From an uncultured Chloroflexus sp. (GTDB lineage Bacteria; Chloroflexota; Chloroflexia; Chloroflexales; Chloroflexaceae), in assembly GCF_937951745.1 (NCBI RefSeq), contig NZ_CALFBQ010000016.1:1-64000 (forward strand): DNA of 64,000 bases, read 5' to 3'. The notes beneath the pieces are model-generated. The model saw only the letters and a program-made list of their open reading frames with translations, did not search any database and was not told where the DNA came from. Shown piece after piece: positions 1 to 64,000 of this stretch. Each line of letters starts with the position of its first letter. The stretch's first letter is position 1. The position numbers were made by a program, and so were the translations under genes.

Positions 1-235
1 AAAATTTTTGTATCGATTCAATGCATCATTTATAAGCAATGGGTTAAGATTATGTATGTGATTTGTATAAGTTAAACTTCTTATTTGAGTTCTAATTTTC
101 ACATTTTACAATTCATTAACCATTAAAAACATTGTTGTCAAACTTTCAATATGATTTGACAATTTTTTATTATCAATACAAATTTTTATGACAAAATAAG
201 GCTAATATTTAACTTGTCCATTAACACTATCTATG
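1..235. other. AT-rich non-coding block
   Basis: By eye this block is roughly three quarters A+T, while everything after about position 240 is G+C-rich. I see no open reading frame, tRNA or strong repeat in it. It holds several T/A tracts and a possible -35 element TTGACA (156-161) with a weak TACAAA 15 bases later, so it may carry the promoter and UP-like elements of the secreted-protein gene that begins at 425. The junction at about 235-245 is abrupt. It could also be the edge of an inserted segment whose other end lies outside the window. Confidence 0.55.
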
Positions 236-424
236 ATGCCCTCTCTTCACGAGACCGCGCCTCGCCGGCTTGCCGGTTGCTAACGCGCTTCCAGCATCTC
301 CCCTCGCTGGCCAATCCTTATAGCGCATAGAGTACCGTATCGCTACCAAACCGCATTGCCTCACTCTTTCCCAAGGCGTCAAGCAGGATCCCCTTTTCGC
401 CCCATTATCACAAGGAGCACTGCC

Positions 425-3400
425 ATGTTTAGCCCCTCTCTACAACGGCTTTGGCGCGGGATCATCTGTTTGTGGCTCGTGATCGGCCTGTCAGCCGGGA
501 TTGCAACGGCGCAACCGGTGCCGGACTATCAAGCAGGCAGCGCACTGCGAGTATTAATCGATATACCGCCGGCAACTCTCGCCAATAGCTACAACATTAC
601 CACTGACACCACATGGACGTTGGCCAACAGTCCGTATTATGTCGCCTCACTGAGCATTGATAACAACGCTACTCTAACCATAGAACCGGGGGTGCGGGTA
701 GTGTTCTCCCAAAATGGCAGTGTCAGTGTTTGGCAAGGCACCTTGCGCGCGATCGGTACCGCTGCCCAACCCATCACCTTTACCGGCAGCACCGCTGAAG
801 CCGGCTGGTGGCGCGAGTTGGACGTGAGCGGCACTGGCACGGCCGAGATCGAGCAGGCTGTGATTGAATACGGCGGCGGTTACGGCAGCGTCTATGCCGA
901 TGGCGCCGCTAATCTGACTCTGCGCAATGTGACAATTCGCCAATCATCCGGCGAAGGACTACGCCTCTTCAACCGAACCGGTACGACTGTGCTTGAACAA
1001 GTAACCTTCGCGAACAATCGCTGGGGTCTTGCGGTTTACAATGTGGGCAACACAAGCCCAATCGGTGCCATCACGCTGACCGGTTGTACGTTTCAGAACA
1101 ACACAGAATATGGCATCTACCAAGATACCATCAATATGCCGCTTACTTACACGAGTCATACTTTCACCGGCAATGGGTTGGCCGATATTGGCATCAACGG
1201 CGGTGATTTGAGCCGTACCCTCACGCTGGGGCCAACCGGCGCCAAGGTGCGTGTCTTGAATTCTTTTACAGTGCTAGCCGGCGCAACCTTGACCATTTCG
1301 CCGGGAACACGCTTGGAGTTTGCCGACTACAAGAAGATGTTTGTTGAAGGTGCGCTCAACGCTGCCGGCACTGCGACGCAGCCGATTGTGTTCACCGGCG
1401 TCAATAGGGAGGCTGGGGCTTGGCAGGGCATTCAGGTGCAACAAGCTGGTTCGGCAATCCTTGAGTACGCTACCATCGAATATGCAGGTGATTTTTACAA
1501 TGCTGGTCTGAGCAAATTAGGTAGCGGTAATCTTACCTTGCGCAATTCGACCATCAGCGCCTACCGTTTTGGCCTGTACATCACGAACAGCACTGGCCGG
1601 CACGAGATTAGCCGTAATCTCTTTACTGGCAATCGGGTCGGCGTAATGGTGCAAAACCAACCGAGTACGATTGTTTTGACTAACAATTTGATCGAAAACA
1701 GTAGCGAATATGGTGTGCTGAATCAAGACTCCGCAACGGTGTTGGCCCGCTATAACTGGTGGGGGCACGCCAGCGGCCCACGCCATACCACCATCAATCC
1801 TAGCGGTCAAGGCAATCTGGTCAGCGATGGCGTCCTTTTTTACCCGTGGAATGATACCCGCACGGTCGAGCAAACAATTCCTACTCCCACCTACGTGATA
1901 CTCAACACCAGTGGCCCCACCACTGTCAGCTCTGGCGAGCAGGTTGACTACCGGGTGACGCACGAAAATGGCACAAACTTGACCGTGCAAAACGCAGTGT
2001 TGCTAGTGCGCCTGCCGTACCTCGCCACATATGTCGAGAGCAGCGCCGGCGGCATCTATTGGCCGGAACGCCAGCAAGTCTTTTGGAAACTCGGCGATCT
2101 TGCCCCCGGCACGCAAGGCGAGCACTGGGTGCGCGTGCAGTACGATTGGGGCATCCCCAATATGCAAGCTGATAATACGGCAACATTTCTGATCGGCACG
2201 AATTACCTCAACGATAAGCTTGATCCGGCCCCTTATCTCTCATACGTCCCGAGGATCGTCACTGCGCAGCAATCGCTCACCCGCAGCCAATGGGACAGTG
2301 TCGTCGCCAGCGTTAGCCAGCTCAATAACTTATTCACCGCCGCCACTGCTGACAGCTTCCGCTGGATACGAGCTGATCGCGTTACACTCAACAATGGCAA
2401 AACCTATACCCAAGCCATCTTGCTCGACGGTTCCAGCCGGCGCATCCAATTACTCTCCTACGACGGTAGCAAGGCAGTCGCCAGTACCTTCGCCCCCGGT
2501 CGCTTTACAGTCACCGATGGTGCCGGCGGGTACGAATGGTATCGCGCTACCGATGAACAATGGATGTGGGGAAGTTGGGATAGCGCAAACCACGCCCCCC
2601 AACCGGGAACCTTGATAAGTCCGTGCGGCCTTGGTTGTTGCGCGAATAATTGCCTTACCCAAGCGGTTGTCAAGAATCTGATCGGGAAGGTGTCAACGAT
2701 CATCGAGGCAGGTTTCACGGCGGTTAGTTGCTACAAAGCTTTCGAAACGGGCGCCGTCGATGATACAGCAAACTGTGCCGCAAATATTCTCAGCGAAATA
2801 AAAAAGGTAGAGAAGATCTACCCCATCCTTAGTGAAATGATGGACGTCGTCGAGTGCGCCAGCAAATGCGCCGGCGGTTCAACCGAATACGATTGCGAGC
2901 AGGATCAGATCACCTGTGACGCTGCATGGTACAACATCTATGCTTGGCTCGACGTGCCAAGCTATACCGTATGGCGCTGCTACAATGGCTGTTACAGCAA
3001 CGTGCCGCAATTCGTTACCTGCGCGTTCGACCAGTGCTGCATTCCCGGCGTCGGTTGCGGCAATGTCGCCAACGGCGGGCACTGCCGGCCAGAATTGATC
3101 GGCCAAGCCCACGACCCGAACGAGATCCGCGGTCTTGCCGGCGATGTTGTGCCCGGCCAGTGGATGAGCTACACGATTGACTATGAGAATATGGGTAGCG
3201 GGCGCGCGTATGGCGTCTTTGTCAGCGCGCAGCTCGCACCGGTCTTCGATCCGGCAACGCTGCAACTTGGCAGCAATGCAACCTTTTACCCCGACCAACG
3301 GCTGATGGTGTGGGACATCGGCGAACTAGCACCAAACGGCCAAATCGGTTCGACCGGTTCGGTAACGATGACGGTGCGGCTGCGCAGCGATCTGACCACC

Positions 3401-4150
3401 GGAACAGTGGTTGTCCAGCAGGCAACGGTCTATTTCCCCAGTGCACGCGAAGAGACACCCACCAACACGTGGATCAATATCGTGAATCCCTTGGTCGCCG
3501 TGCCACAAGCCGTGACCACCAACTACCAAACGGCACGGACGATCACGCTCAGCGGCTTCGGCGCGAGCGGGTTGATCTACGAGATCGTCGATCAGCCAAG
3601 CCACGGCACCCTCACCGGCGCCCCGCCGAACCTCACCTACACGCCGGGAGCAAACGTAGCTGGCGCCGATGCCTTTACCTTCCGGGTACGCAGCGGCAGC
3701 GTGGCTAGCCGCGTCGCGCAAGTCACGATCACCATCAACGCTAGCGGCGACACTACCCGGCCCACCATCCTCTGGAGCAGTCCAGCCAACAATGCGAGCG
3801 GATTGGTTGCCGGCACGACGCCGGTCTATACCGATACCGTTGGCCCCGTCTTCGCGCCGGCCATTATGCTCGGCGCATCAGAGGCGCTCGATGGCACGAC
3901 GGTGACGACCGGCACAGTGAAGCTCTTGCGCGCCAATGGCACCGAAGTACCGATCAGGGTTTCGTATACGCCATCCAGCAACCAGATCACTATTATGCCG
4001 CGCGAAACCTTGAGCAATGGCACTTATCGCGTGACAGTCACCACCGGGGTGAAGGATATAGCCAACAATACGCTGGCAGCGCCGTACACCACCAGCCTTA
4101 CCATTGGCGTTCCGCCACGACAGGTCTTTGTACCGATGATCCAACGGTAA
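425..4150 (+). CDS. Secreted beta-helix / Ig-like repeat protein
   Basis: A large exported protein of 1241 residues. The ATG at 425 is preferred over the one at 356 because AAGGAG (412-417) sits seven bases before it and a signal peptide follows directly (basic start, then a hydrophobic stretch ending near 'AGIATAQ'). The first 450 or so residues show right-handed beta-helix coils (N-rich 'LTLRN', 'TFTGN' repeats). A DUF11-like surface domain follows, then a Cys-rich insert (about twenty Cys between roughly positions 2625 and 3090), a second DUF11-like domain starting near 'AHDPNEI', a cadherin-like Ig domain and a C-terminal SbsA/Big_5-type Ig domain. The protein ends in 'VFVPMIQR', resembling the short hydrophobic tails of many secreted Chloroflexota proteins. 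Function unknown; probably cell-surface adhesion or glycan contact. It is flanked by the AT-rich block and a terminator hairpin. Confidence 0.85.
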   Translation: MFSPSLQRLWRGIICLWLVIGLSAGIATAQPVPDYQAGSALRVLIDIPPATLANSYNITTDTTWTLANSPYYVASLSIDNNATLTIEPGVRVVFSQNGSVSVWQGTLRAIGTAAQPITFTGSTAEAGWWRELDVSGTGTAEIEQAVIEYGGGYGSVYADGAANLTLRNVTIRQSSGEGLRLFNRTGTTVLEQVTFANNRWGLAVYNVGNTSPIGAITLTGCTFQNNTEYGIYQDTINMPLTYTSHTFTGNGLADIGINGGDLSRTLTLGPTGAKVRVLNSFTVLAGATLTISPGTRLEFADYKKMFVEGALNAAGTATQPIVFTGVNREAGAWQGIQVQQAGSAILEYATIEYAGDFYNAGLSKLGSGNLTLRNSTISAYRFGLYITNSTGRHEISRNLFTGNRVGVMVQNQPSTIVLTNNLIENSSEYGVLNQDSATVLARYNWWGHASGPRHTTINPSGQGNLVSDGVLFYPWNDTRTVEQTIPTPTYVILNTSGPTTVSSGEQVDYRVTHENGTNLTVQNAVLLVRLPYLATYVESSAGGIYWPERQQVFWKLGDLAPGTQGEHWVRVQYDWGIPNMQADNTATFLIGTNYLNDKLDPAPYLSYVPRIVTAQQSLTRSQWDSVVASVSQLNNLFTAATADSFRWIRADRVTLNNGKTYTQAILLDGSSRRIQLLSYDGSKAVASTFAPGRFTVTDGAGGYEWYRATDEQWMWGSWDSANHAPQPGTLISPCGLGCCANNCLTQAVVKNLIGKVSTIIEAGFTAVSCYKAFETGAVDDTANCAANILSEIKKVEKIYPILSEMMDVVECASKCAGGSTEYDCEQDQITCDAAWYNIYAWLDVPSYTVWRCYNGCYSNVPQFVTCAFDQCCIPGVGCGNVANGGHCRPELIGQAHDPNEIRGLAGDVVPGQWMSYTIDYENMGSGRAYGVFVSAQLAPVFDPATLQLGSNATFYPDQRLMVWDIGELAPNGQIGSTGSVTMTVRLRSDLTTGTVVVQQATVYFPSAREETPTNTWINIVNPLVAVPQAVTTNYQTARTITLSGFGASGLIYEIVDQPSHGTLTGAPPNLTYTPGANVAGADAFTFRVRSGSVASRVAQVTITINASGDTTRPTILWSSPANNASGLVAGTTPVYTDTVGPVFAPAIMLGASEALDGTTVTTGTVKLLRANGTEVPIRVSYTPSSNQITIMPRETLSNGTYRVTVTTGVKDIANNTLAAPYTTSLTIGVPPRQVFVPMIQR

Positions 4151-4161
4151 TCTTGGTGGAG

Positions 4162-4190
4162 CGGGGGGCACGCCTTCGGTTTGCCCCCCG
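4162..4190 (+). terminator. Hairpin after secreted-protein gene
   Basis: Perfect 9-bp stem CGGGGGGCA (4162-4170) / TGCCCCCCG (4182-4190) with an 11-base loop, starting 12 bases after the stop codon at 4148-4150. There is no T tract after it, so it may end transcription only weakly or mainly protect the 3' end of the mRNA. Confidence 0.6.
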
Positions 4191-4214
4191 TTACCGGTTG
4201 ACAAGAGAGTAGCT

Positions 4215-4720
4215 TCACCGCAAGATTGTCAACGGCAGCGGCACCGGTTGCGCGGTTACAACCTCACCGTTGCACACCTGAAATTGAGCAATTGGAATAC
4301 CATCAGTGTCAGGACTGAGCATCACGTAAGCGATCTACCGGCCATCCACCGCAGCCCGTGATTGGCTCAGCCACGCCGCCTACGGCTGGCGCGTGGCGAT
4401 CGTTACGTCCACCGCTCCCGCCGCAGATACCGGTAATGTCCCGCGCGCCAGCATCACCGGCCGCTCGGTGCCCGCTTCTGCGCCGAGAATTTCAAAGAGA
4501 TCGGCGCATCCCAGATGCGCGCCGGATGGTGCAACAGTGCGTGGCTATCCCACGCCAGAATCCACGTCTGCAACAATGGATCAGCCCGGCTGCCGAGCAA
4601 GACGGTTGTCATCCGCATCGCCAACGGCCACGTCCAGAGAATGGTCAAAGCCAAAAACCAGCAGAAGGGCCAACTAATATGCCACCAGTACCGCCATCGC
4701 AGCCTCTTCTTTGTTGTCAT
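4215..4720 (-). pseudogene. Decayed multi-pass membrane protein, internally deleted
   Basis: On the minus strand an ATG at 4720 opens a frame that begins like a large multi-pass membrane protein: basic start, hydrophobic helix, then 'LLGSRADPLLQTWILAW' and 'RIWDAPI', a pattern of long Chloroflexota membrane proteins of glycosyltransferase-like type. This frame breaks at about 4495-4515. From there a different minus-strand frame continues with a plausible C-terminus (from 'FEILGAEAG' to 'AQPVPLPLTILR', stop at 4215-4217), interrupted by two in-frame TAG codons. The picture is an N-terminal piece of about 75 residues joined out of frame to a C-terminal piece of about 95 residues, with the centre deleted. 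Family assignment is a guess; the broken state is read directly from the frames. Confidence 0.6.
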
Positions 4721-4795
4721 CAGTCCTGCCGTCTCACTGCAACACCTATTCGGACACACTTACCCCATCGTAGCACACGTACCGCTACTTCCTAC

Positions 4796-6019
4796 TCACC
4801 CTCTCCCGCCGGCCAAGCGCGCCGCTGCCGGCGAGCGCCTGAGGGTCGCCATCGCCCAGATCCCAATCGCCGGACCAATTGCCAACCCGGCAAACGCCCA
4901 CCGCCAACCTACCAGCGCCACCATTGGCGGCACCAGCCAGATCGGGATCAGGGTCAGCAGAAAACCCAAACTGGTTTGCAAGGTCAAAGCAGTACCGGTG
5001 CGTCCGGCGGGTGAGAGTTCGCTCACCGCCGCCGAGAATTGGGCCGAATCAGCAACGACGGTCAAGCCCCAGAGCAGGGCAATGGCAGTAACTAGCCACG
5101 GATTGCCACCAAACGCCAAGCCAATCACCAGCGCGCATCCGCCACTGATGACCATCGCCGCAATCGTTATCGTGGTGCGCCCCAGCCGGTCGGCGAGCGC
5201 GCCGGCCAGCACACTACCGAGACCGCCCATAGCAATTGCGGCAAAGGCTGCAAAGCCAGCCCAATGCGCCGCCACGCCACTTACCTCGAAGCTGGCCAAC
5301 AGGAAGAGCGGCAACCATGCCCACACCGCATACAATTCCCACATGTGGCCGAGATAACCGAGATTCGCTAACAACACGGGCCGCTCGCGCACCACGTCAA
5401 CCACCTGAGACCAGCTAAAGCGCGGCGCAGCCACCCGCAATGGCCCTTCCCGCACCACCGCCGCCACCATCACACCGCCCAATGCTGCTAATCCGGCGGC
5501 CAACAGCAGCGTGCGCCGCCAATCGCCAACTCCGCCTAACACATTGAGCAAGTGCGGCGAAGCCGAACCGATCGTTAGCGCGCCGACTAACACCCCAATC
5601 GCTAACCCCCGCCCGCGCTGTGTCCACGTTGCCATGATCTTCATGCCGACCGGATACACCCCCGCTAGCGCTACGCCGGTCAGAAACCGCAACGGCAACG
5701 CCAGCGCCGGCCCCTCGGCAAACAACGCAATCAACGCTGTGCAGAGGGCCGCGAGTGCCGTCGCCCCGGCAAAAAACCAATGGGTGGGCCAGCGATCGGC
5801 TAACCCCAGCATCGCTGAAGCACATGCGCCCACTGCAAAGCCCAATTGAACCGACATCGTCAACCACGCCCGCCCCGTATCGTCTAACCTCCATTCGGCG
5901 GTTAATACCGGCATTACTGCTGAAGCGGAAAACCATGTGCCTTTTGCCAACAACACTGCTAGCGCCAGCCAAAGGATGACCGGCCACGGACGAGCCGGTT
6001 GAGTGGGGATGGTTGTCAT
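4796..6019 (-). CDS. MFS transporter
   Basis: A 407-residue major facilitator superfamily permease with about twelve hydrophobic segments and no soluble domain. The ATG at 6019 is chosen because GGAG lies at good distance upstream and the longer reading frame adds a non-hydrophobic leader. The first half has the loop after TM2 ('GLADRWP') and the TM4-5 region 'PVGMKIMATWTQRGRGLA' seen in anion/nitrate-type and CynX-like carriers; a second 'GALADRLGRTT' motif A begins the second half. The substrate cannot be told from the sequence. It is transcribed divergently from the decarboxylase operon across a 205-bp gap, which might suggest a link to organic acid metabolism, but that is only positional. 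Confidence 0.85.
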   Translation of the reverse strand: MTTIPTQPARPWPVILWLALAVLLAKGTWFSASAVMPVLTAEWRLDDTGRAWLTMSVQLGFAVGACASAMLGLADRWPTHWFFAGATALAALCTALIALFAEGPALALPLRFLTGVALAGVYPVGMKIMATWTQRGRGLAIGVLVGALTIGSASPHLLNVLGGVGDWRRTLLLAAGLAALGGVMVAAVVREGPLRVAAPRFSWSQVVDVVRERPVLLANLGYLGHMWELYAVWAWLPLFLLASFEVSGVAAHWAGFAAFAAIAMGGLGSVLAGALADRLGRTTITIAAMVISGGCALVIGLAFGGNPWLVTAIALLWGLTVVADSAQFSAAVSELSPAGRTGTALTLQTSLGFLLTLIPIWLVPPMVALVGWRWAFAGLAIGPAIGIWAMATLRRSPAAARLAGGRG

Positions 6020-6097
6020 GCGTTTACTCCGTAAACCAAACGACAATGTACGGTTGCAAAAGAATGACCCTATTTTACTGCACGCAACTATTGCACG

Positions 6098-6106
6098 TGC
6101 TATACT
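6098..6106 (+). promoter_or_regulatory. Extended -10 promoter of the decarboxylase operon
   Basis: TGC followed by TATACT forms an extended -10 element about 120 bases before the mmdA start. No good -35 box is visible at 16-18 bases. On the opposite strand TTGACA and TGCAAT can be read 17 bases apart over the same ground, a possible promoter for the divergent transporter gene. Confidence 0.45.
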
Positions 6107-6224
6107 AACATCTGTCAATACCCGAAACGATCTATCAATCGATCCACCCACTACCCACAACGCCGCTCTGCGTGTGATGATACCGCGAGCGAGCACGACC
6201 GTTCATTCACAGGGAGGGACGACT

Positions 6225-7808
6225 ATGGCTCAGCGCGATACGGAATCATCCGCTACCGCCCCGTTAACCATACGCGCCCGGATCGAGGCTCTCCGCCAGC
6301 AGCGCCACCGGCTCGAACAGGGCGGCGGCCCCGACCGGATCGCTCGCCAGCATCAGGCAGGCAAACTGACTGCCCGCGAACGAGTTCACCTGCTGATTGA
6401 CCCCGATACATTTCAGGAACTTTACCTCTTTGCCCGTCATCGCTGCACTGCCTTCGGCATGGCCGACAAAGAGATGCCCGGTGAAGGTGTCGTTACCGGC
6501 TGTGGCACTGTTGATGGCCGGCAAGTGTTTGTGGCGGCACAGGATTTTACCGTTGCCGGTGGATCGGTTGGCGAGATGCATGCCGATAAGATTTGCCAAA
6601 CGATGGATCTCGCGCTGAAGTGTGGTTCGCCGTTCATTACCATCAATGACAGTGGCGGCGCCCGCATTCAAGAGGGTATTGACGCACTGAGCGGCTATGG
6701 GCGCATCTTTTATCGCAACGTTTTGCTGTCAGGCGTGGTGCCACAAATCGCGATTATCGCCGGCCCCTGCGCTGGCGGCGCTGCTTATTCACCAGCCCTG
6801 ATGGATTTCATCATTATGGTGCGCGGCAGCGAGATGTTCATCACCGGCCCTGAGGTGCTCAAACAAGTGACCGGCGAGCACGTGACCGGTGAAGAGCTGG
6901 GCGGGCCGGAAGCGCAAGTGCGCAGCGGCGTTGCGCATTTTATCGCCGAGAATGATCAAGAAGCGATCGCTATCTGCAAGCGGTTGCTCAGCTTCTTGCC
7001 GTCGAATAATCTCGAAGATCCGCCGGAACGCGGTGATGGTGAATTGCGCTTTTTTTCCGATCCGGCGCTCGATACCATCATTCCCGATGACCCGCGTGAA
7101 CCATACGATGTTATTCCGATCATTAAGCGGCTGGTCGATGACGGTGATTTTCTTGAAATTCAGCACGGCTTCGCTGATAACGCCGTGATCGGCTTTGCCC
7201 GCATTGACGGCAACACCGTAGGGATTGTCGCCAACCAACCGATGGTGATGGCCGGCGTCCTCGATATTGACGCTTCTGACAAGATTGCGCGCTTTGTACG
7301 GTTTTGCAATGCCTTCAATATTCCCTTGATCACGTTCGTTGATGTCCCCGGCTTCTTGCCCGGCGTCGCCCAAGAACGCGGCGGCATTATCCGTCACGGC
7401 GCGAAGATGCTGTTTGCCTATTCGGCGACTACTTCACCAAAGATCACGATCATCTTGCGTAAAGCCTACGGCGGCGCGTATCTGGCGATGTGCGGCAAAG
7501 ACCTCGGCGCTGATCGCGTGGCAGCGTGGCCGAGCAGCGAGATCGCGGTGATGGGGCCGGAAGGCGCGGTCAATATTATCTTCCGTGAGCAGATTAAGCA
7601 AGCGGAAGACCCGGCTGCCGCCCGCGCCGAATTTTTGCGTCTCTATCGGGCTGAATTCGCGTCACCCTACGTTGGCGCGTCCCGCAACCTGATCGATAGC
7701 ATCATTGCGCCGAGCGAAACTCGGCGCTACCTCAGCCTCGCACTTGCATCCCTTCGTACCAAGCGCGAGTTCCGCCCACAGAAGAAGCATGGATTGGTGC
7801 CAATGTAA
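6225..7808 (+). CDS. mmdA: Methylmalonyl-CoA decarboxylase alpha subunit (carboxyltransferase)
   Basis: A 527-residue acyl-CoA carboxyltransferase of the PccB/MmdA family. Known role: moves the carboxyl group between an acyl-CoA and enzyme-bound biotin. Two crotonase-like halves are visible, with the oxyanion-hole segments 'GGARIQEG' and 'GPCAGGAAYSPAL' in the first half and 'GFLPGVAQE' and 'KAYGGAYLAM' in the second. The start at 6225 has GGGAGGG (6212-6218) in front; the in-frame codons upstream are non-coding in character. Because the next genes encode an OadG-like subunit, a biotin carrier and an OadB-like membrane pump, this is best read as the decarboxylating enzyme of a Na+ pump rather than as propionyl-CoA carboxylase; glutaconyl-CoA is an alternative substrate. 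Methylmalonyl-CoA fits the epimerase encoded at 24151. Confidence 0.85.
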   Translation: MAQRDTESSATAPLTIRARIEALRQQRHRLEQGGGPDRIARQHQAGKLTARERVHLLIDPDTFQELYLFARHRCTAFGMADKEMPGEGVVTGCGTVDGRQVFVAAQDFTVAGGSVGEMHADKICQTMDLALKCGSPFITINDSGGARIQEGIDALSGYGRIFYRNVLLSGVVPQIAIIAGPCAGGAAYSPALMDFIIMVRGSEMFITGPEVLKQVTGEHVTGEELGGPEAQVRSGVAHFIAENDQEAIAICKRLLSFLPSNNLEDPPERGDGELRFFSDPALDTIIPDDPREPYDVIPIIKRLVDDGDFLEIQHGFADNAVIGFARIDGNTVGIVANQPMVMAGVLDIDASDKIARFVRFCNAFNIPLITFVDVPGFLPGVAQERGGIIRHGAKMLFAYSATTSPKITIILRKAYGGAYLAMCGKDLGADRVAAWPSSEIAVMGPEGAVNIIFREQIKQAEDPAAARAEFLRLYRAEFASPYVGASRNLIDSIIAPSETRRYLSLALASLRTKREFRPQKKHGLVPM

Positions 7809-7832
7809 GGAGTAGCGATGTAGGGAGGCTGC

Positions 7833-8195
7833 ATGATTGATCCGACTGCCGATCCATTCATTGTCGGTCTGCAAATTACAATCACAGGGGTGAGTATTGT
7901 CTTTATCGTACTGGCGATCGTCGCTATGGCGCTTGGCGCGCTGAGCGCCAGCCAACGTCTGTTCCAGTCTAAGACGGTTGCGCCGCCAACATCGGTGCCG
8001 GCCACCTCAACTTCACAACCGGCGACCGCCGATCACCTTGACCCCCAACTGGTTGCTGTGTTGACGGCAGCCGCTGTCGCAACGTTGCACAAACCGGTGC
8101 GGGTGCTGCGCGTGCGCTACTATCGCCAACCTTCAACAATGTGGACGCGACTAGGCCGGGTGAGCATTATGGCTTCCCACCAACTGCGCCGCTAA
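7833..8195 (+). CDS. mmdD: OadG-family small membrane subunit (delta/gamma)
   Basis: A 120-residue protein with one N-terminal transmembrane helix ('ITGVSIVFIVLAIVAMALG') and a polar tail. This is the layout of OadG/MmdD subunits, which anchor the carboxyltransferase to the membrane pump and help assembly. After the helix comes a Ser/Thr/Pro-rich linker and a stretch 'DPQLVAVLTAAAVATL' common in this family, then a basic end. GGGAGG precedes the ATG at 7833, and the gene starts 24 bases after mmdA. The assignment leans on size, helix position and the neighbouring mmdA, mmdC and mmdB. Confidence 0.8.
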   Translation: MIDPTADPFIVGLQITITGVSIVFIVLAIVAMALGALSASQRLFQSKTVAPPTSVPATSTSQPATADHLDPQLVAVLTAAAVATLHKPVRVLRVRYYRQPSTMWTRLGRVSIMASHQLRR

Positions 8196-8282
8196 CCCGT
8201 CACCACGCAACGGCCCGTCGTCTCCGTAACCGATAGGGGCGCTGCGGCACAGCGTCCCCAGCATCAACAAACCGGAGTCGCT

Positions 8283-8690
8283 ATGAAACGCCTGCGTATT
8301 ACTGTCAATGGTGTCAGTTACGAAGTCGAAGTCGAGGTCTTAGCCGACGATGACGATCCCATGCTCAACGCGCCAACCAGTATCAATGCCTTACCGCCGC
8401 CGAGAGCATCGACGCCGCCGAGTTCAGCACCGGCCCCCACTCCAGCCGCCTCGTCCCCGAACGCTCACCCAACCGGGCCGGGCGTACTGGTGTCGCCTAT
8501 CGCCGGAATTGTGGCTGAAATCAAGGTCAACGTTGGCGATCACGTTAAAGAGAACGATCCGCTGGTCGTGATCGAAGCGATGAAGATGAACTCGAATGTC
8601 AGTTCGCCGGTAGCCGGCACGATTCGCGCGATCAACGTTAAGGTCGGCGATTCGGTGCGGCAAGGCCAACCATTACTGGAGTTTGCCTGA
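8283..8690 (+). CDS. mmdC: Biotin carrier protein of the decarboxylase
   Basis: A 135-residue biotinyl carrier. The N-terminus ('MKRLRITVNGVSYEVEVE') is typical of decarboxylase biotin subunits, a flexible Pro/Ala/Ser-rich linker follows (about residues 35-64), and the C-terminal half is a biotinyl/lipoyl barrel with the biotin attachment motif 'EAMKMN', Lys101 being the acceptor. It swings between the carboxyltransferase site of MmdA and the membrane decarboxylation site of MmdB. The stop codon overlaps the next start (TGATG at 8688-8692), so translation of mmdB is probably coupled. Cytoplasmic, membrane-associated through the complex. Confidence 0.9.
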   Translation: MKRLRITVNGVSYEVEVEVLADDDDPMLNAPTSINALPPPRASTPPSSAPAPTPAASSPNAHPTGPGVLVSPIAGIVAEIKVNVGDHVKENDPLVVIEAMKMNSNVSSPVAGTIRAINVKVGDSVRQGQPLLEFA

Positions 8691-9859
8691 TGGAATGGCT
8701 GATCGGCTTCTTTGAAGCGAGCGGGTTGGCCCATCTGGCATGGGGCAACGTGCTCATGATCATCGTCGGATGTGTGTTCGTTTATCTTGCAATCGCTCGC
8801 GGCTTCGAGCCATTGCTGCTCGTCCCGATTGGATTTGGCATCATCCTCGGGAATATGCCGTTCGAGCCGGGCATGGGGCAAGGCGTTTACGATCAGGGGA
8901 GCGTGCTTAATTATATCTACTTTGGCGTGGTAGCCGGTATTTTTCCACCGCTGATCTTCCTCGGTATCGGTGCAATGACCGACTTTTCGGCATTAATCGC
9001 GCAGCCGCGTCTGATCTTGCTCGGTGCAGCGGCTCAAGTCGGTATCTTTTTCACGCTGCTTGCAGCGATCTTTTTTGGTGCAAGATTACCGTTTCTTGAT
9101 CTGGCTAGCGCCGATGACCCACTCCGTTTGTTGCGTGCAGCAGCCTCAATTGGTATCATCGGCGGCGCCGACGGCCCAACCGCCATCTTTATCACGTCAC
9201 GGTTAGCACCCGATCTACTCGGTGCCGTGGCTGTGTCAGCTTACTCGTACATGGCATTGGTGCCGGTGATTCAACCGCCAATCATGCGCTTACTCACCAC
9301 CCGCGAAGAGCGCCTCATTCGGATGCCACCACCCGCCGAGATCAACCGCACGCAGCGCATTCTCTTCCCGATTATCGGTCTGATTGTCTGTGTTCTGATC
9401 GTACCCGATACCTTGCCGCTGCTTGGCATGCTCTTCTTCGGCAACCTGCTTAAAGAGAGCGGCGTTACCGAGCGATTGGCGAAAACTGCCCGCAGCGCCT
9501 TGATCGATAGCGTGACGATTATGCTTGGCCTGACGGTTGGTGCGAGCACACAAGCCAGCAACTTCCTCACCCCACGCTCGATTGCTATTTTCGCGCTTGG
9601 TGCATTAGCCTTTGCAATCTCAACAGCCGGTGGCGTCTTGTTTGCCAAGTTCTATAATCTTTTTACCAAAAACAAGATCAATCCGCTGATCGGCGCGGCT
9701 GGCGTATCGGCCGTGCCAATGGCAGCCCGCGTTGCCCATTCGATCGCCCAAGAGGAAGATAATCAGAACTTTTTGATCTGGCAAGCGATGTGCCCGAATG
9801 TGGCCGGCGTGATCGGCTCCGCCGTCGCTGCTGGCGTCCTGTTGGTCATTCTACGCTAA
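8690..9859 (+). CDS. mmdB: Na+-translocating decarboxylase beta subunit
   Basis: A 389-residue polytopic membrane protein of the OadB/MmdB/GcdB family, which decarboxylates carboxybiotin and exports Na+. The family hallmark 'GGADGPTAIF', containing the Asp implicated in Na+ binding, lies near residue 160, and the hydrophobic profile gives about ten helices. The second half has 'VGASTQASNFL' and 'GVSAVPMAARVAH', also conserved in the family. It overlaps mmdC by one base. At the 3' end it overlaps the convergent flavin oxidoreductase gene by 14 bases (9846-9859). Finding this pump in a presumed phototroph points to a sodium gradient used alongside the proton gradient. Confidence 0.9.
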   Translation: MEWLIGFFEASGLAHLAWGNVLMIIVGCVFVYLAIARGFEPLLLVPIGFGIILGNMPFEPGMGQGVYDQGSVLNYIYFGVVAGIFPPLIFLGIGAMTDFSALIAQPRLILLGAAAQVGIFFTLLAAIFFGARLPFLDLASADDPLRLLRAAASIGIIGGADGPTAIFITSRLAPDLLGAVAVSAYSYMALVPVIQPPIMRLLTTREERLIRMPPPAEINRTQRILFPIIGLIVCVLIVPDTLPLLGMLFFGNLLKESGVTERLAKTARSALIDSVTIMLGLTVGASTQASNFLTPRSIAIFALGALAFAISTAGGVLFAKFYNLFTKNKINPLIGAAGVSAVPMAARVAHSIAQEEDNQNFLIWQAMCPNVAGVIGSAVAAGVLLVILR

Positions 9860-10745
9860 CCGGAAAGAGAATCCGGCGCGCTATCTGTGGCCATTCCGGC
9901 ATCACCCGTAACGCGGTGCAGAGCATCACCAGATCGATGCTCCCATCTTGAATGACTGCATCGGCTAGCAGCGGATCGCTGAGTTGGCCGGAACCGATCA
10001 CCACCGCCTCGCTGGCGATCCGGCGAATGCCCGCAATCAATGGGATTGTCCACCCCGGAAACCGGGCCACATCAGGTGTGTAACGAGTGACCGTCAAATC
10101 GAGGATCTGCGATCCGGCGGCGACGGCCCGCCGCGCAATCAGGCGCGCGTCTTGATGGCTCAACCCGCCGGGGATCAATTCAGCCGCCGGCATGCGCAGA
10201 CCAACCCACAGCCGCCGGCCAAAGCGCTGGCGTATGTGCTCAATAATGGCGAGTACCGGTTGGATCCGATCGCTGGCAGCGCCGCCATTGCTCAACGTAT
10301 GGAGCGGCGAGACGAGTTGCGCCAGCCCGCCATCGTCGGCAATCGAGAGGAAGACCCCATCAGCGCCGGCAGCTAATGCGCGCCATGTCGCTTGAAGGTA
10401 CAGCTCAACCAAACTTGCTGCCGGCACGCCAACCGCCGGCACTTCCAGTAAAAAGACGATCCGGCTGCCAAAGGCATGCGCCGCCGCCGAGAGTCGGCGT
10501 AAACCGGGTAAAAAGCCATCGTGCCAAATGCCGAGGTGCGCTGCCGCTTCACCCGGTTCACAGATAAATAGCGGCTCAGTGACGATGAGACCAACCCCGG
10601 CCCGCGCCCGTCGCTCGTAATAGCTCACGAGCGCAGCATGACAGAATCCATCGCGCCCGGCTAGCCCACTCGGTGCCGGCGCCATCACAATCCGATTTGC
10701 CAGTCGCCGGCCGGCCACTTGTAGCGGTGTAAAGAGATCTGCCAT
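9846..10745 (-). CDS. Old-yellow-enzyme-like protein with degenerate active site
   Basis: A 299-residue TIM-barrel protein related to NADH:flavin oxidoreductases (Old Yellow Enzyme family): the opening 'LFTPLQVAGRRLANRIVMAP' and later barrel strands fit. It is short for the family (usually 340-380 for the barrel alone). The motif that normally supplies substrate-binding His residues (H-x-A-H-G-Y) reads 'LSIADDGG', and the usual Q-L-x-H-x-G-R strand reads 'FLLEVPAVG'. The phosphate-binding end of the barrel ('VIGSGQL') is partly kept. It may bind FMN without classic ene-reductase chemistry, or be decaying. ATG 10745 is chosen; a TTG at 10763 is also possible, and neither has a strong ribosome site. 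Confidence 0.65.
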   Translation of the reverse strand: MADLFTPLQVAGRRLANRIVMAPAPSGLAGRDGFCHAALVSYYERRARAGVGLIVTEPLFICEPGEAAAHLGIWHDGFLPGLRRLSAAAHAFGSRIVFLLEVPAVGVPAASLVELYLQATWRALAAGADGVFLSIADDGGLAQLVSPLHTLSNGGAASDRIQPVLAIIEHIRQRFGRRLWVGLRMPAAELIPGGLSHQDARLIARRAVAAGSQILDLTVTRYTPDVARFPGWTIPLIAGIRRIASEAVVIGSGQLSDPLLADAVIQDGSIDLVMLCTALRVMPEWPQIARRILFPVSVE

Positions 10746-10838
10746 ACCACGCTCGCATTGCAACCTTACTTACCGTAGTATAGCCAGAGAGTTCACTCTT
10801 CTGCAAGGCGCTGCGCAAAGCGGAATCTTGACGGCGTT

Positions 10839-10847
10839 TGCTATAAT
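10839..10847 (+). promoter_or_regulatory. Extended -10 promoter of the L,D-transpeptidase gene
   Basis: TGCTATAAT, a perfect extended -10, lies about 52 bases before the ATG at 10900. A TTGACG at 10828-10833 is too close to serve as its -35. Confidence 0.55.
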
Positions 10848-10899
10848 GACGGTATCATGCGCCTATGCATTATGTCGCTGCCTAGTTCTTGAGACCTGT

Positions 10900-12030
10900 A
10901 TGTCACCCATCGATGATTTGCCATCCGCTCGTCTGCGCTATGTGCTCTTGATGCTGGGCAGCGGACTCTTATTGTTCGGTACGTGGCTCTACTGGAATAC
11001 CACGGCGGCGGCTCGCCCTATTGCCCAGTTCAACCGGTTGCCGATCGTGCGCACCGTCTACTTCCCGGCCACCGGCCATCACCTCTCCAATCGGGTTGGT
11101 TTTCTCGATTTCTGGCGCGCCAACGGCCAACTGCACACCTTTGGCATGCCAATCAGCGAAGAATTGGTGATCGATGGCCGGATCGTGCAATATTTCGAGC
11201 GCGCTCGCTTTGAGTATCATCCCGAATATGCCGGCACACCGCTGCAAGTCCAACTCGGTCTGATCGGGCAAGAATGGCTTGAACGCCAACCAATCGCACT
11301 GCCACCGGAACCCGCTGGCGTAGCCGGTGCTTTCTTCCCTGAAACCGGTTATACCCTGAGCGGCGAGTTTCTTGAGTTTTGGGAACGGTGGGGCGGGTTG
11401 CCGATCTTTGGCTTCCCGATCAGTGCCGAACACACTAGCGATGGCAGCGTTATCCAATATTTCGAGCGCGCTCGCTTGCGTTACCGGCCCGATGCCCTCT
11501 CGTCCTTTCTCCGCCAGCAACAGGCTATTTATGGTTTCGATCTCGATGCGCTGCACGAAGTGGCGATCGACGACGTAGGCCGCCAATTGGCCAACCTGCT
11601 CGGCATCAATACCGCGCCCGTTGCGCGCCTGCCCGGAGCAGTTGATTGGAGTCCGGCGCTATGGGAGCGCCGGATCGAAGTCGATCTGGCCCGCCAGCAA
11701 CTCTTGGCCTACGAAGACCGGTTACTCGTTTTCACGGCACCGGTCGCAACCGGACGTGATGGCTTTAACACGCCGCGCGGCGCTTTCGCAATCTACTACC
11801 GCTTACCCGAACAGACGATGACCGGTTGCCTCGGCAGCGAGTGCTGGTATGTTCCGAACGTTCCATGGGTGCAATACGTGGTCGGCGGTGTCGCTTTACA
11901 CGGCACCTATTGGCACAATGCCCACGGCAGCGGAGCGCGTATGTCGCATGGGTGCATTAATTTGCGGATTGATGACGCCCAATGGTTGTATGAATGGGCC
12001 GATCTCGGCGTACCGGTACAGATTTATTGA
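10900..12030 (+). CDS. L,D-transpeptidase (YkuD) with two LGFP-like repeats
   Basis: A 376-residue membrane-anchored cell-wall enzyme. A single hydrophobic helix (about residues 13-33) serves as signal anchor. Two related repeats of about 75 residues follow, each starting 'TG(H/Y)xLS', with 'FGxPIS' in the middle and 'IVQYFERAR' or 'VIQYFERAR' later; these resemble LGFP-type wall-binding repeats. The C-terminal domain is YkuD, with the catalytic motif 'SHGCINLR' (Cys nucleophile) and an upstream 'HGTYWH'. Known role: making 3-3 cross-links in peptidoglycan or attaching proteins to it. The ATG at 10900 is chosen over the TTG at 10828 because the hydrophobic anchor then lies near the start and the promoter lies upstream. 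Confidence 0.85.
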   Translation: MSPIDDLPSARLRYVLLMLGSGLLLFGTWLYWNTTAAARPIAQFNRLPIVRTVYFPATGHHLSNRVGFLDFWRANGQLHTFGMPISEELVIDGRIVQYFERARFEYHPEYAGTPLQVQLGLIGQEWLERQPIALPPEPAGVAGAFFPETGYTLSGEFLEFWERWGGLPIFGFPISAEHTSDGSVIQYFERARLRYRPDALSSFLRQQQAIYGFDLDALHEVAIDDVGRQLANLLGINTAPVARLPGAVDWSPALWERRIEVDLARQQLLAYEDRLLVFTAPVATGRDGFNTPRGAFAIYYRLPEQTMTGCLGSECWYVPNVPWVQYVVGGVALHGTYWHNAHGSGARMSHGCINLRIDDAQWLYEWADLGVPVQIY

Positions 12031-12172
12031 GCAGTGGAAGTCACTCCACGACATCCCCGTTTCGACAGCGCAGCGCAACTCTTCTCGCTGCGCCCGCCGC
12101 GCTCTCGCTGGCGCATCCGCATCGCAATGAGGCAAAGCTCACCGGCGAGACAACAGTCTCGAATTATTCCGT

Positions 12173-12180
12173 GCTATAAT
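12173..12180 (+). promoter_or_regulatory. Extended -10 promoter
   Basis: TG at 12172-12173, one base, then TATAAT at 12175-12180, 37 bases before the start of the unknown gene at 12218. No clear -35 box is seen. Confidence 0.5.
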
Positions 12181-12217
12181 GGTGCAATGAATACCGTCAC
12201 GCACAGGCACATCCACT

Positions 12218-13351
12218 ATGCTGTACGTACCCGATGGCGTTCCTCCACTCATCAAAAGCGCGCTGGCCCGCGTCGAACGCACCCTACCGCAACCCGGCGA
12301 GATACAAGTCAGGCAAGGCGGGCGCGTCGAGCCAGATGATGTTATTGCGCGCGGAGTAGTGGTCAGTGCGCCGCACATCATCAATCTCGCCCGCGCGCTC
12401 AACCTGCCGCCAGCGCAGGCGACGCGAGCGGTTGTAGCGCCGATCGGCCAACCGATCAATGCCGGCGCCGTGCTGGCCCGGCGCGGCGGCCTGTTTGGCC
12501 GCCGCGTGCTAAGCCCGGTCAATGGCACATTACGCGCAGTTGATCCGGCCACTGGCTATGCGTTTATTGTACCTGAACCGCGCCAGATAACACTTACCGC
12601 CGGCATCCGCGGCATTGTGATGGAGATTATTGACAATCGGCGGATTGTGATTGAAACGCCTGCTGCGCAACTGTACGGCGCCGGCGGATTTGGCAGCGAT
12701 TGCAACGGCGTCACCCGCTTGCTCACGCTCGATCCGAGCGAACCGATCACTGAGCAGATGATTGACGCCCAGAGCATGTTCGCCATCATTATCGGCGGCA
12801 GCGGGATCAGCGCGGCTGCACTCAGAAAAGCGGTTGAGCATCAGGTGCGCGGGATTGTCATCGGCAGCATTGCCGAACGCGAACTGCGTGCGTTCTTTCA
12901 GTGGGCCAAACGTGTACCATGGCCTATCGGCGTGCGCAATTGGCAATGGTTAGGCAACATTGCCGCACCGCTGACCATCGTGCTGACGGAAGGCATCGGC
13001 AATGCGCCTATGGCAGCGCCGCTGTTTGAATTGCTCGCCAACAACGACCGCCGTGAAGTCTTTATCGAGAGCAACACCAGCCTGCGCCAACCCCATCGCC
13101 GCCCGCGAGTGATCATCCCGCTATCACGCAGTAGTGCAGCATCGCTTGAACCGCCACGACCGCCGCTACGCATCGGCGCGCTTGTGCGCCTGCTCGATCA
13201 TGACCATCTCGGCCAAACCGGCGTTGTGCGCAGTTTGCCGGCCTTGCCCCAACGCTTGCCTTCGGGAGTGCGTACTGCAGCAGCCGAAGTACTGCTGAAC
13301 AGCGGCGAAGCGATTTGGCTGCCGCGCAGTTGTGTTGAAGTAATAGCCTGA
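12218..13351 (+). CDS. Conserved-looking protein of unknown function with barrel-sandwich and KOW-like ends
   Basis: I do not recognise this 377-residue soluble protein. The first 120 residues alternate short beta strands and Gly turns ('VRQGGRVEPDDVIARG', 'PVNGTLRAVDPATGYAF'), the pattern of biotinyl/lipoyl or RnfC-type barrel-sandwich domains, but no Lys attachment motif is present. The middle (about 150-260) alternates strands and helices ('MFAIIIGGSGISAAALRKAV', 'VRGIVIGSIAERELRAF') and could be a small Rossmann-like fold. The last 60 residues ('GALVRLLDHDHLGQTGVVRS') look like a KOW/SH3-type barrel. Codon use matches its neighbours. The leader is about 30 bases long with no clear ribosome site. 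The next gene, on the same strand, encodes a pseudo-receiver/roadblock protein. Confidence 0.75.
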   Translation: MLYVPDGVPPLIKSALARVERTLPQPGEIQVRQGGRVEPDDVIARGVVVSAPHIINLARALNLPPAQATRAVVAPIGQPINAGAVLARRGGLFGRRVLSPVNGTLRAVDPATGYAFIVPEPRQITLTAGIRGIVMEIIDNRRIVIETPAAQLYGAGGFGSDCNGVTRLLTLDPSEPITEQMIDAQSMFAIIIGGSGISAAALRKAVEHQVRGIVIGSIAERELRAFFQWAKRVPWPIGVRNWQWLGNIAAPLTIVLTEGIGNAPMAAPLFELLANNDRREVFIESNTSLRQPHRRPRVIIPLSRSSAASLEPPRPPLRIGALVRLLDHDHLGQTGVVRSLPALPQRLPSGVRTAAAEVLLNSGEAIWLPRSCVEVIA

Positions 13352-13455
13352 CTACGTTCCTACCTAAAATTTTTACTTCAAGTCGTAGCTATTTCGGGTA
13401 TACTTATGGGCAGTGGTAGACGGTTACCCGATAAGCGATACCGCGAGAGAATTCA

Positions 13456-14619
13456 ATGACCTATCGTATTGTTGTGGTCGCCCGCGCTAATCCTATCTTG
13501 CGAAGCTTACCAGCAGCCATGGCCGGCGATGCAACGGTGCAAATCTTCGACTCAGCCAATGACGCGCTCTGGGCCATTAGCACCGAGCCGCCCGATCTGG
13601 TGTTGAGCGAACTCGAACTCGACGAGATGAGCGGCCTCGATCTCGCCGAGATTGTGCCGAATTTTGACCCGCATACCCGGGTAGTATTGTGGGGCGCTGG
13701 CCTAAGCAATGCTGACCGCGAGCGGGCTAAGGCAGCCGGCGTGAGCACGGTGCTAAGCGGCGAGGTGAGTCTGGATGCGGTGCGTGCAGCCGTTAGCAGC
13801 GCGCTCGACATGCCGCGCGCTGCGCCGGCACCGCCCCCACCACCGCCGGCACCGGCAACAACGCGCACCACCACTGAGACGCCACGTAGCGAACCGCCCG
13901 CCCCGGTCGCGAAGGAAGAGCCGCCAGCACCGCCGGCTACCTCCCTGCCGCAGCGCCCCTTTACCCCGGCACGAGTGGTGCTGCCATCGCGGGCTGAACG
14001 CGAAGCGGCCGAACGCGCTGCACGCGAGGCGGCTGAGCGAGAAGCAGTTGAGCGTGCCGCACGCGAGGCGGCTGCCCGTGAAACGCCGCCGTATAAAGGC
14101 GGCTTGGCTGCCCGTTCGCGTGCAGCTGCCGAGCGACGAGCCAGTACACCAGCTTCCCCGGCAGCCACCCCTGCTGCGGCTGAGCCGCCGCTAACTTGGC
14201 GCAGCGATGGTCGGAACCTGATTGTCACCGAGCAAAATATTGCGGCGATCCGCAGCATCATGAGCCAATTAGGCCAAGATCTCGGCACGCAGAGCATTAT
14301 GCTCACCGACCGGGCCGGGATGATACTCGTCGAGACCGGCGACAAAAGCAACTTACCGCTGATGATTGTCTTGCCGCTGCTCTCAACCGGGTTCTCGACG
14401 ACTGGCGAAGTGGCACGCCAATTGCGTGAGGAAGATGCAACCAGCGTCTATATCCACGAAGGCGTCAACATTGACCTCTACTGCTTCGATGTGGCACAGC
14501 GGTTTTTGCTGGTCTTGATCTTCAACAAGCGGGTTGCAAGCTCGAAGATCGGCGCGGTGTGGGTGAATGCCAAACGCGCCATTCGCGAATTGCGTGATGT
14601 ATTGGCGCGGTCGTCATAG
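13456..14619 (+). CDS. Pseudo-receiver plus Roadblock/LC7 protein
   Basis: A 387-residue protein in three parts. Residues 1-115 have the shape of a response-regulator receiver, but the phosphoacceptor Asp is Glu (E52 in 'LVLSELEL') and the N-terminal acidic pair is missing (A9 R10), so phosphorylation is not expected. Residues 120-240 form a Pro/Ala-rich linker with an Arg/Glu/Ala heptad-like stretch ('AEREAVERAAREAAARE'), a possible coiled coil. Residues 245-387 are a Roadblock/LC7 domain, a fold that in bacteria pairs with MglA-like small GTPases to control polarity. No such GTPase is encoded nearby. The stop codon lies inside a long palindrome (14608-14670). Likely a cytoplasmic scaffold or GTPase regulator. 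Confidence 0.8.
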   Translation: MTYRIVVVARANPILRSLPAAMAGDATVQIFDSANDALWAISTEPPDLVLSELELDEMSGLDLAEIVPNFDPHTRVVLWGAGLSNADRERAKAAGVSTVLSGEVSLDAVRAAVSSALDMPRAAPAPPPPPPAPATTRTTTETPRSEPPAPVAKEEPPAPPATSLPQRPFTPARVVLPSRAEREAAERAAREAAEREAVERAAREAAARETPPYKGGLAARSRAAAERRASTPASPAATPAAAEPPLTWRSDGRNLIVTEQNIAAIRSIMSQLGQDLGTQSIMLTDRAGMILVETGDKSNLPLMIVLPLLSTGFSTTGEVARQLREEDATSVYIHEGVNIDLYCFDVAQRFLLVLIFNKRVASSKIGAVWVNAKRAIRELRDVLARSS

Positions 14620-14670
14620 GGTCGGTAGGGGCATAGCGTCGCTATGCCCCTACCGACCCTATGACGACCG
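14608..14670. repeat. 63-base perfect palindrome overlapping a stop codon
   Basis: Two 31-base arms around a single central base (14639) are perfectly complementary. The core GGTAGGGGCATAGCG and its mirror match hairpins at 21733, 46612 and 50172. The stop codon TAG of the upstream gene (14617-14619) lies in the left arm. It can act as a terminator ahead of the ATP synthase promoters. Confidence 0.85.
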
Positions 14671-14704
14671 TATGCCGGTCCTGTTCCCCTTCTCGCCCCG
14701 TCGT

Positions 14705-14733
14705 TTGCCCGTACCGCATAGCTATGGTATACT
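14705..14733 (+). promoter_or_regulatory. Upstream promoter of the ATP synthase operon
   Basis: TTGCCC (14705-14710), 17 bases, TATACT (14728-14733), with TG one base before the -10 (extended). It lies about 185 bases before atpB. Confidence 0.5.
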
Positions 14734-14782
14734 CGCGACGGCTTCGCAAAACCGTAACAATCTCTATCACCAAGCGGGTTGT

Positions 14783-14811
14783 TTGCGAAATTTTGCGAGG
14801 TGCGCTATACT
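14783..14811 (+). promoter_or_regulatory. Proximal promoter of the ATP synthase operon
   Basis: TTGCGA (14783-14788), 17 bases, TATACT (14806-14811). The predicted transcript start near 14818 gives a leader of about 100 bases before the atpB TTG codon. Confidence 0.6.
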
Positions 14812-14917
14812 GCTTGTGAAAGACGGAACAAAAAAGTGGTCGTTCGCGCTCCGGGCTGCAGCGCGCACAGGATATGGCGCTGAGCAATGCCCGACGTTGT
14901 CGAGCAGGAGGTAGGCG

Positions 14918-15847
14918 TTGTCAACGCGGACTCGAAACATTCTGATCATTGTAGGGGCGCTCATCATTTCGATTGCTAGCCGCTTTTTCCTGTACACAGG
15001 CCCGCCACACGTCGAAGTCGCCGCCGAAGTCATCTTTGACGGCATCCCCGGTTTTCCCATCACCAACTCGTTTGTCGTCACCATCATTATTGACATCTTA
15101 GTGATTGCGCTGGCGTTTGCTGCCACTCGCAATCTGCAGATGGTGCCACGCGGGTTGCAGAATGTGATGGAATTTATCCTCGAAACGTTGTACAATCTCT
15201 TCCGCAACATCAACGCGAAGTATGTCGCAACCGCTTTCCCATTGGTAGCGACGATCTTTCTCTTCGTACTGTTTGGCAACTGGTTTGGCTTGTTACCGGG
15301 GGTTGGCTCGATCGGCGTCTGCCACGAGAAAAAAGAGAAGCATGGCGTAGTCACCGAGGAGCGGTTAGCAATCGCCGGGCCGGCTAGCGTACTGGCAGCC
15401 GAGAGCGAAGAGATGTATGACACCTGCGCTTGGCAGGGCAAGAAGCTGATCCCGCTCTTCCGCGCGCCAGCAGCTGATCTCAACTTCACCTTTGCCATTG
15501 CGATCATCTCGTTCGTTTTCATCGAGTACTGGGGCTTCCGCGCCCTCGGGCCGGGCTATTTGAAGAAGTTCTTCAACCTGAACGGTATTATGTCGTTCGT
15601 CGGTATCATCGAGTTTATCTCTGAGCTAGTGAAGCCCTTCGCGCTGGCCTTCCGTCTTTTCGGCAATATCTTCGCCGGCGAAGTGCTGCTGGTGGTAATG
15701 GCCTTCCTCGTGCCGTTATTGCTCCCACTTCCCTTTTATGGCTTCGAGGTGTTCGTTGGGTTTATCCAGGCGTTGATCTTCGCGCTGCTAACCTACGCCT
15801 TCCTCAACATTGCCGTAACCGGCCACGATGAGGAGCATGCGCATTGA
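14918..15847 (+). CDS. atpB: ATP synthase subunit a
   Basis: The stator channel subunit of Fo, 309 residues with five or six helices. The essential Arg is R246 in 'FALAFRLFGN'. Translation appears to begin at TTG (14918): AGGAGGT (14906-14912) sits five bases before it and no ATG fits better. The protein is longer than usual (E. coli has 271) because residues about 134-180 form an extra hydrophilic loop after 'GLLPGVG', containing C135 and C170, before the conserved 'FRAP-ADLN' segment. The two Cys could form a disulfide if the loop faces outward. First gene of an operon in the classic order B-E-F-H-A-G-D-C. Confidence 0.95.
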   Translation: MSTRTRNILIIVGALIISIASRFFLYTGPPHVEVAAEVIFDGIPGFPITNSFVVTIIIDILVIALAFAATRNLQMVPRGLQNVMEFILETLYNLFRNINAKYVATAFPLVATIFLFVLFGNWFGLLPGVGSIGVCHEKKEKHGVVTEERLAIAGPASVLAAESEEMYDTCAWQGKKLIPLFRAPAADLNFTFAIAIISFVFIEYWGFRALGPGYLKKFFNLNGIMSFVGIIEFISELVKPFALAFRLFGNIFAGEVLLVVMAFLVPLLLPLPFYGFEVFVGFIQALIFALLTYAFLNIAVTGHDEEHAH

Positions 15848-15857
15848 CGCGGGTTCG

Positions 15858-15873
15858 CGCGGAATACTCCGCG
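15858..15873 (+). other. Intercistronic hairpin before atpE
   Basis: CGCGGA / TCCGCG stem with a four-base loop between atpB and atpE. Such hairpins can stabilise the highly expressed c-subunit segment of atp mRNA; that role is inferred. Confidence 0.4.
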
Positions 15874-15929
15874 ATTGTTCGATAATGCTGGGATCGTTGC
15901 AGAGTCTGCTTTAAGGAGGCATCTCAATC

Positions 15930-16160
15930 ATGGAGGGTCTGAATCTCGTCGCAACCGCGCTCGCCGTTGGTCTGGGCGCTATTGGGCCGGGTGTTGGCAT
16001 TGGCATCATCGTGTCGGGTGCGGTGCAGGCGATCGGTCGCAATCCTGAAATCGAGAACCGGGTCGTCACCTACATGTTTATCGGTATCGCCTTTACCGAA
16101 GCGCTTGCCATCTTCGGTCTGGTGATTGCATTCTTGATCGGTTTCGGCGTGTTGCAGTAA
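15930..16160 (+). CDS. atpE: ATP synthase subunit c
   Basis: The 76-residue proteolipid that forms the rotor ring. Two helices flank the polar loop 'GRNPE' (R37-N38-P39). The ion carrier is E57 in 'FTEALAIFG'. Na+-type rings carry Gln in helix 1 and Ser-Thr just after the Glu; here helix 1 has I24 at the Gln position and A58-L59 follow E57, so proton specificity is expected. AGGAGG lies about ten bases before the ATG. It follows a short hairpin in the atpB-atpE gap. Confidence 0.95.
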   Translation: MEGLNLVATALAVGLGAIGPGVGIGIIVSGAVQAIGRNPEIENRVVTYMFIGIAFTEALAIFGLVIAFLIGFGVLQ

Positions 16161-16190
16161 AGTATTGCGCGTTTACGGGAGGTTTGCAGG

Positions 16191-16685
16191 GTGGAAGCAC
16201 TAGGTATTAATCCGACCCTATTGATCGCGCAACTGATCAACTTTCTGTTGCTGATCTTCATTCTGCGCGCGCTGCTGTACCGGCCGGTAATGAACCTGCT
16301 GAATGAGCGCACCAAGCGGATCGAAGAGAGCGTCCGCGACGCTGAGAAGGTGCGCGAGCAGTTGGCGAACGCCAAGCGCGATTATGAGGCGGAAATCGCC
16401 AAGGCGCGGCAAGAGGCGGCCAAGATCGTGGCGCAGGCGCAAGAGCGGGCCAAGCAGCAGGAGGCTGAGATCATTGCCCAAGCGCGCCGCGAAGCCGAGC
16501 GCATAAAGGAAGAGGCCCGCGCGCAGGCTGAACAAGAGCGGGCGCGGATGATGAGCGAAGCCAAGACTCAGATCGCCGATCTGGTCACATTGACGGCGAG
16601 CCTCGTGCTCGGTGCCGAATTGCAGGCCCGCGGCCACGATGCGTTGATTGCCGAGTCATTGAAGGCGCTTGATCGCCGCAACTAA
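16191..16685 (+). CDS. atpF: ATP synthase subunit b
   Basis: The peripheral stalk subunit, 164 residues. It begins with GTG (16191) preceded by GGGAGG (16177-16182). One N-terminal membrane helix (about residues 8-27, '[20 protein letters not shown]') is followed by a long charged, Ala/Glu/Arg/Lys-rich coiled coil that dimerises and reaches up to F1. Length and profile are standard for bacterial b subunits. Only one b gene is present in the operon, so a b/b' pair of the kind found in many phototrophs is not encoded here. Confidence 0.93.
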
Positions 16686-16729
16686 CGTCGCAGACCGGCG
16701 CTACTAGTCTGCCAGAGGAAACAGAACGT

Positions 16730-17203
16730 ATGGCAACGACCATTGATGCACGGGAGCTGGCCAGCCCGCTGGTAGAAGCGCTGCTTACCACTGCCGCTGA
16801 GCAGATTCGGGCCGCGGCGCCACGGATCGCCGGCCGTGCGCCGAGCGATGCTGCAGCAGCCCTACCAGACGATCTGCTGCCCCAAGTGCGTAATTTCTTG
16901 CTCGCAATGGCCAAAGAGGGGCTGACCGGCGAGTTGGGCGCCGTGGCAACCGCCTTGCAGAGCTATCTCGAGAGCGGCAGCCGTGTAATCGACGCGAGTG
17001 TGACCAGCGCGATCGAGCTGAGCAGTGAGCAGAAAGAGCACATTGCGAGCGAATTGCGCCAGCGCTACGGTGACGTCCACGTGACGTATTATGTTGATCC
17101 AACGCTGATTGGTGGGTTGATTATTCGGGTTGGCGATCAGGTGCTTGATAATAGCCTGCGCGCCCGCCTCAGCGCCATTCAGCGTGTATTGCAGGCAAGT
17201 TAG
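16730..17203 (+). CDS. atpH: ATP synthase subunit delta
   Basis: The F1 stalk-cap subunit, 157 residues, somewhat shorter than the usual 175-180, mainly at the N-terminus. The C-terminal part has the conserved pattern '[21 protein letters not shown]'. It lies between atpF and atpA as in other bacteria and connects the b stalk to alpha subunits at the top of F1. An ATG at 16730 is preceded by AGAGGAAAC. The shortened N-terminal helical domain may reflect lineage-specific trimming rather than a wrong start, because no upstream in-frame start fits. Confidence 0.9.
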
Positions 17204-17260
17204 AGTAGCACTCAGCTCGCTGGCCCGGTGTCGCCGACCGCCAGCGCGACGGAGTAGAGC

Positions 17261-18829
17261 ATGACGACGATTACTGAAGAATTGATCGCCCGGCTGAAGC
17301 AGGGGATCACCAGCGGCGTCGACCTTCAGCCGCGTCAGGTCAATGTCGGAACGGTGATTGCCGTCGGTGACGGCGTCGCGCGGCTGTCCGGCCTTGATCA
17401 GGTCGTCGCCTCTGAGATTGTCGAGTTCCCGCCCAAGGCCGGCCGGAATGAATCGATTTATGGCATTGCCCTTAACCTCGAACAAGATAGCGTCGCGGCG
17501 ATTATTCTCGGCGATGACGAGACGATCGAGGAAGGGGATATGGTGACCTCGACCGGGCGCGTGATTTCAGTCCCGGTCGGGCAGGGTCTGTTGGGCCGTG
17601 TGGTTAACCCGCTCGGCCAGCCGATCGATGGCAAAGGGCCGATCCCGTATGACAAGACGCGCCCGATTGAGCGCATCGCCCCCGGTGTGATCACCCGCAA
17701 ATCAGTTGATACGCCGGTGCAAACCGGGATTATCGCGATTGACGCACTGATTCCGATTGGGCGTGGCCAGCGCGAGTTGATCATCGGCGACCGCCAGACC
17801 GGTAAGACGGCTGTCGCAATTGACACCATCCTCAACCAGAAGGGCCAAGGGATGGTGTGTATCTACGTTGCGATCGGTCAGCGCCGCGCACAGGTAGCGC
17901 AGGTGGTCGGCACCCTCGAGAAGTTCGGCGCGATGGAGTATACGATTGTGGTGTCGGCGACCGCCTCGGAAAGCGCCGCCCTCCAGTACATTGCGCCCTA
18001 TGCCGGCTGTGCGATGGGTGAAGAGATTATGGAGAATGGCGTGATGCTCAATGGGCAATTGGTGCGAGACGCCCTAATCGTCTATGACGACTTGAGCAAG
18101 CACGCCGTTGCTTACCGGCAGGTGTCGCTCTTGCTGCGCCGCCCGCCGGGCCGCGAAGCGTACCCCGGCGACGTGTTCTACCTGCACTCGCGCTTGCTCG
18201 AGCGCGCTGCCCGCCTCAGCGAGGAATACGGCGGCGGTTCGCTGACCGCGCTGCCGGTAATCGAGACGCAGGCGAACGACGTATCGGCTTACATCCCGAC
18301 CAACGTCATTTCAATTACTGACGGCCAGATCTACCTTGAGTCCGACTTGTTCAACGCCGGCCAGCGCCCGGCGCTCAACGTCGGTATTTCGGTGTCGCGC
18401 GTGGGTGGCGCGGCGCAGACGCGGGCTATGCGCGCGGTGGCCGGTAAGCTGAAAGGCGAGTTGGCCCAGTTCCGTGATCTAGCCGCCTTTGCCCAGTTTG
18501 CCAGCGACCTCGATGCGACCACTAAGGCGCAGATCGAGCGTGGTCAGCGCCTGCAAGAGCTGTTAAAGCAGCCGCAGTATCAACCGTTGGCAGTCGAGGA
18601 TCAGGTCGCTGTGCTCTATGCGGCCACCAACAACTACCTCGACGATGTGCCGGTGCCGATGATCACCAAGTGGCGCGACGATTTTCTGGCCTTCCTGCGC
18701 ACCGCTCATCCAGAGGTGCGGAAGCTGATCTACGACAATCGCCTTGATCGCAAGTTCCCCACGCCGGAAGTGAAAGAGGCGCTGGAGTCGGCGATTAAGG
18801 AGTTTAAGGCAACCAGCAATTATAGCTAG
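17261..18829 (+). CDS. atpA: ATP synthase subunit alpha
   Basis: The regulatory nucleotide-binding F1 subunit, 522 residues, slightly longer than the usual 500-515. The P-loop 'GDRQTGKT' spans residues 176-183, and the alpha signature '[17 protein letters not shown]' is present near residue 370. N-terminal beta-barrel, central ATPase fold and C-terminal helical domain are all in place. A 14-base-arm hairpin (18838-18869) follows immediately and separates it from atpG. Confidence 0.97.
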
Positions 18830-18837
18830 CAGGCTCC

Positions 18838-18869
18838 ACCGGCGGGCGGGCGCAGGCCCGCTCGCCGGT
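18838..18869 (+). other. Intercistronic hairpin between atpA and atpG
   Basis: Arms of 14 bases (18838-18851 and 18856-18869) pair with a single G-T mismatch around a four-base loop. It lies eight bases after the atpA stop and may mark an mRNA processing or stability boundary. Confidence 0.5.
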
Positions 18870-18892
18870 CGCATGACTGCAAAGGGTTCGAT

Positions 18893-19765
18893 ATGCCGAG
18901 TAGTCGCGAGATTAAGCGCCGCATCCGATCCGTGAAGAACGTCGCCCAAATCACGCGGGCGATGGAGATGGTATCGGCCTCGAAGATGCGGCGCGCCCAA
19001 CGGAATGTGTTAGCTACCCGCCCGTATGCTGACCGCATGCGGGAGGTGATGGCCAATTTGACGGCGCGGGTGGTAGGAGCAGCGCGCCGCGGCACTCTGC
19101 TCGAAAAGCGCGAAACGGTCAAGAGTGTGGCGTTGTTGGTGGTGACACCCGATCGCGGTCTCTGCGGCAGCCTTGTCGCCAATGTCTTGCGCCGCGCTGG
19201 GCGCTTTATCACTGAGCAGCGCGCCATGGGCCGCACGGTCGATATTTACACCTTTGGCCGCAAAGGGCGCGATTTCTTCCTGCGCACCGGCTTTGCGCCC
19301 GCTGGCGAAGCCACACGTCTCGGCGATGCGCCAAAGCTTGAGGCGATCCTCGGCGTGGCGATCAGCGCAATTAGCGGATTCCAAGCAGGCAAGTACGACG
19401 AACTCTACATCATTTACAGTGAGTTCATTAATACGCTGGTGCAGCGACCGGCGATTAAGCAGTTGTTGCCGGTAGAAAGCCCCGATATCTCAACGACCAC
19501 CAACGTCGATTATACCTACGAGCCGGGTGAAGAAGAGGTATTGAATAGCATTCTGCCGCGGTATGTCGAGACCCAGATCTATCAGGCGGTGCTTGAGAGC
19601 ATCGCCAGCGAGCATAGCGCGCGGATGGTGGCAATGCGCAACGCTACCAATAACGCGAAGGATCTGGTGCGCGACCTGACGCTTTCATTCAACAAGGCGC
19701 GGCAAGCCGCTATTACGAAAGAGGTCAGCGAGATCGCTTCGGGCGCCGCTGCCCTCGCCAGTTAA
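18893..19765 (+). CDS. atpG: ATP synthase subunit gamma
   Basis: The central rotor shaft of F1, 290 residues. The N-terminus '[20 protein letters not shown]' and the C-terminus '[21 protein letters not shown]' are the two long conserved helices that form the coiled-coil axle. The middle contains the Rossmann-like domain ('[14 protein letters not shown]'). There is no sign of the redox-regulated Cys insert of chloroplast gamma subunits. It begins 63 bases after atpA and ends 18 bases before atpD. Confidence 0.96.
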
Positions 19766-19771
19766 TGCTGA

Positions 19772-21199
<1,428 letters not shown>

Positions 21200-21206
21200 G
21201 CATAGA

Positions 21207-21236
21207 CCGGCGGTAACGGCCGTTCGTCACCGCCGG
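21207..21236 (+). other. Intercistronic hairpin between atpD and atpC
   Basis: CCGGCGGT (21207-21214) / ACCGCCGG (21229-21236), 8 bp with a 14-base loop that itself contains the palindrome AACGGCCGTT. Possible stability element. Confidence 0.45.
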
Positions 21237-21267
21237 CTTCGATGAACGGCAGGGGAAGGAGCAGGCT

Positions 21268-21687
21268 ATGCCCATCCATCTAGAGATTGTCACTGCCGAA
21301 CGCGTGATCTTGTCGGATGACGTTGACATGATTAGCGCACCGACCAAAGACGGCCGGGTTGGTATTCTGCCCCGCCACGCGCCGCTGATGACGATCCTCG
21401 AACCGGGTGAGCTTGATATTATCAAGAATGGAGAGCGCACGCCGTTTGCCGTGTCAGGCGGGTTTATGGAGGTGTTGCCGCACCGGGTGACCATTCTCGC
21501 CGATACGGTCGAACGGGCCGATGAGATCGACGAAGCGCGGGCCGAGCAGGCGCGAGCCGAAGCTGAAGCGCGCCGGCGCGAAGCGCAGAGTGAGCGCGAT
21601 ATGGCGCTGGCCGAAGCTAAACTGCGCAAAGAGATGGTGCGCCTGCGCGTGGCCCAACTCAATAAACTTAAACGACGCCAATCGTAA
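21268..21687 (+). CDS. atpC: ATP synthase subunit epsilon
   Basis: The regulatory rotor-foot subunit, 139 residues. The N-terminal beta-sandwich is well conserved ('LEIVTAERVI', 'GVLPRHAPL'-like 'GILPRHAPLMT'). The C-terminal helical hairpin that can inhibit the enzyme is long and highly charged (Ala/Glu/Arg-rich from about residue 88). Last gene of the operon; a hairpin follows at 21733-21757. Confidence 0.95.
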   Translation: MPIHLEIVTAERVILSDDVDMISAPTKDGRVGILPRHAPLMTILEPGELDIIKNGERTPFAVSGGFMEVLPHRVTILADTVERADEIDEARAEQARAEAEARRREAQSERDMALAEAKLRKEMVRLRVAQLNKLKRRQS

Positions 21688-21732
21688 TCACTTAACGGTG
21701 CATGGCGCGGAACGCAAAGACGGTAACTGGGC

Positions 21733-21757
21733 AGGGACACAGCAGGGCTGTGTCCCT
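21733..21757 (+). repeat. Hairpin after atpC, family A
   Basis: AGGGACACAGC / GCTGTGTCCCT, an 11-bp stem with loop AGG, 45 bases after atpC. It belongs to the same family as hairpins at 14608, 46612 and 50172 and probably ends the atp transcript. The sequence TATT just after it is only mildly T-rich. Confidence 0.7.
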
Positions 21758-21765
21758 ATTGTCAA

Positions 21766-21795
21766 TTGCCAGTATCCCTCATCATTTGTTATAAT
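21766..21795 (+). promoter_or_regulatory. Promoter of mreB
   Basis: TTGCCA (21766-21771), 18 bases, TATAAT (21790-21795). The expected start near 21802 leaves an untranslated leader of about 170 bases before mreB. Confidence 0.6.
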
Positions 21796-21974
21796 ACGCC
21801 GCGATTATGCTGAAGCGGCTTTTTTGCCAATAGGATCCGACAATGCTGCGCTCAGCAGAGCTGAATGCGGGTGCAGAGCTCCCGCGCAATGGCATGCTAA
21901 ACTCTGATGCATCACGACTATCTTGAAATAGCAGCACACGCTGCCGTTTCCAACATTCATCAATAGGAACATCT

Positions 21975-22985
21975 ATGGCCCGCAAAATCGGGATTGATCT
22001 TGGCACTGCCAATGTGTTAGTGTACGTCAAAGGCAAAGGCATCGTCCTTTCCGAACCGTCAGCGGTGGCGTTGAGCACCCGCGACGGGCGCGTGCGCGCC
22101 GTCGGCGCCGAAGCGATGGCAATGTTAGGCCGCGAACCAGAGAGTATCGAGGTCGTGCGCCCGATGCGCAACGGCGTGATCGCCGATTATGTGGTGACGG
22201 AAGAGATGCTCCGCCACTTTATTGGGCGCGCGGCTGGACGATTTCGCTTCTCGCGGCCTGAAGTGATGATCTGTATTCCCGCTGGCGTCACCAGCGTCGA
22301 GATGAGGGCCGTGCGCTACGCGGCCCTTGAGGCGGGGGCTGGCAAGGCCTACCTAATCCGCGAGCCGCTAGCTGCCGCGATTGGAGCCAACATCCCGATT
22401 GCACAACCATCGGGCAATCTCATCATCGATATCGGCGGCGGCACGACTGAAGTGGCCGTAATCTCTCTCAACGACATTGTGGTGAGCACCTCGGTGCGGG
22501 TCGGCGGCAACCGGTTCGATGAGGCAATTGCCTCGTACATCAAGCGGAAATACAACGTGCTCATCGGCGAACGTACCGCCGAAGCGGTGAAGATCGAGAT
22601 TGGCTCAGCATTGCCGCTCGATAAGCCACTGGTAACACAGGTGCGCGGGCGCGATCAAGTCACCGGTTTGCCGCGCACGATCCAAGTTGACAGCAACGAG
22701 ATTACCGAGGCGATCCAAGAGCCGCTGGAGGCGATTGTCAATGCGGTGCGTGCGGTGCTGGTTGAAACACCGCCAGAACTCAGCTCAGACATTATCGATA
22801 AGGGGATGGTGATGACCGGCGGCGGTTCAATGTTGCGCCGGATCAATGATCTGTTGACTGAGGTGACTGGGGTGCCCTGCTATGTGGCCGATCAGCCGGC
22901 ATCGTGCGTGGCAATCGGCACCGGTTTGGCGTTGGAAAACCTTGATGTGCTGTACGACAGTCTGAGCGGGTTAGATCTGACGTGA
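21975..22985 (+). CDS. mreB: Rod-shape-determining actin homologue MreB
   Basis: A bacterial actin of 336 residues. The phosphate-binding loops are clear: '[17 protein letters not shown]' at the N-terminus, '[13 protein letters not shown]' in the middle and '[11 protein letters not shown]' near the end. It polymerises on the inner membrane face and directs elongation-phase wall synthesis. No mreC or mreD follows; the gene stands alone between the atp operon and a minus-strand gene, with its own promoter and a strong terminator hairpin. A standalone MreB/Mbl paralogue is therefore possible. Confidence 0.93.
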
Positions 22986-22993
22986 TGATCCAT

Positions 22994-23020
22994 GGCGTGC
23001 GGCTTCTGGAGCCGCACGCC
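22994..23020. terminator. Bidirectional hairpin between convergent genes, family C
   Basis: GGCGTGCGGCT (22994-23004) / AGCCGCACGCC (23010-23020), an 11-bp perfect stem with a five-base loop, between mreB and the convergent gene ending at 23030. Nearly the same stem recurs at 43767-43797. Confidence 0.7.
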
Positions 23021-23029
23021 GTACAGCGA

Positions 23030-24010
23030 CTACGGGTGTAATAGTTCTTGCACAATGTCGATAGAACGGTTATGCCCGTACAATATGTTATGGCGCATTT
23101 GGGCTAATTCAATCAAATGTCCCTGCTCGTGCGCAATGACCCAATTCCCCTGATGCAAGAGCGGTACCGGCCCGTAAATCTCGTGATGGCCGATCCGCTG
23201 CCATGCTGCTTGAGTTAGGCCGCGCAGCAACCCTAACGTCTGCTGGCGGCTCGTGGTATATTGCTCGAGCAACTCGTCAATTGGTACGGTACGATATTTC
23301 ACCGCGTTTCGCAGCGTCGGCGGATGTGCTATCGACAACTTAGGTTGGTTTGTCTCTAAGATCATCCATGCGCGCTCGCGGAAGACAATATCCATGTCGG
23401 TGAGATGACCGATCAAATCCTTGAAAGCCGGGAACCCGTTGACCGGCGTGGCCAATTGTTCTTCACTGAGACCGGACACCAGCGCTGGCACGGTTTTCAA
23501 ACCTTGCTCAAGCCGGCGCACGATAGCGTGCGGCCCCAGCGTGCCCATGCCATCAACAATCCGAAATTCGAGAAAGCCCTCGCGCACGGTGCCGCATTCA
23601 GGGCAGAATGCCGGCGGATCGCCTTCCATCAGCCGGCCGCACGTGCTACATACAAAGAGGTCACCCAGCTCGGTATAGGTGAGATCACGGCCAGCGGCCA
23701 ACGCAAGGGCGGCCCGTTCGAGGTATTCACGCTGAAAGGCGCTGGTGCCAGTCACTGGGCCGGTCGCTATCGCTTCCGGTTCAAGGCCGGCCAGCGCATG
23801 ATTGATATTGGTCAGCGTCTGCGCCACTTCACCCAATCGACGCATCGCCTGTTCGGCGCGCACCCGTTTGACCGCCGCCGATGCTTCGAGCAGACGGGCA
23901 ATGTTGAAGAAGCGCTCACGCCGCGCCTGTTTGGCCCACACCGCATAGGCCGTCTGGCCAACGCTCATACTCACCAACAGGCGGCGATCATCTGCGTCGT
24001 TGGTTGTCAT
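23030..24010 (-). CDS. Rubrerythrin-like plus DinB-like fusion protein
   Basis: A 326-residue soluble protein. Residues 1-115 are helical and resemble the ferritin-like part of rubrerythrin, but no complete E-x-x-H diiron motif is visible (for example 'AEQAM' where His would be expected). A rubredoxin-like zinc or iron knuckle follows: Cys121, 124, 136 and 139 in 'CSTCG' and 'CPECG'. The C-terminal half (about 155-326) looks like a DinB/YfiT-type four-helix bundle, with a late His in 'VIAHEQGHLIELAQMRH' where metal ligands are usually found. GGAG is well placed before the ATG at 24010. Possibly a redox or stress protein; the activity is not clear. Confidence 0.65.
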   Translation of the reverse strand: MTTNDADDRRLLVSMSVGQTAYAVWAKQARRERFFNIARLLEASAAVKRVRAEQAMRRLGEVAQTLTNINHALAGLEPEAIATGPVTGTSAFQREYLERAALALAAGRDLTYTELGDLFVCSTCGRLMEGDPPAFCPECGTVREGFLEFRIVDGMGTLGPHAIVRRLEQGLKTVPALVSGLSEEQLATPVNGFPAFKDLIGHLTDMDIVFRERAWMILETNQPKLSIAHPPTLRNAVKYRTVPIDELLEQYTTSRQQTLGLLRGLTQAAWQRIGHHEIYGPVPLLHQGNWVIAHEQGHLIELAQMRHNILYGHNRSIDIVQELLHP

Positions 24011-24150
24011 ACGTTCTGCTCCGCATGAAAAAATTAGCCTCCTCCAACCTGTTTGCAGTATGTCTATGCATACTACTGACCAGCAACAGGCGCCCGTCAA
24101 GCGGTAGAAGCTTGCTTTGCCATCTTACATTCAAGCCACAATGGCCTAAA

Positions 24151-24570
24151 CTATGCATGATGGGATGAGCGATGCTGAACCAATTCAACCAGCACCCCCT
24201 GCCCGCCAGCCTTGGGATGGACAAAAGCCACGAGCGTATCGTGAATACCGAGACGCGGCTCGCGGTCGATCAATGGAATGCCCCGCGCTTGAAGTGTGGC
24301 CAACGCGGCATTGATATCATCGACGCGATAAGCAATATGGTGCATCCCCGGCCCCTTCTCGCGCAAGAAGCGGGCAAAACTGGCTTGATCACTGGTCGGC
24401 GCAATCAACTCGATCAACACATCGCCAAACCGGGCCACCCCAATCGCAGCGTGGCGCTCGGGCAGCTCGATCCGCTCCCATTCCGTTATATCGAAGGCAG
24501 TGCGGTAAAAATCGATCGCTGCATCGAGATCAGCTACTACGAGGCCAATGTGATCGACCGCAGTAAACAT
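24151..24570 (-). CDS. mce: Methylmalonyl-CoA epimerase
   Basis: A 139-residue vicinal-oxygen-chelate protein that interconverts (2R)- and (2S)-methylmalonyl-CoA. Metal ligands are visible: His in 'DHIGLVV', His in 'GMHHIAYRV' and Glu in 'VLVELVQH'. The start at 24570 is set by AAGGAG seven bases upstream. In Chloroflexus this step belongs to the 3-hydroxypropionate bicycle and propionate metabolism; here it also supplies or drains the substrate of the Na+-pumping decarboxylase. A TGCTATGAT on the minus strand (24615-24623) is a likely extended -10. Divergent from the histidine kinase gene. Confidence 0.92.
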   Translation of the reverse strand: MFTAVDHIGLVVADLDAAIDFYRTAFDITEWERIELPERHAAIGVARFGDVLIELIAPTSDQASFARFLREKGPGMHHIAYRVDDINAALATLQARGIPLIDREPRLGIHDTLVAFVHPKAGGQGVLVELVQHRSSHHA

Positions 24571-24642
24571 GGCATACTCCTTCACTTCCACCGGTACACC
24601 GATGGATATAGCATATCATAGCACAAGCGTAGCACAAGATCA

Positions 24643-24670
24643 TTGACAGCCACTCGGGGTTGATTACAAT
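24643..24670 (+). promoter_or_regulatory. Strong promoter at the histidine kinase start codon
   Basis: TTGACA (24643-24648), 16 bases, TACAAT (24665-24670). The expected transcript start is about 24676-24679, at the ATG (24679-24681) itself. Confidence 0.65.
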
Positions 24671-24678
24671 GAACAATA

Positions 24679-26871
24679 ATGACACACGAAACAGATGATC
24701 CGACAACGAGTATGCTGTTCGTGGTCGCGGCAGCCTCCCGCATCTTGCAGGAAGAGCAGCCGCTGGTGCAGCGTATTCACCGTCTCTTTGGCTTGTTGCG
24801 CTTCGCCACCCGTTACCGTGACGGCCGGTTGACGTGTTGGCTGCAATCGGCCCGGCCGGGGGCAACCCGCCAGCAAATCTACTCGCCAGAGTCATGGGCC
24901 TACCCTTGGGACGACAGCCTGACGCGGGCCGTGGCGCTCGGCGGCAAGACTGTTACCAAAACGATTGCACTAGGCAACGGCCGCCAAACTGAGAGTTTGC
25001 CGGTTATTTCGGCAGGGTATCTAGGGGCGCCAATTTTTTGGGGTGGGCGACTCTGGGGCATTCTTGAACTACGCAGCGACGATCAGCGCCGGCTAGACGG
25101 CCGGATTAGCGAAGTGATCGAGTCGCTCAAGCCGCAACTAGCAGCAGCCATTGCGCAAGAAGGAGCACGGTTGCCACGTCTGCCCACGCCGCGCTTTGCC
25201 GGCGAGACGCCGCTTGGCCTTACGCTTGCTCCTTCGCTGCGCCAGAAGATCATCGCCCTCAATGAACAGCTTGACCGCACGCTCGACTTGCACGAGTTGT
25301 TAGGAATCATCTTACGGCGGGCATTAGAAGGCAGCGGCGCGGAAGCCGGCGCAATCACGCTGGTCGATTCCGATCGGCACGAACTCGTGCTTCATCTCTA
25401 CGAAGGGTATGAAGCCGAACGCACTGGCGCAGCATTGGCGGTTATGCCGCGCCAGCGCTGGAGCTGGGATATTGGGTTGGCCGGACAGGCCGTCAAGACG
25501 CAGCGCCCGCTCTTGGTACGCGACGCCGGGCGCGAGCCGGGTTTGCCGCACAGCATGCCGTTGCGAGCCGAGCTGGCAGCGCCTATCATTGCGGATGATC
25601 AGGTGCTGGCGGTCTTGATCCTGCACAGCCAGCGAGCCAATACCTTCAACGAAGAGGTGCTCGCGTTTATTGATGCGCTCCGCGAGCGAGCGGGGAGACC
25701 GCTGGCCCGCGCCGCGGCGTACCAAGTCGCGTATGAAACGTCATACCATCTTGGTCAAGTGTTTAGCAGCTTGCCCATCGGATTAGCGCTGATTGACCTG
25801 AAAGGTCGCGTCATTCGCGCCAACCCAGCGTGGTATCAGGTCTGGCGCTTGCCGGAACAATCGCAACAACCTTTCTTTTACGTTGGGATTGATTTGGTTG
25901 ATCATTTGCTGGCCCGGCTGGAAGATCCGTTGCGCTTGAGCGAGTTCTGCAATCTTGGCCAGCGCGCCCCCGATCAAGTCTTTGAAACGAGTCTGCAACT
26001 CCGCCAGCCCTACCAAGCATTACACGTGCTTTCGGTGCCGACCCGCGACAGCCAGCAGCAATTGACGGGCCGGTTGTGGGTGGTGAGTGATCGCACGCGC
26101 GAACACGAGTCAGACCGGCTGAAGAATGAGTTTATCGGTATTGTGTCGCATGAGTTGCGCACGCCGTTGACATCGATCCTTGGCTACACCGAAATTTTGT
26201 TGAACCGACAAGATCTTGATGAAACCAGCCAGCGCGAGTTTTTGACCACCGTCTCGAACGAAGCCGAGCGGCTGCACAAGTTAGTGAAGGATCTGCTCGA
26301 TGTTTCACGGCTTGAAGCCGGGGTGGTGAAGCTGAACCGGTGGGCGGTTCGGCTAGGCAACATTATCGAGGAGTTGACTCTTCAGCTTCACACCCAACTC
26401 GTGCAGCACAAGCTCCTGATTGATATGCGCTCCCCATTGCCGCCGGTATCCGCCGACCGCGACAAGGTGAAGCAAATTATCTTCAACTTGCTGAGCAATG
26501 CCATCAAGTATAGTCCGGAAGGCACCGAAATTCAATTGACGGTGCGTTGCGCAGAAATGAGTGATTTGCCGGCTAACCATCCACCCGGCCAGTGGATGTT
26601 GATTGTCGTGAGTGATCAGGGCATTGGGATTGCCCCTGAAAACCAAGCCAAGCTATTCGAGCGGTTTCAGCGGGTCGATAACAGCAATACGCGCCAGAAG
26701 AGCGGTGTTGGGCTAGGATTGTACATTACGCGCTTGCTGGTTGAGTTGCATGGAGGCCGGATTTGGGTGCAGAGTGCGGTAGGAAAGGGGAGTAGCTTCT
26801 CGTTTACCCTGCCAATTTGGTCGGCGCCACGCGGCGAGCTTGCCGGCGATGAGGGGGGAGATAGGGAGTAG
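24679..26871 (+). CDS. Hybrid-sensing histidine kinase (GAF-GAF-PAS-HisKA-HATPase)
   Basis: A 730-residue cytoplasmic sensor kinase with no membrane helix. Two GAF-like regions (about 10-165 and 190-350) precede a PAS domain (about 355-460). The dimerisation domain contains the phosphoacceptor H491 in '[16 protein letters not shown]'. The ATPase domain shows the N box '[13 protein letters not shown]', G1 '[11 protein letters not shown]' and G2 'GVGLGLYI'. No response regulator gene is adjacent, so it is an orphan kinase. The promoter places transcription start at the first codon, suggesting a leaderless mRNA; a later start at 24712 is possible but lacks a ribosome site. Confidence 0.9.
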
Positions 26872-27238
26872 CGAGGAGAAAGCGCAGGCTGTTGGCCCCC
26901 AACCCCCGGCCCTCGCTCCTACCTTGCCGCGGGAGCGGGTGTTACCGCAGAGGGCGCTACAAACGCAGAGGGTGAAGAGGCTGGGGGTAAGGGCGAACCG
27001 GTGCGTAGAGGATCGCGTGCCCTCACCCCCGGCCCCCAATCTTACCGAACGGCAGAAGGGGGAGCTGCATTCTATTCGGTTAACGGTGGTGTGGGTGGGG
27101 AACGCGGCAGCGCCCCACTCCCGATGGGACGCCCCTACCCCCGCTAAGGGAGGGGAGATAGGAAGGGTACGCTGCCTTTCGCTCTTCGGGGGGAAGGTTG
27201 AGGTGGGGAACAATATTCACCCACCCTCACAGCCGGCA
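26872..27238. other. G+C-rich intergenic remnant, no gene seen
   Basis: The 367 bases between two convergent genes hold no credible coding frame. They contain C- and G-rich tracts, a GGGGAGATAGG-like word near each end, a repeated CGCAGAGGG, and a stretch reading 'CCCCCAACCCCCGGCCC'. The texture is like the degenerate repeats at 43840-43900 and 56520-56620, so it is probably decayed repeat DNA. Confidence 0.5.
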
Positions 27239-28696
27239 TTACCCCTGCGCCCCGACATAGCCTTGCAACCACTCAACCAGCAACCGCACGCCAATGCCGG
27301 TAGCGCCACGCGATTGATATGCGCGCGCCGGCTTTTCCACCCATGCCGTGCCGGCAATATCGAGATGCGCCCACGGATAATCGCCGACAAAGGCGGCGAG
27401 GAAAGCGGCGGCGGTAATTGCCCCACCATAGCGGCCACCAGTATTCTTCAGATCGGCAATCTCGCTCTTCATCGCGTCGCGGTACTCATCCCACAACGGC
27501 AACTGCCAGACCCGCTCGGCAGTGGTTTCGCCGGCAGCGATAAGACGGTTGGCTAGCTCTTGGTTGTTCCCCATCAAACCAACCGCGTGCGGGCCAAGCG
27601 CAACCATGATGGCACCGGTCAGGGTGGCTAGATCAACAATCGCGGCAGGTTGGTAGCGCTGCGCGTAATAGAGACCATCGGCGAGCACGATCCGGCCCTC
27701 GGCGTCGGTATTGAGCACCTCGACCGTCTTACCGCTCAGCGTGCGGATAATATCGCCGGGCCGATATGCGGTGCCGCTCGGCATATTTTCGGCGGCGCAG
27801 ACAATACCGACGACGTGGAGCGGCACCTGCAACTCAGCCACAGCTTGCATCGCGCCAAACACCGCTGCGGCGCCGCTCATATCCATCTTCATATCGTCCA
27901 TCTTCTCGGCAGGTTTGATGCTGATCCCGCCGGTGTCGAAGGTAATCCCTTTCCCGACCAGACAGATGGTGGGGCCATTGCCGGCAACACCGTGCTCCAT
28001 AACGATAAAGCGCGGCTCATTGGCCGAACCTTGGCCGACAGCGAGAATACCGCCAAAACCCTGTTCGACAAGTTGCGGCTTATCGAGCACCGTCACCTTA
28101 AGGCCAAGGCGTTCACCCAACTCAAGCGCGGTCTGGCCGAGGAAGGCCGGTGTAACCTCATTGCCGGGGCCATTGGCGAGATCGCGGGCAAACGCGGTGG
28201 CACGGGCAATGATTTGACCTCGCCGGACGCCGGCAACGGCAGCTTCGGCATCAGCGCCAGCCTGCAAAATAGGAGTCAATGACGGCGGCTCTTCGCGATC
28301 GCTCTTGTAGCGGAGATAGCGGTACGAGCCGAGCACACTGCCTTCGGCAAACGCTTGGCCGAACACAGCCGGCGCTAACGGCAGATTGCCATTGTAACCA
28401 AGGTGGTAGGTCGTAACCTTCAGCTCTTGCGCCCGCTGCGCTGCCAGCGCCGCTGCTTGGCGAACGGTATCGGCGGTTATCGCCGAACGCTTGCCCATAC
28501 CGAGGAGCAGCAGGCGGCGGGCCGGCAGCGTGCCGCGCGGATAGAGCAGCGTTTGCTGCTTCCAGCGTCCGGTTGTATCACCCGCCTCACATAGTTCGGC
28601 GACCGGCGCGGGGATCGACTCGTCTTCAGCGTACAGCAAAACGGCAAGATCGGCTGCGGCTTCGAATAGGCTGCCGCTCTGAACTTCACATTGCAT
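27239..28696 (-). CDS. pepA: Leucyl aminopeptidase (M17)
   Basis: A 485-residue di-metal aminopeptidase that removes N-terminal residues from peptides in the cytoplasm. The M17 signature 'NTDAEGR' and the Lys-rich metal motif 'GKGITFDTGGISIKP' are intact, with 'MKMDMSGAAAV' just after. The N-terminal macro-like domain is less conserved, as usual. GAGGGC lies before the ATG at 28696. Single gene, divergent from homoserine dehydrogenase. Confidence 0.95.
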   Translation of the reverse strand: MQCEVQSGSLFEAAADLAVLLYAEDESIPAPVAELCEAGDTTGRWKQQTLLYPRGTLPARRLLLLGMGKRSAITADTVRQAAALAAQRAQELKVTTYHLGYNGNLPLAPAVFGQAFAEGSVLGSYRYLRYKSDREEPPSLTPILQAGADAEAAVAGVRRGQIIARATAFARDLANGPGNEVTPAFLGQTALELGERLGLKVTVLDKPQLVEQGFGGILAVGQGSANEPRFIVMEHGVAGNGPTICLVGKGITFDTGGISIKPAEKMDDMKMDMSGAAAVFGAMQAVAELQVPLHVVGIVCAAENMPSGTAYRPGDIIRTLSGKTVEVLNTDAEGRIVLADGLYYAQRYQPAAIVDLATLTGAIMVALGPHAVGLMGNNQELANRLIAAGETTAERVWQLPLWDEYRDAMKSEIADLKNTGGRYGGAITAAAFLAAFVGDYPWAHLDIAGTAWVEKPARAYQSRGATGIGVRLLVEWLQGYVGAQG

Positions 28697-28861
28697 AGTG
28701 CCCTCGAAAAAGATGACAAGTCATTCATTTCAGAATGGTATTGTACGGTGGAGCGGGCCGAGCGTCAAATGACGGCAGAAACCGAGAAGAGGGCCGTGAT
28801 ACGCCACCCAAAGCCTATGGTAGAATAGGCAAACACATACAGGCAGTGCAGAGGGGCAACT

Positions 28862-29923
28862 ATGACACCCATCATTCAACTCGGTCTCGGCGGCGTAGGG
28901 CGCGCGCTAGCACGCCAGATCCTCGCTGTAGCGCCTGCCATTCGCCGTCGGTACGGGATTGATCTTCGTTATGTGGCTGTGGTAGACAGTCGCGGCGCAA
29001 TAGCCGGCGATCCGGCCTTAAGTGAAGAGCAGGTGCGCCAAATTCTCGCCGTGAAAGAGGCCGGCAACGGGATTGATAGCCTTGCCGGCGCCATCGTTGA
29101 CCGGCACTGGATCGAGCTACTCCCCGCCGCGATGGCGGTTGTCGTAGATGTGACGGCAGCTAGTGGCCATGCTGCACCATTGGCGGCAGCCATCTCGGCT
29201 GGGCATCGGGTGGTGTTGGCGAACAAACGGCCACTGTGCGAAGGATATGATCTCTTTGCCGCCTTGACCGAGCGAGGCGCAACCCGCTACGAAGCAACTG
29301 TTGGCGCCGGGTTGCCGGTGATAAGCACGTTGCAAAGCCTGCTCGATAGCGGCGATGAAGTGGTCTGCATTGAGGCGGCACTGAGCGGTACGCTCGGCTT
29401 TCTAATGAGCGAGCTGGAAGCGGGAAGCAGCTTTGCCGACGCGGTGCGCACGGCGTACCGCTTGGGCTATACCGAGCCGGATCCGCGCGATGACCTGAGC
29501 GGCGCTGATGTAGCGCGCAAAGCGTTGATTCTGGCCCGCACCTGTGGGAACCATCTGCCGGCTGAGGCGGTGATCGCTGAACCGCTCTTCCCGCCCCATC
29601 TGGCTAACGTGAGTGTCGCCGAGTTCCTCCAGCGCCTCAGCGAGGCGGAAGAGGAGATGATGAGTCGATTGGCTGCAGCGCGCGCCAACGGCAACGTCTT
29701 GCGGTACATCACGCGGATTACGCCAGAGAGCGTCGAAGTCGGGTTGCGCGAAATCGCCGCCAACCATCCGTTGGCCAGCTTGAGCGGCCCAGATAATCTG
29801 ATCAGCTTTACCACCCGCCGCTATCACGACCGGCCACTGGTCGTGCGCGGGCCGGGGGCCGGCGTCGAAGTCACGGCAGCCGGCGTGTTGAGTGACATTA
29901 TTGCTACTGCGCGAGAATTATGA
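28862..29923 (+). CDS. hom: Homoserine dehydrogenase, no ACT domain
   Basis: A 353-residue NAD(P)-dependent enzyme making homoserine from aspartate semialdehyde (threonine and methionine branch). The Rossmann start 'IIQLGLGGVGRAL' and catalytic-region motifs 'GTLGF' and 'GYTEPDPRDDLSGADVARK' are clear, ending with 'GPGAGVEVTAAGVLSDI'. The length matches the catalytic half of ThrA/MetL; the C-terminal ACT domain of many monofunctional enzymes is missing, so classic threonine feedback through that domain is unlikely. An extended -10 (TGG TAGAAT, 28818-28826) lies upstream. Its stop overlaps the start of the next, broken gene by four bases (ATGA). Confidence 0.92.
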   Translation: MTPIIQLGLGGVGRALARQILAVAPAIRRRYGIDLRYVAVVDSRGAIAGDPALSEEQVRQILAVKEAGNGIDSLAGAIVDRHWIELLPAAMAVVVDVTAASGHAAPLAAAISAGHRVVLANKRPLCEGYDLFAALTERGATRYEATVGAGLPVISTLQSLLDSGDEVVCIEAALSGTLGFLMSELEAGSSFADAVRTAYRLGYTEPDPRDDLSGADVARKALILARTCGNHLPAEAVIAEPLFPPHLANVSVAEFLQRLSEAEEEMMSRLAAARANGNVLRYITRITPESVEVGLREIAANHPLASLSGPDNLISFTTRRYHDRPLVVRGPGAGVEVTAAGVLSDIIATAREL

Positions 29924-30469
29924 ATTCGCTTGCCGAAACTGCCACTAGCCCACAACCGATTGCCCGCGATCTGCCGTTGATCGACCTGCATCGCCATCTC
30001 GATGGCAATGTCCGGCTGACGACGATCCTTGATCTAGCCGGCGCCTATAGCATTCACCTGCCGGCAGATACAGTCGAAGGGTTGCGTCCGTATGCGCACA
30101 TCCAAGGCGTCGCCGCTTCGGTGATGGACTTTATCGCCCGCTTTGAGTTGCTCAAGCTGATCTGCGTTGACGAAGATACCGTTGCTCGGATTAGGGTGCC
30201 CGACCAGTAATGTGCAAACCCCAACCGTCAGCAGGTACGATACACACCCGTTACCGCAACTGTTGCGCGCCGGTCTGCACATCACCCTTAACAGCGATGA
30301 TCCCGGCATCAGCGCAATCGATGTGCCGCACGAATATCGAGTAGCTCGTGACCGGCTCGGCCTGAGCACCGCCGAATTACACACCGTGCAAGCCAACGCA
30401 CTTGCGGCAGCTTTCATTAACGATGAGCACTGGGCAGCATTGCCGGCCAACGCGCAGCACCGCGGATGA
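29920..30469 (+). pseudogene. Adenosine deaminase, internally deleted
   Basis: The first frame (29920-30210) begins as an adenosine deaminase: 'LIDLHRHLDGNVR' carries the two zinc-binding His. It stops being homologous at about 30187. From there a second frame continues with 'CPTSNVQT', 'HPLPQLLRAGLHITLNSDDPG' in two pieces and 'EYRVARDRLGLS', the C-terminal zinc site and end of the same family, stopping at 30467-30469. About 150-170 central residues, including the catalytic His/Glu region, are missing and the join shifts the frame. The ATGA overlap with hom suggests it was once co-transcribed. Confidence 0.8.
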
Positions 30470-30510
30470 ATACGCACTACCGGCTTATGGTTCAGGTTCA
30501 CGCACCAAGC

Positions 30511-30683
30511 TGTCATTGCAAGGGAGCGGCGGCACCCAGCGCGTCTAGGTATCGCCCGACCGACGCAATCTCCCGTTTTAGCGGAATGAATGCCTGAGCG
30601 GTGTAGTTCTGCTCGCACGGAGGATCGCTGCGCCGCGCGCGGACAGAGCAGCGATCTGCCCCTCTGGGCAGCGCACAATGACA
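30511..30683 (-). repeat. 173-bp dispersed element with TGTCATTG ends, copy 1
   Basis: The ends are inverted repeats (TGTCATTG at 30511 and CAATGACA ending at 30683). The interior, read on the minus strand, aligns with elements at 56162-56335 and 56363-56505 (shared CGCGCGGCG, GGGAGATTGC, CGGTCGGGCG). No coding capacity. It fits a non-autonomous, MITE-like repeat. It fills most of the 352-base gap between the deaminase pseudogene and the aldehyde dehydrogenase gene. Confidence 0.7.
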
Positions 30684-30742
30684 GGCAGGGGGTGGCGCGT
30701 ATCATCAAGCATGCTCTCACGGCAGAGTTGGCCTAACCCTAC

Positions 30743-30771
30743 TTGAGTTTTATGACGCGGCGTGTTACACT
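30743..30771 (+). promoter_or_regulatory. Promoter of the aldehyde dehydrogenase gene
   Basis: TTGAGT (30743-30748), 17 bases, TACACT (30766-30771), about 50 bases before the ATG at 30822. Confidence 0.6.
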
Positions 30772-30821
30772 GTGACGCACAGCGGCATCTTTTTTCACTC
30801 CCGCCAGACAGGAGTCTTGCA

Positions 30822-32354
30822 ATGAGGCACGAACACTCCCCGGAAGGGTTACCCCACTATGACCAGTACATCGACGGCGACTGGCAGCCGGCGAGCAACG
30901 GTCAGACTTTCACCGTCTTTGATCCGGCAAACGGCCAGCCGCTGGCCATCTGCGCCAGCGCGACTCATGCCGATGTGGATCGAGCGATTGCCGCCGCTCG
31001 CGCCGCGTTTGATCAGGGTCCGTGGCCACATACCAGCCCGGCGCGCCGGGCCGACATTTTACATGCGATTGCCGATGCACTCGAAGCGCGCAATTTTGAG
31101 CTAGCCGAGATCGAATCACGCGATGCCGGCGTACCGCTGCGCAAAACGACTTACAACGACATTACCCTCGGCCTTGAAATCTTGCGCGGTTGCGCCGAGA
31201 TGGCGCGCAAGCACCCGTATGAACCACTGCCATGGACTGATTTACCCACGGTGTCGTGGAATTTTGTCTGGCGCGAACCGATCGGCGTCTGCGCCCAGAT
31301 CATTCCGTGGAACTATGCCTTCTGCATGGCGGCGTGGAAGCTCGGCCCGGCGCTGGCCACCGGCAATACCGTCGTCTTTAAGCCCTCGTCGCTAGCCCCG
31401 CTCAGTACCATCGCCATCTTCCAGACCATTCACGAACTGAACCTACTGCCGAAAGGGGTCGTCAATCTCGTACTCGGCCCCGGCAGCGAAGTTGGCGAGT
31501 ACTTGGCCGCCCATCCAGCGGTTGACAAAGTCGCCTTCACTGGTAGCACCGAAGTCGGGCGCAAGATTATGGCGCTGGCAGCGCCGCAGATCAAACGGGT
31601 GACGCTCGAATTGGGCGGCAAGAACGCGATGATTGTGCTGCCCGACGCTGACCTCGATCTAGTAGTTGATGGCGTGTTGTGGGGTGCGTTTTACCATTCT
31701 GGCCAATTGTGCGAAGCCGGTTCACGCCTGCTTTTGCCGCGCAGCCTGCACGACACGGTGGTCGAACGGTTGGTTGAGCGGGTGCGGGGGATGAAGATTG
31801 GTGATCCGATGGATTTGGAGACCGACATTGGCCCGCTGATCAGCGAACGGCAACGTGAGAAGGTTGAGCGCTACATCGCGATTGGCCGCGAAGAGGGGGC
31901 GACGGTCGCGATCGGCGGTGGTAGACCGTTGGGTGAAGTGTTTGTCAACGGTTATTATGTCGAACCGACCATCTTCACCGGCGTGCAGCCCGAGATGCGT
32001 ATTGCCCGCGAAGAGATTTTTGGGCCGGTGCTAGCCGTGCTCGCCTACGACGAGATCGGCGAGGCGATCCGGATCGCGAATGACAGTATCTACGGCCTTG
32101 CCGCCTCGGTATGGTCACGTGATCTGCAACAGGCGCTAGCCGTCGCCCAACGCATCCGCGCCGGCACCGTCTGGATCAACGAGCACCACGTGCTCAACCC
32201 GCGTGCGCCGTTCGGCGGTTATCGCCAGAGCGGGTTTGGTCGCGAAATGGGCCAATACGGTCTCGATGAGTATACTGAAGTGAAGCATATTCACGTCGAT
32301 CTGATGCAACGGCGGCAAGGCCGGCTATGGTGGGATACGTTGTTGCCCGAATGA
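30822..32354 (+). CDS. NAD(P)-dependent aldehyde dehydrogenase
   Basis: A 510-residue ALDH-superfamily enzyme oxidising an aldehyde to the acid. The start is set by AGGAG (30810-30814). Key motifs: 'IIPWNYAF' for the oxyanion-hole Asn, 'FTGSTEVGRKI' for coenzyme binding, 'LELGGKNAMIV' with the general-base Glu, and 'GQLCEAGSRLL' with the nucleophilic Cys. The closest style is betaine-aldehyde or broad aliphatic aldehyde dehydrogenases; the substrate cannot be fixed. It may form a unit with the radical SAM gene 38 bases downstream. Confidence 0.92.
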   Translation: MRHEHSPEGLPHYDQYIDGDWQPASNGQTFTVFDPANGQPLAICASATHADVDRAIAAARAAFDQGPWPHTSPARRADILHAIADALEARNFELAEIESRDAGVPLRKTTYNDITLGLEILRGCAEMARKHPYEPLPWTDLPTVSWNFVWREPIGVCAQIIPWNYAFCMAAWKLGPALATGNTVVFKPSSLAPLSTIAIFQTIHELNLLPKGVVNLVLGPGSEVGEYLAAHPAVDKVAFTGSTEVGRKIMALAAPQIKRVTLELGGKNAMIVLPDADLDLVVDGVLWGAFYHSGQLCEAGSRLLLPRSLHDTVVERLVERVRGMKIGDPMDLETDIGPLISERQREKVERYIAIGREEGATVAIGGGRPLGEVFVNGYYVEPTIFTGVQPEMRIAREEIFGPVLAVLAYDEIGEAIRIANDSIYGLAASVWSRDLQQALAVAQRIRAGTVWINEHHVLNPRAPFGGYRQSGFGREMGQYGLDEYTEVKHIHVDLMQRRQGRLWWDTLLPE

Positions 32355-32392
32355 CCGCGACGGTCACGCTCAATTGAGGTAATCATATCACC

Positions 32393-33565
32393 ATGACAAC
32401 GGGTATCACCCTCAACTTGCAACGCCATTATCTCACCATCGCCGAGCACATGCGCACGATTATCTCATTCGATGGCGAGGGCCGCCCGATCGTGGCGTTT
32501 CGCCACGGCGCCAACTACATGCGCGGTCTCAGCGGCGAGGTCTTGCGCAAGCGGGTGCTCGCCCCCGGCCAAAAAGAACGGCGCAAGCTCGACGACGCCG
32601 AGCGACGCACGATCTTGGCTGAACTGCTGGCTGAGACCGAACGGATGATCGAGCAGATCGAAACCACAGCGCCGCTGGAGGCGTGCAACTGGCTTGAGCG
32701 GATCCGGCGCTGGGATGTTGAGCGGCTCGAAGCTGAGCGCGAGCGGTTTCGCTCCGTCTACAAGCCAATCAGTATCTTGCCGCCGGATCAGTATCGCGCA
32801 CTGGTGTTGCAAGCGACTGAGGGTTGTAGCTGGAACCGCTGCCATTTTTGCACGTTTTACCGCGATCGCGCCTTTCGCATTCATGCACCGGCCTCGTTTC
32901 GCGACCATATTCAGCGGGTGAAAGAGTTTGTCGGGGCCGGTTTAGGGTTACGGATGGCGATCTTTCTCGGTGATGCCAATGCGTTGATTATCCCGCAGCC
33001 GCGCCTGCGCGAGCTGTTGCAGGTCGTGCATGAGGAATTTACCATCGGCCCTGAGGCTAACTTCAAAGGCATTTACGCCTTTCTCGACATTTTTGGCGCA
33101 GAACGCAAAATGCTGGCCGAATACCGCGAACTGGCCGCCGCTGGCGTGCGCCGGATCTACCTTGGGCTAGAGAGCGGTGACGAGACGGTCTTTCGCCTCT
33201 TGAACAAACCGGGCTCACCGGCGGAAGCGATCGAAGCGGTGCGCACGATCAAAGCTGCCGGGATTGCGGTCGGCATAATCTTGCTGGTCGGGGCCGGCGG
33301 CGAACGATTTGCCGCCGAACACGTGCAGCATTCGCTAGCGGTACTAGCAGCGATGCCGCTCGGCCCGGATGATATCGTCTATCTTTCACCCCTGATCGTC
33401 CCGCCTGACAGCCCGTACCTTGCCCAACTACAGGCGTATGGCAGCTCCCCGTTGCCCGAAACCGCCATCAACCGCCAACTCGAAGAACTCAAACGCGGCG
33501 CGCGCGCGGTGGTCAGCCCCGGCACAAAAGTAGTGATTTACCATATCGAAGAATTTGTGTATTGA
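32393..33565 (+). CDS. Radical SAM protein with C-x4-C-x2-C cluster motif
   Basis: A 390-residue radical SAM enzyme of unknown substrate. The cluster-binding motif lies near residues 144-152 as 'GCSWNRCHFC', that is C-x4-C-x2-C instead of the standard C-x3-C-x2-C. Downstream the barrel has 'MAIFLGDANALIIP', 'RRIYLGLESGDETVF' (the usual G-x-E/S region) and 'IILLVGAGGERF'. A Glu/Arg-rich N-terminal helical region of about 130 residues comes first. There is no B12 domain or extra Cys-rich SPASM domain. It ends 130 bases before the cyclase gene. HemN-like or YgiQ-like side families are possible relatives. Confidence 0.8.
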   Translation: MTTGITLNLQRHYLTIAEHMRTIISFDGEGRPIVAFRHGANYMRGLSGEVLRKRVLAPGQKERRKLDDAERRTILAELLAETERMIEQIETTAPLEACNWLERIRRWDVERLEAERERFRSVYKPISILPPDQYRALVLQATEGCSWNRCHFCTFYRDRAFRIHAPASFRDHIQRVKEFVGAGLGLRMAIFLGDANALIIPQPRLRELLQVVHEEFTIGPEANFKGIYAFLDIFGAERKMLAEYRELAAAGVRRIYLGLESGDETVFRLLNKPGSPAEAIEAVRTIKAAGIAVGIILLVGAGGERFAAEHVQHSLAVLAAMPLGPDDIVYLSPLIVPPDSPYLAQLQAYGSSPLPETAINRQLEELKRGARAVVSPGTKVVIYHIEEFVY

Positions 33566-33622
33566 CAAGCATCGGCGTATTACTGCAACTCACCAATTGG
33601 GCTGCCAATCCCGGCTTGCCTC

Positions 33623-33631
33623 TGCTATAAT
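33623..33631 (+). promoter_or_regulatory. Extended -10 promoter of the cyclase gene
   Basis: TGCTATAAT, 65 bases before the ATG at 33696. It sits between the radical SAM stop and the cyclase start, so the cyclase cluster can have its own transcript. Confidence 0.55.
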
Positions 33632-33695
33632 GAAAGCGATACGCAGTAATGATCGCTTGCTAACTAAGCTATCCATACACAGGATCGGCCTGCCG

Positions 33696-36600
33696 ATGTC
33701 TGAGCACCGATTCATCCAGATCGATCGCAACCGCATTGCCCGCTACCTCGGCGCTGCGCAGGCACAGGCGCTGCTCGATGGCAACATGCGGCCCCACGAA
33801 CTGTATGCCGCTTGCGCCTACCTTGCTAATGTCCAATACGCTCTGACGACCTACCTCCCGCGCCGGTTAGTTGCGTATCGGTTAGCCACGACTGATGACC
33901 AACCGTGGGTAGAATGGGTTGACGGCTCGCTGCTCTTCGCTGATGTGAGCGGTTCCACCGCCTTGGCCGAACGACTGAGCAGCCTTGGCCGCGAAGGGGC
34001 CGAGATTGTCACCGACACGCTCAACACCTACTTCGGGGCCTTGATTCGCCGCATCCAACAGGCCGGCGGCGATCTGATCACGTTTGGCGGCGATGCGCTG
34101 CTCGTGCTCTTTACCGGCCCCGATCACGCCAACACGGCAACGGTGGTAGCCCGTGACATGCTAGAGGCGCAAGCCGGCTTCGTGCGCGAAGTGCCGGGAA
34201 TCGGATCGTTTCCGTTCACGATGCACATCGGGGTCGAGAGTAGCCGGGTGGCGCTCGTCAGCGCCGGACGGCCAGAGTCGCTGCGCTATAGCGCGATGGG
34301 AGCCTGCGTTGAGCGAGTTGCTCGCGCTGAGGAGTTAGGTGGACGCGGTGAGATTGTGCTCGGCCCGCAGGCATGGGCGATGATTGAGGGGCGCGCCCAA
34401 GGTGAGATGCTTACCGACGGTTATGCAAAATTGCATGCGATTAGTGGCGATACACCCCACACACCGCCGCCTTCCCATGCCAATCCGCCGCCGCCGAGCC
34501 GTGATACCGCCCTTCATTTGATCTGGACGCTGGAACGGCCCAGTCCATACTTACCGCCGACTCTGGTTGACCGGATCATGATAGAACCACGGCGGCCTCA
34601 ACTGGAAGCCGATCTGCGTCCAGTCTCAATCTTGTTTGCGCAGATTGAAGGCTTAGCGCCACTGGTCGAGTCGTTGCCGCCCGCCACCATGGCGCAGGTC
34701 ATCGACGCCGTTTGGCGCGTCTGTTTCACGGCGATCGAACATTACGGCGGTTCTGTCAATAAAATTGACTTAGCGACCGAAGGCAGCAAGCTGCTGGCTA
34801 CCTTTGGCGCGCCAGTTGCCCAAGAAGATCATCACGAACGCGCGGCGCGGGCTGCGCTCGATTTGCAGCGCGCCTTCCATACCCTGACCACCGCCCAACC
34901 GGCCGGCATCGCGCTCAATCGCTTGCGCCTACGGATCGGCTTGAATAGTGGAACCGTTTTTGCCGGCAATGTTGGCGATGTTGAGCGCAAAGAATACACC
35001 GTCATGGGTGACGCGGTGAATGTCGCGGCGCGGGTGATGGCACATAGCAATTGGGGTGAAATCCGAGCGACAACTCCATTTGCGGTTAGCATCGGCACCA
35101 CGATGGTCTTTGCCGACTCACGTTCGGTCAGCGCGCGCGGCAAACGCGAACCGCTCGAACTATTGCGCTTGATCGGCGAACGTGAAGCGCCTACGCCGCA
35201 ATTCCACCATGCGATTGTTGGCCGGCGGCACGAACTGGTGTGGCTGCGCGAACGTCTAGAACTGGCGTTAACCGGTTACGGCCGTGTCGTGCGTATCAGC
35301 GGCGAAGCAGGCATTGGCAAAACGCGACTTGCCGCCGAGCTATTGGTGACAGGGGCACCCCGCACGGCCAAGATCGTGACGGTACGTTGCTTATCATACC
35401 AGCAAAGCACACCATACGCGCCATGGAGCGATGCGATGCAGGCGCTGTGCTCGATCCCCGCCGGCGCCGATCAGGCAACGCGGGCCGCCCAGTTGCGACA
35501 GGCCCTCGCCGCCGCTGCAATCGCCGATGATTGGATGCCGATTGTAGCCGATTTGGTCAAGCTGGATATTGATGACAACCCGTTAACGCGCACGCTTGAC
35601 CCAAAACAACGGCAGGAACGCCGATTTGAGATTATCCGTTCCATCATCCTCGCTATGGCTGCTACACGCGGCCTGATCCTCGTGTTTGACAATTTGCAAT
35701 GGGCCGACCGGATCTCACTTGATCTCTGGCGCTATATCGCAAGTGCGGTAGCGCAAGCGCCGATCTTCTTGTTCGGCTTACACCGCGACACCTTGTACTG
35801 GGATAACGATCCGCTAGCCGACAAAGCCGAGGTGCTCACGCTGACCGAACTGCCGGCCAGCAATAGCGCAGCGCTGATTGCCGCTATTCCCGCCGGCGCT
35901 CAGATCGATCCGCAGGTGCAAGCGCAGATCATCGCCCGCGCCGCCGGCAATCCGCTCTTCATCGAAGAATTGGTGCGGGCCGTGCAACACGGTAACACAG
36001 CGCTCGACGAGCTGCCCGACAGCTTGAGCGGCTTGCTATTAGCTCGCATCGACCAGCTTGACGAACGTTCACGGGTATTGCTGCGGGTGGCCGCCGTGGT
36101 CGGCCAGCGCTTTCCACTGCCGGTACTGCAATCGGTTTATGGCGAAGACACGCGCTGGCTGATCGAACATGTCAGCCAGCTCGACGCGCAAGAATTGACC
36201 CTGCTCGAACGCGAAGCTCCTGAACGGGTTCACACCTTCCGCCATGCGTTGCTGCACGAAGTCACCTATCAAAGTATGCTCTTCGCTCGCCGGCGTGAAC
36301 TGCACCGGCGAATCGGCGAATATCTTGAACAACGGTATGCACGTGAGCTGAACCAGCTCCGGCACGATGTGAGCAACGCGCGCCAGTTCCAGTATGTGCA
36401 GATCGGGCGCAACGGACCGATGGCGACCCGCGCCGTCCGCGCTATTGCGAGCCCGATCTTCCTGTTGGCACATCACTACCGGTTGAGCGACGCCCCGGAA
36501 CGGGCGATTCAATACCTCTTGCTAGCCGGTCATTTGGCCCGCGACGAATACGCCAACGAACAAGCAATCACCTATTATCGCTGGGCGCTTGACATTATTG

Positions 36601-38024
36601 GTGAACGGGGCGACGATCCGCGGCTGTGGGAAGCGATGGAGGCGCTCGGCGACACCTTGGCGGCGATTGGCCAGTACGATGAAGCACAGCAGACGTACCA
36701 ACGTTTACTAGCGTTAGGCAACGATCGCTTGCCGCCAGTCGTACAGGCTGAGACGTTGCGTTCGTGGGGAGCGGCGCTCGAAAAGCAAGGACATTATCAA
36801 GAGGCGCTGGAGCGTTTGCGTAGCGCAGAAGCGATCGCTAGCGCGGCGATCAACCACACGCCGCCGTTGTTGCTAGCGGCGATTGCCGCCGATCTGGCCC
36901 AGACCCTCACCCGGCTGTCAGCATTTGACGAAGCGCTGGCGATGTGCGAAGCCGGTTTGGCCCGTATCCGCAACGATCAACGCAGCATCGAGGATGAACG
37001 GATCGAGGCGGAACTTCAGCAGCAATTGGGTGTGATTTATGGCATGCGCGGACGCTACGATCTGGCCCGCTACCACTTTTTGAATGCGTTAAGCGTGCAA
37101 GAAGCGATTGACGACATCTACGGCTGCGCTCGCACCTACAACAATCTCGGCTACTTAGAGCAGTTGCAGAGCAACTATGCGGCAGCGGTCGAACTCTATG
37201 CCCACGCTGAAGAGCTGGCACGCAAGGTCAGCGCGAAATACGCCCTTTCCAGCGCGTTATTAAATGTGGCTTACGCTCATTACCGGCTGGCCAACTACGA
37301 TGCCGCCGAAGCAGCGTGCCACGACGCGCTAGCGCTGTGCGAAGAGATGGGTGATCAGCTAGGGATGGCCCAAGCCGATGATACGCTCGGCATTATTGCC
37401 TATGCGCGCGGCGATTATCAGCGCGCGCTACAGGTTTATCAGCAAGCATTACCCATCTATGCCAAACAGGACAACCAGTACCAATACGGGAATACGCTCG
37501 CAATGGCGGCGCTGGCCGCCATTGCCAACGGCGATCCCGCAACCGGTCTTACTTACGCCAATCAGGCTTACCACATCGGCAATCAGATTCAAGTGCCGCA
37601 GTTAACGGTCGAAGCCCTCTGCGCAACGGGGGAAGCGCTCTTGGCCCAAGCCTGCCAAGCTGGGCAGAGCGATGAACGCGAGCAATTGCTGCAAACCGCC
37701 GCCGATCATGCGGCACGTGCAGCGGCACTCGCCGAACAGATTGGTAGCCGGTTTGATCATGCGGTAGCTTTGCGCCTGAGCGGTGAAATTGCCGCTGAAC
37801 GCAATGAACCATTTAGCGACTACTTCACGCGCGCGATGGATATCTTTGCGACGATTAATTGTCGCTTTGAACACGCCTGCGCTGCGGCCCGCTTTGGCAA
37901 TGCCTTGCAACGTCGCAACCTTCCAGCAGCTCATCCGTATCTAGAATTGGCCCGAAATGAATTGACCACAATTGGCGCCAACGGTGAACTTCGCCGGCTG
38001 GCCAAACAAGCAGGGGAGGTGTAA
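33696..38024 (+). CDS. Soluble-adenylyl-cyclase-like protein (two cyclase domains, ATPase, TPR)
   Basis: A 1442-residue class III nucleotide cyclase laid out like mammalian sAC (ADCY10). Cyclase domain 1 (about 75-235) keeps both metal Asp, D83 in 'LFADVSGST' and D133 in 'FGGDALLV'. Domain 2 (about 308-470) has Q316 and S364 where those Asp should be, but keeps the transition-state pair N442 and R446 in 'MGDAVNVAAR'. A STAND/AAA-type ATPase follows, with P-loop 'GEAGIGKT' at 536-543 and a Walker B in 'LILVFDNLQW'. The last 500 residues are TPR repeats. ATG 33696 fits the promoter and the first conserved helix; the upstream in-frame TTG at 33555 overlaps the radical SAM gene. Its end overlaps the ribosome site of the next gene. 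Confidence 0.9.
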   Translation: MSEHRFIQIDRNRIARYLGAAQAQALLDGNMRPHELYAACAYLANVQYALTTYLPRRLVAYRLATTDDQPWVEWVDGSLLFADVSGSTALAERLSSLGREGAEIVTDTLNTYFGALIRRIQQAGGDLITFGGDALLVLFTGPDHANTATVVARDMLEAQAGFVREVPGIGSFPFTMHIGVESSRVALVSAGRPESLRYSAMGACVERVARAEELGGRGEIVLGPQAWAMIEGRAQGEMLTDGYAKLHAISGDTPHTPPPSHANPPPPSRDTALHLIWTLERPSPYLPPTLVDRIMIEPRRPQLEADLRPVSILFAQIEGLAPLVESLPPATMAQVIDAVWRVCFTAIEHYGGSVNKIDLATEGSKLLATFGAPVAQEDHHERAARAALDLQRAFHTLTTAQPAGIALNRLRLRIGLNSGTVFAGNVGDVERKEYTVMGDAVNVAARVMAHSNWGEIRATTPFAVSIGTTMVFADSRSVSARGKREPLELLRLIGEREAPTPQFHHAIVGRRHELVWLRERLELALTGYGRVVRISGEAGIGKTRLAAELLVTGAPRTAKIVTVRCLSYQQSTPYAPWSDAMQALCSIPAGADQATRAAQLRQALAAAAIADDWMPIVADLVKLDIDDNPLTRTLDPKQRQERRFEIIRSIILAMAATRGLILVFDNLQWADRISLDLWRYIASAVAQAPIFLFGLHRDTLYWDNDPLADKAEVLTLTELPASNSAALIAAIPAGAQIDPQVQAQIIARAAGNPLFIEELVRAVQHGNTALDELPDSLSGLLLARIDQLDERSRVLLRVAAVVGQRFPLPVLQSVYGEDTRWLIEHVSQLDAQELTLLEREAPERVHTFRHALLHEVTYQSMLFARRRELHRRIGEYLEQRYARELNQLRHDVSNARQFQYVQIGRNGPMATRAVRAIASPIFLLAHHYRLSDAPERAIQYLLLAGHLARDEYANEQAITYYRWALDIIGERGDDPRLWEAMEALGDTLAAIGQYDEAQQTYQRLLALGNDRLPPVVQAETLRSWGAALEKQGHYQEALERLRSAEAIASAAINHTPPLLLAAIAADLAQTLTRLSAFDEALAMCEAGLARIRNDQRSIEDERIEAELQQQLGVIYGMRGRYDLARYHFLNALSVQEAIDDIYGCARTYNNLGYLEQLQSNYAAAVELYAHAEELARKVSAKYALSSALLNVAYAHYRLANYDAAEAACHDALALCEEMGDQLGMAQADDTLGIIAYARGDYQRALQVYQQALPIYAKQDNQYQYGNTLAMAALAAIANGDPATGLTYANQAYHIGNQIQVPQLTVEALCATGEALLAQACQAGQSDEREQLLQTAADHAARAAALAEQIGSRFDHAVALRLSGEIAAERNEPFSDYFTRAMDIFATINCRFEHACAAARFGNALQRRNLPAAHPYLELARNELTTIGANGELRRLAKQAGEV

Positions 38025-38025
38025 C

Positions 38026-38244
38026 ATGTCACAGTCAGCCGTTGAGCAGGTAATTGGTCGCGCTGTCATTGATGCTGAGTTTCGTGCCCAACTGATCGCT
38101 GATGCCCGTGTAGCCTGCGCCGGCTATGATCTCACGGAAGAAGAGTTGGAAGCGCTGGAACGGCTTGATGCCGAGAGCTTGCAAGCCTTTGCCGGTAAAC
38201 TTGACCCGCGCCTGTCGAAGAGCGCCGGTCGCGGCTTTTTCTAA
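38026..38244 (+). CDS. NHLP-clan (Os1348-like) small leader-type peptide
   Basis: A 72-residue acidic peptide beginning 'MSQSAVEQVIGRAVIDAEFR', with 'AGYDLTEEELEALERLD' in the middle and a short tail 'DPRLSKSAGRGFF'. This pattern resembles the NHLP-clan small proteins annotated as Os1348/Franean1_4349 type, relatives of nitrile-hydratase-derived RiPP leaders; the match is from memory. There is no Gly-Gly cleavage site and almost no core after the leader-like part. GGGGAGG lies in the last codons of the cyclase gene and only one base separates that stop from this ATG, so translation must be coupled. No peptide-modifying cyclase, lanthionine synthetase or exporter is adjacent, apart from the radical SAM gene at 32393. 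Confidence 0.7.
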   Translation: MSQSAVEQVIGRAVIDAEFRAQLIADARVACAGYDLTEEELEALERLDAESLQAFAGKLDPRLSKSAGRGFF

Positions 38245-38282
38245 ACAATCCAAGGTGAGTGCCACTGTCAAGGAATGACGAT

Positions 38283-41200
38283 ATGCACGAGCGGAGCGCC
38301 GAACGTCCTGAACTCCATTTTGTGCCGCGCGCGCTCCGTGAATTATTTTTACCGCGCCGGATGCCGCGTAACATACGCGCAGCCGTCGAACATTGGCTCA
38401 AGGGCGAACCATTGGCGCAATTGCTGCCGGCAGCGTTGGAGGCACCATTCAGACTCGATCTCGATCTAGCTACTATCTTTGCTGAGCCAAACCAGCTCGC
38501 GATCGTCGGGCCGCCGGCCAGCGGGCGCAGCCTTGTCCTTGCGCAAATTGCCCAGCGTTGGCTCAACGATCAGCCAAGCGTACCGCTCGTGCGATTATTG
38601 CTCGCTGCGCTTGACACACCGAGCTTGACGCCGCGCGCGATTACGGTGCGCGCGTTGACCAAGCTGAATCTGGCGCCGAATCCACTCGAACACAACCTAC
38701 CTTGTCTGCTGCTGATCGATGATTGGGAAGATTTGCCGCCTGCTCGGCGCGGAATCTGGCAACGTTTCTTGACCGGCCTCGCCGAACGTTGGCCGCAAGC
38801 ACGAGTGGTCATTGCGTTGCCGCCGGGCGAATTGTGGCCGGGATTTCGCCATCACGCCATCGCACCATTGCCCGCTGAGCGATTGATTGGGTGGATCCGG
38901 CACCTCTTTCCCCATAGCGATCCACAAGCCATCCTGCCCTTGTTTGATCGCGATCCGCTGATCTTGCTGCGTGAGCGTCCGGCTGAATTGCTGTTGTTGG
39001 CGCTGACTCAGCCGCTCAGTGGTTGGCCCGTCTCGCGCGCTGCGCTGTATGAACGAGCGGCAACCTTTGCCGCGCCATTGTTGGCTACCCTCCCCGATCA
39101 GGAGAGCTGGCGCATTGGGCGCACCGCCTATCAGCATTACCAACAGGCGATCGAACTAGCGGCCCGACCGCGCCTCGACCCCACCCCCCTCTCCGATGCC
39201 GGCCCGCACCAGCACGCGCTGGTTGTGCCATTAGCATTTGGCGCCGCGCCGGATCCGCGCCCCCTAATCACCAGCCTCTATAACAGCGATCTGGCGCCAG
39301 CAGAACGGTTGTTGTTATTGGCCCGCTCCCTCCGTGAACGGCCACGGCTCGATCCAACCCTGAGCCGGCCCTTGATCGACGAGATCTGCCAGCACGGCGG
39401 GGAGGCATTGAACATGCTTGCGCCAGCATTGCCGGTGATCCTGATAGATATTAGCCGCACCCAACCAGATCAGCGTAACGCATTATTGGAACGGATCGTA
39501 AGCCAGCTCGCGCCGGCGAATAGCATAGCGTTGCTGATTACTCTGCTCGACACTAGTGATGCCCCGCCGACCTTGCGCTGGCACGCGATCGATCTACTCT
39601 GCCGGCAACAGATTTTACCACCGCCCCTGCCCGCCTATGCCGATCTGATCAGCCAAGCCGGTCGCTGCCTCCTCGCTGTGAGTCGCGCCAGCACCATTGA
39701 TCAGTTAGCCGATCCGGCAGTGCATCTTGGCCTGCGCTTGCTCCTCAGCGGCGCAGCCGGTGAGGAGCGGCAACAGCTCATTGCGCACTATGTGCTGCGG
39801 CAAACAACCCTGCCAGCCAGCCTGCGCGCACTTGCGCCAGCAGCGCTACCCCTCGCCGAATTGCCACAGGCCGCCATTGATCAAACCGCCGAGGTGCGAC
39901 AAGCGGCCCGCGCAGTCTGGTTGCGCACCGGCCATCTTGATCAACTAGCCCGCTTTGTCATTCAACCGAATCATCCGTGGCTGGCCCGTGATGAAGCGCT
40001 CGCCGATCTGGCTGCAACCCCTGCCGGCCATCCACTTCTAGCTGGGTTCGCATTGAGCAGCCGTTTGCCGGTTGATCTGCGCTTGCGCGCTATTAGCCGG
40101 CTGCATCGCTTGCCACACGGTGTTGACCTGCTCACCCGCTTGTTGCACGCAGTCGATGAACCGGCAATTATCCGGGCTGCTGCGGCTCGCCAATTGGCTC
40201 ACTATCCACATGCCGTTGGGCTGATCAGCCCATTCTTAGGCCAGCAACACCCACCGCTGGTGCGCCGGGCAGTCGCCCACACGCTGAGCGCATTGGCTAC
40301 ACATAACCATCCATCAGTGCTAGCCGCGCGCACCACCCTCCTCGCTGCGCTCGATCGACCCGATCTTGACGCCACGTTAACCACGACCATCATCATGGCG
40401 CTTGGCCAACACGGTGGCAAGCATGCGTTGGCCGCACTGGGTCGCTTGCTCGCGCCCACGTATGGCGTCGACTTGTTGGAAACGTGGATCACCGCGTTAC
40501 CGGCGCTGATCGGGCCAGCCGATCAATGGCTGCCCCAAGCTGAAGAGCCGGCCACGCGCGCCCTCTTGGCCGATGTGATAGTGACAACCGACACCTTAGC
40601 CGGTGCAATGGCAATCCCGCTCGACCGGCCTTCGGCCCTAATCACCCGCCACGTGTTACGAATTACCAGCGCAGCAGCACACGCTATCGGGATGATCGGA
40701 CGCAATCAACCCACACTGGCCCCAGCCATCAACGCTTTGATCAGCGTCGCTTTACACGACACCAGCGCGCCGCGCCCGCTGGGTGAGCTATTGGCTGCCG
40801 ATCCATCCACTGATCTAACCGCCATTGCGCGTAACGCCCAGTACGATACCCCCTTGCGCGCTGCGGCGCTGCAAGCGATTGCCGAATGGCCTGATGGTGC
40901 AGCTCTGTTGCTACGCCTCGCAGAAGAAACTGAGGCAGACCTTGCCTGTGCCGCGCTTGACCGCATTGGGCCGCCATGCTCCGCACCGATGATCGAGAGG
41001 CTGTTGTGCCTTGCCGGCGCAGACAGCACCGAACCGGTGCGGCTGGCAGCGTTGCAAGCGTTGGGCCGCAGCGCCGACCCCGCTGCAACGCCGGCGCTGA
41101 TGGCCATCGCCACCAACGAACAGGAGCCGCCAGCCATCCGTGCCGCGGCGTTCGATGCTGCAGTCGCCCCACCGGTAGAACAGATCATCGAATGTATTAC

Positions 41201-41942
41201 CATGCAACCCGACCCCATTCGCAGCGCGGCGCTGCGCGCGCTTAGCCGGAGCGATCGCCCAGTTCCAGCCAACATGCTGCACCGGCTAGCATTTGACGCT
41301 GATCGGGTTTGTGCGCTCGCTGCCGTCAACGCGCTCGCCAGCCAAGCCGAAACTACAACGCCCATTTTAGCCCGCGTTATGCGGAGTCATCCCGATCTGG
41401 CTGTGCGCCTCGCCGCTGCCGCTGCACTCAACCCAACCGCCGTCAATGACACGATACCGGTCTTGGTCGAAGCATTGCTCACGCCATACCCCGCCCTGCA
41501 AACGCAAGCGTTCACGCTGCTCGCCGCCGCCGATCCGTACCACCCGACGCTCCGGCAACTACTCATCGATCCGCATGCCCCTGATGTATTGAAATTGCTC
41601 GCTCTGAACCATCTCAGAAGCGTGGCGCCGGCCGATCCGCTTATTCGCGCGGTGGCAATCGATCCAAACGCCGCAGAACCACTCCGTTGCCACGCGATTG
41701 TCGCGCTGAGCCAGCACACCGATCACGATGTCATCGAGTGCTTGGCCCATTTGGCTGTGGCCAGCGGCCAACCGCTTAAGGTGCGCCACGTCGCGGTGAC
41801 GGCGCTCGACCAGCACTGCGCAGAGTTGACCAACGTCGCTGCATTGCAGGCACTAGCAGCACTGGCTACTGCGCCTAACCCGGAGGTGGCGCTATGGGCG
41901 GGCGAAGCACTGCTGGATCGGTTAGCAAGCGCGAGTTTGTAA
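38283..41942 (+). CDS. P-loop NTPase-like protein with long HEAT-repeat array
   Basis: A 1219-residue protein. The N-terminal 300 residues look like a NACHT/STAND NTPase: a Walker A-like 'GPPASGRS' (76-83) with Arg82 in place of the essential Lys, and a Walker B-like 'LLLIDDWED' (142-150). From about residue 330 onward come HEAT-type repeats of about 30 residues rich in Ala and Leu ('PVRLAALQALGRS', 'AVRLAAAAALN', 'VRHVAVTALDQH'). ATG 38283 is preferred over the GTG at 38259 because AAGGA lies eight bases in front. It begins 38 bases after the NHLP-like peptide. Possibly a scaffold or sensor working with the cyclase protein; the function is not known. Confidence 0.8.
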   Translation: MHERSAERPELHFVPRALRELFLPRRMPRNIRAAVEHWLKGEPLAQLLPAALEAPFRLDLDLATIFAEPNQLAIVGPPASGRSLVLAQIAQRWLNDQPSVPLVRLLLAALDTPSLTPRAITVRALTKLNLAPNPLEHNLPCLLLIDDWEDLPPARRGIWQRFLTGLAERWPQARVVIALPPGELWPGFRHHAIAPLPAERLIGWIRHLFPHSDPQAILPLFDRDPLILLRERPAELLLLALTQPLSGWPVSRAALYERAATFAAPLLATLPDQESWRIGRTAYQHYQQAIELAARPRLDPTPLSDAGPHQHALVVPLAFGAAPDPRPLITSLYNSDLAPAERLLLLARSLRERPRLDPTLSRPLIDEICQHGGEALNMLAPALPVILIDISRTQPDQRNALLERIVSQLAPANSIALLITLLDTSDAPPTLRWHAIDLLCRQQILPPPLPAYADLISQAGRCLLAVSRASTIDQLADPAVHLGLRLLLSGAAGEERQQLIAHYVLRQTTLPASLRALAPAALPLAELPQAAIDQTAEVRQAARAVWLRTGHLDQLARFVIQPNHPWLARDEALADLAATPAGHPLLAGFALSSRLPVDLRLRAISRLHRLPHGVDLLTRLLHAVDEPAIIRAAAARQLAHYPHAVGLISPFLGQQHPPLVRRAVAHTLSALATHNHPSVLAARTTLLAALDRPDLDATLTTTIIMALGQHGGKHALAALGRLLAPTYGVDLLETWITALPALIGPADQWLPQAEEPATRALLADVIVTTDTLAGAMAIPLDRPSALITRHVLRITSAAAHAIGMIGRNQPTLAPAINALISVALHDTSAPRPLGELLAADPSTDLTAIARNAQYDTPLRAAALQAIAEWPDGAALLLRLAEETEADLACAALDRIGPPCSAPMIERLLCLAGADSTEPVRLAALQALGRSADPAATPALMAIATNEQEPPAIRAAAFDAAVAPPVEQIIECITMQPDPIRSAALRALSRSDRPVPANMLHRLAFDADRVCALAAVNALASQAETTTPILARVMRSHPDLAVRLAAAAALNPTAVNDTIPVLVEALLTPYPALQTQAFTLLAAADPYHPTLRQLLIDPHAPDVLKLLALNHLRSVAPADPLIRAVAIDPNAAEPLRCHAIVALSQHTDHDVIECLAHLAVASGQPLKVRHVAVTALDQHCAELTNVAALQALAALATAPNPEVALWAGEALLDRLASASL

Positions 41943-42059
41943 ACGTAACGACATAAAAGCATGCTGAGCGGGCAGCGGTATAATGGCGACCAAGCCTGCC
42001 ATCATACCTTTGCGATGGATCCCGCCGCACCAATGCCGTTGCAATGAGAGGAGAACGGG

Positions 42060-42953
42060 ATGTCCCACACCGATTTCATCACCACTAGCCGCGGCTTGCG
42101 CCGCAATAGCCCGCCGATGCGCCTGTTTGAGAAGGCCAAACAGTTTGGCATCTGGAACCCCTCGCTCATCGATCTCAGCCGCGATCGCCACGACTGGGAG
42201 CAATTGCGCGACGAAGAGCGCGACCTGCTGCTGCGCTTGACCGCACTCTTCCAAGCGGGTGAAGAGGCCGTCACCCTCGACTTGCTGCCGCTGATCAGCG
42301 CTGTCGCCCGCGATGGCCGGTTGGAAGAGGAGTTATACCTCACGACATTTCTGTTTGAAGAGGCGAAGCATACCGATTTCTTCGCCCGCTTTATCGACGA
42401 AGTGGCGCGCGCCAACCCCGATCTCAGCCGCTACCACACGCCAAGCTACCGCGCCTTAATCTACGAGGCGCTGCCGACAGCGATGCACCGGCTTGAGCGA
42501 GACCCTTCGCCCTTCAACCTCGCCGAAGCGTCGCTGACCTACAACATGATCGTCGAAGGAGTGCTGGCCGAGACCGGCTACCACGGCTACTTTACCATTC
42601 TCGACACCCACAACCTCATGCCCGGCATACGCGAGGGCATTCGCCTGCTCAAGCAAGACGAATCACGCCATATCGCCTACGGCATCTATCTCCTTTCGCG
42701 CCTGATCGCAACCGATCAACGGATTTGGGATCACATTGTCGAACGGATGAACGAGCTGCTTTTGCATGCGATGGGTGTGATCGACGAAATCTTTGCCAGT
42801 TACAACGAGATGCCATTCGGCTTGCAAGTAGAAATGTTCAGCAATTTCGCCCTCAACCAATTCCAGCGCCGTTTGAACCGGCTTGAGATGGCGTGTCAGC
42901 AGAGCCTCGCTGAGATTGAAGGGCTGGCGACTGACGACGAGGATGCCGTATGA
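42060..42953 (+). CDS. R2-like ligand-binding oxidase
   Basis: A 297-residue ferritin-like protein of the R2lox group, related to ribonucleotide reductase R2 but not part of it. All six metal ligands of the Mn/Fe cofactor are visible: E69, E101, H104, E166, E201 and H204. The residues that form the group's Val-Tyr ether cross-link are also there, V71 in 'EEAVT' and Y161 in 'TYNMIVEG'. Members hold a long-chain fatty acid-like ligand and are thought to perform two-electron oxidations. GAGAGGAG precedes the ATG. The next gene, a short-chain dehydrogenase, overlaps by four bases, suggesting a two-step oxidation unit. Confidence 0.88.
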   Translation: MSHTDFITTSRGLRRNSPPMRLFEKAKQFGIWNPSLIDLSRDRHDWEQLRDEERDLLLRLTALFQAGEEAVTLDLLPLISAVARDGRLEEELYLTTFLFEEAKHTDFFARFIDEVARANPDLSRYHTPSYRALIYEALPTAMHRLERDPSPFNLAEASLTYNMIVEGVLAETGYHGYFTILDTHNLMPGIREGIRLLKQDESRHIAYGIYLLSRLIATDQRIWDHIVERMNELLLHAMGVIDEIFASYNEMPFGLQVEMFSNFALNQFQRRLNRLEMACQQSLAEIEGLATDDEDAV

Positions 42954-43741
42954 GTGCATTTGCCCGGCGGGTTGTGTTACTGACCGGTGCCGGCGGCGGG
43001 TTAGGGCGCGAGTTTGCCCACCAGTTGCTGGCCGCCGGCGCTGAACTCATTTTGAGCAGCCATAGCCCACAGCGTTTGGCTGCTGCGGCTGAGTTTGCCG
43101 CTCACGGCCAATCTAGCGGGAAGGCCGGCCGCATCCGCGCGCTGTTGCCCGCCGATCTGAGCGATCCGGCAAGTTGCGACCGGCTGGCCCAACAGGTTAT
43201 ACAAGTCGCTCCCGATCTTGATCTAATCATTCACAACGCCGGCATCGGCCTCTACGGGCCGCTCAACACCATACCGGCTGACGCCGCCGACCGGCTGCTG
43301 CGTATCAATCTGCATGCCCCAATCCGGTTAACAGCAGCGCTCTTGCCCGTCTTGCGCAACCGGCCCAACGGCCAAATCGTCTTCATCTCGTCGATCCTTG
43401 GCCGGGCCGCGCTCCCTAACATTAGCGTCTACAGTGCGGCCAAATTCGGTTTGCGCGGTTTTGCCAGCGGCCTCACCGCCGAGGGGTATAGTGTTAGTAC
43501 CGTCTACCCCTTCTTCACCCAAACCGATATTCTCGATGCACCCCAGTACGGTGGCGGGCCAAAGCGGCGCGTGCCGGGATGGTTGGTCGATCAGCCGCCG
43601 CCAGTAGTACGGGCTAGCCTCGCCGGTATCGCTGCCCGCCGCCGCCAAATCTACCCCAGTTGGAAAGCGCGACTCTACGCAGTGGTCGCGGCCATCGCGC
43701 CTGATATCTTACCGCCCTTCAGCCGGTTGGTCGCAGGATGA
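42950..43741 (+). CDS. Short-chain dehydrogenase/reductase
   Basis: A 263-residue classical SDR. The nucleotide-binding motif is 'TGAGGGLGREFA', the 'NAG' motif lies in 'IIHNAGIGLYG', and the catalytic Ser and Y-x3-K are seen in 'FISSILGRA' and 'YSAAKFG'. The start codon overlaps the R2lox stop (ATGA at 42950-42953), so the two are translated together. It may use the product of the R2lox reaction or restore its substrate; the cofactor is probably NADP(H) from the basic residue after the first strand, but this is weak. Confidence 0.88.
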   Translation: MSAFARRVVLLTGAGGGLGREFAHQLLAAGAELILSSHSPQRLAAAAEFAAHGQSSGKAGRIRALLPADLSDPASCDRLAQQVIQVAPDLDLIIHNAGIGLYGPLNTIPADAADRLLRINLHAPIRLTAALLPVLRNRPNGQIVFISSILGRAALPNISVYSAAKFGLRGFASGLTAEGYSVSTVYPFFTQTDILDAPQYGGGPKRRVPGWLVDQPPPVVRASLAGIAARRRQIYPSWKARLYAVVAAIAPDILPPFSRLVAG

Positions 43742-43766
43742 AGCAGATACAATGCGCAACCGATGT

Positions 43767-43797
43767 TGGCGTGCGGTAGTTAAACTGCCGCACGCCA
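43767..43797 (+). terminator. Hairpin after the dehydrogenase gene, family C
   Basis: TGGCGTGCGGTAG (43767-43779) / CTGCCGCACGCCA (43785-43797), 13 bp with one G-T pair and loop TTAAA. The stem is nearly that of the mreB terminator at 22994. Confidence 0.65.
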
Positions 43798-44012
43798 TAC
43801 GTTCCGCAGTGATTACGAGAGAGCGCAGTCTCCACCCAGACCCCCGCTAGGGGCGGTGACGGAGGGTAGGACTATTCCCTAGCAGCGAGCGACCAAAGCC
43901 CCTGAGCAGGCTCCACCCGTGCTCGCCATGACAAGCGGAAATCACTCGCATTGTTGCCGGCAAAACATCTTAACAGCACCGTATTGCGCTGTGTCTGTGG
44001 TACACTAGGGAG

Positions 44013-44073
44013 AGTACCAAGACGTACTAGCGCGCAGACGCCCCAACGCTTGGGTACGTAGTGTCTGCGCGCT
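44013..44073 (+). promoter_or_regulatory. Structured mRNA leader of the M20 peptidase gene
   Basis: Between the predicted transcript start (about 44013) and the ATG at 44096 two hairpins follow each other: AGTAC/GTACT (44013-44017, 44024-44028) and an 11-bp stem AGCGCGCAGAC/GTCTGCGCGCT (44029-44039, 44063-44073) with an inner CCCAA/TTGGG stem-loop. It matches no riboswitch I recognise. Confidence 0.45.
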
Positions 44074-44095
44074 CCTCATCATCAGGATTGAGTGT

Positions 44096-45193
44096 ATGAG
44101 CGAGCTTGCCGAAGAACTCACCCGCCTGACATGCGACCTGATCCGGTTTGAGACCATCGCCGGACGGCCTGATCAGTTGCAGGCAGCGATTAACTACGTT
44201 GCTAACTATTTGGCCAATGTGCCGGGCATTTATCTCGAACAAAGCAGCGCCGAAGGCAAACCGGCGTTAGTGGTCACGTTGCAGCCAACCCGCACGCCGC
44301 GCCTGATGCTGAACGGCCATTTGGACGTGGTGGTTGGTCAGCCGCACCAATTCGCGCCGGAGGTGCGCGATGGCCGGATCTATGGACGCGGCAGCCAAGA
44401 TATGAAAGGGAGCGTGGCGGTGATGATGCGCCTGATCCGCGATTTGGCCACCCGCCCTAACCCGCCCGACGTTGGTTTTCAATTCGTGACTGATGAAGAG
44501 ATTGGTGGACGCAACGGCACTGGCCGGCTGCGCGATGAAGGCTGGCAGTGCGCGTTTATGCTCTGTCTTGAACCGACCGATCTCGGTATCTTATTCGAGC
44601 ACAAAGGCGGCATGTGGGCCCAGTTGCGCCTCCCCGGTCGCGCCGCCCACGGTTCGCGGCCATGGGAAGGCGATAACCCGATCTACCGCCTGACCCAAGG
44701 TATTACCGCCATCACCGAACGTTATCCGCCGCCAACCGGCCCGCACGATTGGCGCACCTCAGTCACGCCGACCGAAATTCGGGTTGGGGCTGGTTCACGT
44801 AATCAGGTGCCGGCTGAAGCGCTGGTGACGTTTGATATCCGCTGGACTGCTGATACGACGCCGGAGGCGATTCAAGCCGATCTGCAAGCTGCCTTCCCTA
44901 CCGCCGAATTGGTCAGCGTGATGGCCAGCGCCGGTCTCCGCACTGACCCCGAACACCACGAGGTCAGTCAGATCGCCGAGTTGATCGAGCGCTACACCGG
45001 CCAGCCGCCGCGCTTCTACCGCGAACATTTCGCTACCGATGCGCGCTACTATTCGCATATCGGCGTGCCCGCCATTTGCCTCGGCCCAGTGGGGAAAGGG
45101 TTGCATTCAGCAGAAGAATGGGTCGAAATCGCGAGTCTGGTGACCCTCTATCAGATCATTACCGGCTATATTGACACTCTGCACGAGCGGTAA
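44096..45193 (+). CDS. M20-family metallopeptidase (ArgE/DapE-like)
   Basis: A 365-residue zinc amidohydrolase of the acetylornithine deacetylase / succinyl-diaminopimelate desuccinylase / carboxypeptidase G2 group. Metal motifs: 'LNGHLDVVVG' (His-x-Asp), 'GRGSQDMKGSVA' (bridging Asp), 'TDEEIGG' (catalytic Glu pair) and a late His in 'GKGLHSAEEW'. The dimerisation domain lies between (about 170-280). The true substrate is not clear from sequence; no arg or dap genes are next to it. It has its own promoter and a structured leader. Confidence 0.88.
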   Translation: MSELAEELTRLTCDLIRFETIAGRPDQLQAAINYVANYLANVPGIYLEQSSAEGKPALVVTLQPTRTPRLMLNGHLDVVVGQPHQFAPEVRDGRIYGRGSQDMKGSVAVMMRLIRDLATRPNPPDVGFQFVTDEEIGGRNGTGRLRDEGWQCAFMLCLEPTDLGILFEHKGGMWAQLRLPGRAAHGSRPWEGDNPIYRLTQGITAITERYPPPTGPHDWRTSVTPTEIRVGAGSRNQVPAEALVTFDIRWTADTTPEAIQADLQAAFPTAELVSVMASAGLRTDPEHHEVSQIAELIERYTGQPPRFYREHFATDARYYSHIGVPAICLGPVGKGLHSAEEWVEIASLVTLYQIITGYIDTLHER

Positions 45194-45273
45194 ACGCACA
45201 ATGCCTTCCCACCGGCTCGCGCTGCCACAGAGAGCGAATTCACAACGTATCGAATCAGAAGTTCACACCAGCT

Positions 45274-46416
45274 ATGCTTTACCTATTACAAACCCTACCC
45301 GGCCTTGCCGCGCTCACGTGGCGCGAAGTTGAACAAAAGATCCGGCCTGACTCTGATCGACCAGCGCCGCGCCAAGTCGGCATCCGTGGCGTACCGGCTC
45401 GCAACGACCTCATCTTGCTCGACCATCAAGGTTCACCGCGCCCGCTGTTGGCGTTGCGCACGATCGAGGATGTCTTTGTCGTTGCCACCCGCGGCTTTAA
45501 AATCGCGCCCGATGATCGCGGCCTGCGCCAGATCTATGCTGCCACCCGTAATGAAGAGGCGGTTAAACCAGCGCTCGACGTTTGGCGGCGGTTGAATGGC
45601 GGCAAACGCAACGGCACCTTTCGCGTCGTAACGCGCATCGTTGGCAAGCACAGCTTTCAGCGCCGCGAGTTGGGCCGCGCCGTCGCCGACGCAATGCGCG
45701 ATGGCTGGCCGGGACGCTGGCAGCCCATCGAGGAGGAGGCCGATCTGGAAGTGTGGGCAACGTTGCTCGAACAAGAACTGATCGTAGCGATCCGGCTCTC
45801 TGACGCCTCGTTGCGCCTACGCGGCAAGATTGCCCACCTGCCGGCCTCGCTGCGCCCAGCCCTAGCGGCAGCGATGGTGATGTTGACCCATCCGGCTGAA
45901 GATGACATCTTTCTCGACCCGATGGCCGGCGTTGGCACCTTGTTGCTCGAACGAGCGGCAGCGGGACCGTTTACCGCGCTGTACGGCGGTGACATCAGCC
46001 CGGCGGCAGTGACGGCGATGCAGGCCAATTTGCGCAGCGTGCGGGGCCAGATCGAAGTACGGCGCTGGAATGCGACGAAGTTACCATTGCCTGACGCAAG
46101 CGTAACCAAGGTGGCGGTGAATCTGCCCTTCGGCACCCAGATCGGCGAGGGCGAAGACCTTGAAGATCTGTACCGTGATGTACTGTATCAGATTGCCCGC
46201 GTGCTCAAGCCGGGAGGAAGACTGGTGACGCTCGTCGCCGATCAACAACTGCTCGATCGCGCTCGCGCTCAGGCAGCACCGGTCTTGCGCGCTATCGCCC
46301 GCCACCGGGTGCTGGTGCTCGGCCACCGCGCGACCATCTGCGAACATATTCGCGTGGCCGGTACGGCAACTCCGCCGCCACCACTGCTGTCCCCTGAAGA
46401 TGACGACTGGGAGTAA
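45274..46416 (+). CDS. THUMP-domain RNA methyltransferase (Trm14/RlmL-like)
   Basis: A 380-residue RNA m2G-type methyltransferase. The N-terminal 165 residues have a THUMP-like RNA-binding region with its lead-in segment ('MLYLLQTLPGLAALTWREVE'). The C-terminal Rossmann domain binds AdoMet at 'LDPMAGVGTLLLE' and has 'VNLPFGTQI' in place of the usual N-P-P-Y catalytic motif, as in Trm14/TrmN relatives. The likely target is tRNA G6 or a 23S rRNA guanine. The small membrane protein gene follows after three bases. Confidence 0.85.
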   Translation: MLYLLQTLPGLAALTWREVEQKIRPDSDRPAPRQVGIRGVPARNDLILLDHQGSPRPLLALRTIEDVFVVATRGFKIAPDDRGLRQIYAATRNEEAVKPALDVWRRLNGGKRNGTFRVVTRIVGKHSFQRRELGRAVADAMRDGWPGRWQPIEEEADLEVWATLLEQELIVAIRLSDASLRLRGKIAHLPASLRPALAAAMVMLTHPAEDDIFLDPMAGVGTLLLERAAAGPFTALYGGDISPAAVTAMQANLRSVRGQIEVRRWNATKLPLPDASVTKVAVNLPFGTQIGEGEDLEDLYRDVLYQIARVLKPGGRLVTLVADQQLLDRARAQAAPVLRAIARHRVLVLGHRATICEHIRVAGTATPPPPLLSPEDDDWE

Positions 46417-46419
46417 CAC

Positions 46420-46605
46420 ATGACGCGCCGAATCCGTTCGCTGACCAGCACGTTGATCATTGTGTTCGTCTTTTGGTTGATCTGGTCGCGGCTGCACATT
46501 GTGATCTGGGTGCAAATGCCGTGGTGGGGATTATTGCTGTTGGCAATCGGGATCTATTTGGTGATCGATTACGGGATCGATCAGGTGTTTGGCCGACGGC
46601 GGTAA
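46420..46605 (+). CDS. Small two-helix membrane protein
   Basis: A 61-residue protein with a basic start (MTRRIR), two hydrophobic helices (about residues 9-22 and 32-50, rich in Trp) and a basic end (FGRRR). It begins three bases after the methyltransferase stop, with GGGAG in the end of that gene as ribosome site, so it is likely translated. No family recognised. Confidence 0.65.
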   Translation: MTRRIRSLTSTLIIVFVFWLIWSRLHIVIWVQMPWWGLLLLAIGIYLVIDYGIDQVFGRRR

Positions 46606-46611
46606 AGGCAA

Positions 46612-46641
46612 GGTAGAGCATAGCGACGCTATGACCCTACC
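46612..46641. terminator. Bidirectional hairpin, family A
   Basis: GGTAG-ag-CATAGCG (46612-46625) pairs with CGCTATG-acc-CTACC (46627-46641) around a single A, with a small internal mismatch. It lies between convergent genes and matches the core of the 14608 palindrome. Confidence 0.7.
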
Positions 46642-46649
46642 GCCGCTCT

Positions 46650-47111
46650 TTACCGTGGCAATCCCAACGTCGCCATCACCGCCTCTTCGCGGGCGCGCAT
46701 AGCGGCCTCGTCAGCGGGGCCGCGCTCGTGGTCATAGCCGAGCAGGTGCAACACGCCATGCACAGTCAGGTAGGCCAATTCACGGGCTGGACTGTGACCA
46801 TACTCTGCGGCTTGCGCCAACACGCGCTGGTATGAGATCGCAATATCGCCGAGATAGCGCGGCTGATCGGGCGCAACCACAAACGGCCCCCGATCACCGT
46901 CATCGGCGAAGGAGAGAACATCGGTTGGCGCGTCAACCCCGCGAAAATCACGGTTGAGCCGGTGCAATTCGGCATCGGTGGTAATGCGAATGCCAAGCTC
47001 GCACCCGGCAGGCGCTTGTTCATTGGCCAGCGCCGTGTGCGCAGCCCGTTCGACCAACGTCGCATCAACCTCGATCCCCTCATCAATCAGCACTTCAATG
47101 GTATAGCTCAT
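46650..47111 (-). CDS. ybeY: Endoribonuclease YbeY
   Basis: A 153-residue zinc-dependent RNase needed for 16S rRNA 3' maturation and ribosome quality control. The metal motif H-x3-H-x5-H appears in 'TVHGVLHLLGYDHE'. The N-terminal ferredoxin-like half contains 'FRGVDAPTDVLSF', highly typical for the family. Third gene of a minus-strand run (ppa, Nudix, ybeY), 80 bases after the Nudix gene. Confidence 0.95.
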   Translation of the reverse strand: MSYTIEVLIDEGIEVDATLVERAAHTALANEQAPAGCELGIRITTDAELHRLNRDFRGVDAPTDVLSFADDGDRGPFVVAPDQPRYLGDIAISYQRVLAQAAEYGHSPARELAYLTVHGVLHLLGYDHERGPADEAAMRAREEAVMATLGLPR

Positions 47112-47191
47112 AGCCCGCGCGTCCCTCGCAAAAAAAACGACACAGAGGATCGCGCTATTGACGGCTGCGACCCTCTGCCGTCTAAGCCAGC

Positions 47192-47650
47192 TTACGGTTT
47201 TGATTCATCGGCAGCGTGCTGTAATGCCTGCTGCGCCAGCAAAAGCACGTCGCGCTCGCGCTCGAACGAAACGCGGCGCAGCGCTTCGTCAAGCGGAAAC
47301 CAACGGGCATCATCAACCTCTCCCGCTTGTGGCCGCACCTCGCCCCGTTCGTAGCGCAGCAGAAAGAGATCGACGTATTTATGCACCCGGCCCGCGCCCG
47401 ACCGAAACCAATACTCGATTGTCGCCAGATGCCGCTCAACTACACCCTCCAAACCGGTCTCTTCGGCAACTTCACGCACGGCGGCGGCCTCAGCGGTCTC
47501 ACCGCGATTGACGTGCCCTTTGGGCAGCCCCCAGCGTTCGCCGCGATCGGTGGCAATCAGCGCCACTTCGATCTGCGCGGCGACGATCCGGTAAATAACA
47601 CCGCCAGCCGAATAAGCTGTGCGATGTGACAAAGAACGGCGTGAAGTCAT
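47192..47650 (-). CDS. Nudix hydrolase
   Basis: A 152-residue nucleoside-diphosphate-type hydrolase. The Nudix box is complete: 'GHVNRGETAEAAAVREVAEE' followed by TG. The region before it ('GERWGLPKGH') resembles diadenosine polyphosphate hydrolases and bacterial RNA 5'-pyrophosphohydrolase-like members. The substrate is not fixed. It starts 11 bases after the ppa stop, so both are likely in one transcript, which makes sense because Nudix reactions can release pyrophosphate. Confidence 0.9.
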   Translation of the reverse strand: MTSRRSLSHRTAYSAGGVIYRIVAAQIEVALIATDRGERWGLPKGHVNRGETAEAAAVREVAEETGLEGVVERHLATIEYWFRSGAGRVHKYVDLFLLRYERGEVRPQAGEVDDARWFPLDEALRRVSFERERDVLLLAQQALQHAADESKP

Positions 47651-47661
47651 GGATGTCCGAG

Positions 47662-48213
47662 TCAGGCACGCTTAAGCACACGACCGGCCCGCATATCCCA
47701 ATAGCGATCGATCGAGTACTGAATCCGCTCGCGAGCGACATCCGCCGACTCCCAGCCGACCGGCTCGACCCGTGAGCCTTCAAGGTCTTTGTACACGGTA
47801 AAGAAGTGTTCGACTTCGCGCAAGTAGTGCGCCGGCAAGGCGGTGTAGTTGTGGTAATCGGCGAAGAAGGGATCGTACTGCAACACTGCCAGCACCTTAT
47901 CATCCGGCTCACCCTTATCGAGCATGCGGAACAGACCTAGCGGGCGCGCTTCGACAATGCAGCCGGGGAAGGTCGGCAGGTTGGTCATCACCAACACATC
48001 AAGCGGATCGCCGTCGTCGTAGTAGGTCTGCGGCATAAAGCCATAATCACCGGGGTATTGCACCGCCGAATAGAGCACCCGGTCGAGGCGAAACGCGCCG
48101 ATCCGCTTGTCGAACTCATACTTATTGCGCGATCCCTTTGGAATTTCAACCACGACGTGAATCACATTCGGAACGTCTGGGCCGGGCTCCAGATCGTGCC
48201 ACAGGTTCTGCAT
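47662..48213 (-). CDS. ppa: Inorganic pyrophosphatase
   Basis: A 183-residue soluble family I pyrophosphatase, hydrolysing PPi to drive biosynthesis. The signature 'DDGDPLDVLV' with three metal-binding Asp is intact; 'EIPKGSRNKYE' and 'YPGDYGFMPQT' are also diagnostic. The start at 48213 has GAGG upstream and removes a non-conserved GTG extension at 48225. First gene of the ppa-Nudix-ybeY run. Confidence 0.96.
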   Translation of the reverse strand: MQNLWHDLEPGPDVPNVIHVVVEIPKGSRNKYEFDKRIGAFRLDRVLYSAVQYPGDYGFMPQTYYDDGDPLDVLVMTNLPTFPGCIVEARPLGLFRMLDKGEPDDKVLAVLQYDPFFADYHNYTALPAHYLREVEHFFTVYKDLEGSRVEPVGWESADVARERIQYSIDRYWDMRAGRVLKRA

Positions 48214-48285
48214 TGGTAGCCTCACTCGTATAACGTAACTTGACCCATTACCGCAAGATTATAACACGTCATGGCAGCAAAGAAT

Positions 48286-48317
48286 CGGAGAGACGCCGGC
48301 TCCACAACGTCTCTCCG
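48286..48317 (-). terminator. Terminator of the beta-propeller lipoprotein gene
   Basis: CGGAGAGACG / CGTCTCTCCG, a 10-bp perfect stem with a 12-base loop, 15 bases past the stop codon on the minus strand. Confidence 0.6.
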
Positions 48318-48331
48318 CTGTGCTCATTCCC

Positions 48332-50041
48332 TTATCGAGCAGCCAGCGCCAGCGCAATCCCGCTGGCCCGATAGCGCGGCCATTCGGCTTGTGACGCGTA
48401 GCTGATGATAACCGCGTTTGCCGCCAACCGCGCGACCCCGGCGATGGCGCTGCCGTTGGCCGCTTGACCAGTGAAGGTGATCAGGCGGCTACCGTCAGGG
48501 AGCTGGTACGGCGCTTCAGCTTGGGCAACCGTGACCCAATCAGCGACCGCTTGCGACCATCCCGCCTCGCTTAGCACTGCCGGATCGGCCACCGCGCGCC
48601 GGCCCACCAACCGGCCATTGCCGGTCGCCGCCAACTCGCCGGGTTGCGCGACCGGTAGCACTTCCCATTCCGCCGGAACCATGATTGCGCCGGTATCGAT
48701 CTGGGCCGTTGCCAACCCAACTGGCGCCCAGATCAGCGGGCTGGCGTAATCAACGATTGTCGTCAACCGCCGTTGCGGTTCGCCAGTGGGCGAGAGTTGC
48801 CACAACTCACCGGCAGTCGCCTCAGCATAGAGTGGCTGATTGCGATCAGCGGTTGGGTTCCAGCCAGAGGGTACCAGCACCGCCAACGTATTGCCGTCAG
48901 GCGACCATGCCGCCGCCGCCACGCGCGGAATACGGGCCACGAACTGGCCGCGCAGCGTCAGATCACCACCCGGCAATGTCTCGCGCCGCTCACCGCGCAG
49001 CTCGACCAGCGCCAGCCCCCAGATATCGTAACCGGTGAAACCACGGGCATCGCTAAAGTTATACTCCACCAGCGCCAAGCGCTGACCATCGGGGGCAAAC
49101 ACAGGCGGACGGTGCCAACCCGCGCCAGCCAGTGTGGGCATGCCGCCACCCTCGCTGCTGCCGGCAATCATCGTCAGATTAATATCAACCAGTGCCTGAT
49201 AGCCGAGAAACCGTTGATAGGCCACCTCACGCGCATCGGGCGACCACGCCGGCCCATAGACGAGATAGCCCGCCTCAACCGAGCCATCGGCACTGGCGAA
49301 GTCCCACGCATTGGCGCCAGCCCGATTCACTAGCCGGATCGTGTTGGTTTGGCCGGGGAAAGGCAAAAAGTCAGGTTGCGCAGTTGGCGGCGTCGTATAT
49401 GCCAACCGACGGCCATCAGAGGCGAACACCGGATCGCAACCGGGGCCGATGGCGCGTTCAGTAAAGGTGGGCAGATCGACAATAGTGACCGTCGCCGCTG
49501 CACACCAGCGACTCCAGCGCTCCCAATCGAACGGCAAAACCGGCGATTCGGCGGCAGCAGCATAGGCGAGCGACAAGCCATCAGGCGTCCAACTTAGACC
49601 ATACGCCGCGCGACCCCGCACCAGCACCTGCGCCTCACCGCTTTGGCGATCGATCACACTAATAGTTTGGCCATGCGCAATTGCAATCTGCCGGCCAGCA
49701 GCATCAACGGCGACATCGCGCACCTCAGCGGCCAGCACCCGCTCACGCCCGCTCACCGGATCGAGCGCCACCAGTGACCCATTCCGCAAAAAGAGAATCT
49801 CAGCCGGATAGGCCGGCGCCACAACGTGCGTTTGAGGCAACGGCGTGGGCGAAACCGGCGCTGGCGTAGCTGAAATGGTCGGCGTCAAGGTTGGCACAGC
49901 CGTCGGCAACGTGACCGTTGCGGTCGCCGGCACAGCGGTGGGTGAAGCAATCGGCGAAGTCGGCGCTGGTGTTGGCGGCAGCGACGCTGCGCCGCACCCG
50001 GTAAGAACGAGCAGCCAGAGCAGCCAGAGACGGTGCAACAT
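48332..50041 (-). CDS. Lipoprotein with WD40/TolB-like beta-propeller
   Basis: A 569-residue exported lipoprotein. The lipobox is 'LVLTGC' (Cys16), with the start at ATG 50041 (GGAAGG upstream). A Pro/Thr-rich tether of about 60 residues follows. The rest shows PD40/TolB-type propeller blades ('GLSWTPDGLSLAYAAA', 'PAWSPDAREVAYQR', 'AAWSPDGNTLAVLVPS'). The last 140 residues differ and may be a separate domain. Role unknown; possibly a cell-surface binding scaffold. Flanked by a terminator and, upstream, a family A hairpin. Confidence 0.82.
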   Translation of the reverse strand: MLHRLWLLWLLVLTGCGAASLPPTPAPTSPIASPTAVPATATVTLPTAVPTLTPTISATPAPVSPTPLPQTHVVAPAYPAEILFLRNGSLVALDPVSGRERVLAAEVRDVAVDAAGRQIAIAHGQTISVIDRQSGEAQVLVRGRAAYGLSWTPDGLSLAYAAAAESPVLPFDWERWSRWCAAATVTIVDLPTFTERAIGPGCDPVFASDGRRLAYTTPPTAQPDFLPFPGQTNTIRLVNRAGANAWDFASADGSVEAGYLVYGPAWSPDAREVAYQRFLGYQALVDINLTMIAGSSEGGGMPTLAGAGWHRPPVFAPDGQRLALVEYNFSDARGFTGYDIWGLALVELRGERRETLPGGDLTLRGQFVARIPRVAAAAWSPDGNTLAVLVPSGWNPTADRNQPLYAEATAGELWQLSPTGEPQRRLTTIVDYASPLIWAPVGLATAQIDTGAIMVPAEWEVLPVAQPGELAATGNGRLVGRRAVADPAVLSEAGWSQAVADWVTVAQAEAPYQLPDGSRLITFTGQAANGSAIAGVARLAANAVIISYASQAEWPRYRASGIALALAAR

Positions 50042-50171
50042 CGGGATCACGTCCTTCCTGCAAGCAGACACATCCTCATCTTGGAGAGTTGCGGCAACCA
50101 CCGAACGCACGCAACAATCCCTTTTACTATAAAGATGAACGTGATCGATCGTTAGTTCCCGCGGTAGCGGC

Positions 50172-50196
50172 AGGGACAGAGCGTTGCTCTGTCCCT
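50172..50196 (-). repeat. Hairpin after the PpiC/SurA-like gene, family A
   Basis: AGGGACAGAGC / GCTCTGTCCCT, an 11-bp perfect stem with loop GTT, flanked by GGTAG (50163) and CTACC (50198-50202). It lies just beyond the stop of the minus-strand gene at 50205 and likely ends its transcript. Confidence 0.7.
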
Positions 50197-50204
50197 ACTA
50201 CCGG

Positions 50205-51149
50205 TTACGGCTGCGTTAACGTTGTTAGATCAACCAGAATTTCAATTTTGCCGGCTGACTGGGCTGCGCTGCGCAACTCGGTCACCCACGGCAAGAAGGT
50301 AGTGCTAAACGCCTCTTGGCCGGCAGGCGTATCGAGCAGCATCCGGTCATCAAACGAACGCACCTCTGGCCCGCCGGTCACTTCGATAATGTGCCAGCCA
50401 TAATCGGTCTGCACCAAGCGCAGCTCACCCGGCTTCATACTGAACACCGCCTCTTCAAACGGTGCGACGTACAAACCACGCGGCGCCCAACCCAAATCGC
50501 CACCTTGGGCTGCCGACCCCGGATCATCCGAGCGCGTACGGGCCAGTGCAGCGAAATCACCACCATTTTGCAATTCAGCCAGAATCGCTTCAGCCGTAGC
50601 TTTTCGGCTCTCAGCTTCTTCGGGCGTGGCCGACACCAAAATGTGGCGCGCACGCACCTGCTCGGCCGTCGTATGCTTGAGCAACATCTGCTCGATCAAG
50701 GCATCACGCCGTAGCAACCGGCGCAACTCTGCCTCATCGGCAATGTTGTTGCTTTGCAGAAACGCTATAAATTGCGCCTCATCGCCACCAGCTTGCGCCA
50801 GCCGCAACTGGGTCACTTGCTCGTCGATTTTGGTCTCATCGACGGTAGCGCCCTCTTGCATAGCGGCCTGCACGACTAACTCAACATCGATCATCTGATC
50901 AAGCAATGTTTTTGGATCAGCTCCCGGTAAATAAAAACGATCAAAATCTCGCCGCAAGATAAATCCGTCGCCAACTCGCGCAATCACCCCTTCCGGCGCT
51001 GAAGTAGTTGCAGCGGTTGGCGCCGGTGGCGCACTGGTCGTTGGCGAACCGGCCACCGTCGGCCCCGACGACCCACCACAGGCGGTTAGCAAAAGGCTCG
51101 CGGCCAAGACCAGCCACGCAGCGCGACGAACAAACCAATCTAGCCTCAC
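50205..51149 (-). CDS. Lipoprotein peptidyl-prolyl isomerase (SurA/PrsA-like)
   Basis: A 314-residue foldase outside the membrane. The start is GTG at 51149, set by AGGAG seven bases in front; an upstream in-frame GTG at 51173 has no ribosome site. Lipobox 'LLLTAC' with the Cys near residue 24. A short Pro/Thr/Ser linker, a helical SurA-N-like region (about 60-180) and a parvulin domain ('RARHILVSA', 'GGDLGWAPRGLYVAPFEEAV', 'GWHIIEV') follow. It helps fold exported proteins. Confidence 0.9.
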   Translation of the reverse strand: MRLDWFVRRAAWLVLAASLLLTACGGSSGPTVAGSPTTSAPPAPTAATTSAPEGVIARVGDGFILRRDFDRFYLPGADPKTLLDQMIDVELVVQAAMQEGATVDETKIDEQVTQLRLAQAGGDEAQFIAFLQSNNIADEAELRRLLRRDALIEQMLLKHTTAEQVRARHILVSATPEEAESRKATAEAILAELQNGGDFAALARTRSDDPGSAAQGGDLGWAPRGLYVAPFEEAVFSMKPGELRLVQTDYGWHIIEVTGGPEVRSFDDRMLLDTPAGQEAFSTTFLPWVTELRSAAQSAGKIEILVDLTTLTQP

Positions 51150-51405
51150 AAATAGACTCCTCTCCAAAACCACGTCGTGGACGTATCACAAGCAATACGC
51201 CGCAGTGTGCTCTCATCCTACCACATATTGCAGACCAAAACGAACAAGGATGCTATTTCATGCAGAACGACAACGCGCCCCGGCGATCATACGCAACAAA
51301 ACCTTTGCATCAAAGTGTGGTAAGATGGCGCGCTAGTGAGGCGAAACAACGTTTGCCTAGATTACAAGCTGCGCTACACCAACTGATGAGATGGAGGAAC
51401 AATCT

Positions 51406-52188
51406 ATGGGCCTTATGGAAGGCAAGAAGGGCCTGATTCTCGGCGTGGCCAACGACCGCTCGATCGCGTGGGGCATCGCACAGGCCCTGCATCGCGAAGG
51501 GGCGACGATTGGCTTTACCTACCTTGGCGAAGCGCTTGAGCGGCGCGTGCGCCCGTTGGCCGAGAGTCTCAACGCGCCCTTGATCGAGCCGTGCGATGTA
51601 TCAAAAGATGAAGACATCGCCGCATTGATGGAACGCGCCCACGAGACGTTTGGTCAGATCGATTTTCTCGTCCATGCGATCGCCTTCGCCAACAAAGAGG
51701 AATTGAGTGGCACGATACTCAACACGACCCGCGAAGGCTTCCGTATTGCGCTTGAGATTAGCGCCTATTCGCTGATTGCGCTAGTTAAGGCCGCCGAACC
51801 GATCTTTGCACCCAACGCGACTGTGCTGACGCTCAGCTACCACGGCGCGCGGCAGGTGATCGGCAGCTACAATGTGATGGGAGTCGCGAAGGCTGCGCTC
51901 GAAGCCAGCGTGCGCTATCTCGCTGCCGGTCTCGGCCCGCGCGGGATCCGGGTCAATGCAATCAGCGCCGGCCCGATCCGCACCCTCGCTGCTAGCGGCA
52001 TCTCAAACTTCCGCAGCTTGCACAAGCACTTCGCCGAATATGCACCGCTCCGCCGCAACGTGACTATCGAGGACGTCGGTAATGCTGCGCTTTACCTCTG
52101 CTCGCCATTGTCTGCCGGCGTCACCGGCGAAATTCATTATGTCGATGCCGGCTTTAACGCCATCGTACCCGGAAGCAGCGAAGAGTAG
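51406..52188 (+). CDS. fabI: Enoyl-[acyl-carrier-protein] reductase (NADH)
   Basis: A 260-residue SDR-type enoyl-ACP reductase, the last reductive step of fatty acid elongation. '[13 protein letters not shown]' is the FabI nucleotide-binding motif, and the catalytic Tyr/Lys pattern appears as '[16 protein letters not shown]'. ATG 51406 has GGAGG (51393-51397) eight bases upstream; an alternative ATG at 51415 is less likely. Upstream a TGTGG-TAAGAT extended -10 at 51321-51326 may be the promoter. Confidence 0.94.
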
Positions 52189-52205
52189 CGGATCGAGTGG
52201 CAGTG

Positions 52206-52214
52206 TGCTACAAT
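52206..52214 (+). promoter_or_regulatory. Extended -10 before the pseudo-receiver gene
   Basis: TGCTACAAT, 34 bases before the ATG at 52249 and 18 bases after the fabI stop. Confidence 0.45.
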
Positions 52215-52248
52215 GGGGCAACATGCGCACTGCAATGCGGAGGAAAGC

Positions 52249-52605
52249 ATGGTAGAGATTGCAATTGTCTCAACCGATGGCGTAACGGCGCAACGGTTAG
52301 CGGCGCTCATCGCTAACCTTGACTTCCGCGTCACGACGTATACTCCTGATACGCTACCCGCAGAACTGCCAGCCCTGTTTATCGTAGCGATGCCGGTGCT
52401 GGCTTCGCCCGAAGAACAGGTGATCGAGCGCCTCCGCGCTGATGAGGCGACGGCGAACATCCCGATTGTGATTGCGAGCGCATTGCCGATGAACGAGTTG
52501 CAGTCGGTTCCCTACGCCAGCGATTGGACGATCGCGATCGTGCCGGAGCCAGTCGAGGCGAAGGTATTAATCGACACGATCAATTTCCTCTTAGGCAAGG
52601 GATGA
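52249..52605 (+). CDS. Stand-alone pseudo-receiver protein
   Basis: A 118-residue single-domain protein with the alternating strand/helix order of a CheY-type receiver ('MVEIAIVSTDGVTAQRLAAL' at the start). The position of the phosphoacceptor Asp falls in 'ALFIVAMPVLAS', which has no Asp, and the early acidic pair is absent. The start is set by GGAGGA. It probably acts as a protein-interaction module rather than a phosphorylated regulator. Convergent with nuoN. Confidence 0.7.
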   Translation: MVEIAIVSTDGVTAQRLAALIANLDFRVTTYTPDTLPAELPALFIVAMPVLASPEEQVIERLRADEATANIPIVIASALPMNELQSVPYASDWTIAIVPEPVEAKVLIDTINFLLGKG

Positions 52606-52617
52606 TTGTGTAGCAGG

Positions 52618-52638
52618 GGCGGGTCGTTACGACCCGCC
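52618..52638. terminator. Bidirectional hairpin overlapping the nuoN stop codon
   Basis: GGCGGGTCGT / ACGACCCGCC, a 10-bp perfect stem with a single central T, between convergent genes. The nuoN stop (52627-52629) lies at its centre. Confidence 0.65.
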
Positions 52639-54099
52639 TAACGCCACCAACGAGCGTTCAACCAGTGCGAACACCGGCGCCGGGATGAGGCCAATAGCTA
52701 TCGTGCCGATCGCTGCCACCACAATATCAACGGTAAGACCGCGATTGAGGGCAGGGGCCGGCTCGCCTGCCGGCTCGGTCATAAACATGCGGATGATAAC
52801 GCGCAGGTAGAAGAAAGCAGCCACGGCACTCGTAAGCACCCCCACCAACGCCAACCACGGAAGCCCCCCCTCCCATGCTGCGGTGAGCGCGTAGAACTTG
52901 GCCATAAAACCGGCAGTCGGCGGCACGCCGGCCAGCGAGAACATAAAGATTGCCATTGCCACCGCAAGCATTGGCTGGCGCTGGTACAAGCCGGCAAAAT
53001 CGTCGAGCCGCCACGCATTCTCGCCTTGATGCTCAAGCGCGATCAGCACTGCGAACGCCCCTAGATTGCTCAGCGCATACACCAGCAGATAGAAGATAAA
53101 CGCTTCTGGCCCGCGTTGCTCGCCGGCGACCATCACACCGAGCATTACATAACCGGCATGGCCAATGCTCGAGTAGGCCAGCATGCGCTTCACGTTGGTC
53201 TGCGCAATGGCACCCAAATTGCCGACCACCATCGTCAGCGCGGTCAGACCGGCCAGCACCGGTAACCAGTACTCGCTCAGCGTCGGCAAGCCCTCAAAGA
53301 GCAGCCGCACCAAAGCAGCCAGCGCACCGCCTTTGGTGCCAACACTCATAAACGCTGCTACCGGCGTCGGCGACCCCTCGTAGACATCGGGTGTCCACAT
53401 GTGGAACGGTGCCAACGCCACCTTGAAGGCAAAAGCGATGAGCACCATCGCCGCGCCGCCAAGCAACAGGGTCAGATTGAGATCGCCCAACCCGCGGCTG
53501 GCTGCATATGCGCCAATCTCAGCCAGTCGGGTCGAACCGGCGGCACCAAAGACCAACGCAATGCCATAGACGAAAAATCCGGCGGCAAACGCGCCCAACA
53601 CCAGATATTTCATCGCCGCCTCTTCCGAGGTCAGACGCGGGTAGGCAAAGCCGGTCAAAACGTAGAGCGTAATCGAGAGCGTCTCGATGCCGAGGAACAA
53701 CACGATCAGATCGGTGCCTTGGGCAAGCAGGATCATGCCGCTGACAGCAAACATGATCAGCGGATAGAACTCTCCTTGCTCGATCCCTTGGCTAGGCAAA
53801 TACTCCAGCGACATCGTAATGCTGAGAATGCCGACTAGCAAGAAGACCCACGTCAGCGTGAGGGCAAACGGATCGAGCCGCAGCATCCCGTCGAAGGTAG
53901 TACCGGTCACTCCCCAGAGGGGAAGACCAACCAACCCGGCCACCACCAAACCGCCGATCGCAAGGTAACCGGTCAATTTCTTGCGACCATCGGGAATAAA
54001 GAACACGTCAACCAACAGCAAGACGGTCGCCCACGTGATCACCACCAAGAGGGGCGCCATTAACGTCAGATCCACCGGCGGGATCATCAATGAATCCAT
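52627..54099 (-). CDS. nuoN: NADH-quinone oxidoreductase subunit N
   Basis: A 490-residue antiporter-like proton-pumping subunit of complex I. The conserved segment 'FHMWTPDVYEGSPTPVAAFM' marks NuoN, with the lysine of the discontinuous helix in the following 'GTKGGALAALVR'. About fourteen helices. GAGGAGG precedes the ATG at 54099. Last gene of the nuo run in the window, separated from nuoM by 362 bases. Confidence 0.95.
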   Translation of the reverse strand: MDSLMIPPVDLTLMAPLLVVITWATVLLLVDVFFIPDGRKKLTGYLAIGGLVVAGLVGLPLWGVTGTTFDGMLRLDPFALTLTWVFLLVGILSITMSLEYLPSQGIEQGEFYPLIMFAVSGMILLAQGTDLIVLFLGIETLSITLYVLTGFAYPRLTSEEAAMKYLVLGAFAAGFFVYGIALVFGAAGSTRLAEIGAYAASRGLGDLNLTLLLGGAAMVLIAFAFKVALAPFHMWTPDVYEGSPTPVAAFMSVGTKGGALAALVRLLFEGLPTLSEYWLPVLAGLTALTMVVGNLGAIAQTNVKRMLAYSSIGHAGYVMLGVMVAGEQRGPEAFIFYLLVYALSNLGAFAVLIALEHQGENAWRLDDFAGLYQRQPMLAVAMAIFMFSLAGVPPTAGFMAKFYALTAAWEGGLPWLALVGVLTSAVAAFFYLRVIIRMFMTEPAGEPAPALNRGLTVDIVVAAIGTIAIGLIPAPVFALVERSLVALGGS

Positions 54100-54461
54100 C
54101 TGATCTCCTCCTCGCCTGCGCCGGCGATACCGCTTGTTTCTGCCACGTCACTTTGTGCGCCGGCCAGATGCGCCATTTGGGTTATGCGTGTATGCGGTGA
54201 TATCATTTCACGTTTGTGCTAACACCTAAGCAGTTTTTATGCCAGTACGAGGGCGGGTTGACCAAGGCAGCGCATCGCCGAGCGTGCCCGCAATTAGCTT
54301 TGGCGAACGTAACAATACTTTTCACCCTTATCACCGGCCCTGCTCCCCGTTGCTGGGGAGCAGGGAAGCGCTTGCCGCTCTCGTGGGCTGGCGCACCCAC
54401 CCCTCATTGCTTTATGTGCCTATCCTCGCGCCAGCGTGAGCGCGCCGGATCTAGCAGATCG
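54100..54461. other. Gap between nuoM and nuoN with a hairpin
   Basis: No gene seen. The gap holds the family B hairpin CCCTGCTCCCC (54338-54348) / GGGGAGCAGGG (54355-54365), whose stem is shared with 61217-61245, plus moderately AT-rich DNA at 54180-54240 that might contain a promoter for nuoN on the minus strand, though I cannot identify one. Confidence 0.5.
54338..54365. repeat. Hairpin, family B
   Basis: CCCTGCTCCCC / GGGGAGCAGGG, an 11-bp perfect stem with loop GTTGCT. The same stem occurs at 61217-61245 between nuoG and nuoH. Confidence 0.65.
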
Positions 54462-56039
54462 CTACCCGCCCGCCACCTGCGCCATTAGTTCGGCTACTAG
54501 TGCTGCAACACTGTGCTGCATGCCAGCAAAGAAGAGCGCGGGATAGATGCCAATCACGACAATTGGAATGCTCAACAAAGTGAAAGTCGTGAGTTCACGC
54601 TGATTGAGATCGGGCAAATTAGCATTGGCCGGCTGTGAGACATCGCCCATAAAGACGGCCCGGAAGAGTTTGAGCAGATACGCCGCCGCTAACACTACGC
54701 CACCAACGGCAATGGCAACATAGACCCAACCGAGCAATGGCGACCGGAAAGCGCCGGCAATGATGGTAAACTCACCGACAAAGCCATTGAGGCCCGGCAA
54801 GCCCGCCGATGAGAGCGCCACTAGCAGACTGAAGGCGGCAAACACCGGCATCACCTTCCACAAGCCGCCATACTCGGCCAGCTCGCGGGTATGCCGGCGT
54901 TCATACAGCACCCCCACCATCAAGAAGAGGGCACTCGTGCTAAGACCGTGGTTGACCATCTGCAACACCGCGCCGCTGATCCCTTCAGTGTTAAGCGCGA
55001 AGATGCCAAGCACCACAAATCCCATGTGGCTAACCGATGAATAAGCCACCAGTTTTTTCATGTCTGACTGGGCAAAGGCCACCGCCGCGCCGTAGATGAT
55101 CCCGATCACAGCTAGTACGGCTAAGGCCGGCGCCGCCCACTGCGACGCTGCCGGGAAAAGGGTCAAGTTATAGCGGATCATGCCGTAGCCGCCCAATTTG
55201 AGCAACACCCCAGCCAACACCACCGAACCAGCCGTTGGCGCTTCGACGTGTGCGTCGGGCAACCACGTGTGAAACGGCCAAAGCGGCACCTTCACCGCAA
55301 AGGCCAGAAAAAACGCGCCAAACAGCAGCCGCTCGGTTAATGTATCAAGGGTAAACCGGCCAGAGCGCAGATCACTAACAAACTGGCCAAAGCTAAACGT
55401 GCCGCGAAAACCGGGTTCGACGGCGGCAATAGCGTCGCGGTGCAGAATGTGCAACGCAATCAGAGCCAGCAACATCAGCACTGAACCGGCAAACGTGTAG
55501 AGAAAAAACTTGCGCGCAGCGTAGATGCGGTTCTGGCTGCCCCAGATCCCAATGAGAAAGGTCATCGGAATGAGCGTAAACTCCCAGAAGAGATAAAACA
55601 GCAGCAAATCCTGCGCCAGAAAGACGCCGAGCATCGCTGTCTGCAAAATGAGTAGCAGAATCTGGAAGTTACGCACATCCTTATGCACTGAGTCCCACGT
55701 TGACAGCACCACAATCGGCCCGAGAAAGGTAGTCAGCATCACCAGCCAGAGACTGATGCCATCAACCCCCAAACTATACGTTGCGCCAACGATTGGCAAC
55801 CACGGCAACTCTTCAACAAATTGCATGACTGGCGGCGCGCCCACCACTGCGATCTGCATCGGATTGGTCTCGAAGCGCAGCGGCAACAGCAGCGAAATGA
55901 GAAAAACGGCCACCATCGTCACAAGCGATATCCGGCGGGACAACTCGACATTGGCGCGCGGCACGAACAACAACGCCAACGCCCCGGCTGCCGGCAGCCA
56001 GAGGACGAGCGAGAGGAGCGGAAAGCCTAGCTGATTCAT
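54462..56039 (-). CDS. nuoM: NADH-quinone oxidoreductase subunit M
   Basis: A 525-residue antiporter-like pump subunit of complex I, about fourteen helices. Diagnostic motif 'HTWLPDAHVEAPTAGSVVLA', with the Lys-containing 'GVLLKLGGYGMIR'. The loop containing 'LFWEFTLIPMTFLIG' holds the conserved Glu. Standard length. A 585-base repeat-filled gap separates it from nuoL, while upstream nuo genes are tightly packed. Confidence 0.95.
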   Translation of the reverse strand: MNQLGFPLLSLVLWLPAAGALALLFVPRANVELSRRISLVTMVAVFLISLLLPLRFETNPMQIAVVGAPPVMQFVEELPWLPIVGATYSLGVDGISLWLVMLTTFLGPIVVLSTWDSVHKDVRNFQILLLILQTAMLGVFLAQDLLLFYLFWEFTLIPMTFLIGIWGSQNRIYAARKFFLYTFAGSVLMLLALIALHILHRDAIAAVEPGFRGTFSFGQFVSDLRSGRFTLDTLTERLLFGAFFLAFAVKVPLWPFHTWLPDAHVEAPTAGSVVLAGVLLKLGGYGMIRYNLTLFPAASQWAAPALAVLAVIGIIYGAAVAFAQSDMKKLVAYSSVSHMGFVVLGIFALNTEGISGAVLQMVNHGLSTSALFLMVGVLYERRHTRELAEYGGLWKVMPVFAAFSLLVALSSAGLPGLNGFVGEFTIIAGAFRSPLLGWVYVAIAVGGVVLAAAYLLKLFRAVFMGDVSQPANANLPDLNQRELTTFTLLSIPIVVIGIYPALFFAGMQHSVAALVAELMAQVAGG

Positions 56040-56161
56040 AGCACTCCCTCGTGGAGCGACGTGCCGGCTAGATCACCGCCAGCCGCCGCTCCGGCCTTCC
56101 CGTACCAGAGAACCCTTGACCGTCTGTGTAGGACGTTTGCACCGCGTTGCACCAGCACCCG

Positions 56162-56335
56162 TGATCATTGCGCGCTGAGCGCAGGGGTAGAGTGGGGTAC
56201 TGCCCGTGCGCGGCGAAGCCATCGCCTTCGAGCACGACCCGATCCCCCTTAGCCTTCCCTCCCGACCCAGCGGGAAATTGCTGCGGTCGGGCGGCACCCA
56301 ACGCGGTTGGCAGCCATTGCTCCCTCGCAATGACA
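56162..56335 (+). repeat. 173-bp dispersed element, copy 2
   Basis: Starts TGATCATTGCG and ends CGCAATGACA. It is about 85-90% identical by eye to copy 3 for its first 140 bases and aligns more distantly to the reverse complement of 30511-30683. Confidence 0.7.
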
Positions 56336-56362
56336 TACGGGCACCTTTGCCCGTTCCCCCAT

Positions 56363-56505
56363 TGTCATTGCGCGCTGAGCACAGGGGTAGAGCGAGGTGC
56401 TGCCCGCGCGCGGCGAAGTCATCGCCTTCGAGCACGACCCGATCCCCCTCAGCCTTACCTCCCGCCCCAGCGGGAGATTGCTGCAGTCGAGCGGCGTCTG
56501 CGTAA
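56363..56505 (+). repeat. 173-bp dispersed element, copy 3, right end missing
   Basis: Starts TGTCATTGCG like a full element. Similarity to copy 2 ends near 56505 after GTCGAGCGGC, so the right terminal repeat is lost. Both lie in the same direction 201 bases apart. Confidence 0.65.
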
Positions 56506-56624
56506 CCACAGCCGGAGGGCAGGCGCTGGTTCGTACCCCCACCCTCCGTCCCCCTCCCCCATTGGAGAAGAGGGCGCTGTCTTCTCCCTCCCGCAGCGGG
56601 GGCGGGTTGGAGTGAGGGCTGTGC

Positions 56625-58553
56625 CTAGCGGGCAAACCACAACATCACCCCCAGCACAATCAAGACCCCAACTGTAAAGACCAGAGCGTAGGTGCGCACA
56701 TACCCGGTTTGCAAGGCACGCACGCCGTTGGCCAAGCCGCCGAAGAAGCGGCCAACTCCCATCACCAACCCATCAACCCCTTGCGGGTCGAAAACGCGAG
56801 CCAGAAAATCGGCCAGCCGCTCGAAGCCGACTACCACCGTGCGCTGGTAGAGCCGGTCGAAATACCATGCTTCTTCCATCCCTTTCCAGATATCGCCGCT
56901 GTAGCGGTAGGCCGGATCTTTGCCGCCAATTTTGATCTTGGCCGCGTTGGAGGTGTACACCCACCAGCCGAGATAACCCATACCTCCCGCACCGGCTGTC
57001 GCGATCAACGCCAACCAGAGGTTAAATTCGCCGGCCTTTTCATGCAACACCGGTTCGAGCCAATCGGTCAACCAGTGCAGCGCCGGCACATTGATCGCGC
57101 CGCCAATGGTTGCGCCAACCGCCAGCACCACCAGCGGTACGGTCATCACCTGCGGGCTTTCGTGCGGATGATAGCTAGGATCGCGCTGCGTACCAAAAAA
57201 GACCAGCGCTACCTGCCGGCCCATATAAAAGGCGGTCAGCAGCGATGTCAGGAAGAGAAGAACAAAGATCGGCGTGTGGCCGTGGCTGATCGCATGGGCC
57301 AAAATCTCGTCTTTACTCCAGAAGCCGGCAAACGGCACAATACCGGCCAGCGCCAACGCGCCGATCACATACGTGCGGAAGGTGGTTGGCATCGCATCCT
57401 TCAACCCACCCATTCGCCGCATATCCTGCGTGTCGTGGGTACCGTGAATGACCGAACCGGCGGCGAGGAAAAGCAGCGCCTTGAAGATACCGTGGGTCAG
57501 CAGGTGGAAGATCGCGGCCACATACGCCCCCATGCCACAGGCCGCCACCATAAAACCCAACTGCGAGACGGTGCTATAAGCCAGCACCCGCTTAATATCC
57601 CACTGCGCCATAGCGGCGGTGCCGGCCAGCAGCGCTGTCAGCGCGCCGATCCATGCTACCCAGCCTTGGGTGGTAAACGATGCGACAAACAACGGCTCGG
57701 CGCGGGCCATCAAATAGACACCGCCGGTCACCATCGTTGCGGCGTGAATGAGTGCCGAGACCGGCGTCGGGCCGGCCATCGCATCGGGCAGCCAGACAAA
57801 GAGCGGGAACTGGGCACTCTTGCCAGTGGCACCGATCAGTAACAGGAACGAGATCGCTGTGCTGACGAAGATCGGCTGCCAATCGGGGCCGATACGCAGG
57901 CCGGCAATATCGCTAACTCGTTCGAGAAAGCCGAGCTGACCGCCTTCACCATCGCCATAAAAGTTGAGCGTGCCAAAATACGCGAATACCGCTAGCATAG
58001 CGAGAATAAAGGCCGCGTCGCCGATCCGGTTGACGACAAACGCCTTCACTGCTGCCGCACTGGCTGACTTGCGCTCAAACCAGAAACCAATGAGTAAGAA
58101 AGAACAGAGACCGACGCCTTCCCAACCGAGGAACAGTAGCAGCAGATTGTTCGCCATCACGAGGAAGAGCATCATCGTGACGAACAGATTGAGGTAGGCG
58201 AAATAGCGCACTACCCGCGGGTCGCCGTGCATGTAGCCGATTGAATAGACGTGGATCAACGCGCCGACGCCGGTAATCAACAGTGCCATCACTGCCGTCA
58301 GCGGGTCGAACATGATCGCAAACGGCACCCGGAAGCTGCCGGTATTGATCCATTCCCATGCCGTACTGACAATCCGCCGTTCTTCTGGTGGCATGCCGGC
58401 CAGCATCGCCACCGCAATCAGCGTCACTACAAACGCTGCCGCCACCAAGCCGCTCGCCACCAGACCCGCTTCGCGTTCGCGGCGAATAACGAACACATTC
58501 AACAAAAAGCCAATAAACGGCAGCAGCGGAATAAGCCAGATCAACAGTTCCAT
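56625..58553 (-). CDS. nuoL: NADH-quinone oxidoreductase subunit L
   Basis: The largest pump subunit of complex I, 642 residues, with about sixteen helices and the long amphipathic lateral helix at the C-terminus. Motifs: 'FVWLPDAMAGPTPVSALIHA' and 'ATMVTGGVYLMAR', 'VGVGALIHVYSIGYM'-type region as 'GVGALIHVYSIGYMHGD'. Begins seven bases before the end of nuoK's neighbour, tightly packed with nuoK. Confidence 0.96.
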   Translation of the reverse strand: MELLIWLIPLLPFIGFLLNVFVIRREREAGLVASGLVAAAFVVTLIAVAMLAGMPPEERRIVSTAWEWINTGSFRVPFAIMFDPLTAVMALLITGVGALIHVYSIGYMHGDPRVVRYFAYLNLFVTMMLFLVMANNLLLLFLGWEGVGLCSFLLIGFWFERKSASAAAVKAFVVNRIGDAAFILAMLAVFAYFGTLNFYGDGEGGQLGFLERVSDIAGLRIGPDWQPIFVSTAISFLLLIGATGKSAQFPLFVWLPDAMAGPTPVSALIHAATMVTGGVYLMARAEPLFVASFTTQGWVAWIGALTALLAGTAAMAQWDIKRVLAYSTVSQLGFMVAACGMGAYVAAIFHLLTHGIFKALLFLAAGSVIHGTHDTQDMRRMGGLKDAMPTTFRTYVIGALALAGIVPFAGFWSKDEILAHAISHGHTPIFVLLFLTSLLTAFYMGRQVALVFFGTQRDPSYHPHESPQVMTVPLVVLAVGATIGGAINVPALHWLTDWLEPVLHEKAGEFNLWLALIATAGAGGMGYLGWWVYTSNAAKIKIGGKDPAYRYSGDIWKGMEEAWYFDRLYQRTVVVGFERLADFLARVFDPQGVDGLVMGVGRFFGGLANGVRALQTGYVRTYALVFTVGVLIVLGVMLWFAR

Positions 58554-58559
58554 AGCCGG

Positions 58560-58862
58560 CTAGCCCTTCAATGTACTGACTTCATCGACATCTGCCGTGC
58601 GTTTGGTGCGGAAGATCGAGACGAGCAGCGCCAAACCGACCGCCACTTCAGCGGCAGCCACCGTAATCACGAAGAAGACGAGCACCTGCGCTTCCACCGC
58701 AAGCCGTTCACGGGCAAACGCGACCAGCGCCAAGTTGGCCGCGTTGAGCATCAACTCAACCGACATAAAGACCACAATCACATTGCGCCGGAGCAAGACG
58801 CCAAGCACACCGATAGTAAACAGAATGGCGCTGAGCAACACATAATACGAGGTGGGCACCAT
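58560..58862 (-). CDS. nuoK: NADH-quinone oxidoreductase subunit K
   Basis: A 100-residue three-helix membrane subunit of complex I. The two conserved membrane Glu lie in '[12 protein letters not shown]' and '[13 protein letters not shown]', both needed for proton transfer. Its ATG shares one base with the nuoJ stop (TGATG), indicating translational coupling. Confidence 0.95.
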
Positions 58863-59368
58863 CAGATCTTCCTCCCGCGCTGATTCAAGACCACCACTCC
58901 AATCACCGCGATCAGCAGGATAAACCCGGTCACCTCAAACGGCAGCAGATACTCGGTGAAGAGCAGCGCCCCCAATGAGCGCGGATCGCTGAACTGGGCC
59001 AGCGCCTCACCGACTGGCGGCGGCGTGGTAGCACCACCCAAACCAACCACGACCGATACCACCAACAAGGCCAAGCCCAACAATAATGCCAACGGTTGCT
59101 GCCACGCAATCCGATCCGGCGCATCTTCCACCTTCTCGGCGCCCAACAACATCACCACAAACAGAAACAACACCATAATCGCGCCGGCGTAAACAGTGAG
59201 CTGGATCGCGAACAGAAAGGGAGCGCTCAACAACAAATACATTACCGAGATGGCGGTGAAGTTCAACAGCAAAAAAAGCGCGCTATGCACCGCATTGCGC
59301 GAAACCAGCATCGCCACCGCGCCGGTAATCGCGATCACGGCTGTGATGAAGAACAGGATTAAGTCCAT
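58862..59368 (-). CDS. nuoJ: NADH-quinone oxidoreductase subunit J
   Basis: A 168-residue five-helix membrane subunit. The start at 59368 ('MDLILFF') has GGAG well placed and gives the normal length; an upstream in-frame GTG/ATG at 59428 would overlap nuoI. The conserved third helix with its pi-bulge region reads '[19 protein letters not shown]'. Overlaps nuoK by one base. Confidence 0.94.
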
Positions 59369-59424
59369 ACACCGTGCTCCAGATATTGCAACCGCAGAGG
59401 CGAACCAAGCTCCTCTGCGCCAGA

Positions 59425-59922
59425 TCACAAATCAATCTTGGCCGGCGGGCTAGGTTGCCGGTTAAGCTGCTGCAAGATCGGCGGTGGCTCGCCGTGACCT
59501 TTATCTGGGGGCACGAGCAGCATCTCTTTGGTGTAGATGGCTGCGCGCCGGTCATAAAAACTCAACTCATACTGGTGCTCGAGCACAATGGCGTTGGTGG
59601 GACAGGCATCTTCGCAATAGCCGCAAAAGATGCAGCGCAGCATATTAATCTCATACACCGCAGCATACCGCTCGCCGGGTGAACGCGGGTTAGCGGGGTC
59701 ATTTTCCGCCGGAATGACCAAGATTGCATCGGCGGGGCAGGCTGCGGCGCACAGCGCGCAACCGATGCAACGCTCTTGGCCGTTGGCGAAACGCTTCAGC
59801 TCGTGGCGGCCACGGAACCGCTCGCGCACCGGACGCTTAACTTCGGGATATTGCACCGTCACCGGACGCTTGAACATGTAGCGCAGCGTGGTTCCTAACC
59901 CTTTAACCAGTTCTTTGAGCAT
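59425..59922 (-). CDS. nuoI: NADH-quinone oxidoreductase subunit I
   Basis: A 165-residue ferredoxin-like subunit carrying clusters N6a and N6b in the peripheral arm. Two full C-x2-C-x2-C-x3-C-P motifs: '[12 protein letters not shown]' and '[12 protein letters not shown]'. AAAGGAT precedes the ATG at 59922. 35 bases after nuoH. Confidence 0.96.
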
Positions 59923-59957
59923 ACGTCTATCCTTTCAGGCGATGCGCCGCATCACCC

Positions 59958-61178
59958 CTACGATTGGGGAATCTGTATGTCGTTGACCAAGGTGACGTTA
60001 TCCACCGGCTTGGGGGTGCGGTTGAAACCAATGGCAATCGCAATGGTTAATGCCCCCAAGCCGAACAAGACCCACGAATGCACCACCCGATCGGGAACAA
60101 GGACGATCACAACCGCAGTGTAGACCAGATTGAGCAAGCCGACCGGCAACAACCACTTCCAACCCAAATCCATCAAGCGATCGTAGCGCAAGCGCGGCCA
60201 CGAAGCGCGTACCCAGACCGAGATGAACAAGAAGATGACGACCTTGAGCAAGAACGCGCCCAGCGAGACAAGACCAAAGACGATGCTACCGGCCACCGGC
60301 CCGGCCAGCGCCGTCACCTCCCGGCCCAGAATGTCGAGGCCGGGGAAGTTCCAGCCGCCAAAGAAGAAGGTGACGGCCAAGGCCGAGACAGCAATGAGTT
60401 TAATATATTCGGCCATAAAGAAGAGCGCGAATTTCATCGAGCCGTATTCGGTGTTGTAACCGCCAGTCAACTCTTGCTCAGCTTCGACCAGATCGAACGG
60501 CGCGCGCACCACTTCGGCAGTCGCCGCCACCATAAAGAGCACGAAACCGAGCAATTGCGGGATGATGCCCCACAAGCCGCCTTGTTGCTGCGTAACGATC
60601 TCGTGGGTAGAGAAGGTACCATAGGTCATCACCACGCTAAGCACCGCACACCCCAGCGCTAACTCATACGAGATGAGCTGCGCCGAGGAGCGGATGCCGC
60701 CGAGCATCGAGTATTTGTTATTCGAGGCCCAACCGGCCAGCGTGATGCCGTAGACGCCGATGCTGGTCACAGCCAGCACATAGAGCACTCCAATATTCAG
60801 ATCGGTAATCTGCAAGATATTCCACAAATTGGCCCGCGCCGGATCATAACAGGCCTGATAATCCCAGTTAAGGTTGAGACAACCGAACGGAATGACGGCC
60901 CAAATGATCAGGGCCGGAATCACGGCAAGCGCCGGCGCCAACAGATAGACCGGCTTATCGGCCATTGCCGGCACGATATCTTCCTTAAAAAAGAGCTTGA
61001 CAGCATCGGCAGCGGGTTGCAAAAAGCCCTTTGGCCCGGCCCGGTTGGGTCCGACACGGTGCTGCAAGCGCGCAAGGAGCCGGCGCTCGAACAGAGTCAA
61101 ATAGGCGAAGGCTGTTGTCACCGCAAGGGTGATGACAAAGCACTGAATGACGATAATCAGAATGGTGAGCCAATCCAT
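59958..61178 (-). CDS. nuoH: NADH-quinone oxidoreductase subunit H
   Basis: A 406-residue membrane subunit that forms the quinone chamber. The signature '[15 protein letters not shown]' lies near the start, and '[19 protein letters not shown]' contains the charged loop near the quinone site. It is longer than the usual 320-350, mainly by a C-terminal extension and a loop around residues 110-130 with two Cys ('[15 protein letters not shown]'). Confidence 0.95.
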
Positions 61179-61216
61179 GATCGCTCCCTTTGTGGCATGA
61201 TGCCCTCATTCCCCAA

Positions 61217-61245
61217 CCCCTGCTCCCACAACGCGGGAGCAGGGG
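61217..61245. repeat. Hairpin between nuoG and nuoH, family B
   Basis: CCCCTGCTCCC (61217-61227) / GGGAGCAGGGG (61235-61245), an 11-bp perfect stem with a seven-base loop. Same stem as 54338-54365. It interrupts the nuo operon and may attenuate transcription or stabilise mRNA ends. Confidence 0.65.
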
Positions 61246-61274
61246 AGCGGTAGGTTACCGGAAACAGAATGCGC

Positions 61275-63983
61275 TTACCCCATCACCACTTTCGCCAGAC
61301 TCACTCGTGTGCGCGGGCCGGTTTCGATAGCGGCTGCTTCAACGTCGGCCAACCCTGCTGGTAACAAGATTATGCCAGCCGGCAGATCAGCCAGCACCCG
61401 CGCCGGCAGCACCAATTCACCGGCAGCCGAGGCAAGCCGCACCCGATCGCCGCTGTGGATATTCAACTTGGCCGCATCATCAGCGCTAATCGCTACGTAC
61501 CCTGCCGGTACGAGATTCTGCAACTTTGATCCGCGCAGGTAGCGGTCGCCGTCATAAGCTAACACCTGTTCGAGCAGTAGCAGCGGGCGGTCATCGGCAA
61601 AGCCAGTGACCGCGCCGGTGAAAGTCAAAGTCACGCCTTTAGCCAGCGCCGGCGGCAACACCAGACCTACCCCCTCATTGTTGGCATAGCTGGTGCCATC
61701 GTAGTAGATAGCGTCATCGGATTGGCGACCCCAACTACCGCCAGTGCCGGTAGCGGCTAAGGCAGCGTAGGTTATACCGGCATAGCCCGGCACTTTAGCA
61801 ACGATCTCGGCGGCGACATCAGCCGCTACCACGTACTCCCATGCCTCGGCTGTGATCGAGATCGGGCCGTTACGCCCACTGCCAATCGGCACCATTGCCA
61901 GCGTTTGGGCCACTGCGGCGATGATTTGCCAGTCAGGCCGGACTTCACCCACCGGCGCGCAGGCTTGCCGCGAGCGTTGCACCCGCCGCTCGGCGTTAGT
62001 ATACGTGCCTTCGCGTTCGGCGACACTAGCCGTCGGCAGCACCACATCGGCCAATTCGGCGCTCGCAGTGAGGAAGAGGTCTTGCACAACTACGAACTCA
62101 GCCGCTTCCAGCGCCGCGCGGGCGGCGGGCAGCTTGGCCGCCGGATCGATGCCGGCCAGCCAGATGGCGCGCACCTTGCCGGCCTGCGCTGCGGCCCAGA
62201 TGCCGTTGGCATCGAGGCCAGCCTGTTTGCGCGGCACATAACCCGGCCCAGCATCGGGACGCACCCCCATCTCGATTGCGCCACGGCTATTGCCGCCCGG
62301 CAACAGAGCGATGAGACCATTGTTCGCTGTACCAGCCCGGCCAGTCAACAGCATCAATGCGGCGAGCGCTTCGGCCAGCGCCGGTCCGGCGCTGCGCGCT
62401 TCCCAACCGTAGACGATCAGGCTCTGCTCGGCGGCGAGAATATCTTGCGCCAGCGTTTCCAACTCTGCCACCGGCAACCCGCATGCCGCCGCAAGATCAG
62501 CGAGCTTCGACTGGCCAACCGCTCGGCGCAGATCATTCCACCCATGCACCCGATCGAGCGCTGCCGGCTTACCACCCGCTTCGAGCGCCGCCTTCAACAG
62601 GCCATGGACAAATGCCAATTCACCTTCGGGCCGGTAGCGCACCACCTTCGTTGCCGAACGGTCGAGCTTGGTCGGGCGTAGACCGGCGACAATCAGCTTG
62701 CCACCGCGCTGGGCAATCCCGCGCAGACGCAGCAGATAGAGCGGCGCTTCCTCTTCGGGATCGGCCCCCACCACCAACACCACCGTCCCCGCGCCGAGCT
62801 TGCTCAGATCGGTACCGGGGCCGGGCGCAAGCAAGCCGCCAATCTCATCAGGTGGGTACGCTGCTGGGCCGCCGCTGCCGGTATCAATGTTCTCGCTGCC
62901 CAACTCGCGCAGCAGCTTCTGGAAGAGGTAAAGGTCTTCATTGCTCAGATGCGGCCCGGCTAAACCGGCCAAGGCATTGCCGCCGTGCCGCGCCCGGATA
63001 ATCGTCAACTGATCGGCCACCACCTCAAGCGCCTCGTCCCAACTGACCGGCACCAGTTTGCCATCGCGCCGCACCAACGGCGTGGTCAGACGATCGGGCG
63101 ACTCGATAAAGCGATGGCCATAACGGCCCTTATCGCAAATCCAGATATCGTTCACCGCCGCATTCTCGCGCGGCATCACCCGCATGAGGCGGTCGTGGCG
63201 CATATCGAGGGTGAGGTTACAACCAACCGGGCACAGCGTGCAGACCACCGGCTTGCTCTGCAACTCCCACACCCGCGCCTTAAAGCGGAAATCGCTGCTG
63301 GTGAGTGCGCCTACCGGGCAAATATCGGTTGTATTGCCCGAGAACTTGCTGTTAAAGGGCGGATCCGACTTCGAGATAATCATCCAATTGCGGCCCCGGT
63401 TATCAAAACCGAGCACCGGATCATCGGCAATTTCGTCTTGGAAACGGACGCAGCGCCCGCAGAGAATGCAGCGCTCGCGATCGAGGTAGATCAAGTCGCC
63501 CAGCTTGACCGGCTTCTCGAAATGCACTTTATCGTTATAATCGAAACGTGAAACCGCCGGCCCCCAACCCATTGTCAAGTTCTGCAACGGGCACTCGCCA
63601 CCTTTGTCGCACACTGGGCAATCGAGCGGGTGCGAGGTGAGCAAAAATTCGAGAATACCGCGTTGGGCAAACTTCACCTGCTCAGTGGTCGTCTGAACCA
63701 CCATCCCCGGACTCACCGGCGTGGTGCAGGCGGTTTGCAACTTGGGCATCATCGCAATGACCGGCTGGCCATTGGCGTCAAGCACCGGCTGGCGCGTAGC
63801 CGGATCGATCTTTGGCGTACCGACTTCAACCAAACACATCCGGCACATACCGACCGGCTTGAGGCGTGGATGGTAGCAGAAGACCGGGATTGCGATCCCA
63901 GCTTGGCGAGCCGCATCAACAATATTGGTACCGGCAGGCACCGTTACCCGCACTCCATCAATGGTAAGCGTCACATCTGGCAT
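61275..63983 (-). CDS. nuoG: NADH-quinone oxidoreductase subunit G
   Basis: The 902-residue iron-sulfur subunit of the peripheral arm. N-terminal [2Fe-2S] ferredoxin domain ('CYHPRLKPVGMCRMC'), a Cys/His-ligated cluster region ('HPLDCPVCDKGGECPLQ'), a [4Fe-4S] motif 'CILCGRCVRFQ', and a molybdopterin-oxidoreductase-like body starting 'VCTLCPVGC', which carries an N7-type Cys set ('CTLCPVGC ... CDKGRYG'). The body has no catalytic metal role in complex I. ATG 63983; nuoF and nuoE are expected just past the window edge. Confidence 0.95.
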   Translation of the reverse strand: MPDVTLTIDGVRVTVPAGTNIVDAARQAGIAIPVFCYHPRLKPVGMCRMCLVEVGTPKIDPATRQPVLDANGQPVIAMMPKLQTACTTPVSPGMVVQTTTEQVKFAQRGILEFLLTSHPLDCPVCDKGGECPLQNLTMGWGPAVSRFDYNDKVHFEKPVKLGDLIYLDRERCILCGRCVRFQDEIADDPVLGFDNRGRNWMIISKSDPPFNSKFSGNTTDICPVGALTSSDFRFKARVWELQSKPVVCTLCPVGCNLTLDMRHDRLMRVMPRENAAVNDIWICDKGRYGHRFIESPDRLTTPLVRRDGKLVPVSWDEALEVVADQLTIIRARHGGNALAGLAGPHLSNEDLYLFQKLLRELGSENIDTGSGGPAAYPPDEIGGLLAPGPGTDLSKLGAGTVVLVVGADPEEEAPLYLLRLRGIAQRGGKLIVAGLRPTKLDRSATKVVRYRPEGELAFVHGLLKAALEAGGKPAALDRVHGWNDLRRAVGQSKLADLAAACGLPVAELETLAQDILAAEQSLIVYGWEARSAGPALAEALAALMLLTGRAGTANNGLIALLPGGNSRGAIEMGVRPDAGPGYVPRKQAGLDANGIWAAAQAGKVRAIWLAGIDPAAKLPAARAALEAAEFVVVQDLFLTASAELADVVLPTASVAEREGTYTNAERRVQRSRQACAPVGEVRPDWQIIAAVAQTLAMVPIGSGRNGPISITAEAWEYVVAADVAAEIVAKVPGYAGITYAALAATGTGGSWGRQSDDAIYYDGTSYANNEGVGLVLPPALAKGVTLTFTGAVTGFADDRPLLLLEQVLAYDGDRYLRGSKLQNLVPAGYVAISADDAAKLNIHSGDRVRLASAAGELVLPARVLADLPAGIILLPAGLADVEAAAIETGPRTRVSLAKVVMG

Positions 63984-64000
63984 TGTAGGTGACCCTATTC

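Follow-up and report, generated by a model that had tools for sequence, protein, structure and literature searches.

A 72-amino-acid peptide of the Os1348 family, encoded immediately behind a soluble-adenylyl-cyclase (sAC)-like protein of 1442 residues in the window (the whole analysed stretch of 64,000 nucleotides), is probably a dedicated small accessory subunit, regulatory or adaptor, of one lineage of such cyclases, to which it would bind, and not the precursor of a RiPP. The peptide is co-encoded with the cyclase across its order, one of filamentous bacteria, and is under selection, and RiPP partners conserved beside the pair are absent. The peptide family and its fold were already known, whereas the genomic context, namely the retention of the peptide with the cyclase, is new.

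Peptide gene, family and fold

The cyclase gene ends with TAA at 38022–38024 and the peptide gene begins with ATG at 38026, leaving a single base between them (Table 1). The open reading frame, the one-base gap and the ribosome-binding site lying inside the cyclase gene, all described in the earlier note, are borne out by the sequence, and AGGAG-like sites also precede the peptide start in relatives. The fixed stoichiometry that had been deduced from this arrangement does not follow from spacing alone: the one-base gap is a genus-level trait (seven of the eight members of the window's genus), and outside the genus the distance is mostly 0–52 nt. Among the eight members of the genus, pooled pS is 0.575 and pN 0.054 for the peptide, with dN/dS of 0.01–0.10 per pair; the 72-residue frame is therefore a real, constrained protein.

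Table 1. Positions of the peptide gene, its partner and neighbouring genes in the window.
Feature	Position	Strand	Basis
72-aa Os1348-family peptide gene, stop included	38026–38244	+	Sequence, profile matches, dN/dS
Ribosome-binding site GGGGAGG	38013–38019	+	Sequence; within last codons of cyclase gene
Peptide helical body, residues 1–59, Os1348/NHLP-like fold (predicted)	38026–38202	+	Profile, AlphaFold2, Foldseek
Peptide flexible near-invariant tail LDPRLSKSAGRGFF, residues 59–72	38200–38241	+	Alignment columns, predicted model
1442-aa sAC-like protein gene (C1, C2, AAA/STAND NTPase, TPR)	33696–38024	+	Pfam/profile matches, structure-relative alignment
Cyclase domain C1, about residues 53–240	33852–34415	+	Alignment to human ADCY10
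Cyclase domain C2, about residues 303–461	34602–35078	+	Pfam and ADCY10 alignment
AAA_16/STAND NTPase domain, residues 507–691	35214–35768	+	Pfam
TPR region, about residues 976–1403; proposed docking site	36621–37904	+	Profiles, conservation, covariation
HEAT-repeat protein gene, start codon unsure	38259–41942	+	Pfam; co-directional neighbour in window's genus only
Radical-SAM gene upstream of cyclase	32393–33565	+	Profiles; neighbour in window's genus only

The peptide scores well above the cut-offs of two curated profiles, PF14407 (90.4 bits; cut-off 48) and NF038399, "Os1348 family NHLP clan protein" (88.1 bits; cut-off 40), the latter being matched by all 38 members of group A, a peptide subgroup assigned by tail pattern. 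With the NHLP leader model TIGR03793 the window peptide reaches 13.4 bits, far below the cut-off of 50.9, and similarity at E up to 0.001 is found in 19 of the 38 group A members. The closest copies on named contigs belong to Chloroflexus and relatives; a plasmid search gave one weak match (E 0.7) and a phage search for the peptide none.

An AlphaFold2 model built with 53 aligned relatives has five helices over residues 3–59 followed by a low-confidence tail (mean pLDDT 75.6; under 50 for most of residues 65–72). Chains of 6lk7, the crystal structure of Os1348, fill the first three places among the Foldseek matches of the model in the PDB (query TM 0.70–0.78, probability 1.00, E only 0.05–0.07), and the sequence profile matches 6lk7 at E 2.6e-12, with nitrile hydratase alpha chains next. 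The peptide is thus predicted to share the Os1348 fold. Os1348 of Pseudomonas sp. Os17 is reported to form a dimer in the crystal and to have a flexible C-terminus (PMC7726476); the related precursors PflA and PosA are presented as having an NHLP-type leader without a double-Gly site (PMC12636437).

The C-terminal tail is short and conserved. Thirteen residues follow the last predicted helix, in agreement with the earlier statement that the peptide has almost no core. The accompanying statement that it has no Gly-Gly site applies to the window peptide and does not extend to the subgroup, as Gly occupies both positions 67 and 68 in 18 of the 37 relatives of 72 residues, leaving four residues after the site. 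Leu59, Asp60, Arg62, Lys65, Gly68 and Gly70 are invariant in these 37 peptides, as is Cys31, the invariance of Lys65, Gly68 and Gly70 being partly built in by the tail-pattern assignment and that of Leu59, Asp60, Arg62 and Cys31 lying outside the pattern; residue 71 is Phe in 31 peptides and Leu in 6 (a single 73-residue member, L063, was excluded from the column counts). Among these 37 peptides no variable core follows a conserved leader: length is fixed and the tail is near-invariant.

The partner cyclase and its linkage to the peptide

On its domain content, the partner is classed as an sAC-like class III cyclase with two cyclase domains, an NTPase domain and a TPR half. Its Pfam matches comprise class III cyclase domains, an AAA_16/STAND NTPase and TPR repeats, and include no kinase, HTH or Rap domain. 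Among proteins of solved structure it is best matched by human soluble adenylyl cyclase, to which residues 53–450, covering both catalytic domains, were aligned. The aligned C1 and C2 catalytic motifs are present in the window protein and differ by few changes in the orthologues inspected; we take the C1 motifs to carry the metal aspartates and the C2 motifs the Lys, Thr, Asn and Arg of catalytic role. The gene start was set at an ATG within a frame that is open from TTG at 33555. Bicarbonate activation of a Chloroflexus cyclase is recorded in a review citing Kobayashi et al. 2004 (PMC11006738).

PF14407 is matched at E up to 0.001 in 54 of the 82 genomes of the order and above its cut-off in 42. 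Sixty loci besides the window, and then seven more within the order, were read; G016:C47, G054:C1232, G039:C917 and G020:C492 were left out among the 78 matches listed in the order. An intact group A copy is present in 38 genomes (37 of 72 residues and L063 of 73), and further copies are cut by a contig end in genome G061 and broken by a stop in G014. Orthologous cyclase genes lie upstream of 37 of the 38 intact peptides, 35 of them at 0–52 nt, one at 242 nt (G039) and one at 512 nt (G015); G013 has none. With G061 included, where the two genes overlap, the cyclase is upstream in 38 of 39 cases, in 36 of them within 52 nt or overlapping. Viewed from the other gene, the peptide is present at 38 of the 39 cyclase orthologues whose 3′ end is on the contig (those of G002, G028, G037 and G066, which stop at the contig edge before the peptide place, are left out of the 39). 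The exception is G059, in which the cyclase is kept without the peptide and the next gene is on the opposite strand.

In a tree of 43 cyclases, all 30 linked orthologues and the G059 protein group together on a single branch (support 100), outside which 12 paralogues fall. An all-frame profile search detected no peptide near 17 paralogous cyclases, including those on contigs C4, C14 and C18 of the window's own genome (2 of the 17 loci, L151 and L165, end inside the cyclase), its only clear match being the known second copy on C26. The pair stays together while its flanking genes change, in both of the families that carry it. As the linkage is shared by descent, it counts as one event and not as 38, the number of genomes not being a number of events, and a single gain followed by few losses is the best reading of the pair.

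Identity to the window protein over the TPR region (residues 960–1320) is 0.46–0.58 in 22 distant orthologues and 0.12–0.22 in 12 paralogues, a difference that any orthologue group may show; among themselves the paralogues hold the TPR region less well than their own catalytic domains. G014 lacks the cyclase orthologue, and its peptide is broken. Several observations count against a subunit role: family members elsewhere are RiPP precursors, the intact peptide of G013 persists without the cyclase, the gaps in G039 and G015 are wide, the G059 cyclase does not have a visibly relaxed TPR region after peptide loss, and a nitroreductase gene, of a class also found in RiPP clusters, lies 14 nt after the peptide in G013 and G015. 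G013, G014 and G015 (loci L082, L096 and L081) represent a single genus, in which the cyclase is either 512 nt off or gone.

Neighbouring genes, wider family and rival explanations

The HEAT-repeat gene is adjacent at each of the eight group A loci in the window's genus and at no other intact locus (0 of 30); as a neighbour confined to that genus, the HEAT protein was rejected as the partner of the peptide. The radical-SAM gene upstream adjoins the pair in seven of the eight loci of the genus, the contig of the eighth ending first. It was rejected as a conserved modifying partner since in the rest of the order it is found apart from the pair, several group A genomes lack it, and genomes that have no such peptide carry it. 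Its product has weak matches to the PhpK and RiPP C-methyltransferase families and is widespread in the order. In other genera a convergent gene often comes next, and the following genes that were scanned differ in kind (isocitrate dehydrogenase family, histidine kinases, a peptidase, PFOR).

A Pfam scan covered 103 of the 107 neighbouring proteins outside the genus; the first 25 of the 91 families found include no YcaO, LanC, radical SAM or C39, and single RiPP enzymes may lie beyond these 25. A nitroreductase occurs twice in this tally, in G013 and G015, and in these two genomes only, and no RiPP-modifying enzyme is conserved beside the pair. Neither YcaO nor C39 peptidase was found in the window's own genome (99 per cent complete), and among the 38 group A genomes YcaO occurs in one (G011) and C39 peptidase in three (G003, G015, G056). 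True clusters are detectable with the same searches, as on contig C846 of G063, of the same order. This locus (L124) combines three family peptides with a ThcOx-type oxidase and a C39 peptidase and, as judged from its gene content, is likely to be a true NHLP-type RiPP cluster.

The wider Os1348/PF14407 family has two uses, one linked to RiPPs and one to signalling. Within the order, a SpoIIE-type phosphatase gene follows the peptide within 400 nt at 21 of the 28 other family places read, and most SpoIIE-linked peptides have a tail with Trp in its last residues. The second family peptide of the window's own genome is of this kind (L050, G000:C26, 23–238, followed by a SpoIIE-type phosphatase at 265–1749). 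Outside the order, 33 places were fetched and their neighbours scanned in part. Eight places have a STAND-TPR-BTAD regulator nearby, though not always as the adjacent gene (L107, L120, L123, L129, L130, L138, L142, L143); in L107 and L129 a DUF5317 protein intervenes between peptide and regulator. In the same class as the window and outside its order, a zinc-ribbon cyclase-AAA-TPR protein (L118, 5553–9236) is followed by two tandem family peptides ending GFFRLGP, an arrangement counted in favour of a subunit role. In L115, L117, L121, L131 and L132, heads ending in QRMSKAF are followed by Gly/Ala/Ser/Asp-rich, partly repetitive tails of 150–450 residues. A literature search over titles and abstract starts of open-licence papers found no description of a cyclase or SpoIIE partner for the family.

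The refuting condition that the earlier note set for its own reading, homologues without cyclase or HEAT neighbours and with dedicated RiPP enzymes, has a mixed outcome. Homologues with RiPP enzymes do occur in the wider family, elsewhere in the phylum included, and not in the cyclase-linked subgroup: family peptides adjoin radical SAM enzymes in L093, L108 and L135, an MNIO-type enzyme in L134 and ThcOx in L124, and homologues are also reported from Pseudomonas (PMC7726476, PMC12636437). The cyclase use is thus a property of the subgroup and not of the family. In L134 the MNIO-type enzyme (MbnB/TglH/ChrH; 6237–7109, minus strand) lies 5 nt upstream of a peptide ending GCH, likely a RiPP pair. 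PF14407 is also counted among peptides linked to ATP-grasp enzymes (PMC8939145).

RiPP precursors of the conserved-product type, among them PqqA and the mycofactocin precursor, are the model for an unlikely alternative, in which the tail would be a short core acted on by modifying enzymes whose genes lie elsewhere and the cyclase would sense or regulate the process, on the pattern of the kinase/cyclase fusion named for TOMM systems. The family does include RiPP precursors, and a conserved tail in which Lys, Gly and Arg do not vary could serve as a substrate, but this tail is no further than 13 residues from the last helix, no RiPP enzyme is conserved beside the pair (within the 25 families tallied), and the window's own genome has neither YcaO nor C39. 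The cyclase itself matches TIGR03903, the TOMM kinase/cyclase model, over residues 339–1044 at 199.5 bits, below the cut-off of 705.75, and a large Ser/Thr kinase is described alongside NHLP-Burk precursors in an earlier study (Haft et al., PMC2887384). TOMM kinase/cyclase membership was rejected on the score below cut-off together with the lack of a kinase domain in the protein and of YcaO in the genome.

Once the other regions are removed, the distances of the tail correlate with those of TPR residues 1081–1260 at 0.39–0.44 in three taxon sets (0 of 500 permutations in each), this being one cell of a comparison of 9 windows by 7 regions in which other cells reach 0.3–0.5. The covariation is no more than a hint, which puts the TPR array first among the candidate sites. 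It would also suit a second alternative, distinctly improbable, in which the peptide is the propeptide of a short C-terminal pheromone read by the upstream TPR array. In the RRNPP systems of Firmicutes, a receptor gene is followed by a propeptide gene, and here too a TPR protein gene precedes a small gene with a conserved C-terminal tail. However, the folded body is itself strongly conserved, the peptide has, as judged by eye, no export signal or hydrophobic N-terminus, and the tail, in contrast to pheromone types, is almost the same from genus to genus.

Operon hitchhiking, in which a peptide with its own cellular role is held behind the cyclase by shared transcription and translation only, would accommodate G013 and the wide gaps in G039 and G015, but is the least probable of the alternatives given that the pair is kept while its flanks differ in both carrying families and that in G014 a broken peptide goes with the absence of the cyclase orthologue.

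Proposed role and comparison with known systems

Under the favoured reading, that of a dedicated accessory subunit, the ribosome-binding site at the end of the cyclase gene would cause both proteins to be made together. Both the folded helical body and the flexible tail, LDxR[LI][ST]Kx[AG]GxG[FL]x, would then take part in binding to the cyclase, the TPR array at the C-terminus of the enzyme being the most likely site, and the bound peptide would set its activity, assembly or stability. The peptide would work whole, and no natural product would be released. The earlier note had likewise proposed a signal or adaptor instead of a precursor. This part of the proposal, a leader-type fold used as a cyclase partner, is supported by persistence of the pair across the order without conserved RiPP enzymes, and the link to the HEAT protein is not supported.

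More tentatively, microproteins with the Os1348 fold may form a general, phylum-wide class of small subunits for signalling, every member being encoded together with an output protein of its own (sAC-like enzymes, SpoIIE-type phosphatases and perhaps STAND-TPR-BTAD regulators), docking by the folded body and acting by the short C-terminal tail. RiPP leaders and signalling subunits would in that case be two uses of one protein-docking module, either of which could be ancestral; this wider proposal is possible, with somewhat less than even confidence.

If the subunit reading is correct, a fold that serves RiPP leaders in enzyme recognition has a further use as a permanent subunit of signalling enzymes, and the pair gives direct experimental access to the control of bacterial relatives of human sAC through their NTPase-TPR halves. 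As most places read in the order adjoin a cyclase or a phosphatase, a match to PF14407 or NF038399 should not by itself be taken for a natural-product cluster.

Among known systems, the Os1348 family or Frankia_peptide group (NF038399, PF14407; Os1348, PflA/PosA) resembles the window peptide in score, predicted helical fold and flexible C-terminus, and PflA also lacks a double-Gly site. The window unit differs from Os1348, PflA and PosA in having no GNAT, HEXXH or SagB/MNIO enzymes, in its short, near-invariant tail and in having a cyclase as partner. The cyclase-NTPase-TPR part of TOMM kinase/cyclases (TIGR03903) is similar to that of the window cyclase, whereas the window protein has two cyclase domains and no kinase domain, and its genome has no YcaO. 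Human ADCY10 has in common with the window cyclase the C1–C2 pair, the NTPase and the TPR half; we know of no Os1348-type partner of sAC. NHLP leader peptides (TIGR03793; Haft et al. 2010, PMC2887384) have distant sequence similarity to group A, in contrast to which the window peptide falls below the cut-off and has no core, Gly-Gly site or C39 exporter. The bicarbonate-responsive Chloroflexus cyclase (Kobayashi et al. 2004, as cited in PMC11006738) provides an sAC-like comparison, although it may be a different cyclase of that genus. RRNPP pairs share with the window the placement of a TPR protein directly before a small gene, whereas the present pair combines a folded, conserved peptide body with a cyclase output and has neither an HTH or Rap domain nor a visible export signal.
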